Part shown: positions 1 to 46,008 of the stretch, one piece after another
Position numbering within the stretch: the first letter of the stretch is position 1
Layout of the letters: every line of letters starts with the position of its first letter
Assembly: GCA_016871275.1 (NCBI GenBank)
Contig: VFZG01000029.1
Coordinates: 1 to 46,008, forward strand
Length of the DNA: 46,008 nucleotides
Direction of reading: 5' to 3'
From: Acidimicrobiia bacterium
GTDB taxonomy: Bacteria > Acidobacteriota > Vicinamibacteria > Vicinamibacterales > UBA2999
Position numbers and translations under genes: made by a program
Notes under the pieces: generated by a model
Databases searched by the model: none
What the model saw: the letters and a program-made list of their open reading frames with translations, nothing else
Told to the model about the DNA's origin: nothing

Positions 1-723
1 CAGGGAGCAGGCATACGCGAGCTGGACAAGACGCCCGCGACGATCGCCGGCATGTTCGATGCGATCGCCGGCCGTTACGATCTGCTCAACACCGTCCTGT
101 CGGGCGGCGTCGATCGCTACTGGCGTCGCTGTGCGATCAATTCACTTCGGCTGACAGGCAGGGAACGCGTGCTCGACGTCTGCACAGGCACCGCGGACGT
201 TGCGCTGGGGTGCGCGCGGCGCGGCGCCGCGCGGGCGGTGGGCGTCGATTTCTCCGGTGCGATGCTGGCCCACGGCCTGGAGAAGGTGAGGGGCGCCGTC
301 CTCGCGCAGCGCATCCAGTTAATCCGAGGGGACGCGATGAACCTGCCGGTCAGCGATACCTCGGTCGACGGTGCGACCATTGCCTTCGGGATCCGCAACG
401 TCCAGCGGCCTGAGGTCGCCTGTCGGGAATTATTAAGAGTGTTAACGCCAGGCGGGCGGGTGGCGATTCTCGAATTCGGCACACCACACTCCCGCATTGT
501 CGGCCCTGTGTATCACTGGTACTCGCGCCACGTGCTGCCGCGGATCGGCCGCGCCGTGTCACGCCACGATGCGGCCTACACCTACCTTCCGGAGTCGATC
601 GGAGCGTTTCCGTACGGTGCCGACTTCGCACGGATCCTGTCCAAGGCAGGGTTCTCACAGGTTCAGGCCCGGCCATTCATGTTCGGCGCCGTCTATTTGT
701 ATACAGGGCAGAAGCCCCTATAA
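1..723 (+). CDS. ubiE: UbiE/MenG-family quinone C-methyltransferase, 5' end outside the window
   Basis: SAM-dependent methyltransferase that methylates demethylmenaquinone (MenG) or the ubiquinone precursor (UbiE). The frame is open from base 1, and the residues before the first ATG (52), ending in TPATIAG, look like real family sequence leading into MFDAIAGRYDLLN, so the gene starts before the window. The SAM-binding motif I (VLDVCTGTADVALG) lies about 40 residues after that Met. The C-terminal half has the UbiE signature region with WYSRHVLPRIG and YLPESIGAFP. The stop is TAA at 721-723. Menaquinone is the expected quinone if this is an acidobacterium, so the MenG reaction is more likely, but the sequence alone does not decide it. 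The next gene begins 17 bases downstream on the same strand. Confidence 0.93.
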   Translation, partial: QGAGIRELDKTPATIAGMFDAIAGRYDLLNTVLSGGVDRYWRRCAINSLRLTGRERVLDVCTGTADVALGCARRGAARAVGVDFSGAMLAHGLEKVRGAVLAQRIQLIRGDAMNLPVSDTSVDGATIAFGIRNVQRPEVACRELLRVLTPGGRVAILEFGTPHSRIVGPVYHWYSRHVLPRIGRAVSRHDAAYTYLPESIGAFPYGADFARILSKAGFSQVQARPFMFGAVYLYTGQKPL

Positions 724-740
724 TTTCCACTAAATCCCTG

Positions 741-1673
741 ATGTACTTCGACTTCGACGATCGCTACAGCGACATCGAACCGGTCGGGTCGGCGATCAAC
801 CGGCGCGATGGTGTATTCGTGTCGGTGGTCATTCACGCGATGATCGTCGCGGTCTTTCTGTTTGCCCCGCAGTATCTGCAGCGATTTCTGCCGGGGCAGG
901 TGCTCCAGCCCCCACCGCAGCAGCAGCCGCGCCGAGAGGATCAGCCCCGCTTCGTGTTCGTGCAGCCGCGGATGGAACTGCCGCCGTCGCGCACGCCCGA
1001 TCGCGTGGAGCTGTCGGACCTCGACCGCAGCGCGCGTTCGCCAGAAAAGTCCGCCTCGACGCTCGAGAACCCATTGCCGATGGCAAAGGGCAACTCCGCC
1101 GAGCGCACCGAGACGACGCCCGACGAACGGATGCGGGGCGAGGGACCGGCTCCCAACCCCGCTCCGCCCGCGCCCGAGGTGGTGACGCCGTCGGCCATCG
1201 AGCAGCAAAAGGCCGACATGGCGATGATGCAGAGGCCGCAGCCGGCGCGGCCGCCGGCCGGCGGTTCGCTCGGTGAAGCGCTCAAGAACCTGCAGAAGTA
1301 CGTCCAGAACGAGTCCTTCAACCACCAGAAGGGCCAGGTGCAGGAGTTCGGTCCGCTCCAGTTCGATACCAAGGGCGTTGAGTTCGGTCCGTGGATTCGC
1401 CGCTTCGTTTCGCAAGTGCGCCGCAACTGGTTCGTGCCGATGGCGGCGATGACCATGAGAGGGCGGGTGGTGATCACGTTCTTCGTGCATCGCAACGGCG
1501 CCCTGACGGATGTGACGGTCATTCGGCCGTCTGAAATCGAGTCGTTCAACACCGCCGCCGTGAATGCGTTGCTGGCTTCCAACCCCACGGTGGCGCTGCC
1601 GCCTCAATATCCGGACGACAAGGCCTTCTTTACCGTCACGTTCTTGTACAACGAATCGCCAAACGGACAGTGA
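741..1673 (+). CDS. TonB C-terminal-domain protein, proline-rich, inner-membrane anchored
   Basis: A 310-residue protein built like TonB or a TonB-like energy transducer. It has a short cytoplasmic N-terminus, one membrane helix at about residues 27-47 (VFVSVVIHAMIVAVFLFAP), and a long periplasmic linker rich in Pro, Gln and charged residues (about 50-185). A C-terminal TonB-type domain follows (about 215-305), with VSQVRRNWFVP, the strand RGRVVITFFVHRNG and FNTAAVNALLAS. Proteins of this build couple the proton-motive force to outer-membrane receptors, or act in cell-envelope roles; the partner cannot be told here. No ExbB/ExbD genes are adjacent. Its TGA stop overlaps the GTG start of miaA (GTGA at 1670-1673), so the two are probably translationally coupled. 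Confidence 0.85.
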   Translation: MYFDFDDRYSDIEPVGSAINRRDGVFVSVVIHAMIVAVFLFAPQYLQRFLPGQVLQPPPQQQPRREDQPRFVFVQPRMELPPSRTPDRVELSDLDRSARSPEKSASTLENPLPMAKGNSAERTETTPDERMRGEGPAPNPAPPAPEVVTPSAIEQQKADMAMMQRPQPARPPAGGSLGEALKNLQKYVQNESFNHQKGQVQEFGPLQFDTKGVEFGPWIRRFVSQVRRNWFVPMAAMTMRGRVVITFFVHRNGALTDVTVIRPSEIESFNTAAVNALLASNPTVALPPQYPDDKAFFTVTFLYNESPNGQ

Positions 1674-2602
1674 AGCCGCTGATCGCGATACTGGGGCCGA
1701 CAGCCACTGGAAAGAGTGCGCTGGGCCTGGCCATTGCCGAGCGCTTCAACGGCGAAATCATCAACTGCGATTCGACGGCGGTGTACCGCGGCTTCGACAT
1801 CGGCACCGACAAGGTGCCCGTTGACCAGCGCCGCGGCATTGCGCATCACCTGATTGACGTGGCGGATCCAACCGACGACTACACCGCCGCGCGGTTTGCC
1901 CGCGAGGCAGCGGCGGCGGTGGCGGACATCCACGCGAGAGGGAAGCTGCCGATCCTGGTCGGCGGGACCGGATTCTACTACCGCGCGCTGACGCGAGGAC
2001 TGTTCCCGGGGCCGGGCAAGGATGCCGGGCTTCGCAGCCGCCTCGGACGCGTGGCGGCGAGCAAGGGCGTGGAGAGGCTGCATCGCATGTTGTCGCGGAT
2101 CGATCCCGAGTCCGGCGCCCGTATTCAGCGGCGGGATCTGAAGCGGCTCATCCGCGCCCTCGAGGTCTATTTCCAGACCGGCAAGCCGCTGACCGCGCAT
2201 TTCGATGACACCGTGTCGCCGTTGCCCGGCGATGTGCAGGTCGGCGCCATCGGCCTGCGCATGCCCGCGCCCTGGCTGGCTGAGCGGCTGGCCCGGCGCG
2301 TCGACGCGCAGTTCGAAAGTGGGCTGATGGACGAGATTCGCGGGCTGCTCGCCTCCGGCGTGCCGATCACCGCGCGCCCGTTCGGCGGCCTGGTCTATCG
2401 GCAGGCCACGGAATGCCTCCGCGGGGTCAGGGACGAGGCGTCAACGCGTGCACTTATAGCGCAACAGAACCGGAAATACGCTCGTCGGCAGTTGATTTGG
2501 TTCCGGAAAGAGCCTAACCTTACCTGGTTCGACGGTCCCGGCACTCACGCCGAAGTGCAGGACAGCGTGATTCGAGAGCTGGCCGCGCGGGGCCTGTTGT
2601 AA
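1670..2602 (+). CDS. miaA: tRNA dimethylallyltransferase MiaA
   Basis: Transfers a dimethylallyl group to N6 of A37 in tRNAs that read codons starting with U, the first step of ms2i6A formation. The 310-residue length is normal. The Walker-type P-loop GPTATGKS is at residues 9-16, followed by INCDSTAVYRGFDIGTDK, the GGTGFYYRAL motif, and near the C-terminus YARRQLIWFRKEP, all typical of MiaA. The start is GTG overlapping the upstream TGA by 4 bases; it places the P-loop at the family's usual distance from the N-terminus. hfq follows 12 bases downstream, and the miaA-hfq pair is conserved across many bacteria, which supports both calls. Confidence 0.97.
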   Translation: MKPLIAILGPTATGKSALGLAIAERFNGEIINCDSTAVYRGFDIGTDKVPVDQRRGIAHHLIDVADPTDDYTAARFAREAAAAVADIHARGKLPILVGGTGFYYRALTRGLFPGPGKDAGLRSRLGRVAASKGVERLHRMLSRIDPESGARIQRRDLKRLIRALEVYFQTGKPLTAHFDDTVSPLPGDVQVGAIGLRMPAPWLAERLARRVDAQFESGLMDEIRGLLASGVPITARPFGGLVYRQATECLRGVRDEASTRALIAQQNRKYARRQLIWFRKEPNLTWFDGPGTHAEVQDSVIRELAARGLL

Positions 2603-2614
2603 GGACGGACAGTC

Positions 2615-2872
2615 ATGTCGCCGATACCCGAAGCCAAGACCGGCGCGCCCAACATTCAGGACGTGTTCCTGAACTATGCCCGGCGGGAGAAGTTGCCCGT
2701 GACCGTGCACCTGCTGGACGGCCGCGAGTTCGAGGCCCGCATCAAGAACTTCGACCGATTCGCACTTATCGTTGAACACGCGGGCATGGATCAGCTGATT
2801 TTCAAGCACGCGATTGCGACGATTCGCACGCCACGGAACGTGCCGAACTACTTCTCGTCGCATCACCCCTGA
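2615..2872 (+). CDS. hfq: RNA chaperone Hfq
   Basis: Small Sm-like protein that forms hexameric rings and pairs small RNAs with mRNAs. The 85 residues fit the family. An N-terminal helix (NIQDVFLNYARREKLPV) leads to Sm1 (VHLLDGREFEARIKNFDRFALIVE region, about residues 30-54) and Sm2 (LIFKHAIATI, about 62-71). The usual YKHA motif is FKHA here, a conservative change in the RNA-binding ring. The acidic or disordered C-terminal tail of proteobacterial Hfq is missing; the protein ends soon after Sm2 with FSSHHP, as in many non-proteobacterial Hfqs. It sits directly downstream of miaA. A short repeat-like sequence (about 2873-2920) separates it from deoB. Confidence 0.96.
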   Translation: MSPIPEAKTGAPNIQDVFLNYARREKLPVTVHLLDGREFEARIKNFDRFALIVEHAGMDQLIFKHAIATIRTPRNVPNYFSSHHP

Positions 2873-2920
2873 CGGCCGCAGCAGCTACCGGCACAGAAGG
2901 CGCAGACGGCGCAGAGAGCT
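2873..2920 (+). repeat. Dispersed GGC-cacagaa-type repeat, copy between hfq and deoB
   Basis: The intergenic spacer is made of runs such as GGCACAGAAGGCGCAGACGG followed by CGCAGAG. Similar GGC(C)RCAGAAGGC text occurs near 7420, 8078, 18440, 21735 and (reverse strand) 30753. It begins exactly after the hfq stop. Role unknown. Confidence 0.6.
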
Positions 2921-2934
2921 GACACACCCGCCAC

Positions 2935-4125
2935 GTGTTTTCCCGCGCCATCGTCATCGTGCTCGACAGCGTCGGCATCGGCGAGCTGCCCGATGCTGCG
3001 CTGTACGAGGATCAAGGCAGCAACACTCTCGGCAACATCGCCGCCGCCGTTCCGCTCAGCATTCCCACTCTTGCGGCGATGGGGCTGTCCAGGCTCGTCG
3101 ATCTGAAGACCCCACCCGTCGCATTGCCGACCGCCGCGTATGGCCGCATGGCGGAGCGCTCGAAGGGGAAGGATTCGGTCACCGGCCATTGGGAGTTGAT
3201 GGGGATCGTGTTGGATCGCGCGTTCCCGACCTTCCCGTCTGGCTTTCCGGCGGGGGTCATCGCCGAATTTGAGAAACGCATCGGCCGAAAATCGATCGGC
3301 AACGTGGTCGCGTCGGGCACCGCGATCATCGACGATCTCGGTCCCCAGCACATGGAGACCGGGTCGCCCATCGTCTACACCTCCGCCGACAGCGTGTTCC
3401 AGATCGCCGCGCACGAGGGTATCGTGCCGGTGCCGCAGCTCTACGCATGGTGCGAGGTCGCCTACGAGCTCACGGTCAAGGGCATGGGCCTGGGGCGCGT
3501 GATCGCCAGGCCATTCATCGGCCTGCCGGGGTCCTTTCAGCGCACTTCGAATCGGCATGACTACGCGATGCCGCCGATCGCCGAAACACTGCTCGATCGC
3601 CTGGTGGCGGCCGGGCATCAGGTCACGTCCGTCGGCAAGGTGGCGGATCTGTTCGCCGGGCGTGGCATCTCAGCCTCCAACCCCACCAAGAGCGACGCCG
3701 ACGGTATCGATCGCATTACCGCGCTGATGGCTTCGCAGGATCGCGGCGTCATCTTTGCGAACCTGGTGGACTTCGATGCCGTGTATGGTCACCGCAACGA
3801 TGCGACCGGGTATGCGGCCAATCTCGAGCGGTTCGATGCGCGTCTGGCGAACCTGTTGCCGCGGCTGCAACACGACGATGTGCTGATCATCACCGCCGAC
3901 CACGGCAACGATCCCACGACGCCCAGCACCGACCATTCGCGCGAGCATGTCCCGGTGTTGCTGGCCGGCGCGCGCGTGAACGCCGGCGTCGACATTGGCA
4001 CCCGCAGCACGTTCGCGGACCTGGGCCAGACGCTCGCAGAGAATTTCGGAGTCGGACCGCTCGCCAACGGCACCAGCTTCCTGCGTGCGATTGTGCGCGC
4101 GCAGGAGATAATGACAGGCGCATGA
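2935..4125 (+). CDS. deoB: Phosphopentomutase DeoB
   Basis: Interconverts (deoxy)ribose 1-phosphate and 5-phosphate, linking nucleoside phosphorolysis to central metabolism. The 396 residues match the family. It is an alkaline-phosphatase-superfamily enzyme with metal-binding D11 in VLDSVGIGELPDA and the region GKDSVTGHWELMG, whose Thr (about residue 83) aligns with the phosphate-carrying Thr. Near the C-terminus is the metal-binding stretch ADHGNDPTTPSTDHSREHVP. The start is GTG at 2935, which puts the first strand (FSRAIVIVLDS) at the very N-terminus as is normal. The stop overlaps the dgt start (ATGA, 4122-4125). Coupling with a dNTP triphosphohydrolase suggests a shared deoxynucleoside turnover role. 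Confidence 0.97.
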   Translation: MFSRAIVIVLDSVGIGELPDAALYEDQGSNTLGNIAAAVPLSIPTLAAMGLSRLVDLKTPPVALPTAAYGRMAERSKGKDSVTGHWELMGIVLDRAFPTFPSGFPAGVIAEFEKRIGRKSIGNVVASGTAIIDDLGPQHMETGSPIVYTSADSVFQIAAHEGIVPVPQLYAWCEVAYELTVKGMGLGRVIARPFIGLPGSFQRTSNRHDYAMPPIAETLLDRLVAAGHQVTSVGKVADLFAGRGISASNPTKSDADGIDRITALMASQDRGVIFANLVDFDAVYGHRNDATGYAANLERFDARLANLLPRLQHDDVLIITADHGNDPTTPSTDHSREHVPVLLAGARVNAGVDIGTRSTFADLGQTLAENFGVGPLANGTSFLRAIVRAQEIMTGA

Positions 4126-5180
4126 GCGCATCGATCCGCGAACAACTCGAGCAGCGAGAGCGCGAGATTCTGGGGCGGCAGGCATCCACGAGCGCCACCA
4201 GCAAGGGGCGCGTGCGAGCCGAGCCCGAAGACCCCATCCGGCCGGCGTTCCAGCGCGATCGCGACCGCATCATCCACACCAAGGCGTTCCGCCGCCTGAA
4301 GCACAAGACCCAGGTGTTTTTCTCGCCGACCGGCGACCACTACCGCACGCGGTTGACGCACACGCTCGAAGTGGCGCAGATTGCCCGCACCATCGCCAAG
4401 GTGCTCCGCCTGCACGAAGAACTGACCGAGGCCATCGCCCTCGGCCATGACCTGGGACACACGCCGTTCGGCCATGCCGGCGAGCGCGTCTTGAGCGGCC
4501 TCGCGCCCGTCGGATTCAACCACTACGAACAGAGCCTGCGAATCGTCGATGTGCTGGAGAACGATCGGCAGGGTCTGAACCTGACGTGGGAGGTGCGTGA
4601 CGGCATCGCCCGCCACTCGAAGGGGAAGCACGGCCTGCCGGTCGGCGCGCCGCCCGAGCATCGGGCCAGCACCATCGAAGGCCAGGTGGCCCGCGTGGCC
4701 GACATCGTCGCGTACGTGAATCACGACATCGACGACGCGGTGCGGGCGGGGATCATCGGCGAGGCCAGCCTTCCGAAGGAGGCGGTGGAGCTGCTTGGCC
4801 CTTCGTCGTCAACGCGCATCGGCGCCCTGGTGACCGACGTGGTGCATCAATCACTCGACGGCGGGCTCAGCGAGATCCGCATGAGCGATCCGGTGCTGCA
4901 CGCGCTGATTGATTTGCGCAGCTACCTCTTTGACGCGGTGTACGAGAACGAAGTCGCCACCGCCGAGTTTGGCAAGGCGTCAGGGATTCTCGGCGGCCTG
5001 TGGGAGAAGGTGCGGCAGCGTCCGGAGGAGTTCCTCGATCTTCGAACGGTGGAGCACGAGGGTGCCGACGTGGCGGCGCTGGACTTCCTGGCGGGCATGA
5101 CCGATCGTTACGCCGTCCGCCTCTTCGAGCAACTCTTCATCCCGAAGCCCTGGGTCGAGACCGGCCGGCGATTCGACTGA
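4122..5180 (+). CDS. dgt: Deoxyguanosinetriphosphate triphosphohydrolase-like protein (HD domain)
   Basis: Hydrolyses dNTPs to the deoxynucleoside plus triphosphate. At 352 residues it is the shorter Dgt-like type rather than the roughly 500-residue E. coli type. The N-terminal signature IRPAFQRDRDRIIHTKAFRRLKHKTQVF is visible, shown here in pieces as AFQRDRDRIIH and AFRRLKHKTQVF. The HD metal site is spread over RLTHTLEVAQIAR, then ALGHDLGHTPFGHAGE (about residues 107-122), and a later Asp in VARVADIVAYVNHD. It overlaps deoB by 4 bases. The deoxynucleosides released would feed a phosphorylase, then DeoB, so the coupling makes biochemical sense; the phosphorylase is not in the window. Confidence 0.93.
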   Translation: MSASIREQLEQREREILGRQASTSATSKGRVRAEPEDPIRPAFQRDRDRIIHTKAFRRLKHKTQVFFSPTGDHYRTRLTHTLEVAQIARTIAKVLRLHEELTEAIALGHDLGHTPFGHAGERVLSGLAPVGFNHYEQSLRIVDVLENDRQGLNLTWEVRDGIARHSKGKHGLPVGAPPEHRASTIEGQVARVADIVAYVNHDIDDAVRAGIIGEASLPKEAVELLGPSSSTRIGALVTDVVHQSLDGGLSEIRMSDPVLHALIDLRSYLFDAVYENEVATAEFGKASGILGGLWEKVRQRPEEFLDLRTVEHEGADVAALDFLAGMTDRYAVRLFEQLFIPKPWVETGRRFD

Positions 5181-5206
5181 GACTGCGCCGCCGGCACGGG
5201 CGCCGA

Positions 5207-6790
5207 CTACTGTGACGTGCGGGTCGCACTCGGCGCCTGCGGCACCACGCAGGCGAAGTTCGCGGCGTCATCAATGCTGCCCTTGCCGGTGTAGCGGGCC
5301 ACGGCCGGATAGGGGCAGAGCGGGCGTGTGCGATCGACCTTGCCGCCGGCCGAGTGCGACGCAATCAGCTTGTCCGGAGCAATGCCTTTCTCCACCCAAT
5401 TCTCGAGCGCGGTGAGCGCGTCGATGCTGTTTGGCCCTGGACCGCCTGAGCAGTGTCCCATGCCCGGCGCCATGAACAACCGGAAGAAATCGCGCGTCTG
5501 GGCGTAGCCGCCCATGGCCTTGGCGACGCCCTCGTAGTACGCCGCCGTGTCCTGCGGCGGCACAACCGGATCCATCCAGCCGGCGTACGCGATCAGCTTG
5601 CCGCCGCCCCTCTTGAACGGCGCCAGATTCTGATCGACGGCGTGCATGTAGGGCAACCGTTCGTTCGCGTACGCGAAGTCGCGGTCGAAGTCGAGCGTGC
5701 GCACGTCCCAGTTCGGATCGTTGAAGAGCCAGTACTTGAACACGCCGACCCGCGACGGTTCCTTCTGGTCGGTGATGTACTGACGCCAGCTCTGGCCGGC
5801 GGACTCGCCGAACGCCTCGCTGCCCTTCGGCCAGCCGGTGAAGATCTGCTCGCCGGTGCGCGGGTTCTTCGCTCCGTCGTGCACCTTGTTTACGGCCGCG
5901 GCCTGCGCCGGTGTCAGGCAGGTGGACTCGTCCGCGCCCGGCTTGCAGACCAGCGACGTGGCGTCGAACGCGCACTTGCGCGGATCTTCGACCAGGCCGT
6001 CTTTCAAGGTGTCGTTGGCATCGCACGCTGCCACGGCTGCTGTCGTCACGAGCGCCAGCGTGGCCGCGGTGAGAATGGGCGAACCATCCGCGCTGTGGGT
6101 GGCCAGCCAGGCGTGCGCGAAGCCGAACGTCTGGCGAATGCGGTTGTGGGCCGGCGCGCCGGCGATAATGCCGTCGTAGTCATTCGGGAACCGCTGGGCG
6201 AGCGACATGGCCTGGTGGCCGCCGGCGGAGCACCCGACGAAGTACGACTTGTCGGCAAAGCGCCCTTGCGCGTTGCGCAGGATCAGCTTGGCGTGTTCCG
6301 TCATCAGGTGCACGGCCCGCCAGCCGTAGTCGATCACCTTTTCCGGATGCCCCTGCCCGAAGCGCACGTCGTCGCCGGTGTGGCCCGTGTCGGTGCTGGC
6401 GGTGGCGTAGCCGCGGCGAAGCGCATTGGCCATGGCGCCGTATGAGATCGAGCCCTGGTAGCCACCGTTGCCGACACCCTGGAACTTGCCGTTCCAGGCG
6501 TCGACCGGCGGGATCCACACTTCGAACTTGATCTCGGAGTCGCTGGTGGGGCGCGCGGTGGCCTCGACCCTGCAAAACGCCGGCAGGGGCGGCGGATTCG
6601 AGCCTGGAAGCTGCGGTCCTGGCATCTTGAACTCGCCGGCCGCGACGGCCGTGGCGGCGTTGACCGTGACGTCCGGAATGGTCAGGGCCGCGAGGCTGCC
6701 GCAGGCGGTCCCGCCACCGGCCGGCCTGGCGGTCTGCGCCAGCATTGGTGCGGTGGTAACCAACAGTCCTGCAACCACATAGCGTTTCAT
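5207..6790 (-). CDS. Exported tannase/feruloyl esterase-family protein
   Basis: A 527-residue alpha/beta hydrolase of the tannase/feruloyl esterase family, whose members cleave ester bonds in plant phenolics such as gallate or ferulate esters. The N-terminus (MKRYVVAGLLVTTAPMLAQTA) is a Sec signal peptide, so the enzyme is exported. The nucleophile motif GCSAGG has the Cys-Ser pair and GMGHCSGG has the His-Cys pair; with an Asp in AGWMDPVVPPQD these make the CS-D-HC arrangement known in this family. Several further Cys residues in the lid region suggest disulfides. It starts at ATG 6790 with a good ribosome-binding site (GGAGGG). It stands alone on the minus strand between two plus-strand blocks. 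The exact substrate cannot be read from sequence. Confidence 0.9.
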   Translation of the reverse strand: MKRYVVAGLLVTTAPMLAQTARPAGGGTACGSLAALTIPDVTVNAATAVAAGEFKMPGPQLPGSNPPPLPAFCRVEATARPTSDSEIKFEVWIPPVDAWNGKFQGVGNGGYQGSISYGAMANALRRGYATASTDTGHTGDDVRFGQGHPEKVIDYGWRAVHLMTEHAKLILRNAQGRFADKSYFVGCSAGGHQAMSLAQRFPNDYDGIIAGAPAHNRIRQTFGFAHAWLATHSADGSPILTAATLALVTTAAVAACDANDTLKDGLVEDPRKCAFDATSLVCKPGADESTCLTPAQAAAVNKVHDGAKNPRTGEQIFTGWPKGSEAFGESAGQSWRQYITDQKEPSRVGVFKYWLFNDPNWDVRTLDFDRDFAYANERLPYMHAVDQNLAPFKRGGGKLIAYAGWMDPVVPPQDTAAYYEGVAKAMGGYAQTRDFFRLFMAPGMGHCSGGPGPNSIDALTALENWVEKGIAPDKLIASHSAGGKVDRTRPLCPYPAVARYTGKGSIDDAANFACVVPQAPSATRTSQ

Positions 6791-6812
6791 GACGCCCTCC
6801 AGACTGCCGGGA

Positions 6813-6821
6813 TGGTATACT
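6813..6821 (+). promoter_or_regulatory. Candidate extended -10 promoter for the DUF177-rpmF-fab cluster
   Basis: TGGTATACT is an extended -10 element (TG-N-TATACT) in the divergent gap between the esterase and the DUF177 gene. It would start transcription near 6828, about 64 bases before the DUF177 ATG. No convincing -35 was seen. This is a pattern match only. Confidence 0.4.
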
Positions 6822-6891
6822 GAAAAGTCTGGTCTGGCGACGAAATAGCTGACAGTTCACGGTATGGTCGGGCCGTCAAGAGAGACCGGCA

Positions 6892-7449
6892 ATGCGCTTA
6901 GAGTTGTCCCATATCCGGCGGCCGGAGACCGAGTTTGCCAAGGTCTTCCAACCGGCCGATCTTCCGGCGGGGGACGAGGAGTATCGCGTTACGGCCCCGG
7001 TGGACCTCCGGATGGTGATTCACAAGGATCACGATCGCTTCCGGCTGGTGGGCACCGTGAAGACCGCGCTCGAATTGGCGTGCAGCCGCTGTCTCGAGCC
7101 GTTTGTGTTGCCGGTCGATCGCGAATTCGACTTGCGCTACCTGCCGCATGGCGCGGCGGAGCCCGAGGAGGATGCCGACGAGGAGGCCGAGGTCGAGGAA
7201 GACGACGTGGCGATGACGTTTTATCACGACGAACAGATCGACCTGAGCGAGCTGCTGCGCGAGCAGTTTTACCTGACGTTGCCGATGAAGCCGCTGTGCT
7301 CCGACGGCTGCCGGGGAATCTGCCCGCAGTGTGGAACCAACCGGAACACCGCTCCCTGCGACTGCCATCCGCAGTGGGAGGATCCCCGGATGGCTGGTTT
7401 GAAGACGTTACTGAAGCGGGCCGCAGAAGGCACAGAAGGCACGGACTAA
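6892..7449 (+). CDS. DUF177 (YceD-type) protein, presumed 23S rRNA accumulation factor
   Basis: A 185-residue DUF177/YceD-family protein, nearly always encoded just before rpmF, as here; in other bacteria the family is linked to 23S rRNA accumulation or ribosome assembly. Visible features are the CSRCLEPF motif (about residues 63-70), a very acidic stretch of Glu and Asp (about 87-104), and a C-terminal [17 protein letters not shown] region followed by CDC, which resembles a zinc site. The last residues (AAEGTEGTD) are encoded by the dispersed GGC-cacagaa repeat at 7420-7446, so the C-terminal tail looks repeat-derived. The rpmF start lies 4 bases after the stop. Confidence 0.88.
7420..7446 (+). 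repeat. Dispersed repeat copy forming the C-terminal codons of the DUF177 gene
   Basis: GCCGCAGAAGGCACAGAAGG followed by CAC and GGAC, of the same type as the hfq-deoB spacer. Here it is translated in frame as AAEGTEGTD at the end of the DUF177 protein. Confidence 0.55.
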
Positions 7450-7453
7450 GACA

Positions 7454-7636
7454 ATGCCGAACCCGAAACGCAGACACTCCAAGACCCGCGGCCGGAAACG
7501 CCGCACGCACGACGCGCTCAAGGCCGCGACACCCGGCCAGTGCCCGCAGTGCGGCGAGCCGAAGGCCGCCCACCGCGTGTGCGCGTACTGCGGCTACTAC
7601 CGCGCACGCCAAGTCAGACCTGTCACCGAAGACTAA
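7454..7636 (+). CDS. rpmF: Ribosomal protein bL32
   Basis: Large-subunit ribosomal protein of 60 residues, the normal size. The basic N-terminus [20 protein letters not shown] is characteristic, and the two pairs CPQC and CAYC form the zinc-ribbon version of bL32. It follows the DUF177 gene with a 4-base gap, and the fatty-acid cluster (plsX remnant onward) lies downstream, matching the common yceD-rpmF-plsX-fab order. Confidence 0.97.
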
Positions 7637-7643
7637 GACATCG

Positions 7644-8114
7644 ATGCGTATCGCTGTCGATGCGATGGGCGGCGATCATGCGCCGGCCCATCCCGTTGAT
7701 GGCGCCGTGGCGGCGGGGCGCCATCACGGCATCGGCGTCGATTTGATCGGCCGCGAGGCCGAGCACGTGGCGGCGGGGCAGGCTGCGGGGTTGTTCAGCG
7801 CCGGGCACACCGGGGCGAGCGTGGTTGCGGCGCATGCGGTGTTCGGCATGCTGCCGGGTGCCGATCGTCCGGCGCTGGCGCCAAGCGTGCCAGTGCAAGC
7901 CGGATCGGCCGTGTTGCCGGACGCCGGCGCGACGGTCGAGTGCAAGCCGGTGCACCTGCTGCAGTTCGCGCACATGGGGGCCAGGTAGGCGCGCACCGGG
8001 TTTGCCGGCAACGTCGCGTTGAAGTTGAGCGAAGGCCACGGGATGATGGAACGTGTGAGTACGGAAATGAGTGCATTGGCCACAGCAGGCACAGAACACT
8101 CAGACCAGTCGTGA
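7644..8114 (+). pseudogene. plsX: plsX remnant with large in-frame deletions and an internal stop
   Basis: PlsX is the phosphate acyltransferase that makes acyl-phosphate for phospholipid synthesis, usually about 330-350 residues. Three blocks of it can be read in one frame. Block 1 starts MRIAVDAMGGDHAP. Block 2 contains LFSAGHTGASVVAAHAVFGM then ADRPAL, and ends GATVECKPVHLLQFAHMGA. After a TAG stop at 7986-7988, block 3 in the same frame reads TGFAGNVALKLSEG, matching the family's DGFTGNVALK motif. Roughly 40 residues are missing between blocks 1 and 2, about 60 between 2 and 3, and the C-terminal third is gone. The frame then runs through repeat sequence to a TGA that overlaps the fabD GTG. 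It cannot make a functional PlsX. The deletion sizes are estimated from family knowledge, not from an alignment. Confidence 0.88.
8078..8106 (+). repeat. Dispersed repeat copy at the end of the plsX remnant
   Basis: GGCCACAGCAGGCACAGAAC then ACTCAGAC, of the same family as the copies at 2873 and 7420. It occupies the region where a ribosome-binding site for fabD would be expected, and no Shine-Dalgarno sequence is visible there. Confidence 0.5.
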
Positions 8115-9034
8115 TTGCCTTCGTCTTCCCCGGACAAGGCTCGCAGGCTGTGGGCATGGGCAAGGCTTTCGCCAACCAGTTCGACATCTGCCGCCAGACC
8201 TTCGCTGAAGCCGACGCGGCGCTCGGCGAATCGCTGAGCGACCTGATCTTCAACGGGCCGGCGGATCGGCTCACGCTGACCGAGAACACGCAGCCGGCCA
8301 TTCTGACCATGAGCGTCGCGGTGTGGCGCCTGTTGGACTCCAGGGGCGTGCGGCCCGCGTTGGTCGCCGGCCACAGCCTCGGTGAGTACTCGGCGCATGT
8401 CGCGGCAGGCACGCTGGCGTTTGCTGACGCGGTGCGACTGGTGCGCAACCGCGGGCGCTACATGCAGGAAGCGGTGCCGCTGGGCGCCGGCGCGATGGCC
8501 GCGATTCTCGGACTGGACGAGGCCGGCGTGAAGCAGGCCTGCGACGAAGCGGCGCAAGGTGAAGTCGTCAGCCCCGCCAACCTGAATGCGCCCGGCCAGA
8601 TTGTGGTCGCCGGCACGGCGGCCGCCGTCGCGCGGGCATCGGAGCGCGCCAGGGCGCTCGGCGCCAGGCGCGCCATTCCGCTTCTGGTGAGCGCGCCGTT
8701 CCATTGCGCGCTGATGAAGCCGGCCGAGGTTCGGCTGACGCCGGAGCTACGCTCCGCGCCGTCGTCGAATCCACGGGTGCCGGTGATTGCCAATGTTGAC
8801 GCACAGCCGAAGCGGACGGCGGCTGAGTCGATCGATGCGTTGATCGCGCAGATTGCCTCGCCGGTGCGATGGGAAAGCGTCGTTCAGCGCCTTGCGTCGG
8901 AAGGCGTCACCCGATATGTTGAAGTAGGTCCCGGCAAGGTACTGTCGGGTCTGGTGAAGAAGATCGCCGGCGGCGCCACCATTCAGAACGTCGAAGGTCC
9001 GGATGACCTTGCGGCGATCGAGGAACAGTCCTGA
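8111..9034 (+). CDS. fabD: Malonyl-CoA:ACP transacylase FabD
   Basis: Loads malonyl groups from CoA onto acyl carrier protein for fatty-acid elongation. The 307 residues are the usual length. The N-terminal oxyanion loop GQGSQ (residues 9-13 region) follows MIAFVFP, and the catalytic Ser (about 89) is in GHSLGE. The later SAPFHCALM has the catalytic His, and Gln lies in QIASPVRWES. The GTG start at 8111 is chosen because family proteins begin right at the AFVFPGQGSQ strand; the frame is open further upstream but only through plsX sequence. The start overlaps the last TGA of the plsX remnant, and the stop overlaps the fabG start (CTGA). Confidence 0.96.
   Translation: MIAFVFPGQGSQAVGMGKAFANQFDICRQTFAEADAALGESLSDLIFNGPADRLTLTENTQPAILTMSVAVWRLLDSRGVRPALVAGHSLGEYSAHVAAGTLAFADAVRLVRNRGRYMQEAVPLGAGAMAAILGLDEAGVKQACDEAAQGEVVSPANLNAPGQIVVAGTAAAVARASERARALGARRAIPLLVSAPFHCALMKPAEVRLTPELRSAPSSNPRVPVIANVDAQPKRTAAESIDALIAQIASPVRWESVVQRLASEGVTRYVEVGPGKVLSGLVKKIAGGATIQNVEGPDDLAAIEEQS
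9020..9024 (+). promoter_or_regulatory. Ribosome-binding site supporting the CTG start of fabG
   Basis: GAGGA ends 6 bases before the CTG at 9031. It lies inside the last codons of fabD, as expected for a coupled pair, and supports initiation at CTG. Confidence 0.5.
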
Positions 9035-9771
9035 CCCCCTTCGACGGCAAGATTGCCATTGTTACCGGCGCGTCGCGCGGCATCGGCCGCGCCATTGCCG
9101 AGCGGCTGGCGTCCGGTGGCGCCACCGTGGTCTGCGTGGCGCGTGGCGCCAACGCCGCGGCAACCGCCGCGGCGATTGCGGCTTCCGGCGGCAAGGCCGA
9201 AGCGCTCGGCGTGGACGTGACCGACGCCGCTGCGGTCGAGGGGTTGATCAAGGGCGTCATCGACAGGTACGGCAAGCTCGATATCCTGGTCAGCAATGCC
9301 GGCATCACACGGGATCAGCTGATGCTGCGGATGAAGCGCAGCGATTGGGACGAGGTGCTGGCGACCAACCTCACCGCGTCGTTCACGCTGTGCCAGGCCG
9401 CCCTGCGGCCGATGATCCGGGCGCGCGCCGGCCGCATCATCGCGATTAGCTCCGTCGTGGGCCAGATGGGCAACGCCGGACAGGCGAACTACGCGGCCTC
9501 CAAGGCCGGCCTGATTGGATTCTGCAAGTCACTGGCGCGCGAAGTGGCGTCGCGCCAGGTCACGGTCAACGTCGTCGCGCCGGGCTTCATCGAGACCGAC
9601 ATGACCAGGGCGCTGGCCGATGAGGCAAAGACGGATTGGTCCACGCTGATTCCGCTGGGCCGGATTGGCACGCCGGCGGAGATTGCCGCCGCGGTTGGTT
9701 TTCTGGCGTCCGACGAGGCGTCGTATATTACAGGTCAGGTTCTCGCCGTCAACGGCGGGATGTACATGTAG
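9031..9771 (+). CDS. fabG: 3-oxoacyl-ACP reductase FabG, apparent CTG start
   Basis: NADPH-dependent reductase of the fatty-acid elongation cycle (short-chain dehydrogenase family). The frame carries the Rossmann motif TGASRGIG at residues 12-19, NAG at about 89-91, catalytic Ser near 141, and the YAASK motif with Tyr 154 and Lys 158. The C-terminal [14 protein letters not shown] is standard. The first ATG or GTG usable in this frame (9127) lies after the Rossmann motif and would destroy the enzyme. Between the in-frame stop at 9004 and the motif the only start-like codon is CTG at 9031, which overlaps the fabD stop as CTGA and has GAGGA 6 bases upstream. CTG is therefore the likely start, giving 246 residues. 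Confidence 0.93.
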
Positions 9772-9781
9772 GGAGGGGACA

Positions 9782-10021
9782 GTGGCCGTTGCCGACAAGG
9801 TGAAGAGCATTATCGTGGAGCAGTTGGGCGTCGACGAGGAGGAAGTGACTCCGGATGCGTCGTTTGTCGATGACCTGGGCGCGGACTCGCTCGACACCGT
9901 CGAACTCGTGATGGCGTTCGAGGAGGAGTTCGGCATCGAGATTCCTGACGAGGAGGCGGAGAAGATCACGCGCGTCAAGGAAGCGGTGACCTACATCGAG
10001 GCGCACGCGAAGAAGAAGTAA
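9782..10021 (+). CDS. acpP: Acyl carrier protein
   Basis: Carrier of growing acyl chains, 79 residues, very acidic. The phosphopantetheine attachment site is Ser in [20 protein letters not shown], the classic DSL motif. The start is GTG at 9782, preceded by a strong GGGAGGGG ribosome-binding site. Family proteins begin with just this short helix ([15 protein letters not shown]). It lies between fabG and fabF, the usual order. Confidence 0.97.
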
Positions 10022-10026
10022 AGGCA

Positions 10027-10042
10027 TCCGGCGTCAGCCGGA
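10027..10042 (+). repeat. Palindromic REP-like element between acpP and fabF
   Basis: TCCGGCGTCAGCCGGA is a perfect 6-base inverted repeat with a 4-base loop, related to the longer copy at 28997-29014. It lies in the 44-base acpP-fabF spacer, so it would form a hairpin in the transcript. Confidence 0.6.
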
Positions 10043-10065
10043 CTGCCGCAAGGGCGGAGGTCCAG

Positions 10066-11307
<1,242 letters not shown>

Positions 11308-11387
11308 CGGCCCAGCGGCGCAGGGGGGTGGGGGCTTCAGCTTGGCCGCTGGCTCCCTCGGCCCCTAAGGCCCTAAGCCCAAACCAA

Positions 11388-12173
11388 ATGAAAATCGCAG
11401 TCTGCATCAAACAAGTTCCGACGCGCGAGTGGCAGCCGCGCCTGAACGACGACAAGACCTGGGTCCGCGATCAGGACGTCAGCTACGAAATGAACGAGCC
11501 AGACGCCTACGCGCTCGAAGAAGCGCTGCGGCTGCGTGAAAAGCACGGCGGGGAAGTGGTGGTCTGTTCCGCCGGCCCGTCGCGCGTGCAGCAGGTGATT
11601 CGCGAGGCGCTGGCGCGTGGCGCCGATCGCGCGCTGCACGTCGAAGACGACGCGCTGGCGACCGCCGATGCCTTTACCGCGGCGTCGGCGCTGGCGCCGG
11701 CCATGGCGGAGCAGAAGTTCGACCTGATCCTCACCGGCCTGCAGAGCGACGACCAGGGACATGCGCAGTTCGGCCCGGTACTGGGTGAAAAGCTCGGTGT
11801 CCCGCACTCGACCATCATCATGGAAGTGAACATCGACCCGTCGACCGGCTCAGGGCAGGCGGGCGGCTCGATGCGCGTCAAGCGCGAGCTCGAGGGCGGG
11901 TGGTTCCAGTACATCACCATGCCGCTGCCGGCGCTGCTGACGATTCAGAGCGGCATCAATACGCTGCGCTACGCGACGCTGAAGGGCATCATGGCGGCGA
12001 AGAAGAAGGAGATCGCCAAGGTCGCGGCTCCGGCGGGCCTGGCCGCGCGGCAGAAGATCGTCGCGATGTATGCGCCGCAGAAAGCCAAGCAGACGGTGAT
12101 GATCACCGGTGCTCCGGCCGAAGCCGCCCGGGAGCTGGTCAAGCGTCTTCGCGAGGAGGCGCGCGTCCTATGA
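11388..12173 (+). CDS. etfB: Electron transfer flavoprotein, beta subunit
   Basis: The ETF beta subunit binds AMP and, with the alpha subunit, carries electrons from acyl-CoA and other dehydrogenases to ETF-quinone oxidoreductase. The protein is 261 residues. N-terminal MKIAVCIKQVP, the LILTGLQSDDQGHAQFGPVLGEKLGVPH region and the C-terminal LKGIMAAKKKEI are typical. In the middle, at about residues 151-161, is an inserted stretch DPSTGSGQAGG encoded by a short repeat (11836-11867) that also occurs in etfA. The ATG start at 11388 is the only one giving the right N-terminus; there is no clear Shine-Dalgarno. The stop overlaps the etfA start (ATGA). Confidence 0.95.
   Translation: MKIAVCIKQVPTREWQPRLNDDKTWVRDQDVSYEMNEPDAYALEEALRLREKHGGEVVVCSAGPSRVQQVIREALARGADRALHVEDDALATADAFTAASALAPAMAEQKFDLILTGLQSDDQGHAQFGPVLGEKLGVPHSTIIMEVNIDPSTGSGQAGGSMRVKRELEGGWFQYITMPLPALLTIQSGINTLRYATLKGIMAAKKKEIAKVAAPAGLAARQKIVAMYAPQKAKQTVMITGAPAEAARELVKRLREEARVL
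11836..11867 (+). repeat. In-frame coding repeat in etfB (GGCTCAGGGCAGGC type)
   Basis: The core TCGACCGGCTCAGGGCAGGC is nearly the same as TCGGCAGGCTCAGGGCAAGC in etfA. It is translated as PSTGSGQAGG and breaks a beta-strand-rich region of the conserved protein. Confidence 0.75.
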
Positions 12174-13162
12174 TTCTCGTCATCGCCGAACAGAAAGACG
12201 GCAAGCTGAACCGTGCCAGCCTGGAGACGATTACGGCGGCGCAGCAGTTGGCAGGCAGCTCGGGTGCGGCGCCGATCACGATTGCCGTGGCCGGCCAGAA
12301 CGTCGGGCCGGTCGCGAGTGAGCTGGCCAACTACGGCGAGGTGATCGCGATCGACCACGCCGCGCTGGCGCAGTACAGCCCGGATGCGTTCGTGCAGGCG
12401 TTTCAGCAGGTGGTCACGCAGGTGTCGCCGACGTTCGTCCTGCTGCCGCACACCTACCAGACGCGCGACTTCTCGCCCGCGCTGGCGACACGGATGGATC
12501 GTGCGCTCGTGACGGATGTCATCAGCGTGAGGGGCACCCATTCGGCAGGCTCAGGGCAAGCCGGCGCGGGCGTTTCGTTTTCGCGGCCGATGTTCCAGGG
12601 CAAGATGACGGCTGACGTGCAGCCGCAGGGGTCGGCGCCGCATTTCATCACCATCCAGATCGGCGCGTTCCGGGCGGACGCCGCCACCAAGGCAGCGTCG
12701 GCTTCGTCGGTCAGCAGCGCGACCATCACGATCGATGAGTCGCAGCTGCGGCAGCGGCCCGAGGCGCCGTTCCAGGAAGCCAAGGCGGCCGTCGATCTGT
12801 CGCAGGCCGAACGCATTGTCTCGGTTGGCCGAGGCATCAAGTCGCAGGAGAACATCGCGGTGGCGGAGCAGCTGGCAAAGGCGTTTGGCGCCGAACTGGC
12901 CGCCTCCCGGCCGATCTGCGACAACGGCTGGCTGCCCATGGAGCGGCAGATTGGCAGTTCCGGCCAGACGGTGGCGCCAAAGTTGTATGTCGCGCTGGGC
13001 ATCTCGGGCGCGATTCAGCACCTGGTCGGCATGAAGGGCTCGCGCACCATCGTTGCCATCAACAAGGACGCCGAGGCGCCGATCTTCGAGGTGGCCGACT
13101 ATGGAGTGCAGGGCGATCTCTTTGAACTCGCACCGGCAATCATTGCAGAATTGCAAAAGTGA
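12170..13162 (+). CDS. etfA: Electron transfer flavoprotein, alpha subunit
   Basis: FAD-binding partner of EtfB, 330 residues. The C-terminal FAD domain is clear: QAERIVSVGRGIKSQENI, then SRPICDNGWLPMERQIG, the motif GQTVAPKLYVALGISGAIQH and INKDAEAPIFEVADYG. The start is ATG at 12170 with GAGGAGG upstream, overlapping the etfB stop. At about residues 122-133 is THSAGSGQAGAG, encoded by a copy of the repeat found in etfB (12537-12568). The stop overlaps the GTG start of the quinone oxidoreductase gene, so all three genes are coupled. Confidence 0.96.
   Translation: MILVIAEQKDGKLNRASLETITAAQQLAGSSGAAPITIAVAGQNVGPVASELANYGEVIAIDHAALAQYSPDAFVQAFQQVVTQVSPTFVLLPHTYQTRDFSPALATRMDRALVTDVISVRGTHSAGSGQAGAGVSFSRPMFQGKMTADVQPQGSAPHFITIQIGAFRADAATKAASASSVSSATITIDESQLRQRPEAPFQEAKAAVDLSQAERIVSVGRGIKSQENIAVAEQLAKAFGAELAASRPICDNGWLPMERQIGSSGQTVAPKLYVALGISGAIQHLVGMKGSRTIVAINKDAEAPIFEVADYGVQGDLFELAPAIIAELQK
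12537..12568 (+). repeat. In-frame coding repeat in etfA (GGCTCAGGGCAAGC type)
   Basis: TTCGGCAGGCTCAGGGCAAG followed by CCGGCG is the second copy of the repeat in etfB at 11836-11867. Here it is read as HSAGSGQAGAG. Confidence 0.75.
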
Positions 13163-14817
13163 GCCGTGAGACCCTCGACGTTGACGTCCTGATCGTCGGC
13201 GGAGGGCCCGCGGGCCTTTCGACCGCACTGCGACTCGCTCAGCTCCAAAAGGCCAGGGGCGGCGAACCGCTGTCGATCGCCGTCATCGAGAAGGCGCGCG
13301 AGGCGGGCATTCACCAGCTGTCGGGCGCGCTGCTCGACCCGTCCACGCTCCAGGATCTCGTTCCTGATTTCAAGTCCAGAGGCGCGCCGCTGGGCACGCC
13401 GGTCGACAACGACAACATCTACTTCCTGACGCAGGAGAGCAAGGTCCGCCTGCCGATCACGCCCCCGCCGTTCCAGAACCACGGCAACTACATCATTTCG
13501 CTCAGTCAGTTCACGAAGTGGCTGGCGGCGCAGGTCGAAGCTGAAGGCATTGACCTGTTCTGGGGATTCCCGGGGCAGCAGGTGCTGATCGAGGGAAACC
13601 GGGTCACCGGTGTCCGCACCGGCGATCGTGGTGTGGGCAAGGATGGCCAGCCGCGGGGCGCGTTTGAGCCGGGGGCGGACATCCAGGCCAAGGTCACGAT
13701 CTTCGCCGACGGGGTGCGCGGCCATCTCACCAGGCAGCTCTATCGCTACTTGAACATCGGCGCCGGGGCCGAGCCGGCGCAGTTTGCGATCGGCATCAAG
13801 GAGCTGTGGGACATTCCGAAGGATCGGCTGAAGCCGGGCACCGTGATTCACACGCTCGGCTACCCGCTGCGCGAAGAAGAGTTCGGCGGCACGTGGCTGT
13901 ATGCGATGGCTGACGGACGGGTGTCGATCGGCATGGTGGTGGGCCTCGAGTACCACGACCCGCTGTTCGATCCGCACGCGGCGTTTCAGCATTTCAAGCT
14001 GCACCCGTACATCAAGGGCATTCTCGACGGTGGCACCATCGTGCGCTACGGTGCGAAGGCGGTGCCCGAGGGCGGGTGGCACACGCAGCCGCACCTCTTC
14101 GTGGACGGCGCGCTGATTGCCGGCGATGCCGCGAACTTCGTCAACTCAATGCGTCTCAAGGGCATCCACCTGGCGATGCGCAGCGGCATGCTGGCCGCCG
14201 AGACCGCGTTCGATGCGCTTCGCGCCGGCGATACGTCGGCCGCCGCCCTGTCGGCCTACAAGACCCGTGTCGATGCCAGCCCGATCAGGAGGGAGCTCTA
14301 CCCGGTCCGCAACGTCCATCAGGCCTTCGGCGCCGGCCTGGTGGCCGGCAGCGTCGCGGCGGGCATGGCCATGTTTACGGGCGGCGTGCTGCCGCCCGAC
14401 CTGAGCGGCCACGCCGGCCACAAGGCAATGCGCACCATCGCCGAGTACTACGGGATGAGCAAGCGCGACATCCTGGCGGCCTCGAACGCCGCGCCGATCG
14501 ATCGCAAGGTCACGTTCGACAAAGTGACCGGCGCGCACTATTCCGGCACCCATCACGACGAGGATCAGCCCGTGCACCTGCTGGTCCACACCGAGGTGTG
14601 CCACTCGATCTGCGGCAGCGAGTACGGCCACCCCTGCGTGCGGTTCTGCCCGGCCAACGTCTACGAAATGGTGGACGATGGCGCCGGCGGGCGGCGGCTG
14701 CAGATCAACGCGTCGAACTGCGTGCACTGCAAGGCATGCGACATCATGGATCCGTACGGCGTGATCACCTGGGTCGCGCCTGAAGGTGGAGAAGGTCCCT
14801 CGTACGAGGGCATGTGA
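13159..14817 (+). CDS. Electron transfer flavoprotein-ubiquinone/menaquinone oxidoreductase
   Basis: Membrane-associated FAD/4Fe-4S enzyme that takes electrons from ETF and reduces the quinone pool. It has 552 residues, as usual. The N-terminal FAD motif VLIVGGGPAGLSTALRLA is at about residues 9-26. A mid-region FAD contact is LFVDGALIAGDAANFVN. The C-terminal ferredoxin-like domain has Cys residues in HPCVRFCPANVYEMV and ASNCVHCKACDIMDPYGVI. GTG start overlaps etfA's TGA; the end overlaps the next gene's GTG (GTGA at 14814-14817). With etfB and etfA this forms a complete electron route from flavin dehydrogenases, for example in fatty-acid or amino-acid oxidation, to quinone. Confidence 0.95.
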   Translation: MSRETLDVDVLIVGGGPAGLSTALRLAQLQKARGGEPLSIAVIEKAREAGIHQLSGALLDPSTLQDLVPDFKSRGAPLGTPVDNDNIYFLTQESKVRLPITPPPFQNHGNYIISLSQFTKWLAAQVEAEGIDLFWGFPGQQVLIEGNRVTGVRTGDRGVGKDGQPRGAFEPGADIQAKVTIFADGVRGHLTRQLYRYLNIGAGAEPAQFAIGIKELWDIPKDRLKPGTVIHTLGYPLREEEFGGTWLYAMADGRVSIGMVVGLEYHDPLFDPHAAFQHFKLHPYIKGILDGGTIVRYGAKAVPEGGWHTQPHLFVDGALIAGDAANFVNSMRLKGIHLAMRSGMLAAETAFDALRAGDTSAAALSAYKTRVDASPIRRELYPVRNVHQAFGAGLVAGSVAAGMAMFTGGVLPPDLSGHAGHKAMRTIAEYYGMSKRDILAASNAAPIDRKVTFDKVTGAHYSGTHHDEDQPVHLLVHTEVCHSICGSEYGHPCVRFCPANVYEMVDDGAGGRRLQINASNCVHCKACDIMDPYGVITWVAPEGGEGPSYEGM

Positions 14818-15497
14818 CCACCGCCGACTGGTCCGCGTCAGCGCGCAAGCGCACCGAGGTCGCGGCCATCGCAGCGCTCGGGTATCCGGTCCTTCGCGCC
14901 CTGGGCTCGACCTGGACGTGGCAGGTCAGCGGCGCCGAGCACGACGAAGCGATCCGAGCCAGGGGCGAGCACCCCGTTCTCGCGTTGTGGCACGGCCGCA
15001 TCCTTCCGGCTGCTCACTACTTCCAACGGCGCGGCATCGTGGCGATGGCCAGCGAGAATTTCGACGGCGAATGGATAGCGCGCATCCTCATGAAGTTCGG
15101 CTTCGGCATCGCGCGCGGATCGACGTCGCGCGGCGGTTCGAGGGCACTGCGGCAGCTCGTGCAAACGGTCGGATCACACGGCGTGGCCTTCACCCTGGAC
15201 GGCCCCCGGGGCCCCGCTGAAGTCGCGCAGCCCGGCGCAGTGTGGCTGTCGAAGGCCACGGGCAATCCGCTGATGCCGTTTCACTGTGAAGCCGCATCCA
15301 GCTGGACGATGAAGTCGTGGGACCGTACCCAAATCCCCAAGCCGTTCACCACGGTGGCGATGGCGATTCGCCCGCCCCTCTATGTGCCGCGTGACGCCGA
15401 TGCCCAGGCGTTGCGGTCGGCGCTCACGGCGCTGGAGGCCTCACTGGCCGAAGCCCGGACGGAGTGCCGGCGCCTGTTGTCACGGGATACCCTTTAG
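14814..15497 (+). CDS. DUF374 lysophospholipid acyltransferase-like protein
   Basis: A 227-residue DUF374-family protein, related to lysophospholipid and lipid A acyltransferases. Family marks are LALWHGRILPAAHYF (the HGR/HX4D-like catalytic His region, about residues 60-74), RRGIVAMASENFDGEWIA, RGSTSRGGSRALRQL, and TLDGPRGPAEVAQPG. Later comes SWDRTQIPKPFTTVAMA. No clear membrane helix, but the N-terminal hydrophobic part may associate with the membrane. It overlaps the ETF-QO stop by 4 bases, although no direct functional link is known. Its substrate is not known; a lipid role is inferred from the family. Confidence 0.85.
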   Translation: MTTADWSASARKRTEVAAIAALGYPVLRALGSTWTWQVSGAEHDEAIRARGEHPVLALWHGRILPAAHYFQRRGIVAMASENFDGEWIARILMKFGFGIARGSTSRGGSRALRQLVQTVGSHGVAFTLDGPRGPAEVAQPGAVWLSKATGNPLMPFHCEAASSWTMKSWDRTQIPKPFTTVAMAIRPPLYVPRDADAQALRSALTALEASLAEARTECRRLLSRDTL

Positions 15498-15499
15498 CG

Positions 15500-16426
15500 A
15501 TGTCGTTAGTGCTCGTCAGTTCCAGGCGCTTTGTCGATCATGTGACTCCAGCCGGCCACCCTGAACGTCCCGAGCGTGCGGAGACGCTGCTGGCGGTGGC
15601 GGCGTCGTTCAAGGAACAGGGGGGCGAGGTGATCGAGCCGCGGGCCGCGACCGACGAAGATCTGCTCCGCGTGCACACGCAGGAACACATCGACGCGATC
15701 GTCGCCACACGCGGCAAGGCGACGATGATCGACGAGGACACGTTCACCTCGCCTGACTCCGACGACATCGCACGGCTGGCCGCGGGTGCGGTACTGACCG
15801 GCGTCGATCGGGTCCTGGATGGACCCAGCGGATCGCGAGCACTGGTGCTGGTTCGGCCCCCTGGGCATCACGCTGAAGCCGATCGCGCGATGGGCTTCTG
15901 TCTGTATAGCAACATCGCCGTCGGTGCGGCGTACGCGCGGTCGCGTGGTTGCGCGCGCGTGGCCATCGTCGACTACGACGTCCATCACGGCAACGGCACG
16001 CAGTGGATCTTCTACGAGGATCCCACCGTGCTGTTCGTCTCGTCGCACCAATATCCGTTGTATCCGGGCACCGGGGCGGCGGAGGAGAAAGGCCGGGGCG
16101 CCGGCGTGGGATTCACGCTCAACCTGCCGTTGGTGATTGGAACGAAAGACGAGGAGGTCGAGCGCCAGTACGAAGAGCAGGTGTATCCGGCGCTTTGTGG
16201 CTTCAAGCCCGATCTGCTGATGATCTCGGCAGGATTCGACGCCCATGAGCTCGATCCGCTCGGCCAGTTGCGCATGACCACCCAGGGCTTCGGCCGCCTC
16301 ACCAGGCAGCTGCTGACGGTCGCCGACGAGCTCTGCGAGGGCAGAGTGGTGCTGGTGACCGAGGGCGGCTATCACCTGGATGCGCTACGCGACAGCCTGA
16401 CGATGGTGATCGACGTGGCCCGCTGA
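15500..16426 (+). CDS. Histone deacetylase-superfamily amidohydrolase
   Basis: A 308-residue zinc-dependent deacetylase of the HDAC/acetoin utilisation/acetylpolyamine amidohydrolase superfamily. Motifs: HPERPERAE near the N-terminus, RPPGHHAEADRAMGFCLYSN (active-site His pair), VAIVDYDVHHGNGTQ (zinc-binding Asp and His), and ISAGFDAHELDPLGQL (third zinc ligand). The C-terminal VTEGGYHLDALRDSL contains the GGY motif with the transition-state Tyr. ATG at 15500 fits the family start; the frame is open to 15464 but the extra residues overlap the upstream gene. The substrate (protein lysine, polyamine or other) is not determined. A strong hairpin-forming repeat follows the stop. Confidence 0.93.
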   Translation: MSLVLVSSRRFVDHVTPAGHPERPERAETLLAVAASFKEQGGEVIEPRAATDEDLLRVHTQEHIDAIVATRGKATMIDEDTFTSPDSDDIARLAAGAVLTGVDRVLDGPSGSRALVLVRPPGHHAEADRAMGFCLYSNIAVGAAYARSRGCARVAIVDYDVHHGNGTQWIFYEDPTVLFVSSHQYPLYPGTGAAEEKGRGAGVGFTLNLPLVIGTKDEEVERQYEEQVYPALCGFKPDLLMISAGFDAHELDPLGQLRMTTQGFGRLTRQLLTVADELCEGRVVLVTEGGYHLDALRDSLTMVIDVAR

Positions 16427-16431
16427 AGGCC

Positions 16432-16503
16432 CCACAGAGACACGGAGGCACGGAGCACTTCGGCTACTTCCCAACGTAGCTCCGTGCCTCCGTGTCTCCG
16501 TGG
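16432..16503 (+). repeat. Long inverted repeat between the HDAC-like gene and leuS
   Basis: The left arm 16432-16456 starts CCACAGAGACACGGAGGCAC and the right arm 16479-16503 is its reverse complement over 25 bases with one mismatch; the loop is 22 bases. It would form a very stable hairpin in RNA on either strand. No T-run follows, so it is not a typical intrinsic terminator. A related hairpin follows carB at 45608-45711. Confidence 0.85.
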
Positions 16504-16530
16504 CGCCGTACGTTATCCTTAGCAGTTATC

Positions 16531-19035
16531 GTGGCCGAATATCACCCTCAAGAATTGGACCGGAAGTGGCAAGCCCATTGGGCGGACACGAGGGCCTTCG
16601 AAGTCACCGAGGATCCCTCGAAGCCGAAGTTCTACTGCCTTGAAATGTTCGCCTACCCGTCCGGGCACGCGCACGTCGGACACGTCCGCAACTACATCAT
16701 CGGCGACGTCGTTTCTCGCCTGAAGCGGCTGCAGGGCTTCAATGTGCTGCATCCATTCGGCTGGGACGCGTTTGGCCTGCCGGCCGAAAACGCCGCCATC
16801 AAGAACGGCATCCACCCCGAAACGTCGACGCTCGCCAACATCGCCCACATGAAGGGGCAGTTGCAGCGCCTGGGCATCAGCTACGCCTGGGGCCGTGAGC
16901 TGGCGACGTGCCTGCCGGACTATTACCGCTGGAACCAGTGGCTGTTCACGCGCATGTTCGAGAGGGGCCTGGCGTACCGCCGGCGCTCGACCGTGAATTG
17001 GTGCCCGAGCTGCAATACCGTGCTCGCCAACGAGCAGGTGATCGACGGGGCCTGCTGGCGGTGCGGCAGCCAGGTCACGCAGAAGGACCTGGAGCAGTGG
17101 TTCTTCAAGATCACGCACTACGCCGACGATCTGCTGGTGGCCGCCGACGGCCTGGCGAAGTGGCCCGAGAAGGTCCTGACCATGCAGCGGAACTGGATCG
17201 GGCGCTCGGAAGGCGCACGCATCAGGTTCCCGATTCAGGGTGCGAACGATTCGATCGAGGTGTTCACCACCCGCATCGACACCATCTTCGGCGCGACCTT
17301 CATGCTGCTGGCGCCCGAGCACGGACTGGTGTCGAGGTTTGCCAAGGAGTCCGAAGACGAACCGGCCTTCCTGGCGAAGGCGCAGAAGTATCGCGCCCAG
17401 GATCGCGCCGGCCGGCTGACCGGCGAAGTGGAGAAGGAGGGCTTCTTCACGGGGCGATTCGCGATCAATCCGTACACCGGCTTGCCCATTCCGATTTGCA
17501 TTGCGAACTATGTGCTGGGCGAGTACGGCACCGGAGCGGTGATGGGTGTGCCTGCCCATGACGACCGCGACCGCGAATTCGCCACCAAGTATGGCTTGGA
17601 GATCAAACCAGTCGTGGTCGCACGCGACGGCTCGCCCGCTGGAGCGGCCACGGACGATTGCGTGTTGGTCGAGTCAGGCGATTACAGCGGAATGCCCGCC
17701 GACGCGGCCCGCCAGGCCATCACCGAGGATGCCGAGGAGCGAGGCATCGGTCATGGCACGGTGCAGTTTCGTCTCAAGGACTGGGGCATCTCGCGCCAGC
17801 GGTACTGGGGCACGCCGATTCCGATGATGCACTGCCCGGTCGACGGCATCGTGCCGGTGCCGGACGACCAACTGCCGGTGCAGTTGCCGAAGGTGATGGA
17901 GTTCACCGGCCGCGGCGACTCACCGCTTGCCGGCGTGCCGGAGTTCGTCAACGTGACGTGTCCGAAGTGCGGTGGTCCCGCCAAACGCGAGACCGACACG
18001 ATGGACACCTTCGTCGATTCGTCCTGGTACTTCTACCGGTTTGCCGACGCGCAGAACGATCAGTTGCCGTTCGATCCGAAGAAGGTGGGCTACTGGTGCC
18101 CCGTCGACTTCTACAGCGGCGGCGTCGAACACGCCATCCTGCACCTGATTTACTCGCGCTTCTTTGCGCGCGTGTTCCACGACCTGGGCATGGTCGAGCA
18201 CACCGAGCCGTTTACGCACCTGCTGACGCAGGGCATGGTGCTCAAAGACGGTGCCGTGATGTCCAAGTCCAAGGGGAACGTCGTCGATCCTGATTCGATG
18301 ATTCAGAAGTACGGCTCCGACGCGCTGCGCCTGTATGTGATGTTCGTGGCGCCGCCGGAGAAGGAAGTCGAGTGGACGGACTCCGGGCTGGAGGGCAGCT
18401 TCCGGTTCCTGGCCCGCGTGTGGCGCGCCGCCGATCAGTGGGCCACGGAAGGCGCAGCAAGCTCGGACACCAAGGCCGCAGCAGGCACACACGCCACAAC
18501 CCGAACGGCGATCGATCACGGGGCGCTGACCAGTGCCGAGAGGGCCTTGCGTCGTAAGACGCACGACACCATCAAGCGGGTGACGAACGACATTGATGCG
18601 CGCCAGCAGATGAACACTGCCGTATCGGCGATGATGGAGCTGGTCAACGAGCTCTACGCGTTCGCCGAAAAGGGCGAGCGGTCCGCACAGGCGCCGAGGG
18701 TGGCGCGCGAAGCGATCGAGGCGCTGATCGTCATGCTGTCGCCGTTTGCGCCGCACACCATGGAAGAGCTGTGGCAGATCTACGGCCACGCCGACGGGCT
18801 GCGCGCGGCCAGGTGGCCGGTGTTCGACGCCGAGGTCGCGAAGGCCGAGGAGCTGGAGATTCCCGTCCAGGTCAACGGCAAGCTGCGGGCGGTGGTCACG
18901 GTCGCGCCTGGCGTCGAGAATCCAGAGCTGGAGCGTATTGCCCTCGCCGAGCCGAACGTGCAGGCGCACATCGCCGGCAAAACGATCAAGAAAGTCGTTA
19001 TCGTCAAGGGTAAACTGGTCTCAGTGGTGGTATGA
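16531..19035 (+). CDS. leuS: Leucyl-tRNA synthetase
   Basis: Class I synthetase charging tRNA-Leu, 834 residues. N-terminal [12 protein letters not shown], the HIGH-equivalent [13 protein letters not shown] (about residues 45-57), the CP1 editing domain ([19 protein letters not shown]), [11 protein letters not shown], and the KMSKS-equivalent [11 protein letters not shown] (about 577-587) are all present. The GTG start at 16531 is chosen over an in-frame GTG at 16492, which lies inside the inverted repeat and gives a non-family N-terminus. At about residues 637-657, just after the KMSKS region, is an odd linker with [18 protein letters not shown], encoded by a repeat-like stretch at 18440-18500. 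The stop overlaps lptE (ATGA). Confidence 0.97.
18440..18500 (+). repeat. Repeat-derived insertion inside leuS
   Basis: GGCCACGGAAGGCGCAGCAA, then GCTCGGACACCAAGGCCGCA, then GCAGGCACACACGCCACAAC: the same GGC-cacagaa type as intergenic copies elsewhere in the window. It is translated in frame as an Ala/Thr/Gly-rich linker, between the catalytic core and the anticodon-binding helices. Confidence 0.55.
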
Positions 19036-19610
19036 AGCAGGCGATCGGGACATCGGGCCATCGGGGCGTCACCCGGCGTCAGGTCCTCAGGACGTTGCCG
19101 ATCCTGGCAGCGGGCGTGAGTGCGTCGTCGTGCGGCTATGCGTTGAGCGGCCGCGGCTCGTTTCTGCCGGACTACATCAAGACGCTCGGTATCCCGATGT
19201 TCGGCAACGGCACGCCGTATCAGACCGTAGAGCAGGTCCTCACGCAGCGGGTACGACTCGAGTTCCAGAGCACGCGCCGCTACACCGTGGTGCCGACCGA
19301 CGAGAACGTGGACGGAGTGGTGCGCGGTGACATCACCGCCATCAGCATCGCGCCGGTCAGCCTCAACGAGCAGCGGCTGGCCTCGCGCGTCCGCGTGACG
19401 GTCGGCATCAAGGTCAAGTTCGAGGACGTCAGGGCCCAGAAGACGCTGTGGGAGAATCCCGCGCTGTCCTTCTCGGACGAGTACGAACTGGCGAGCCCGA
19501 GCGGCGGCACCGACGTGGCGGCCTTCATCGGCGGTGATCGCACGGCCTTCGACCGCCTGTCGGTGGACTTCGCGCGGTCGGTCGTCTCTGCTATTCTCGA
19601 GGCGTTCTAA
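19032..19610 (+). CDS. lptE: LptE-like LPS-assembly lipoprotein
   Basis: A 192-residue protein resembling LptE, the outer-membrane lipoprotein that plugs LptD during LPS insertion. The N-terminus has twin arginines ([15 protein letters not shown]), a hydrophobic stretch and SASSCGYAL, where the Cys followed by GY-L is the typical start of mature LptE. The lipobox is not ideal. The rest has the LptE pattern: [13 protein letters not shown], the [13 protein letters not shown] helix, and [16 protein letters not shown]. Position between leuS and holA is the conserved leuS-lptE-holA order of diderm bacteria, which is the best support. Confidence 0.87.
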
Positions 19611-19612
19611 GC

Positions 19613-19644
19613 AGGCCTCCGGGCCTCCGGGCCTCCAGGCTTCC
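19613..19644 (+). repeat. Four tandem 8-base units between lptE and holA
   Basis: AGGCCTCC, GGGCCTCC, GGGCCTCC, AGGCTTCC in a row fill almost the whole 39-base spacer. No ribosome-binding site for holA is visible outside it. Confidence 0.7.
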
Positions 19645-19649
19645 AGCGA

Positions 19650-20636
19650 ATGAGCACAGTTCTCGAGATTCGCAAACAGATCAAGGCACGCAAGACCGGG
19701 CCGCTGTATCTGCTCGAGGGGGACGACCTCCAGTCCCGTCACGACCTGGCGCTGGAGTTTGCGGGTGTCGTGGACGAAGGCCTCCACGCCTTCAACGTCC
19801 AGAGCTTCTACGCCAACGAGGCGACCAACGCCGGCGGGCGCGATCAGCTGATCGGCGCGCTGCTCTCGAGCGCGCGCACGCTGCCGATGATGGCGCCCAG
19901 GCGCGTGATTATGGTGCACGAGGCAGACCGTCTCCTCGCTCCCAGACGCGCCAAGGACGGCGAAGACAGCGAACCCGAGGTTCCGAAGAAAGGGAAGCGG
20001 GCGCTGGCGACGACACCGGCGGAAGAGCTCGAGGCCTACATCGGGAATCCCGAGCCGATGACCACGATGGTGTTCGTCTCCAGACCGCTCGACGGCAACC
20101 GTCGCGTCGTCACACTGCTCAGAAAGCATGCCGACGTGGTGGATTGCGGCACGCTTCACGATCCGCGCGAGGCCGAGGCGTGGATTACCAAGCGCCTCGA
20201 GAAGGACGAGCTGACGATCGATCCGAAGGCGATCAGCCTGCTGCTGTCGTCGACCGGGCTGACTCTTGGGCGGATTCGACCCGAAATCGAAAAGCTGATT
20301 CTCTACGCTGCGGGCGAGTCGGCGATCACGATCCAGCACGTGCAGGACGTGGTGATTCCCCAGGAGGAATCCGAAGGCACCTTTGCGTTGATGGAGGCCG
20401 TGCAACACGCCAACGCGGCGCGAGCCCTGCGAGAGGTGTCGGCGCTGATCGACGGCGGCGTCCAGCCGCCCGTGATTCTCGGCCAGCTGCGAGCCGCCAC
20501 CATCCGCCTGCGCCCGGATACGAAGGTGAGAAGCGGACTGGAAGCCGTGTTCCGGACAGACCTGGCGATCAAGTCATCGGCGGGAACGCCGCAGCATCTG
20601 CTGGAGTGCCTAGTCGTCGAACTGTGCGCGCGTTAG
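19650..20636 (+). CDS. holA: DNA polymerase III subunit delta
   Basis: The delta subunit opens the beta sliding clamp within the clamp-loader complex. The protein is 328 residues, normal for HolA. The N-terminal PLYLLEGDDLQSRHD region, followed later by NVQSFYANEA and TLPMMAPRRVIMVHEADRL, matches the family. A Lys/Glu-rich insertion lies at about residues 100-125. The C-terminal collar domain includes LREVSALIDGGVQPPVILGQLRAA. It lies downstream of lptE, the usual arrangement, and converges with rpsT, 31 bases away. Confidence 0.92.
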   Translation: MSTVLEIRKQIKARKTGPLYLLEGDDLQSRHDLALEFAGVVDEGLHAFNVQSFYANEATNAGGRDQLIGALLSSARTLPMMAPRRVIMVHEADRLLAPRRAKDGEDSEPEVPKKGKRALATTPAEELEAYIGNPEPMTTMVFVSRPLDGNRRVVTLLRKHADVVDCGTLHDPREAEAWITKRLEKDELTIDPKAISLLLSSTGLTLGRIRPEIEKLILYAAGESAITIQHVQDVVIPQEESEGTFALMEAVQHANAARALREVSALIDGGVQPPVILGQLRAATIRLRPDTKVRSGLEAVFRTDLAIKSSAGTPQHLLECLVVELCAR

Positions 20637-20667
20637 TCGACGCGTCGCGATCGCGCGCCCTTATTGT

Positions 20668-20928
20668 TTACTTGGAGATCCTGGCTGCGAGCCGCGACTT
20701 GTAGCGCGACGCGGTGTTCTTGTGGATGATGCCTTTGGTGGCCATCTTGTCGACCAGCGACTGCAGGGACTGGAGCGCCTTCCTGGCGCCGTCCACGTCC
20801 TTGACGTCGAGCGACTTGCGGATGCTCTTCAGGCCGGTGCGGAGCCTGGACCGGAGCGCGCGGTTGTGCTCGCGCCGCTTGATATTCTGCCGGTTGGCCT
20901 TGAGGGCCGACTTATTGCGCTTTGCCAC
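20668..20928 (-). CDS. rpsT: Ribosomal protein bS20
   Basis: Small-subunit protein binding 16S rRNA, 86 residues, strongly basic and helical. N-terminal MAKRNKSALKANRQNIKRR and C-terminal GIIHKNTASRYKSRLAARI are diagnostic. The start is GTG at 20928. It is a single-gene unit: holA converges on its 3' end, and upstream is a candidate extended -10 promoter (20969-20977) next to a perfect 14-base palindrome. Confidence 0.97.
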   Translation of the reverse strand: MAKRNKSALKANRQNIKRREHNRALRSRLRTGLKSIRKSLDVKDVDGARKALQSLQSLVDKMATKGIIHKNTASRYKSRLAARISK

Positions 20929-20968
20929 TGTCTAGAACCTCGATTTTCGGAAGAAAGACAAACACGTA

Positions 20969-20977
20969 ATTATATCA
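20969..20977 (-). promoter_or_regulatory. Extended -10 promoter of rpsT
   Basis: On the minus strand the sequence is TGATATAAT, a perfect TATAAT with an extended TG. Transcription would start near 20962, giving a leader of about 34 bases before the GTG. No -35 match was seen, as is common for extended -10 promoters. Confidence 0.6.
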
Positions 20978-20990
20978 GGCCAATTGGCCT
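20977..20990. promoter_or_regulatory. Perfect 14-base palindrome in the rpsT promoter spacer
   Basis: AGGCCAATTGGCCT reads the same on both strands. It abuts the rpsT extended -10 and overlaps the last codon and stop of the upstream transglycosylase gene. It could be an operator; no matching regulator is known to me. Confidence 0.4.
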
Positions 20991-21678
20991 ACTTGCCCAC
21001 GATCTGATAGTTCCCCGAAGCCGGCGGCTTGTTCGAGATCTTGGTAACCGGCCTGCCATCAACCATTTCAATCCACTTGTAGATGGCATTGGCCGGTGCC
21101 GGCGGGGCGGCCTGGGTGATCTTCTCGACGTAATTCCGCGTTTCCCTGAACGGCGGGATGGACTTACCGTACTTGTCCACGTTGCTGCTGCCGGCGTTGT
21201 AGGCGGCCAGGGCCAGTTCGAGCTTCTGGTCGTAGCGATTGAGCAAGCGCTTCAAGTAGGTCACGCCGCCGCGGATGTTCTGCTCCGGGTCGAAGGGATC
21301 GGTGACACCCAATTCCTCGGCTGTGGCAGGCATCAACTGCATCAACCCCATGGCGCCTTTGGGCGAGACAGCGGATGGGTTGAACGCGGACTCGACCTGG
21401 ATGACCGCGCGCACCAGGTCCACGGCAACGCCGTGACGTAGCGCGTGCTCGGCGATGGCGGCCTCGTACGGCGCGCTCCGCTTGCTGGTCGTGACCGGGG
21501 TGGTAGCGCGGAACGCCGCGGAGCCGTGAACTTCGTAGGTGTCTTGCGCGTGCTCTTCAGCCTTCGGCGAATTGGACAGCACGAGCCGTCCGCCCGCGTC
21601 GCGCCAGCTGTAGATCTGGGCTGCGGCAGGGGTCGCCACCGAAAGCATGAGCGTTAGAGCGACAAGGCTTCGGTACAA
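20989..21678 (-). CDS. Exported lytic transglycosylase (SLT domain) with N-terminal DUF4124-like segment
   Basis: A 229-residue secreted murein lytic transglycosylase. The signal peptide is [20 protein letters not shown], then [18 protein letters not shown], a DUF4124-like motif often attached to such enzymes. The SLT domain spans about residues 78-190: catalytic Glu in [18 protein letters not shown], then [23 protein letters not shown] and LALAAYNAG. The C-terminal tail (about 190-229) is not recognised. The start is TTG at 21678, the only start that gives a full signal peptide. It cleaves peptidoglycan glycan strands, for recycling or envelope machinery insertion. Confidence 0.93.
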
Positions 21679-21734
21679 GAGTTTCAGTCTACCTTATCGG
21701 CAACTTTCGGGCCGGGTCGCAGACGCAGAGCACC

Positions 21735-21760
21735 GGCCACGGCAGGCGCAGAAAGCCTGG
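21735..21760 (+). repeat. Dispersed repeat copy between alaS and the transglycosylase gene
   Basis: GGCCACGGCAGGCGCAGAAA followed by GCCTGG, of the same family as the copies at 2873, 7420, 8078 and 18440, in the 115-base spacer between two minus-strand genes. No promoter for the transglycosylase gene was recognised in this spacer. Confidence 0.45.
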
Positions 21761-21793
21761 AGAAAGCCCCGGTCACCGCAGCGCCGCTCAAGC

Positions 21794-24490
21794 CTACTCG
21801 AGCAGTCGCGTGACCTCTTTCTGAGCAGCCGCTAGCAATTCTGTAATTCTGCTCGCGTCCTTGCCGCCGGCTTGGGCGAAGTCCGGACGCCCCCCTCCGC
21901 CGCCACCCACGATCGGCGCGAGGGTCTTTACGAGCTGGCCCGCCGGCGCCTTCTTCGTGAGGTCAGGTGTCACGGTCACCACCAGCGACACTGTGCCCTC
22001 GGGCAGCGCGGCGGCGAGTACCACGACGCCGCTCTTGAGCCGCGACTTCAGCGTATCGGCGAGCGTGCGCAGGGATTCAGAATCCACGTCGGACATCTGC
22101 CGCGCGATCAGCGTCGAGTCACCGATGGTGATCTTGTCGTCATCAGCGGCGCCGCTGCCACCGCCACCAAGGGCGAGCCTGGTCTTGAGCTGCTGAATCT
22201 GCTTCTGCGACTTGGCGAGCAGCTGCTGGTGCGACTCGATCCACGCAGCCAGCTCGCCAGGCTTGGCCCCGGATGCCTCGATGGCATCTTCGACCTGGCT
22301 GACCGATGCCCGCGCGAGGGCGTAGGCGCCGAGACCGGTGACGGCTTCAATGCGCCGCACGCCCGCCGCGACACCGGATTCCTCCGTCATCAGGAACAGT
22401 CCAATGTCGCCGGTGGCGCGCACGTGGGTGCCGCCGCATAACTCGGTGCTGAACGTGCCGTCGCCAATTGAGACGACGCGAACCTGGTCGCCGTATTTCT
22501 CTCCGAAGAGCGCCATGGCGCCGGCCGCAATGGCTTCCTGGGTGTTGCGCACGGCGGTGTTCACCGCCTCGTTCTGCAGCACGAATTCGTTGACGATCCG
22601 CTCGATCTGCGCGAGCTCTTCGGGCGTGACCGCCGAGAAGTGCATGAAGTCGAACCGCAGACGATCCGGCGCGACCAGCGAGCCGGCCTGCTTGACGTGG
22701 ATGCCGAGCACCTTGCGGAGCGCGGCGTGGAGCAGGTGGGTCGCGGTGTGGTTGCGCCGTGTGGCGTCGCGTGTGGCCACGTCGACTTCGGCGGTCACCA
22801 GGTCACGCACGGCGATGCGCTTGTCGACCGCCGCGAGTTTGTGTGCCCTCGGAAGGCCGGGGCCCAGCCGGACGACCCCCGAGACCCTGGCGCGGCCGCC
22901 GTTCGCCGTCTCGATCCAGCCCTGGTCCGAGACCTGGCCGCCGGCTTCGACGTAGAACGGGGTGCGGGCGAGCACCGCGAATCCGCCACGCGCGCCTGCC
23001 TCGAGTGTCTCAACCGACTGCTTGCCGGCGTCGAACAGGGCGAGAACCGGAACGCCCTTGAGCAGCGTCTCGGAGTATCCCTCAAAGGCATCGCCCGCCT
23101 GCTGCAGCGATTCACGCGCCTCGCCCGACGCAAACGCGAACTGCTCACCCTTCTTGTCGAACGAGCTACTGGCGCGCGCCTTTTCGCGCTGACCCTCCAT
23201 GGCGGCCTCGAAGCCCTCGGCGTCGAACCTCAGGCCCTGGTTGCTGGCGAGATCTTCAATGAAGTCCCGGGGCAGGCCGTGGCTGTCGTAGAGCTTGAAG
23301 GCATCCTCGCCGGGGACGACCCTGCTGCCCCTGGCGGCGCGCTCGAGCACCTCTTCCAGCCGCGGCAGGCCGCCGGTCAGGACCGCGTCGAAACGTTCTT
23401 CTTCAGCCTTGATGACCTGCTGGATCGCCGCCCGGCCGGCCTCGAGCTCAGGATAGGCGCCGCCCATGTCGCGCACGACTACGTCAACCAGCGTGTGGAG
23501 AAACGGCTCATGCATGCCGAGCTTGCGGCCATGGCGCATGGCGCGGCGCATGATCTTCCGCAGCACGTAGCCACGCCACTCGTTCGAAGGCACGACGCCA
23601 TCGGCGATCAGGAACGTCGACGCGCGCGCGTGGTCGGCGACGACGCGCATGGAGATGTCGGTGGGCGCCATCGACTTGTTGTAGGTATGCCCCGACTGCC
23701 GGCCAATCGCCTCGAGGACCGGCATGAACAGCGGCGTGTCGTAGTTCGACATCGTGCCCTGCATCACCGCGCTGATGCGTTCGAGGCCCATGCCGGTATC
23801 GATCGACGGGGCGGGCAGGGGAGTGAGCGTACCCTGCTGGTTGCGCTCGAATTCCATGAACACGTTGTTCCAGATCTCGACGAAGCGTTCGCTGCCGCCC
23901 TCGACGTCCTGAATGAAGTGGCCGGTTCCCGGGTTCGATGCGCCGCGGTCCACGTAGATCTCCGAGCAGCGTCCGCACGGGCCGGTATCGCCCATCGCCC
24001 AGAAGTTGTCGGCTATGCCGAGCTCGCCGATGCGATCGGCCGGCACGAAGTCCAGCCAGCGCTGGTACCCTTCGTCGTCTCGCGGGATGCCCTTCTCGCC
24101 CTTGAACACCGTCACGTAGAGCTTCGACGGGTCGAGCCCCCAGACCCTGGTCAGCAGGTTCCAGGCCAGCTCGATCGCATCCTGCTTGAAGTAGTCACCG
24201 AACGAGAAGTTGCCGAGCATCTCGAAGAAGGTGTGATGCCGCAGCGACGGACCAACGTTGTCCAGGTCGTTGTGCTTGCCGCTGACGCGCATGCACTTCT
24301 GCGAGGTGGCGGCACGACGGTAATCGCGCATCTCTCGCCCCAGGAACACGTCCTTGAACTGGTTCATGCCGGCGTTGGTAAAGAGCAGGGTGGGGTCGTC
24401 GCCGGGCAGCAGGGGGCTGCTGGTCACCACGCGGTGGCCGTGCTGCTCGAAGTACTTCAGAAAAGAGGCGCGTATTTCCCGGGGATGCAC
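21794..24490 (-). CDS. alaS: Alanyl-tRNA synthetase
   Basis: Class II synthetase charging tRNA-Ala, 898 residues, full length. Motifs: N-terminal EIRASFLKYFEQHGH, FTNAGMNQFKDVFLG (about residues 38-52), SVGPSLRHHTFFEML-like motif seen as HHTFFEMLGNFSFGDYFK, the editing-domain zinc ligands HTATHLLHAAL and ELCGGTHVRATG, and the glycine-rich C-Ala end GGGGGGRPDFAQAGG. The start is GTG at 24490. recX ends 4 bases upstream on the same strand, so the two are probably cotranscribed; a recX-alaS pairing is also common in proteobacteria. Confidence 0.97.
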   Translation of the reverse strand: MHPREIRASFLKYFEQHGHRVVTSSPLLPGDDPTLLFTNAGMNQFKDVFLGREMRDYRRAATSQKCMRVSGKHNDLDNVGPSLRHHTFFEMLGNFSFGDYFKQDAIELAWNLLTRVWGLDPSKLYVTVFKGEKGIPRDDEGYQRWLDFVPADRIGELGIADNFWAMGDTGPCGRCSEIYVDRGASNPGTGHFIQDVEGGSERFVEIWNNVFMEFERNQQGTLTPLPAPSIDTGMGLERISAVMQGTMSNYDTPLFMPVLEAIGRQSGHTYNKSMAPTDISMRVVADHARASTFLIADGVVPSNEWRGYVLRKIMRRAMRHGRKLGMHEPFLHTLVDVVVRDMGGAYPELEAGRAAIQQVIKAEEERFDAVLTGGLPRLEEVLERAARGSRVVPGEDAFKLYDSHGLPRDFIEDLASNQGLRFDAEGFEAAMEGQREKARASSSFDKKGEQFAFASGEARESLQQAGDAFEGYSETLLKGVPVLALFDAGKQSVETLEAGARGGFAVLARTPFYVEAGGQVSDQGWIETANGGRARVSGVVRLGPGLPRAHKLAAVDKRIAVRDLVTAEVDVATRDATRRNHTATHLLHAALRKVLGIHVKQAGSLVAPDRLRFDFMHFSAVTPEELAQIERIVNEFVLQNEAVNTAVRNTQEAIAAGAMALFGEKYGDQVRVVSIGDGTFSTELCGGTHVRATGDIGLFLMTEESGVAAGVRRIEAVTGLGAYALARASVSQVEDAIEASGAKPGELAAWIESHQQLLAKSQKQIQQLKTRLALGGGGSGAADDDKITIGDSTLIARQMSDVDSESLRTLADTLKSRLKSGVVVLAAALPEGTVSLVVTVTPDLTKKAPAGQLVKTLAPIVGGGGGGRPDFAQAGGKDASRITELLAAAQKEVTRLLE

Positions 24491-24494
24491 CTCT

Positions 24495-24935
24495 TCATCT
24501 TATCCGTTTCAACACCGCTTCCAAGGGGAAGCCTTGCCCGACGAGCCCGCGGATGATGCGAGCGCGGCCCTTCTGGTCCAGTTCCTCGAGGGCCGTGCCG
24601 CGCAGGCGGCGCTCGAGCGCGCGCTCCAACAACGCGTTCTCGTCGACGTCCTGGAAGACCTCGCTGACGGCCTGCGCAGCGGTATGGCCGTCAATGCCCG
24701 CCTGGCGGATCTTCTGGATGACGCGCGACCGCCCGCGGCTCTTGACCGCACTCTCCATGCGTCCGATCGCCATCGCCACACGCCGATCGCTCAACGTGCC
24801 GTCCTTCTTCAAGCGCGACAGCGCCGACTCGATGTCGCCGGCCTCGAGTCTCCGCCGTGTGAGCCTGGCGCGCAGCTGGGCCTCCGACAACTCGCGTGCC
24901 GAGAGCAGCGTCAGGGCAACGGTGTATGCGTCCAT
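24495..24935 (-). CDS. recX: Regulatory protein RecX
   Basis: RecX binds RecA filaments and limits RecA activity. The 146-residue form from ATG 24935 has the three-helix repeats of the family: ALTLLSARELSEAQLRARL, then SALSRLKKDGTLSDRRVA (the LxxxGxLDDxRxA motif), GRSRVIQKIRQAGI, and a last repeat with ARIIRGLVGQGFPLEAVLKRI. A longer form from 24986 is possible, but its extra residues do not look like family sequence and the 24935 start has GGAG upstream. recA is not in the window. Confidence 0.88.
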   Translation of the reverse strand: MDAYTVALTLLSARELSEAQLRARLTRRRLEAGDIESALSRLKKDGTLSDRRVAMAIGRMESAVKSRGRSRVIQKIRQAGIDGHTAAQAVSEVFQDVDENALLERALERRLRGTALEELDQKGRARIIRGLVGQGFPLEAVLKRIR

Positions 24936-25008
24936 TGCAACCGGCTCCAGGGTGACACAGTTCCGTCTGGTTCCACCGGCTGGCACCGATGGAACCGTGG
25001 GAATCGCT

Positions 25009-26190
25009 CTAGGATCCGAAACGCGTAATTTCCGGCTGGCCGGCCCGCTTGGCGGCTGGTGTTCCAGGCTGACCGCCCAAGATCTGGCCGGCCATCTGGT
25101 CGCGCGACGCGTCCGCGGTGGTCGAGATGCCCTGGACCCTCAGCTTGAACTCGTCGACGTTCGTCGCCCAGCGCAGGGCTTCTTCATAGGTGATCAGCTC
25201 CTGCGAGTACAGGCTGAAGATCGACTGGTCGAAGGTCTGCATCCCGTACTGGGACGTGCCTTGCGCAATGGCGCCCGCAATCAGGTACGTCTTGTCCTTG
25301 TCGACAATACAGTCCTTGATGAACGGCGTGGCGACCAGCACTTCGACACCCGGGACGCGGCCCCTGCCGTCGCTTCTGGGAATCAGGCGCTGCGCAATCG
25401 CGGCCTTCAGCACCGACGCCAGCTGCAGGCGGATCTGTTTCTGCTGGTGGGGCGGGAAGACCGAGATGATGCGGGTGATCGTCTCGGTGGCGTCCAGCGT
25501 GTGCAGCGTCGAGAACACCAGGTGGCCGGTTTCGGCGGCGTGCAACGTCGTCTCGATGGTCTCCAGGTCGCGCATTTCGCCGACCAGGATGACGTCCGGG
25601 TCCTGGCGCAGGGCGCTGCGCAGCGCATAGGCAAACGATCGCGTGTCCACGCCAATCTCGCGCTGGTTGATGATGCACCGTTGGTCGCGGTGCAGGTATT
25701 CGATCGGGTCCTCGATGGTAATGACGTGCGCGGTGCGGTTGGCGTTGATGTAATCGATCATCGCGGCCAGCGAGGTCGACTTGCCGCTGCCGGTGGCGCC
25801 GGTGACCAGCACCAGACCGCGTTCTTCCGACGCAATGGTTTTCAGCACCCCCGGCAGGCCGAGCTCGTCGAGGTTCATCATTGTGACGGGGATGACGCGG
25901 AGCACGATGCCGATGGTGCCGCGCTGCTGGAACACGTTGCAGCGGAAGCGGCCAAGTCCGGCGACGCTGTAGGCGAGGTCGACTTCCTGCGAGTCCTTGA
26001 ACTTCTGGCGCTGTGCCGTCGACATGATCGACGCCGCCATTTCGACGAGGTGTTCGTGATCGAGCTGCTTCTGGTCGCTGACGGGCGCCAGCTGTCCGTG
26101 GATGCGCGCCATTGGATAGCTGCCGACTTTGAGGTGCAGGTCCGACGCACCTCTTGCAACCGCCAGCTTCAGCAGCTCGTTGACGTGCAT
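25009..26190 (-). CDS. pilT: Type IV pilus twitching ATPase, PilT/PilU family
   Basis: Hexameric ATPase that retracts type IV pili. It has 393 residues. N-terminal LLKLAVARGASDLHLKVG is the family signature; the Walker A motif VTGATGSGKSTSLAAMI is at about residues 128-144, followed by ITIEDPIEYLHRD (Asp box), LRQDPDVILVGEMRDLETIE (Walker B) and GHLVFSTLHTLDA (His box). The C-terminal part QYGMQTFDQSIFSLYSQELITYEEAL resembles PilU as much as PilT, so the paralogue is uncertain. No other pilus gene is adjacent. The start is ATG 26190, 6 bases after ilvE, suggesting cotranscription. Confidence 0.93.
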   Translation of the reverse strand: MHVNELLKLAVARGASDLHLKVGSYPMARIHGQLAPVSDQKQLDHEHLVEMAASIMSTAQRQKFKDSQEVDLAYSVAGLGRFRCNVFQQRGTIGIVLRVIPVTMMNLDELGLPGVLKTIASEERGLVLVTGATGSGKSTSLAAMIDYINANRTAHVITIEDPIEYLHRDQRCIINQREIGVDTRSFAYALRSALRQDPDVILVGEMRDLETIETTLHAAETGHLVFSTLHTLDATETITRIISVFPPHQQKQIRLQLASVLKAAIAQRLIPRSDGRGRVPGVEVLVATPFIKDCIVDKDKTYLIAGAIAQGTSQYGMQTFDQSIFSLYSQELITYEEALRWATNVDEFKLRVQGISTTADASRDQMAGQILGGQPGTPAAKRAGQPEITRFGS

Positions 26191-26196
26191 GGAGGG

Positions 26197-27138
26197 TTAC
26201 CTCGCCGCCACAGCCGTACCGACGGGCGTCAACCAGCCGTGTGTATCGGGATGGTCGCCCCGGATGATCGCGAAGAACCGCTGCTGTAATGCTTCGGTCA
26301 CCGGGCCGCGCCTTCCGTTACCCACGGCGATCTTGTCGAACGAACGGACGGGGGTGATTTCGACTGCCGTGCCGCAGAAGAACGCCTCGTCGGCGAGGTA
26401 CAGGAACTCACGCGGAATCGATCCTTCGCGGATCTCGACGCCCAGGTCCTTCGCCAGCGTCAGCACCGTGTCGCGCGTGATGCCCTGCAGCACCGACGAG
26501 CCGATGCCCGGCGTGTAGATCACGTGGTCGCGCACCAGGAACAGGTTCTGGCCGCTGCCTTCGCTCAACAGGCCACGCTCGTCGAGCGCCACCGCGTCGG
26601 CGTAGCCGTCGAGCATCGCCTGCATCTTGATCAGCGCGGAGTTGGCGTAGTTGGCCGCGCCCTTGGCGAGCGCGGGCAGCGTGTTCGGCGCCAGGCGCGT
26701 CCACGAGCTCACGCCCACATCAATGCCGTGCTCGAGCGCTTCCGCCCCCATCATCTGGTTCCATTCCCAGACGATCACGGCCGCTTCGACCGGGCACGGA
26801 CGAGGGTCGAGCGTCAGCGAGTCGTAGCCGCGATAGACCACCGGGCGGATGTAGCAGCTCTTGAAGCCGTTGACCCGAACGGTGTCGATGACCGCCTGTT
26901 CGAGTTCGGCCTGCGACCACTTCGGCTCCATCCGGTAAACACGGCAGGAGTCGATCATGCGCCGCATGTGCGGCTCGAGCCGGAAGATGTTGGTGCCGCG
27001 CTTGGAGTCGTAGGCGCGCAGCCCTTCAAAGGCGCCGGTGCCGTAATGAATAACGTGAGAAGCGACGTGAATGGTGGCGTCCTTCCAGTCCACCATCGAG
27101 CCGTTCATCCAGATCTTGCCAGTGCCCGCGAATGCCAT
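26197..27138 (-). CDS. ilvE: Branched-chain amino acid aminotransferase
   Basis: PLP-dependent fold-type IV transaminase that makes or degrades Leu, Ile and Val. 313 residues from ATG 27138. Markers: GKIWMNGSMVDWKDATIHV, HYGTGAFEGLRAY, the PLP-lysine region ALAKGAANYANSALIKMQA, GLLSEGSGQNLFLV and DEAFFCGTAVEITPVR. The frame is open upstream to 27324, but the added residues cross into the kinase gene and have no family match. No clear ribosome-binding site is visible. It lies just upstream of pilT with a 6-base gap. Confidence 0.95.
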   Translation of the reverse strand: MAFAGTGKIWMNGSMVDWKDATIHVASHVIHYGTGAFEGLRAYDSKRGTNIFRLEPHMRRMIDSCRVYRMEPKWSQAELEQAVIDTVRVNGFKSCYIRPVVYRGYDSLTLDPRPCPVEAAVIVWEWNQMMGAEALEHGIDVGVSSWTRLAPNTLPALAKGAANYANSALIKMQAMLDGYADAVALDERGLLSEGSGQNLFLVRDHVIYTPGIGSSVLQGITRDTVLTLAKDLGVEIREGSIPREFLYLADEAFFCGTAVEITPVRSFDKIAVGNGRRGPVTEALQQRFFAIIRGDHPDTHGWLTPVGTAVAAR

Positions 27139-27153
27139 AAGGGATTCTAATAC

Positions 27154-27181
27154 GGGCGACGGGCTGCGGGCGACGGGCTGC
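27154..27181 (+). repeat. Two perfect 14-base direct repeats upstream of ilvE
   Basis: GGGCGACGGGCTGC occurs twice in a row in the 46-base gap between the kinase gene's end and ilvE. It may be a slippage product; function unknown. Confidence 0.7.
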
Positions 27182-27184
27182 GAG

Positions 27185-28171
27185 CTACTGCTGCTCGGAG
27201 CAGAACGGGCAGACGTCGGCACGGGCGGGCTGGGCCTTGCCGCACTTCCAGCAGAACTTCGGCTGCACGGTTTCGCGCGCCTTGAGTCGCGCCTGGACGT
27301 CCTGGACGTCTTCAGACGGCCCATTGGCGGCGGCCGGGGACGGACGCCATGGGCGCTTGACCGGCTGCGGCGCCGGCGCGCGAAACGCGAGCACCGCGTC
27401 CAACAGGTCGGCGGCGCGCTGGTAGCGCGAGGGAATGTCGGCGGCGATCGCCTTCATCACGATGTCGTTGATGGCCTTCGGCAGCCTGGGGTTCTTCAGC
27501 TTGGGCGGCGAGGCGAGCTCGCCGTTCATCAGCTTTTCGAGGTCGCTCGGCAGCGGCGTGTTGTAGGGCAGCACGCCCGTGAACATCTGGTACATGGTTA
27601 CGCCCAGCGAATAGATGTCTGAAGCGAACACCGCCTTGCCCTGGAACTGCTCGGGAGCCATGTACGGCGGACTGCCGATCACAGTCGTGCCATGGGCCGC
27701 GATTTCCAGGAAGCGCGAGGTGCCGAAGTCGGCTACCTTGCACATGCCTTGATCGGTGACGAGCACGTTGCCGGGCCGCAGATCGCGGTGGATGATGCCC
27801 TGCCGGTGCGCATGGTCCATCGCGTTGGCGATCTGGCAGGTGTAGTCGAGCGCGCGGGTGACATCGAGCAGGCCCTCCCGCTCGATCACCGCTTCGAGCG
27901 TGTCGCCCTGCACGTACTCCATCACGATGAAGAACACATCGTCCTGTTTCTCGGCGGTCAGGACGGAGACGATGTTGGGATGACTGAGGGAGGCGAGAAG
28001 CCGCGGTTCCTGGACGAGCTCACCGAAGTCGAGGTTCTGGCGGTGCGGGACCTTGATGGCGACCTTCTTGTCGATCCACGTGTCTTCCGCGAGATAGACG
28101 CTGCCGAAGCCGCCGCTTCCCAAGGGAGACAGGATGCGGTACTTGCCGACTGTCTGTCCGCGAAAGAACAT
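27185..28171 (-). CDS. Serine/threonine protein kinase with C-terminal zinc-ribbon
   Basis: A 328-residue Hanks-type kinase. The kinase domain (about residues 9-265) has the Gly loop LGSGGFGSVYLAE, VAIKVPH (ATP-binding Lys), catalytic loop HRDLRPGNVLV, DFGTSRF and the YMAPEQF activation segment, so it should be active. There is no membrane helix. The C-terminus has CWKCGKAQPARADVCPFCSEQQ, here given as CWKCGKAQ then CPFC, a double-Cys zinc ribbon, joined by a Pro/Ala-rich linker. A soluble kinase with a zinc ribbon is less usual than the receptor type with external domains. Its partner is unknown; no phosphatase gene is nearby. It is divergent from rsmE. Confidence 0.93.
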   Translation of the reverse strand: MFFRGQTVGKYRILSPLGSGGFGSVYLAEDTWIDKKVAIKVPHRQNLDFGELVQEPRLLASLSHPNIVSVLTAEKQDDVFFIVMEYVQGDTLEAVIEREGLLDVTRALDYTCQIANAMDHAHRQGIIHRDLRPGNVLVTDQGMCKVADFGTSRFLEIAAHGTTVIGSPPYMAPEQFQGKAVFASDIYSLGVTMYQMFTGVLPYNTPLPSDLEKLMNGELASPPKLKNPRLPKAINDIVMKAIAADIPSRYQRAADLLDAVLAFRAPAPQPVKRPWRPSPAAANGPSEDVQDVQARLKARETVQPKFCWKCGKAQPARADVCPFCSEQQ

Positions 28172-28183
28172 GTGGTGATGCTG

Positions 28184-28193
28184 AGTATACTCT
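28184..28193. promoter_or_regulatory. Palindromic -10-like element between the kinase gene and rsmE
   Basis: GAGTATACTC is palindromic and supplies TATACT on both strands. It is 4-7 bases before the rsmE start and 12 bases before the kinase start, so transcripts both ways would have almost no leader. There is no -35 match; a pattern match only. Confidence 0.3.
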
Positions 28194-28200
28194 CCGCGTG

Positions 28201-28941
28201 ATGCGCCCGCGTTTCCATGTGCCCGGCGTGAATCCGGCGACCGAGCGCGTCGAGATGCCGGAAGACGAAGCCGAACATCTCGTACGCGTGCTGCGGCTGG
28301 GTGTGGGTGACGAAGTCGACGTGTTCGACGGTCGCGGTGGCTTGTGGCGCGCGGAGATCGTGCAGGTCGGCAAGAAGTCGGCGGCCGTCCGGCCGATTGA
28401 GGAGCTGGAGCCGGCGCCGGAGCTGGAGGTCCGTCTCAACCTGGTGATCGGCGTGTTGAAGGGCGACAAGATTGATGGTGTCGTTCGGGATGCGGTGATG
28501 CTGGGTGTCAGCAGCATCCAGCCGGTGATCACCGAGCGATCGGAAACGAGCCGGGCCGCGATGGCCCGCAGCAACCGCCTTGCCCGGTGGCAGCGGATTG
28601 CCGTGTCATCCGCCAAGCAGTGCCATCGCGCTGTCGTACCACCGATTCACGCCGTGGCGCCGCTGGACTGGTATTGGTCTGAGAAGCATGATGCCGCCCG
28701 GGTGATGTGCGTTGAACCATCCGCCGCGCTTGGGGATGTCGTGGCCGTGCAACGCATCAGGAAAGCGCCCGCGACCGACTTGATTATCGGGCCCGAGGGG
28801 GGCTGGGCGGTGTCGGAAGTTGCCGCGGCACACGATTCCGGAGCTATCCTGATGTCGCTCGGCGGCCGTACGCTGCGTGCCGACGCCGTGCCGATGGTGG
28901 CGATGACCGCGTTACTGACGATGTGGGGTGAACTGAAATGA
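28201..28941 (+). CDS. rsmE: 16S rRNA m3U1498 methyltransferase RsmE
   Basis: SPOUT-class methyltransferase that modifies U1498 of 16S rRNA. About 246 residues from ATG 28201; an adjacent GTG at 28198 could also start it. N-terminal PUA-like part: DEAEHLVRVLRLGVGDEVDVFDGRG. The C-terminal SPOUT knot has LIIGPEGGWAVSEV and MSLGGRTLRADAVPMVAMTALL, both diagnostic. A common family neighbour is prmA, which lies just downstream here on the opposite strand, about 0.9 kb away. The stop overlaps the next gene (ATGA). Confidence 0.95.
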   Translation: MRPRFHVPGVNPATERVEMPEDEAEHLVRVLRLGVGDEVDVFDGRGGLWRAEIVQVGKKSAAVRPIEELEPAPELEVRLNLVIGVLKGDKIDGVVRDAVMLGVSSIQPVITERSETSRAAMARSNRLARWQRIAVSSAKQCHRAVVPPIHAVAPLDWYWSEKHDAARVMCVEPSAALGDVVAVQRIRKAPATDLIIGPEGGWAVSEVAAAHDSGAILMSLGGRTLRADAVPMVAMTALLTMWGELK

Positions 28942-29729
28942 AGATCAGAGGGCTTGGGGTTTGTGGCGTGGGGGTTGCGGTGCTCGTATCGGTGGCGTCC
29001 GGCTTCAGCCGGACCGTCGACGCCCAGCAACGCCTCCAGGATCCCGATCCGGTGGCGACGTTCTCGATCCTCGGCTTCGATCCGGAGACGGGCGAGGTTG
29101 GCGGGGCGGTGCAGTCGCGTGTGTTCACGCTCACCGGCGTGCTGGCCGCGGATGCCGACGCCGGCATCGTGGCCACGCAGGCCATTGTGGACGTGAGCTA
29201 CGGCCCCAAGGGTATCGCGCTGTTGAAGGCGGGCATGTCGCCGGATGCGATCATCAAGGCGATCTGGGACAGCGATCCGGATCCGTTTCCGGATCGCTGG
29301 ACGAAGCACGGTCGCCAGTTTGCGGTAATGAACCTGAAGGGCGAGGCAGCCACGTTCACTGGCCCGAAGGCCAGCGCGTGGGCCGGTGGCAAGCTTGGCA
29401 AGTACTCCGCCGCGCAGGGCAACATCCTCGCGGGACCGGCCGTTGTCGACAGCATGATCAAGGCGTTCGAGGAAACACCGGGTCACCTGTCGCTGCGCCT
29501 GATGGCCGCGCTCGAAGCCGGTCAGGCCGCAGGCGGCGACACACGCGGCATGCAGGCGGCCTCGATGGTGATCGTCAAGAAGGGCGCCGGCGTGTGGCTG
29601 AACAACGACACCGTGCTGCGTTTCCAGGTCGACGACCAGGAGAATCCGTATCAGGAGCTGCGGCGAGTGGTCGAGAACTGGAACAAGCGGCGCCCGAATC
29701 CGGTCAGGTCGACGCCGCCGAAGCAGTGA
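28938..29729 (+). CDS. Exported DUF1028-family protein (Ntn-hydrolase-like fold)
   Basis: A 263-residue DUF1028 protein; the family has a predicted N-terminal-nucleophile hydrolase fold and no firmly assigned function. Markers: TFSILGFDPETGEVGGAVQS, ADADAGIVATQAIVDVSYG, LLKAGMSPDAIIKAIWDSD, and KGAGVWLNNDTVLRFQVDD. The N-terminus (MKIRGLGVCGVGVAVLVSVA) is a signal peptide, so it is exported. The residues SGFSRTVDAQ right after the hydrophobic core are encoded by a palindromic repeat (28997-29014), so the cleavage region seems repeat-derived. It overlaps rsmE by 4 bases. Confidence 0.88.
   Translation: MKIRGLGVCGVGVAVLVSVASGFSRTVDAQQRLQDPDPVATFSILGFDPETGEVGGAVQSRVFTLTGVLAADADAGIVATQAIVDVSYGPKGIALLKAGMSPDAIIKAIWDSDPDPFPDRWTKHGRQFAVMNLKGEAATFTGPKASAWAGGKLGKYSAAQGNILAGPAVVDSMIKAFEETPGHLSLRLMAALEAGQAAGGDTRGMQAASMVIVKKGAGVWLNNDTVLRFQVDDQENPYQELRRVVENWNKRRPNPVRSTPPKQ
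28997..29014 (+). repeat. Perfect palindromic REP-like element inside a signal-peptide region
   Basis: GTCCGGCTTCAGCCGGAC has 8-base perfect arms around TC. It is translated as SGFSRT in the DUF1028 gene. A shorter relative lies at 10027-10042. Confidence 0.75.
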
Positions 29730-29733
29730 GTCG

Positions 29734-29844
29734 ATGAACACGAGTGAGGGTCGCGACCTCCTCACGCACATGGAGTGGGCAGACTCCCGCTCCTGGCGAG
29801 CGGTGCGACAGCGGCTCAGGGCGCCGGTCGAGATGCAGCTCTAG
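29734..29844 (+). pseudogene. Short remnant resembling the N-terminus of a DinB-family protein
   Basis: A 36-codon frame starting ATG at 29734, reading MNTSEGRDLLTHMEWADSRS then WRAVRQRL. The LL-HMEWAD-R-W pattern resembles the first helix of DinB/DUF664-like proteins, which are about 150-180 residues. It stops at TAG 29842-29844, overlapping the end of prmA on the other strand. It looks like a truncated gene rather than a functional peptide; the family match is by eye and weak. Confidence 0.35.
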
Positions 29845-30752
29845 CCGCGGCGATGCAGCTCCAGCGCGATCCAGTTGTCCTCGCTGAGGCGCTGTCGTTC
29901 GGTAAATGAAGCGAACGAGGCGAGGACGCGGCCGACCTCGGTGTGATCGAAGCCACTGAGGATCAATCGGCCGTGCGGGCGGACCAAGGCGGCGATGTCT
30001 GCCGCACTCGACGTCAGCATGCCGCCGGTCAGGTTGGCGAGCACGATGTCAGCCGGCGCCGGCGGGGCCTTCCTGAAGTCGGAGACGACGAACGTGATGC
30101 TGTCCGGCAGGGTGTTGAGCCTGGCACTCGATTCGGCCGAGTCGATCGCATCCTGATCGACATCGACTCCCGTCACGCGGCGAGCGCCCATCAGCGCGGC
30201 CGCCATCGATAACACCCCCGACCCGGTACCGAGGTCGAGCACGGTCGCATCCGCCACATCGAGCGCCGACAGCAGCCGCAGGCACATGCGGGTGGTGGCG
30301 TGGTGACCGGTGCCGAACCCCATCGACGGCTCGATGACGATCACCGTCGCCTCGACGCCGTGGGCCGCGGGCGGCGGCAGGTCCCAGGGCGGCGCGATGA
30401 TAAACGCACCGGCGCGGACGGCCTTCAGTGATTGTTGCGACCTCGCGGCCCAGTCTTCATCCGGAAGATCCACGCGCTCGATCTTCAGCAGTGGCAGCGC
30501 CAGCGCGATCGCCCTGCCGGCGCGATCGCGTTCACCAGGGTCTGAAAAGCAGACGCTCCAGTGCAGGGGAGTCGGAGGCGGATCGGGAATGGGTGGATAG
30601 GTGGGATCCCACAGGCCCCCCGGAGGCAACGGCCGTTCGGCGAGATCCTGGATGGCAACCGGATTGAAATCGGTGAGGACGGCGGAGACCAGGTCTTCGG
30701 ATCCGTCCACCGCGCTGGCGCGAAGCACGAGGGCAGGCCATGACTGGCTCAT
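29841..30752 (-). CDS. prmA: Ribosomal protein L11 methyltransferase PrmA
   Basis: Trimethylates ribosomal protein L11. The protein is 303 residues. The N-terminal substrate-binding part is divergent, with an unusually Pro-rich insertion (PTYPPIPDPPPTPLHW, about residues 50-65). The catalytic half is typical: EPSMGFGTGHHATTRMCLRLL, then VLDLGTGSGVLSMAAALMGA (SAM motif I), VTGVDVDQDAIDSA, and DIVLANLTGGML, the PrmA version of motif IV. The start is ATG at 30752. Only 36 bases separate it from dnaJ upstream, so it may be the last gene of the hrcA operon; this also matches the common dnaJ-prmA-rsmE clustering. Confidence 0.93.
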   Translation of the reverse strand: MSQSWPALVLRASAVDGSEDLVSAVLTDFNPVAIQDLAERPLPPGGLWDPTYPPIPDPPPTPLHWSVCFSDPGERDRAGRAIALALPLLKIERVDLPDEDWAARSQQSLKAVRAGAFIIAPPWDLPPPAAHGVEATVIVIEPSMGFGTGHHATTRMCLRLLSALDVADATVLDLGTGSGVLSMAAALMGARRVTGVDVDQDAIDSAESSARLNTLPDSITFVVSDFRKAPPAPADIVLANLTGGMLTSSAADIAALVRPHGRLILSGFDHTEVGRVLASFASFTERQRLSEDNWIALELHRRG

Positions 30753-30783
30753 AGGTCTGAGCGGTCTGAGCCTTCTGTGGCCC
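30753..30783 (-). repeat. Dispersed repeat copy between dnaJ and prmA
   Basis: On the minus strand: GGGCCACAGAAGGCTCAGAC then CGCTCAGACCT. It fills nearly all of the dnaJ-prmA gap and belongs to the same GGC-cacagaa family. Confidence 0.5.
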
Positions 30784-30788
30784 AGGTC

Positions 30789-31916
30789 CTACCCAAAGAT
30801 GTCTTTGACCTTGTCGAAGATGCCGCGCTCGGCGTCTTCGTCGCGCACCGACGGCTTCACCGTCGTGTCCGGCAGCGTCGCGGCGAGTTGTTCGAGCAGC
30901 GTCCGCTGATCCTTGGTCAGCTTCTTCGGCGTCACCGCCTGCACGGTGACCAGCAGGTCGCCGTGACCGCGTCCGGATACGTCCGGCATGCCCTTGCCGC
31001 GCAGCCGGAACGTGGTGCCGGTCTGCGTGCTCTCGGGCACCTTCACCGTGTGCTCGCCGTCGATGCCGGGCACCTTGATGTCGGCGCCGAGCGCCAGCGT
31101 GGTGAGCGGCAGCGGCACCGTGCAGTGCAGGTGGTTGCCGTCGCGCTGGAAGAACTCGTGCTCGCGCACGAAAATGACGACGTAGAGGTCGCCGTGGGGG
31201 CCGCCGTGCGTGCCGGCTTCGCCGTCACCGGCGAGGCGCAGGCGCTGACCGGTGGCAATGCCCGCTGGAATCTTCACGGTGAGCTTCTTCGTTCGTTCAA
31301 CGGTGCCGCTGCCGTGGCAGGCGGCGCATGGCTTGGAAATCACTTTGCCGTTGCCGCGGCACTGTCCGCACGTGCGGGCGACCGTGAAGAACCCCTGTTG
31401 ATAGCGAAGCTGACCGGTGCCGCGGCACTGCGGGCAGGTCGTTGGCGACGTGCCGGGCGCGGCGCCGTTGCCGTTGCAGGTCTCACAGGTTTCCTGGCGC
31501 GGGATCTGGACGTGCGTTTCGACGCCCTTGGCAGCCTGCTCGAACTTGATCTCGAGGTCGTAGCGCAGGTCGGCGCCGCGCTGCGGCCCGGAGCGGCGGT
31601 TGCCGCCGCCAAACCCGAAGATGTCGCCGAGGCCGCCAAAGATGTCTTCGAAGCCGCTGAACTGTGACGGGTCGAATCCCTGCGGCCCGCCGCCCACGCC
31701 GGCATGGCCGAACCGGTCGTAGCGCGCCCGCTTGTCGCCGTCGCTGAGAATGGCGTACGCCTCGGCCGCCTCCTTGAATTTCTCTTCGGCGGTCCTGTCG
31801 CCGGGGTTGCGATCGGGGTGGTACTTGAGAGCCAGCTTGCGATACGAGCTCTTGATCTCCTGATCGGTCGCGGTGCGTGAGATCTCGAGGATCTCGTAGT
31901 AATCGCGCTTGCTCAC
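30789..31916 (-). CDS. dnaJ: Chaperone protein DnaJ
   Basis: Full-length (type I) Hsp40 of 375 residues. J domain at about 1-70 with the HPD motif in LKYHPDRNPG. A G/F-rich region with GVGGGPQGFDPSQF follows. The zinc-binding domain has four CxxCxGxG-type repeats: CETCNGNG, CPQCRGTG, CGQCRGNG and CAACHGSG. The C-terminal substrate-binding domains include RLRLAGDGEAG and FRLRGKGMPDVSG. The start overlaps the grpE stop by 4 bases. dnaK is not in this cluster, so DnaJ's partner is encoded elsewhere. Confidence 0.97.
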   Translation of the reverse strand: MSKRDYYEILEISRTATDQEIKSSYRKLALKYHPDRNPGDRTAEEKFKEAAEAYAILSDGDKRARYDRFGHAGVGGGPQGFDPSQFSGFEDIFGGLGDIFGFGGGNRRSGPQRGADLRYDLEIKFEQAAKGVETHVQIPRQETCETCNGNGAAPGTSPTTCPQCRGTGQLRYQQGFFTVARTCGQCRGNGKVISKPCAACHGSGTVERTKKLTVKIPAGIATGQRLRLAGDGEAGTHGGPHGDLYVVIFVREHEFFQRDGNHLHCTVPLPLTTLALGADIKVPGIDGEHTVKVPESTQTGTTFRLRGKGMPDVSGRGHGDLLVTVQAVTPKKLTKDQRTLLEQLAATLPDTTVKPSVRDEDAERGIFDKVKDIFG

Positions 31917-32422
31917 GACGCCTTGGCCACCTTCACGAGTGCCGGCCTGAGCAGGCGGTCGCCAAGCTTGTAGCCCTTGGCCATCACACCCACCACCTCA
32001 CCTTCACGCGCGCCGGCCGCTTCCTCGTAGGCCACCGCCTGGTGCAGGCGCGGATCGAAATCCGCTCCGATGGCATCGACAGTGGTGACGCCGCGCTTCT
32101 TCAGCAGCTCCGCCAGTTGGCGGTTGATCAGCTCGAGGCCGGCTTTATAGGCCTGAGCCTCGGGTGGTGCGTCGGCCGCCAGGGCGCGATCAAAGTCGTC
32201 GACGATCGACAGCAGATCGTTCAGCACGTCGGCGGCCGCCCACTCGATCATCTCCTTGCGGTCGCGTTCGACACGCTTGCGGAAGTTGTCGAATTCGGCG
32301 GTCTTACGAAGCAGCCGGTCGTACAGATCATCGCGCTCCTTTTGAAGCGCGTCCTGCTCAGCCGGCGGCTCGGATGCCGCAGCCGTATCCTCTTGCTGCG
32401 GGTTGATGTTGTCGTCGCTCAC
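31913..32422 (-). CDS. grpE: Nucleotide exchange factor GrpE
   Basis: Releases ADP from DnaK, 169 residues. An acidic disordered N-terminus (about 1-25) leads into the long coiled-coil helix RDDLYDRLLRKTAEFDNFRK, then DLLSIVDDFDRALAA, and the beta domain with GVTTVDAIGADFDPRLHQAV and a C-terminal KLGDRLLRPALVKVA. All are family landmarks. It lies 6 bases after hrcA and overlaps dnaJ, so hrcA-grpE-dnaJ form one unit controlled by CIRCE. Confidence 0.97.
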   Translation of the reverse strand: MSDDNINPQQEDTAAASEPPAEQDALQKERDDLYDRLLRKTAEFDNFRKRVERDRKEMIEWAAADVLNDLLSIVDDFDRALAADAPPEAQAYKAGLELINRQLAELLKKRGVTTVDAIGADFDPRLHQAVAYEEAAGAREGEVVGVMAKGYKLGDRLLRPALVKVAKAS

Positions 32423-32428
32423 AATGTC

Positions 32429-33484
32429 CTAGTTTACGTCGCGCAGAACCCTGGCGACGGCTATGGCCGCAATGTTCACGGCGCTGATCGCCTTCGAGTA
32501 GCGCATGCGCGTCGGACCGATGATGCCGACGGTGCCGTTGCTGCGGCCGTCGAAGTAGGTGGCGGCGATCAGGCTGAACGGGCGCAGCTCCGGATCGCTG
32601 TGCTCGGCGCCGATCACGACCGTCAGGCCGGGACCATCCATGTACTCGGTCAACATCCGCACGAGCCGTTGTTTCTCCTCGACCATCCGCCAGAGGGTCT
32701 TCAGCGTGTTGGCGGAAATGCCGCTGGCCTGGACGACCTCTTCGATCAACGTCGAGGCGCCATCGATGTAGACGGCCGCCGGCCGATCGAGGTTCTGGAA
32801 CGAACTGCTGGCAAGGCGCAGCGCCAGCCCCAGCAATTGATCGTACAGCGAACGTTCTTCCTTCAGCCGCTCGACCACGCCCGAGCGCACTTCGTCGAGG
32901 CTGCGGCCGGCGAATTCGGCGTTGAGGAAGTTGGCGGCCTGCATCAGTTCCGACGTGCTGACCGGCTCGCCGATATCGACCGTCTTCTGCGACACCTGGT
33001 TGCCGCTGGTGACCATCACCACGAGGATGCGGCTGCCGCTGATTGGCACGAACTCGATGTGCTGGAAGATGGCCTGCGCGTTCGGCGGCGAAATGGCAAA
33101 GCCGACGCCGTTGCCCGCTTCGGACAGCACGTGCGAGATCGATGAGAGCAGGTCGTCCATCAGCGGGGCGGCGCCCGCTTCCTGGCGGAGCCGCGCTTCA
33201 ACAGCGGAGGCGCTCTTGGCGGAGCGACGCGAGTCGAGCAGCATGTCCACGTAGCAGCGGTAGCCGGCATCCGTCGGCACGCGGCCGGCCGAGGTGTGCG
33301 GCTGCCAGACGTAGCCCATCTCCTCGAGTTGCGCCAGGACGTTGCGGACCGTTGCAGACGACAGGTTCAGCCCGGCCTTCTGGGCGAGTGTTCCGGACGA
33401 CACCGGTTCACCCGTTTCGATGTACGAACGGACGAGAGTCGCGAGAATACGGCGCGTGCGGTCGGATACTGCCGGACCAACCAT
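32429..33484 (-). CDS. hrcA: Heat-inducible transcription repressor HrcA
   Basis: Represses heat-shock operons by binding CIRCE. 351 residues from ATG 33484. The N-terminal winged helix has RILATLVRSYIETGEPVSS, LSSATVRNVLAQLEEMGY and QPHTSAGRVPTDAGYRCYVD. The later part has the GAF-like and dimerisation regions, ending with GIIGPTRMRYSKAISAV. The frame stays open far upstream (to 34318), but that part is shadow of the amidohydrolase gene. A perfect inverted repeat of CIRCE type lies 8 bases upstream (33493-33519), so it likely represses itself, grpE and dnaJ. No Shine-Dalgarno is visible. Confidence 0.96.
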   Translation of the reverse strand: MVGPAVSDRTRRILATLVRSYIETGEPVSSGTLAQKAGLNLSSATVRNVLAQLEEMGYVWQPHTSAGRVPTDAGYRCYVDMLLDSRRSAKSASAVEARLRQEAGAAPLMDDLLSSISHVLSEAGNGVGFAISPPNAQAIFQHIEFVPISGSRILVVMVTSGNQVSQKTVDIGEPVSTSELMQAANFLNAEFAGRSLDEVRSGVVERLKEERSLYDQLLGLALRLASSSFQNLDRPAAVYIDGASTLIEEVVQASGISANTLKTLWRMVEEKQRLVRMLTEYMDGPGLTVVIGAEHSDPELRPFSLIAATYFDGRSNGTVGIIGPTRMRYSKAISAVNIAAIAVARVLRDVN

Positions 33485-33492
33485 TGGAGGTA

Positions 33493-33519
33493 TTAGCAGT
33501 CGATCGCGAGGACTGCTAA
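33493..33519. promoter_or_regulatory. CIRCE operator (HrcA binding site)
   Basis: TTAGCAGTC, nine bases, then GACTGCTAA: a perfect 9-9-9 inverted repeat. The consensus CIRCE is TTAGCACTC-N9-GAGTGCTAA; here one symmetric position differs (C to G in the left arm, G to C in the right). Its place directly in front of hrcA makes the call firm. Confidence 0.93.
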
Positions 33520-33523
33520 CAGC

Positions 33524-33529
33524 AGTGTA
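33524..33529 (-). promoter_or_regulatory. Possible -10 box of the hrcA operon
   Basis: TACACT on the minus strand, just upstream of CIRCE, so the operator would cover the transcription start. No good -35 is visible. The box sits 6 bases from the stop of the upstream amidohydrolase gene. Confidence 0.35.
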
Positions 33530-33534
33530 GCACC

Positions 33535-34860
33535 TTAAATGCCGGCACGCGAGGCGAGTGCGGTCGCTTCGGCTCGGGCAATGGCCGCGATGTCCCTGAA
33601 ATCCCAGCGGGTAGGCCGGAAGTCGTCGATCAGGACCTCGCCGTCGACAATCGTGGTGCGGACATCGGTCCCGCGGCTGGCGTAGACCATCGTCGAGTAG
33701 GGATCTGAGCCCTTCGGCGAGTCCACCAGGATCAGGTCCGCCCGCTTGCCGGCCTCGACGCTGCCGATCTCGTTGTCGAGGCCGAGAGCCCTGGCGCCTT
33801 CGCGGGTCGCCATCCACACCGCATCGCGCGCAGTCAGGGCGCCGGGTCTCAGGCGCACCGACTGCAGGACGGCGGCGAGCCGCATTTCCTCGAACATGTC
33901 CAGGTGGTTGTTGCAGGCCGCGCCGTCGGCACCGAGCGAGACCGAGATGCCCTTCGCGCGCATCTCGACCACCGGAGCGAGACCTGAGCCGAGCTTGAGA
34001 TTCGAGCCGGGGCAGTGCAGCACCTTGACGTCGCGCGCGGCCATCAGGGCCTGTTCGTGCTCGTCGACCCAGACGCAGTGCGCGAGGCACAGTCGAGGCG
34101 ATGCCAGCCCGGTGTCGGCAAGGTAGTCGATGTTCTTGCGGCCGTGCCGGGACTTGATGAACGCGATCTCGTCGCGATTCTCGGACGCGTGCGTGTGAAC
34201 GAGGAGGTCGTGCTCGGCCGAGAGCGTCGCGACCGCTTCCAGCAGCTCGCGTGAGCACGAAATTGCGAAGCGGGGCGCGAAGGCGGCTCGCAGGCGGCCG
34301 TTCGCGCGGCCATGCCACCGCTTCGCAATCGCCACGCTGTCATCGATCGATCTCGCGGTGTCTTCGAGCAGCCGTGACGGAACCGCCGAATCGGCATCCA
34401 TCATGCACTTGCCGACCACCGCCCTGAGTCCCATCGGCGCGAGCGCTTCGAACACCGCATCCGTGTCGTGCACCGTCTCCATCGTCAACACCGTCGTGGT
34501 GCCCGACTGCAGGAGTTCTGCCGCGGCCTGCCGCGCCGCGGCCGCGAGCGAGCGCGGCGTGTGCGCGGCCTCCATCGGCCACACCCGCGTCTTGAGCCAA
34601 TCGAGCAGCGCCAGATCGTCGGCGTAGCCGCGGAACAGCGTCTGGCAGAGATGAAGATGCGTCTGGATGAATCCCGGCAGCAGGTAGGCGCCACGGGCGT
34701 TGATCACGCGTGTCGCGCTGCCGAGATCGGCCGTGCCGACGGATGCAATCCGCCCGTCTCGTATCACCACGTCACCCTCGACGATGTCGAGGGCGTCGTT
34801 CATCGTGATGATGGTCGCGTTACGGACAACTAGCGTAGTGCCTTGAGGTTGGGAAACCAT
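33535..34860 (-). CDS. Amidohydrolase of the SAH/MTA deaminase-guanine deaminase group (COG0402)
   Basis: A 441-residue metal-dependent hydrolase with deaminase-type motifs: N-terminal LVVRNATIITMNDALDIVEG, metal-binding GFIQTHLHLCQTLFRGYADD, HTHASENRDEIAF, LAHCVWVDEHE, and GADGAACNNHLDMFEEMRLA. The C-terminal composite domain has IGSVEAGKRADLILVD. These are the marks of aminohydrolases acting on adenosine-like or guanine-like bases (MtaD, GuaD, TrzN/AtzB group). The exact substrate is open. The ATG start at 34860 gives the usual N-terminus and overlaps the upstream xdhC-like gene by 31 bases, so the two are likely coexpressed; that neighbour favours a purine substrate. Confidence 0.9.
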   Translation of the reverse strand: MVSQPQGTTLVVRNATIITMNDALDIVEGDVVIRDGRIASVGTADLGSATRVINARGAYLLPGFIQTHLHLCQTLFRGYADDLALLDWLKTRVWPMEAAHTPRSLAAAARQAAAELLQSGTTTVLTMETVHDTDAVFEALAPMGLRAVVGKCMMDADSAVPSRLLEDTARSIDDSVAIAKRWHGRANGRLRAAFAPRFAISCSRELLEAVATLSAEHDLLVHTHASENRDEIAFIKSRHGRKNIDYLADTGLASPRLCLAHCVWVDEHEQALMAARDVKVLHCPGSNLKLGSGLAPVVEMRAKGISVSLGADGAACNNHLDMFEEMRLAAVLQSVRLRPGALTARDAVWMATREGARALGLDNEIGSVEAGKRADLILVDSPKGSDPYSTMVYASRGTDVRTTIVDGEVLIDDFRPTRWDFRDIAAIARAEATALASRAGI

Positions 34861-35666
34861 CGCAGCGAGGCGTTGTTGAGCGCCTCGGCCTTGCCGCGCC
34901 GGACCGCAATCAGTTCCGCGGTAATGCTGACGGCAATCTCCTGCGGCGTGACGGCCCCGAGGTCGAGGCCGATCGGGGCGTGAATGCGTTCCAGCAGGGC
35001 GGGGTCGAGACTGCTTCCCGCCAGCAGTTGATCGTAGAGGCGCGCCACCTTGGCGCGGCTGCCAATCAGGCCGATGTAGCGCAGGTCGCGCGGCGCGAGG
35101 GCGCGCAGCGCATCGAGATCGTTCCGATGACCGCGCGTCACGATCACGGCATAAGCGGTTGAAGGCAGTGACGTGTTGGCCAGCCACTGCGGGATGTCGT
35201 CCACGACCACCGAGGCGGCAAACGGAAACCGCTCGGTGTTGGCAAAGGCGGCGCGATCGTCGATGACGTGCACGCCGAAGCCGGCGTCGTGCGCCATCTT
35301 CGCCAGGTAGTAGCCGACGTGGCCGGCGCCGAAAATGTAGACGGCCGGCGAGGCCTCGATGGGCTCGATGAAGACTTCCATCTGCCCGCCGCACACCAGG
35401 CCGGTCTGTTCGGCAAAGTCGTCGTTCAAGTCGTACTTGACCGAGGTGGCCTTGCGGGTCTGCAGGGCCTGGCGCGCCTTGCCGATGGCGTCGTGCTCGT
35501 AGCAGCCGCCGCCGACGGTGCCGACAATCCGGCCGTCACCGAACACCAGCATCTTGGCGCCGACGCGCTGCGGCGTGGAGCCGTTCGAGGATACGATGGT
35601 CACGAGTGCAGCTTCTTCGCCACGGGAGAGAGCCTCTCCCAGCGCCGCGAAGACTTCGTGATTCAT
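34830..35666 (-). CDS. xdhC: XdhC/CoxI-family protein (molybdenum cofactor insertion for xanthine dehydrogenase-type enzymes)
   Basis: A 278-residue protein with the two XdhC domains. The N-terminal part (about 1-105) contains VTIVSSNGSTPQRVGAKMLV, GRIVGTVGGGCYEHDAI and GLVCGGQMEVFIEP. The C-terminal Rossmann part has YIFGAGHVGYYLAKMA, VIVTRGHRNDLDAL, IGLIGSRAKV and GLDLGAVTPQEIAVSI. XdhC binds and sulfurates the molybdenum cofactor for xanthine dehydrogenase; no molybdoenzyme gene is in this window. Coupling with a purine-type deaminase supports a purine catabolism link. Confidence 0.92.
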   Translation of the reverse strand: MNHEVFAALGEALSRGEEAALVTIVSSNGSTPQRVGAKMLVFGDGRIVGTVGGGCYEHDAIGKARQALQTRKATSVKYDLNDDFAEQTGLVCGGQMEVFIEPIEASPAVYIFGAGHVGYYLAKMAHDAGFGVHVIDDRAAFANTERFPFAASVVVDDIPQWLANTSLPSTAYAVIVTRGHRNDLDALRALAPRDLRYIGLIGSRAKVARLYDQLLAGSSLDPALLERIHAPIGLDLGAVTPQEIAVSITAELIAVRRGKAEALNNASLRWFPNLKALR

Positions 35667-35682
35667 GGGAATCAGTATCCAG

Positions 35683-35735
35683 TAGCCGGTCGCCAGTAGC
35701 CAGAAAAAAATCCCGGTTCGTCCGGCGACCGGCTA
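35683..35735 (-). terminator. Inverted repeat and T-run after the penicillin-binding protein gene
   Basis: TAGCCGGTCGCC (35683-35694) and its perfect reverse complement GGCGACCGGCTA (35724-35735) flank a 29-base loop. Inside, on the minus strand, CCGG-ACGAA-CCGG is followed by GA and seven T (35704-35710), which resembles a small intrinsic terminator. The outer arm overlaps the stop codon of the penicillin-binding protein gene. Confidence 0.45.
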
Positions 35736-38126
35736 GTGGAATCTGTGAAGTTCGCAGACGCCGAGCGGCTCGGTGCCGGCCAGAAATGCTTCGTTTGTCA
35801 CGCGCGGGCACGTGGGGGTCGCGATCTTGCCGGTGTCGCGATCGAGCTCGAGGAACGTGACGCCTCCGGGCACGTCGAATGATGAGGCGGCACGGCCGGC
35901 GACCGCGCTCTTCATGAACGAGGTCCAGATCGGCAGCGCGGCCTGGCCGCCGCTGAGGCCGAGCGGCTGGTTGTTGTCGAGGCCAACCCAGACCACGGTC
36001 AGGAGCTCGGGCGTGAAGCCGACGAACCAGGCGTCCCGAAGATCGTTGGTGGTGCCGGTCTTGCCGGCGGCGTCGCTGCTGAACCCGGCCGAGCGGGCGC
36101 TGACGGCAGTGCCTTCGTTCAAGACGCTGCGCATCATATGCGTCACGAGGAACGTGGCCGACGGCCTGGCGACGCTGGACCCCGGCACCGGCTTCGGCCT
36201 GGCCACGTCGTCGCCGCGGGTGACGTTGATCAGCGGTTGCAGCCGGCGAATCGTGCCGCGGTTCGGGAAGACGGTGTACGCCTCGGCGAGTTCCAGGGGC
36301 GTCAGTTCGGCGGTGCCGAGGGCCAACGACGGGTACGGCTTGACCTGATCCGCGACGCCGACCATGGTCTTCTGCCACAGCTCGACGACGTGGTCGTAGC
36401 CGGTTTGTTCGGCGACCTTGACGGTCGCGACATTGCGGGACATCGCCAGCGCCCGCCGCAGCGTGATGGCGCCGTCGTACTCACCGTCGTAGTTGCGCGG
36501 CGTCCACTCCTGGTTGTCGTAGCTCCAGGTCGTGGGTTCATCGACCACCATCGTCGCAGGTGAGACGTCGCCGATGCCCTCGTCTGCGGCCTTCTCGAAG
36601 GCCGCCAGGTAGACGAACGGCTTGAACGTCGAGCCAATCTGACGGCGGGCGGCAACGGCGCGATTGAATTGCGACTGGTGGTAGGACCGTCCGCCAATGA
36701 AGGCCAGGATCTCGCCGGTCCGGGGATCGACGGCGACCAGTGCCGCCTGTGCCACACGCCGCGGCCCGCGCTTCCGGCGGTTGAGGATGGTGTCGACGCT
36801 GGCGATGCCTTCGCGCACCGCTTCCTGCGCGTAGCGCTGCAGATTCAGGTCGAGCGTGGTGTAGATGTCGAGCGCCCCGGGTTTCGCGGTGACACCGGGG
36901 AACGTGTCGTCGAGCACGTTGCCGATGTAGTCCACGAAATACGGCGCTTCGTTGTCGACGGCGCGCGCGACCACGGCGACCGGCTCCTGCTGCGCTCGCG
37001 CAGCGGCATCCTCGGTGATGTAGCCGGCCTCGACCATCGATCGCAACACCGTGTCGCGGCGATCCTTGGCGCGCTCGGGATTGTTGAACGGCGAGTGGAT
37101 CTGCGGCGACTGAATCACGCCCGCCAGCAAGGCCGCCTCGGACAGCGTGAGATTGCGAACGTCCTTCGCAAAGTAGATCTTCGACGCTTCGGCGACGCCA
37201 TGCAGCGCGAACGAGCCGCGGTGGCCGAGGTAGACGTCATTGAGGTACAACTCGAGGATCTCGTCCTTGGTGGCGCGCGTTTCCAGGACCACCGACATGA
37301 ACTGCTCGAGGATCTTCCGGGTGTACGACCGCTGGCGCGATTGCTGCTCCTCGAGCAGCAGCTCGGTGAGGAAGAAATTGCGGGCGAGTTGCTGGGTGAT
37401 GGTGCTGGCGCCGACCAGATACGAGCGGTTGCCGAAGGTGTTGGTGAACACCGCGCCCACGATGCGGATCGGATCGACGCCGGGGTGGTAATAGAACCGG
37501 CGGTCTTCGATGGCGAGCACCGCCTCCTGCATGCGCGCCGGAATCGCGTCGAGCGCGACGCGGCGCCGCTTCTCGCGGGAGCCGGTCATCATGCCGGTCA
37601 GCAGCGGCGCGTCCAGCGTCACCTGCTCGACCATCTTGTCGGCGGCCTGGATGCGGGTGACGCGCTGCGCAGGCGGGGGAGGCGGCTGGGCGCCGCGCTT
37701 GCGTGGCACAGGGGGCTCAGGGAATGCGATGGCGACCAGCTTGCCAGCCTGGTCGCCGCTGCGCGACAGCAAGACGACCTTGCTGCGATCGATCGCGAAG
37801 TCGCCGGCGCGCTCGACACGCGCGCGTTGTGCGTAGCCGACGTCGTTGAGCCGCGCCACCAGTTCGGCCTGGCTCAGACTCTGGCCGGTCTGAATGGTCA
37901 GCGGCCTGGCAAACACTTGCGGCACGGCGCGATCGCGCTCACCGTGCAGCCGCTCGTCGATGAGGCGCGCGTAAGACACGTACAAAGAGCCGACGGTCCC
38001 GAGCATGACCACGCCGGCCACGCCCAGGCCAATCGTCATCCTGCGCTTGTACGGCGCGAGTTTCGCGGGCCAGCTGAGACGGGGGACGCGCCGTCGCCAA
38101 CCCGTCTTCTTCTGTCTTCGTGTCAC
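35733..38126 (-). CDS. Class A penicillin-binding protein (bifunctional, PBP1b type)
   Basis: Bifunctional peptidoglycan glycosyltransferase/transpeptidase of 797 residues. Membrane anchor at about 31-53 (IGLGVAGVVMLGTVGSLYVSY). A UB2H-like region (about 65-110, GQSLSQAELVARLNDVGYAQ) points to the PBP1b type; a Pro-rich insertion RKRGAQPPPPPAQ follows. The GT51 domain has VLAIEDRRFYYHPGVDP and GASTITQQLARNFFL. The transpeptidase has the active-site Ser in RQIGSTFKPFVYLAA, then MSRNVATVKVAEQ and AAGKTGTTNDLRDAWFVGF. The start is GTG 38126. Upstream is an AT-rich inverted repeat. It is downstream of bshC on the same strand. Confidence 0.96.
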   Translation of the reverse strand: MTRRQKKTGWRRRVPRLSWPAKLAPYKRRMTIGLGVAGVVMLGTVGSLYVSYARLIDERLHGERDRAVPQVFARPLTIQTGQSLSQAELVARLNDVGYAQRARVERAGDFAIDRSKVVLLSRSGDQAGKLVAIAFPEPPVPRKRGAQPPPPPAQRVTRIQAADKMVEQVTLDAPLLTGMMTGSREKRRRVALDAIPARMQEAVLAIEDRRFYYHPGVDPIRIVGAVFTNTFGNRSYLVGASTITQQLARNFFLTELLLEEQQSRQRSYTRKILEQFMSVVLETRATKDEILELYLNDVYLGHRGSFALHGVAEASKIYFAKDVRNLTLSEAALLAGVIQSPQIHSPFNNPERAKDRRDTVLRSMVEAGYITEDAAARAQQEPVAVVARAVDNEAPYFVDYIGNVLDDTFPGVTAKPGALDIYTTLDLNLQRYAQEAVREGIASVDTILNRRKRGPRRVAQAALVAVDPRTGEILAFIGGRSYHQSQFNRAVAARRQIGSTFKPFVYLAAFEKAADEGIGDVSPATMVVDEPTTWSYDNQEWTPRNYDGEYDGAITLRRALAMSRNVATVKVAEQTGYDHVVELWQKTMVGVADQVKPYPSLALGTAELTPLELAEAYTVFPNRGTIRRLQPLINVTRGDDVARPKPVPGSSVARPSATFLVTHMMRSVLNEGTAVSARSAGFSSDAAGKTGTTNDLRDAWFVGFTPELLTVVWVGLDNNQPLGLSGGQAALPIWTSFMKSAVAGRAASSFDVPGGVTFLELDRDTGKIATPTCPRVTNEAFLAGTEPLGVCELHRFH

Positions 38127-38130
38127 GACC

Positions 38131-38162
38131 GTTTTAAACTGTCAACTCTTAAAGTTTAAACC
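38131..38162. promoter_or_regulatory. AT-rich inverted repeat before the penicillin-binding protein gene
   Basis: TTTAAACT (38133-38140) and AGTTTAAA (38153-38160) form perfect 8-base arms with a 12-base spacer; flanking bases extend the symmetry imperfectly. It is strikingly AT-rich in a GC-rich window and fills the bshC-PBP gap. It could be an operator or a promoter region; TTGACA (minus strand 38140-38145) is present but has no usable -10. Confidence 0.45.
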
Positions 38163-38163
38163 G

Positions 38164-39843
38164 TCAGATCACTACTACCCAGTGATGTCCCATCGCCAGG
38201 GGGAGCTCGTCCATCAACCGATCGACCAGGACCGGCCCGTAGCGGTTGAGGAACCACACGAAGCCCACCTCCCGTTCCTGCGGGTGGCCCTGCGGGAAGG
38301 TCAGCGCCTGCGCGCGCTGGAACTGCCGGCGCAGCGTGTCGTCCTTGCGCTTGGCGGCTTGAATCACCTTGCTGTGGAGTGCGTGGACCTCGTGCTGCAG
38401 CTTGCCGTGCGTCGACTTCACCGCGCCCTCGAGCGTGGCGTCGATCTGCGGAACAGCCGCGCCGACCGCTGCCATGCCGTCGCTAATCAGCGACGCCACC
38501 GAGGCCAGCGACTGCTCAACCGTCGGCGGCAGCTGGCTCTCGAGCAACTGGTTGAGCACCGATTCGTCCTGCGCGCGCAGCGCCGTGATCGGCAGGTCGT
38601 ACCTGGACAGGAATCGCAGTGTCGCCGAATCGGCCAGCGTTGCGGTGGCGCGCTGATACATCAGCGGCATCGGGATGCCGAAGTGCGCGTAGACCTCCTT
38701 CAGCTGCCCGAGGTAGGCAAGCTCGTTGGGACCGGCCACGTAACAGATGGTCGGAAACACCGTGTCCTGCACCAGCGGCCGCAGCAGCACGTTCGGACTG
38801 AAATGCTCCGGCGACGTGCGGGCCTCTTCAACGAGGCTCCTGAGATCCACGCGCTGCTCGCCGTACACCGCCTGGGCGCCATCGACGTGAATCGCGGCGC
38901 GTGCCGCGTTGAGATGGAATACCGATACCGTGCCCTGCGCCAGCATGGCCTGCGCGTGATACCCCTTGGCGACGAGCGCCTCACCGGCCTTCGCGGCAAT
39001 CGCGGCAGTCCTGCCTGGCTCGCTGAGCTCCTTGACGAATACGTCGCGCGCCAACGTCTTGGCTGCGGGATCCGAGGAGTCGTAGACCACCAGCCCGTGC
39101 GGGCCGAGAACGTGCTCGAGCCAGACACCGAACGCGGTGGCCATGCTGCGGCCGGGGGTGTACGCCGCGCGGAGTGCCGCCAGGATATCGGACTTGAATT
39201 CGGTATCGGGAAGCGCCGCGGTGAACTGATCGAGGGCGGTCTGGATGGCGTCGGTGAGGTTCAACCGGGCAATCGGCAGGGCGCCGGCGCCGGGCAGGTC
39301 GGCGAGCCGCACCGTGGTCGGCGCAAACTCGCTGTCGAGCACCGTACAGTCGCTTACTTCGGGCCAGTCGTGGTCCTCGGCGTCGATCCAGAACACCGGC
39401 ACGACCGGGACGCGGTGCTCGCGGGACACCTGCACCGCCAGCTTCATCGTGGTGATGGCCTTGAGGAGCGTGAACAGGGGGCCGCCGAACAGTCCGGCCT
39501 GCTGGCCGGTAATGATCACGCGCGTGGCCGGATCGGCCAGCCGCGCGGCGGACTCGCGAGCCGCTGCCGGTGCGTGGCGCTGCGCCTGTTGCGCTGCGAT
39601 GACTCGGGCGGTCTCGGCCGGCTGGCGCGCGAACTCCTGCGATCGCTTGATGGTGTCGGCCCAGGCCGCCGGCGTTGCCGGTTCGCCTGCGAAAAACGGC
39701 GCCACTTTCTGGAAATCGAAAGCGTAGTCCGACGCGAGCCGGCGGATCCACGGGAAGGTGCGGATGTCTACCGCCAGCGATGAGGCGGGAGCGGTTGAGA
39801 CGTCGGCTGGCACTGCGCCGTACTGTCTCAAACGGTCGCTCAC
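38164..39843 (-). CDS. bshC: Bacillithiol biosynthesis cysteine-adding enzyme BshC
   Basis: Adds cysteine to GlcN-malate, the last step of bacillithiol synthesis; 559 residues, slightly longer than Bacillus BshC. Markers: RVIITGQQAGLFGGPLFTLLKAITTMKLA, cited here as IITGQQAGLFGGPLF, then PVFWIDAEDHDWPEV, ICYVAGPNELAYLGQLKEVY, FGIPMPLMYQR, and a C-terminal coiled-coil region followed by QEREVGFVWFLNRYG. The start is GTG at 39843; no obvious ribosome-binding site. bshA and bshB are not nearby. Presence of BshC suggests bacillithiol is the low-molecular-weight thiol, a trait known in Firmicutes, Deinococcus-Thermus, Bacteroidetes and Acidobacteria. Confidence 0.95.
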   Translation of the reverse strand: MSDRLRQYGAVPADVSTAPASSLAVDIRTFPWIRRLASDYAFDFQKVAPFFAGEPATPAAWADTIKRSQEFARQPAETARVIAAQQAQRHAPAAARESAARLADPATRVIITGQQAGLFGGPLFTLLKAITTMKLAVQVSREHRVPVVPVFWIDAEDHDWPEVSDCTVLDSEFAPTTVRLADLPGAGALPIARLNLTDAIQTALDQFTAALPDTEFKSDILAALRAAYTPGRSMATAFGVWLEHVLGPHGLVVYDSSDPAAKTLARDVFVKELSEPGRTAAIAAKAGEALVAKGYHAQAMLAQGTVSVFHLNAARAAIHVDGAQAVYGEQRVDLRSLVEEARTSPEHFSPNVLLRPLVQDTVFPTICYVAGPNELAYLGQLKEVYAHFGIPMPLMYQRATATLADSATLRFLSRYDLPITALRAQDESVLNQLLESQLPPTVEQSLASVASLISDGMAAVGAAVPQIDATLEGAVKSTHGKLQHEVHALHSKVIQAAKRKDDTLRRQFQRAQALTFPQGHPQEREVGFVWFLNRYGPVLVDRLMDELPLAMGHHWVVVI

Positions 39844-39857
39844 GCTGTCAACCGTCT

Positions 39858-39982
39858 GCCTTCGCGAGACGCCCTAACGAGACGAGTCGCCTTCGCAATA
39901 CGCTTCGGCTGGACAAGTCCGCCTCGCAAAAACGCTTCGGCGAGACAGGTCCGCTTCGCGACACGCTTCAGCGGGACAACTC
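39858..39982 (+). repeat. Four tandem 31-32 base repeats upstream of the pseudokinase gene
   Basis: Units at 39858-39888, 39889-39919, 39920-39951 and 39952-39982 share the pattern gCCTTCGCaataCGCTTCGGCtgGACaagTC; each is partly self-complementary. They end one base before the GTG start of the next gene and occupy nearly the whole divergent region between bshC and that gene. There are no unique spacers, so this is not a CRISPR. Confidence 0.85.
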
Positions 39983-39983
39983 G

Positions 39984-41201
39984 GTGATATCATTGCGCCT
40001 TGATTTGAACCAAGACGGGGCACTCTTCGACTCGAGGTTCGATGGCGGCGGACCTTTTCGGGACACACCCGAAGCCGGAGGCATTTCACTCGAATCCGCC
40101 CTCCACGATTTTGGCCCCTCGGCGCTTGACGATCTGATTCCGCGCCTCCGCGCGCTGGCCCGGACGCTCGATGCCGCCCACCAGGCGGGCGCCGTGCACG
40201 GCGCGCTTCATCCCAGCAGAGTCATCATCACGGACGACGCGACGACGCTCATCTCCGGAGATGGGTCGGCCGCTCCGTTCGTGGCGCCCGAGGTTGCCGA
40301 CGGTGACGCTCCGACGCCGGCCGCCGATCAGTTTGCCCTCGCCGCTATCGCGTACCAATGGTTGTTCGGCCGCCCGGTGACCCGGTCCATCGGCGTGCGA
40401 AGCATGCCCGGCGTGGATCGCAGAGCGTTGACAAAGGCGTTCACGCGCGCGTTGTCACCCGAACCGTCGAATCGCTTCGCGTCGTGCGCAGCGTTTTGCG
40501 ACGCCGTGGCGGAAGCCGCCGTTCCAGAACTGCCATTGTTGGCGCTCGACGATCGAGCGGCGGCCCCAGCGCTCCAGGCTCCGGAGGTTATTTTCGGGCA
40601 ACTGAACCTTGCGGAGTTGCCGCCGATTGCAGATCCCGGATCCCGGATCCCGGATCCGATCCCCGCAATCGCCGCCACATTCACGCCACCGCCCGCGCAG
40701 CCTCAGCGATTTGGCGCCGTTGCGCTGATTCTGGCGACTATGGTCGGTGCGGTGGTCGGTTTTGCGGCCGGATACATGGCGCGCCCCCGGGCGCTCCAGA
40801 CCAACGCGCCCCAAGCGTTTGCGACCGCTCCGGGCACGGAGAGGGAAGTGGCGCCGGCGGTGACCGTGCCTGAGGCGCCAGCACCAGCGGCACCTGCACC
40901 TGCACCGAAGAGCCAGGCTCCTCGGGCAGCCGGCAGGCTCCCGGTGCGTTCGACGCCGAGCCGAGTTGGGCAGCCGTCAACTGGCTCCGTCATGGTCGAG
41001 TCGCGTCCCGTCGGGGCAGCCATCCTCCTCAACGGCAGGCCGAGCGGAAACACCCCGCGCACGATTGGCGAGTTGCCGCCCGGGAGCTATCGCATCGTGT
41101 TGACGATGCCTGGTTTTCGGAACTTCACCACCACCGTGCGGGTGGTTGCCGGCGAGCGCGTCCGCGCCGCCGCCTCATTGACCGCACAGGAGCAGGAATG
41201 A
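39984..41201 (+). CDS. Pseudokinase fragment with membrane helix and C-terminal PEGA domain
   Basis: About 405 residues if started at GTG 39984; TTG at 39993 or 40005 are alternatives. Residues about 45-165 resemble the C-lobe of a Hanks kinase: [23 protein letters not shown] aligns with the AH..G.VHRDLKP.N region, [17 protein letters not shown] with DFG...APE, and [20 protein letters not shown] with the F-helix. The N-lobe (Gly loop, ATP Lys) is missing, HRD has become HGA and DFG has become GDG, so kinase activity is not expected. A Pro/Ala linker, a membrane helix at about 250-273 ([20 protein letters not shown]), and a C-terminal PEGA domain ([20 protein letters not shown]) follow. It overlaps carA by 4 bases. 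Function unknown. Confidence 0.78.
40632..40664 (+). repeat. Tandem 7-base repeat inside the pseudokinase gene
   Basis: GATCCCG three times, then GATCCG and ATCCCC. It encodes [12 protein letters not shown] in the linker. The 7-base period is not a multiple of three, so loss or gain of one unit would shift the frame. Confidence 0.75.
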
Positions 41202-42328
41202 ACGCGATTCTCGCACTCGAAGACGGCACCTGGTTCCAGGGCGTGTCGGCCGGCGCCGCTGGACACACCGAGGGCGAGGTGGTGTTCAACACCAGCATGA
41301 GCGGCTATCAGGAAATCCTGACGGATCCCTCGTACGCCGGGCAGATCGTCACGATGACCGCGCCGCAGATTGGCAACTACGGCGTCGCCGGCACCGACGT
41401 GGAGTCGGAAAAGCCCCAGGTCGCAGGCTTCATCATGCGCGACCCGTCACCGGTGTCGAGCAACTGGCGCGCCGAAGGCACGCTGCGCGATTACCTGACC
41501 CGCCACAGCATTGTTGCGATCGGTGACATCGACACGCGGGCGCTCACCAGGCGCTTGCGGTCGGCCGGCGTGATGCGCGGCATGATTGCCACCGGTGCCA
41601 TCGACCCCGCGGCGCTGGTGGAAAAGACGCGTCACGTGGCCCGCATGGAGGGCAGCGATCTCGTCAAGGACGTGACTTGCGGGCAGGCTTACGATTTCGA
41701 GACGTCACTGGCCGACGCGGTGACCGAAGCCAGTTATGGCGTGGTGCCGCTGCGGCGCGCGCGGCGGCCCTTGCGAGTGGCGGCCTACGACTTCGGCATC
41801 AAGCTGAACATCCTGCGCCGCCTCGCGGCGCACGGCTGCCAGGTGCGGGTGTTCCCGGCATCGACACCGGCGTCGGACGTGCTGGCGTGGAAGCCGGATG
41901 GCATTTTCCTGAGCAACGGCCCTGGTGATCCGGCGGCGGTGACCTACGCCATCGACAACATCAGGCAGATTGCGGACACCGGCGTGCCGACGTTCGGCAT
42001 CTGCCTCGGCCACCAGTTGATGGGGCTGGCGCTTGGCGCCAAGACCTACAAGCTGAAGTTCGGGCATCGCGGCGGCAATCATCCGGTGAAGCAGTTGAGC
42101 TCCGGCGCGGTGGAGATCACCTCGCAGAATCACGGCTTCGCGGTGGATCCCGATTCGCTGCCGCCGAACGTCAAGGTGACGCACCTGAACTTGTACGACG
42201 GCACGGTGGAGGGCCTGCGCCACACCGACAAGCCGATGTTTTCCGTGCAGTACCATCCCGAAGCGTCCCCGGGCCCTCACGATGCGGACTATTTGTTCCA
42301 GGAGTTCCTGGACGAGATGGAAAAGTAA
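41198..42328 (+). CDS. carA: Carbamoyl-phosphate synthase small subunit (glutamine amidotransferase)
   Basis: Provides ammonia from glutamine for carbamoyl phosphate, used in pyrimidine and arginine synthesis. The protein is 376 residues. The N-terminal domain has [15 protein letters not shown] and [21 protein letters not shown]. The class I amidotransferase domain has [11 protein letters not shown], the nucleophile Cys in [16 protein letters not shown], and His-Glu in [15 protein letters not shown]. The ATG start overlaps the stop of the pseudokinase gene (ATGA). It is directly abutted by carB. Confidence 0.97.
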
Positions 42329-45300
42329 GTGCCGAAACGAACCGATATCAAGCGCGTCCTCGTGATTGGTTCCGGCCCGATTGTCATCGGGCAGGCGTGT
42401 GAATTCGACTACTCGGGCACGCAGGCCATCAAGGCGCTGAAGAGCGAGGGCCTGGAAGTCGTGCTCGTCAACAGCAACCCGGCGACGATCATGACGGACC
42501 CCGAGCTGTCGGATCGCACCTACGTCGAGCCGCTGACGCCGGAAGCGGTCGAGAGGATCATCGAGAAGGAGCGTCCCGACGCAATTCTGCCGACAGTGGG
42601 TGGCCAGACGGCGCTCAACCTTGCCGTGCAGCTCGACGAGCGCGGCATTCTTGAGAGGCACCATGTCGAGCTGATCGGCGCGCAGATTCCGGCGATCAAG
42701 GTCGCCGAGGATCGCCTGCTGTTCCGCGACGCGATGAAAGAGATCGGCGTCGAAGTGCCAGAGAGCGGTGTCGCCAAGGCACTGGAAGAGGCGCTCGATA
42801 TCGTGGCGCGAACCGGCTTCCCGGCCATCATCCGGCCGTCCTTCACCATGGGCGGCGTCGGCGGCGGCATTGCCTACAACCTCGAGGAGTTCAAGGAGAT
42901 TGCCGGCCGCGGCCTGCACCTGAGCCCGGTGCACGAAATCCTGGTCGAGGAATCGGTGATCGGCTGGAAGGAGTTCGAGCTCGAAGTGATGCGCGACGGC
43001 GCGGACAACTTCGTGGTCATCTGCTCGATCGAGAACATCGACCCGATGGGCGTGCACACCGGCGACAGCATCACCATCGCCCCGGCACTGACGCTCACCG
43101 ACAAGGAATACCAGCGGATGCGCGACTGGGGCCGCCGCATCATCCGGCGCGTCGGCGTCGAGACCGGCGGCTCGAACATCCAGTTTGCGATCAACCCGGA
43201 TGACGGCCGGATGATCGTCATCGAGATGAACCCGCGCGTGTCGCGGTCGTCGGCGTTGGCGTCCAAGGCCACGGGGTTCCCGATCGCGAAGATTGCCGCC
43301 AAGCTGGCGCTCGGCTACCGGCTGGACGAGATCCCGAACGACATCACCCGCGTGACGCCGGCCTCCTTCGAGCCGACCATCGACTACATCGTCGTGAAGA
43401 TCCCGCGCTGGAACTTCGAGAAGTTCCCCCAGGCGGATCGCACGCTGACGACGCAGATGAAGTCGGTGGGTGAGGCGATGGCCATCGGCCGCACCTTCAA
43501 GGAGGCGTTTCTGAAGGGCGTGCGCTCGCTCGAGCTGGGCAAGGAGGGCTTGCTGTTCCGCCGTCCGGCGCCAGAGGTCGGCGAGGATGCCCCGACGGCC
43601 TCCGAAGAGGACGAGGCCGCGCTGCGCCGCAAGCTGGTCGTCCCGAACGACCGCCGGATGTGGGCGCTGTTCCGCGCGCTCGACCTCGGGTGGGACATCG
43701 ACAAGCTGCACGAGCTGACCAATATCGATCCGTGGTTCCTGCAGCAGTTCACGGAGATGGTGGAGCTGCGCAAGACGGCGGAGATGGTTGGGCTGCGCGA
43801 CATGTCGTACGACCTGATGCGCACGCTGAAGCGCGCCGGGTTCGGCGACACGGAGCTGTCGGGCATTCTCGGGGTCGACGAGAGCGCCGTGCGCCAGAAG
43901 CGCCAGGAGCTGAAGCTGACGGCCGCCTTCAAGCGCATTGACACCTGCGCGGCGGAGTTCGAGTCATTCACGCCGTATCTCTACAGCAGCTTCGAGGATA
44001 CGTGCGAAGCGGATCCCACCGACCAGCAGAAGGTGATCATCCTCGGCAGTGGACCCAATCGCATTGGCCAGGGCATCGAGTTCGACTACTGCTGCTGCCA
44101 CGCGGTGTTTGGTTTCAAGGCCGAAGGCTTCGAAACCGTGATGATCAACTGCAACCCCGAGACCGTGTCGACCGACTACGACACCGCGGACCGCCTGTAT
44201 TTCGAGCCGCTCACGTTCGAAGACGTGATGGCGGTGATCGAGCGTGAGCGGCAAGGCAACCTCGACGTGTCGTGCGTGGTGCAGTTCGGCGGCCAGACGC
44301 CGCTGAAGCTGGCGCTGGCGCTGCAGGAAGCGGGCGTCACGATTCTCGGCACGTCGCCTGACTCGATCGACCTCGCCGAGGATCGCCAGCGGTTCACCCA
44401 GCTGCTGTGGGATCTCGGCATTCCGCAGCCCGCCAGCGGCACGGCGACGTCGAAGAACGAGGCGCGCGGTGTCGCGGCGCAGGTGGGCTTCCCGGCGGTG
44501 GTGCGGCCCTCGTACGTGCTCGGCGGCCGCGCGATGGCGATTGTCTACGACGTGGCCACGCTTGATCGCTACATGGCGAGCGCGGTCGATGTGTCGCACG
44601 ATCGGCCGATCCTGATCGATCGCTTTTTGGACAACGCCAAGGAGATTGACGTCGATTGCGTCGCCGACAAAACCGGCGCGGTGGTGATCGGCGGCATCAT
44701 GGAGCACATCGAGGAGGCCGGCATTCACTCGGGCGACAGCTCGTGCGTGGTGCCGCCGCCGTACCTCGGCGACCGTCACGTGGCGACGATTCGCGACTAC
44801 ACGCGGCGCATCGCCAGGGCGTTGAAGGTGGTCGGCTTGATGAACGTGCAATATGCCATCAAGGACGACACGGTCTATGTGCTCGAAGTGAACCCGCGCG
44901 CGTCGCGCACGGTGCCGTACCTGTCGAAGGCCAACGGCCTGCCGCTGGCGCAGATCGCCGCCCGCGTGATGTCCGGCAAGTCCCTGTCGGACCTGGGCGT
45001 GACGGACGATCTCACGCCGGCGGGAGTCTTTGTGAAGAGCCCGGTGTTCCCGTTCGTGCGCTTCCCGGGCGTCGACACCATCCTTGGGCCGGAAATGAAG
45101 TCGACCGGCGAGGTGATGGGGGGCGCCGACAGTTTCGGCATGGCGTTCATCAAGGCGATGCTCGGCGCCGGTCAGCGGCTGCCGGAGCAGGGCGCCGTGT
45201 GCCTTACGGTCAATAACGAGGACAAGAACGAGGTCCTGCCGATCGCGCAGGGCCTGGCTGAGCTCGGCTTCCAGATCATCGGCACGCGCGGCACGGCCGC

Positions 45301-45601
45301 CTATCTGCGCGCGCACGGCGTGGACTGCTCCGTGGTGTTCAAGGTCAACGAAGGCCGGCCGAGCCTGGCCGACGAGATCGTCAACCGGAAGATCTCGATG
45401 GTCATCAACACCCCGCACGGGCGCGAATCGTTCTTCGACGACAAGGCCGTGCGGCGCGCGGCGATGATGGCCGGCGTGCCGTGCATCACGACCATCACCG
45501 GCGCGGCCGCGGCGCTGGAGGCGATTCGCGCGTTGAAGACCGAGGGTCTCGATGTGCGGGCGCTGCAGGACTACTACGCGGCGGTCGCGGCCAGCCCATG
45601 A
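42329..45601 (+). CDS. carB: Carbamoyl-phosphate synthase large subunit
   Basis: Synthetase subunit of 1090 residues with two ATP-grasp halves. The first half opens [21 protein letters not shown] (residues about 10-30) and has [11 protein letters not shown]; the second half repeats it with [20 protein letters not shown] and [13 protein letters not shown]. The C-terminal MGS-like allosteric domain contains [17 protein letters not shown] and VINTPHG. Start is GTG at 42329, the base right after carA's TAA. Full length, no visible damage. The GC-rich reverse strand carries long open frames here that are only shadows. Confidence 0.98.
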
Positions 45602-45607
45602 AAATCC

Positions 45608-45711
45608 GCCACCGAGACACGAGGGCACGGAGCGGCTCTTGACAACGCCCGTGCTGCTTGACCGCACTGGTATTTTCCAGAATAGCCTCCGTGCCTTCGT
45701 GTCTCCGTGGC
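45608..45711 (+). repeat. Long inverted repeat after carB
   Basis: The left arm 45608-45637 and right arm 45684-45711 match over about 25 bases with few mismatches, core GCCAC-GAGACACGA-GGCACGGAG; the loop is 46 bases. A short T-run (45716-45720) follows, so it may also act as a carB terminator. It is closely related to the hairpin at 16432-16503. No gene was seen in this 225-base gap. Confidence 0.8.
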
Positions 45712-45826
45712 GCACTTTTTGAAACGGCCTCCGCACAGCCGGGTCGCGAAATCTGCGACCTTGGCATAGCACTTCACTGAATTCGGCCCGTTTCCCGCTG
45801 TTCCCGTGTTTGCAGGAAGAGCGGGT

Positions 45827-46008
45827 ATGTCGACCTCACTCCTCTTCGCCATTACCACCACCGCCGGCGTGGCCGCCGGCGTCTTCCTCGATGCTTCGCT
45901 CGCCAGGCCCGCGCAGTGGTGCGTGGCCCTGTTCGTGCTGGCGTCGTTTCTGTGCGCGGCCAAGGGGCATCTCGGCTTCGCACGGCTTGGCATTGCGGGG
46001 GCGTTCTT
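45827..46008 (+). CDS. Probable ComEC/Rec2-type membrane protein, N-terminal fragment, cut by the window end
   Basis: Open frame from ATG 45827 to the last base, with AGGAAGAG as ribosome-binding site 6 bases upstream. The 60 codons seen encode two hydrophobic helices: SLLFAITTTAGVAAGVFLDA and WCVALFVLASFLCAA, then FARLGIAGAF. This resembles the first part of ComEC, the DNA-uptake channel. The family guess rests on the helix pattern only; any polytopic membrane protein would fit. Confidence 0.5.
   Translation, partial: MSTSLLFAITTTAGVAAGVFLDASLARPAQWCVALFVLASFLCAAKGHLGFARLGIAGAF

Follow-up and report, generated by a model that had tools for sequence, protein, structure and literature searches.

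Two head-to-tail members of a dispersed short repeat family as the apparent source of linker DNA in a leucyl-tRNA synthetase gene of an Acidobacteriota bacterium

Palindromic elements located within protein genes of Rickettsia (RPE) were reportedly described by Ogata et al. in 2000 and 2002. According to one source, these elements occur in 19 reading frames, and the fusion in gmk can be viewed as a tolerated, neutral event (PMC2229807). They are described as being 105-146 bp long, forming long stem-loops and carrying terminal inverted repeats. Rickettsia is the group in which the capture of dispersed repeats in frame has the best documentation (PMC2229807, PMC10969869). For intragenic MITEs, the latter paper presents in-frame fusions as not unusual (PMC10969869).

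The repeat considered here, found in the leucyl-tRNA synthetase gene leuS, resembles RPE in that it is short and dispersed, lying between genes and also, at seven loci by both frame tests described below, within conserved protein genes as an in-frame fusion. It differs from the elements of the cited descriptions in being about 33 nt long, composed of 9-nt units and non-palindromic. DNA folding of the leuS copies and four other copies of the window was no better than that of shuffled sequences (z -0.43 to -1.07), and a hairpin or palindrome in the element, considered as a candidate, was rejected on these z-scores; the long palindrome or stem-loop of RPE is thus not found in the leuS repeat. By analogy, the leuS repeat behaves like RPE, yet the absence of a palindrome sets it apart from them. 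Similarly to bacterial REP and MITE elements (PMC10969869, PMC3733652), it is short and multi-copy, and inverted pairs of copies were seen; in contrast to them, its unit has no hairpin. No report of repeat-coded LeuRS linkers was found in the literature searched, which covered few subscription journals; the nearest titles concerned Porphyromonas or organellar introns.

The stretch of DNA analysed as a whole, hereafter the window, comprises 46,008 nucleotides and contains the following leuS features:

16531 to 19035, plus strand: leuS, leucyl-tRNA synthetase (LeuS), 834 aa; Pfam tRNA-synt_1, tRNA-synt_1_2 (LeuRS editing domain) and Anticodon_1; PDB LeuRS by sequence and fold
18460 to 18531, plus strand: codons of a predicted coil, residues 644-667, between helices 617-643 and 668-691 (AlphaFold2 model)
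18541 to 18912, plus strand: Anticodon_1, the anticodon-binding domain after the linker (Pfam)

The product is assigned to LeuRS by the editing and catalytic domains (Pfam) and by model comparison: the AlphaFold2 model (mean pLDDT 90.1, pTM 0.84) has the LeuRS fold, with TM 0.92-0.93 against E. coli LeuRS with tRNA. The whole fold and the Pfam domains are shared with bacterial-type leucyl-tRNA synthetases (PDB 4aq7, 5on2, 1h3n). The differences relate to two places. T. thermophilus LeuRS possesses about 54 residues ahead of its MSKSKGN stretch that are missing from LeuS of this genome. The linker ahead of the anticodon-binding domain exceeds that of T. thermophilus and that of E. coli in length, and is repeat-coded. 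This linker (codons 18442-18507, in frame) is placed 3' of the catalytic core, which includes the MSKSKGN stretch, and 15 of its 22 residues are Ala, Thr or Gly, just where the original prediction had located a segment rich in these residues.

The GTG at 16531 is the likely start of leuS; the listed open reading frame begins at 16492, within an inverted pair of CACGGAG-type octamers located just upstream of the gene (16428-16507; 29-nt arms, 93% complementary). This octamer pair has 85 genome matches at no more than two mismatches vs 36 in the reversed control, and a plasmid search with it gave no match. As a source of the linker the octamer family was rejected, being a separate family. On the other side of leuS, the start of lptE (19044-19067) reads through a ATCGGGCC-type octamer array (AIGTSGHRG); arrays of this type also occur, weakly (reversed control, 19 matches vs 10), at L188:12720 and L292:10852.

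The linker DNA had been predicted to match a GGC-cacagaa repeat family seen between genes. With respect to literal strings this did not hold, since no enrichment was found (GGCNCACAGAA, 3 matches vs 3.1 expected; GGCACAGAA with at most one mismatch, 9 vs 9.8), while membership of the family itself stood, profiles and matrix without leuS placing the linker above their nulls. The shared pattern, CCAGGGCCRCAGMAGGCACAGMNGGCTCAGACC, was first drawn from weak blastn matches of the leuS linker in its own genome; the repeat consensus approximates to this pattern and consists of 33 nt, about three 9-nt units of GGCNCAGNN. A scan with the pattern gave the window copies at 2885, 7415, 8074 and 30754 and others, as well as two 33-nt stretches of leuS that directly follow one another, at 18437 and 18470. 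The model R1 was built from eight repeat copies with leuS excluded. The two leuS copies are as follows:

18437 to 18469, plus strand: repeat copy 1 in leuS, AGTGGGCCACGGAAGGCGCAGCAAGCTCGGACA; R1 19.8 bits, ungapped matrix 29.3 bits
18470 to 18502, plus strand: repeat copy 2 in leuS, CCAAGGCCGCAGCAGGCACACACGCCACAACCC, in head-to-tail arrangement with copy 1, 33 nt apart; R1 14.0 bits, ungapped matrix 23.3 bits

In the window R1 ranked its four training copies first (26.5-30.2 bits) and the two leuS stretches next, 18439-18468 with E 4.4e-5 and 18471-18493 with E 0.0033. Over 61 sources amounting to 1,209,396 bases of the same genome (cmsearch), the leuS copies obtained E 0.0012 and 0.086; these values are rough owing to a shortened calibration, and copy 2 is weak in 1.21 Mb. 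The scores of the ungapped matrix, a form suited to an element of fixed length, were reached by none of 2,414,888 reversed and none of 2,414,888 Markov-simulated positions. Of the 60 stretches searched besides the window, 19 had been picked for R1 matches, and real-copy counts there are enriched, with the nulls unaffected.

A mild circularity attaches to these models, some training copies having been obtained via patterns prompted by blastn matches of the leuS linker. A matrix trained only on the four other window copies gave the leuS copies 27.3 and 20.5 bits, the top of 2,414,888 reversed positions being 19.1. With a profile of the same four copies over 446 kb, leuS copy 1 ranked ninth (E 0.15) and the second leuS match had E 7.1 (best reversed, E 1.0); the eight-copy profile gave E 0.022 and 2.4 (best reversed, 0.42). 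The four-copy model agrees with the eight-copy result, one of its four copies (yceD) being itself coding. Exact GGCACAGAA is present in three of the four window training copies and absent from the leuS linker.

Low-complexity linkers are common, and in a GC-rich genome a disordered linker rich in Ala, Thr and Gly might resemble a GC-rich 9-nt repeat by chance. Such a convergence is favoured by blastn, which alone puts the leuS linker at background level: its best non-self match in its own genome has E 0.034 (121 nt query), no better than that of an ordinary linker from genus mate G007, searched as a control in its own genome (best other E 0.010, 90 nt query). Tandem Repeats Finder likewise reported nothing in the leuS linker. 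Against it stand the two sets of null positions, none of which attains the score of either copy, and the exact 33-nt register of the two copies. Codon choice points the same way. Codons ending in A, otherwise rare in leuS, make up 8 of the 22 in the linker vs 43 of 812 elsewhere in the gene (Fisher p 1.9e-5), and GCA or ACA account for 6 of 13 Ala and Thr codons in the linker vs 3 of 125 in the rest of leuS (p 1.5e-5); such codons are expected because the DNA would have been copied from a CA-rich repeat. Moreover, the linkers of the seven readable genus mates contain no R1 match and score at most 7.4 bits with the matrix. Convergence is therefore regarded as very improbable. On the level of sequence comparison it is confirmed that the LeuRS linker DNA is made up of two members, arranged head to tail, of a dispersed family of repeats about 33 nt long, and the repeat origin proposed for the linker is supported, two tandem family members lying above every null position.

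The two leuS copies share 15 of 33 bases with each other. Compared with the other 55 copies they have a median of 21 of 33 identical bases, and those 55 among themselves a median of 22. The frame used in leuS is the third forward frame of the repeat, with the consensus RATEGTEGSD, and five of the six consensus frames are free of stops.

Besides leuS, the following family members were identified in the window:

2885 to 2917, plus strand: family copy located after an 85-aa ORF that ends at 2872 and before a phosphopentomutase-like ORF, 2935-4122 (Pfam Metalloenzyme); R1 training copy, 26.5 bits
7415 to 7447, plus strand: family copy coding the last residues of YceD (ORF 6892-7449); 28.9 bits as R1 training copy; assigned to the 3' end of the gene
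8074 to 8106, plus strand: family copy just before an acyl-transferase gene, whose domain starts at about 8120; 27.2 bits as R1 training copy; outside recognised coding sequence
21731 to 21763, plus strand: weak further copy outside recognised coding sequence; R1 12.8 bits, matrix 19.8 bits
30754 to 30786, minus strand: family copy adjoining the start of a PrmA-like gene (29841-30752, minus strand; Pfam PrmA); R1 training copy, 30.2 bits; outside recognised coding sequence

An intergenic position was ruled out for the copy at 7415, which codes the end of yceD. The stop codon follows right after the repeat-coded residues, which are read in the same repeat frame as in leuS and lie beyond the Pfam YceD domain (residues 54-173 of 185 aa). 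Pfam Acyl_transf_1 starts at residue 61 of ORF 7940-9034. In the same region (6864-7988), the best stretch of a PlsX-like Pfam FA_synthesis match stops at profile position 162 of 324, near 7982; plsX may be shortened or split, as judged from this alignment, with the acyl-transferase domain starting near 8120. A tandem repeat with a period of 32 and 3.2 copies is located at 39881-39979.

In the genome as a whole, R1 gave 33 matches at E 0.001 or better, and a codon-usage test places 42 of the 57 copies scoring at least 18 bits outside both coding frames and gene 3' ends. The R1 family is dispersed, with many copies, mostly outside genes. Head-to-tail neighbours 33 nt apart also occur at L268, and there are three inverted pairs whose two copies are no more than 150 nt apart. 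Among the 57 copies, the first frame test puts 11 copies (8 loci) inside genes, and the second puts 10 copies (8 loci) there and assigns 5 more to the 3' ends of genes. Both tests agree on seven in-gene loci: leuS (two copies), UvrA, an amidohydrolase, PurD, an APH-family kinase, an esterase and a HupE/UreJ-like protein; a helicase (L260) and L285:8855 were flagged by one test each. In UvrA (L298:10000-10080) an inverted pair of family copies, in frame, coincides with about 37 extra residues relative to PDB 2r6f. The APH-family kinase has 6 extra residues at its copy compared with PDB 3csv, and PurD has a divergent stretch with no gain in length compared with PDB 5vev. At L285:8504-8536, flagged as in-gene by neither test, the opposite strand of a copy falls within the hydrophobic N-terminal part of an ORF (FLISVFSVPSAAQA) and resembles a contribution to a signal peptide.

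Among 60 genomes, own included, R1 matches at E 0.001 or better are patchy, being present in 7 and absent from 53, under stricter filters with 118 scored candidates per genome; the counts are 33 in the genome studied, 70 in G007, 21 in G008, 23 in G036, 2 in G032 and 1 each in G001 and G002. At the weak threshold of E 1, matches are found in 9/9 genomes of the genus. Genus mate G007 carries head-to-tail arrays of 34 nt and genus mate G008 arrays of 36-38 nt. In the latter, four 36-nt tandem copies (L305:200-430) interrupt a DUF1015 domain in frame, so that the peptide GKSASSASSAAL is repeated with small changes.

This distribution bears on the direction of transfer. Similarity in itself gives no direction and several copies are coding, so the family might have arisen from the leuS linker, or from another gene, and then spread. 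Yet all seven readable genus mates lack the repeat in leuS, while G007 and G008 hold the numerous matches given above, and the leuS copies are ordinary rather than central members of the family. An origin of the family in leuS or another gene is accordingly considered exceedingly improbable.

The linker had also been predicted to vary among relatives, and it does. Between fixed markers the region measures 42 residues here vs 30 in 7/7 readable genus mates (eight were examined; G001 gave weak matches only, best E 2.5e-17), and in G008 (L021) 10 codons separate Trp from Ala-Ile-Asp vs 22 in this genome. Over 134 readable of 135 loci the length ranges from 14 to 44, the 135 being two collections in which the own locus and some genomes are counted twice and L068 is unreadable. 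In an alignment of 43 LeuS sequences, five segments vary clearly in length, and the linker is the fifth of them. No strain of the same species was found among the genomes compared. Conservation across distant LeuS proteins, which would have contradicted the original prediction, was not observed, the loop varying in length as stated; the first reading of the sequence is supported as essentially right.

The best explanation, held with high though not complete confidence, is that the LeuRS linker represents an in-frame capture of two members of the repeat family by a disordered, variable loop, tolerated and passive. Since the repeat is about 33 nt long and built of 9-nt units, its insertion would add whole codons. 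It would have landed in the disordered, length-variable loop between the two helices, and would have been kept because nearly every soluble sequence is tolerated there. As the two copies span nearly all 22 codons, the repeat has probably overwritten the native linker and not just interrupted it. We infer the capture event itself, its direction from repeat to gene, this overwriting and the near neutrality of the outcome. The linker is taken to be passive, without a new catalytic role.

On the other hand, the extension could have been selected as altering LeuRS, for example in tRNA handling or partner binding. The linker adjoins the anticodon-binding domain, and its frame has been kept open although the two copies have fewer than half of their bases in common. 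The structural and comparative data speak against such a domestication: the sole LeuS segment with pLDDT below 50, residues 647-654, lies in the coil and forms part of the extension, no sequence conservation of the loop is evident over the 134 loci, its length varies from 14 to 44, and the same loop carries other repeats in other genomes. Functional domestication is thus thought unlikely, and tolerance is enough to explain the repeat in leuS without a useful new function.

Four further LeuS linkers of repeat-like appearance were chosen by eye and each searched in its own genome, some of the matches being both strands of one place. The linker of L077 (FW602_bin.51; G066) is a palindrome; of its 61 matches at E 0.01, two are its own place (best other 1.1e-14). 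That of L110 (JOPF213; G067) has 44 matches including itself (best other 1.3e-9). The G036 linker, a GGGAACC-like array, has 25 others at E 0.01 (best 3.4e-7), and the G040 linker, a CAGCCAT-like array, has 9 (best 6.1e-8), three from one array. The controls consisted of the ordinary G007 linker, for which no match besides itself reached E 0.01 (best 0.0102), and the linker of this window searched in G036, with none at E 0.1. The leuS repeat described here does not resemble the other four (45, 263, 296 and 225 of 300 shuffles were as good). A mutual unrelatedness of all captured repeats was dropped as a proposition, as the G066 and G067 repeats are slightly alike (2 of 300 shuffles attained their score, without correction for 15 pairs). 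Five genomes therefore hold at least four kinds of multi-copy repeat in one LeuS loop. LeuS loops other than the linker also hold repeat-like DNA in relatives; in a Thermodesulfovibrionia LeuS (L095), a 52-residue loop at reference residues 361-377 is partly coded by a CCCCCCTTTACTAAAGGGGGG palindrome.

The LeuRS loop may be a recurrent landing place in Acidobacteriota: in each genome, whichever short repeat is expanded (9-nt arrays, 7-nt arrays or palindromes) would repeatedly enter, in frame, the same few loops of an essential enzyme; the balance tips slightly towards this reading. If it is true, genome-specific non-coding DNA would steadily become genome-specific protein. The arrays seen here are non-palindromic and codon-compatible and are located in leuS as well as in other core genes, in a group for which the literature searched gave no such report. 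The emergence of protein sequence out of non-coding repeats would hereby become directly testable, with one loop, many genomes, an essential enzyme and a simple assay.
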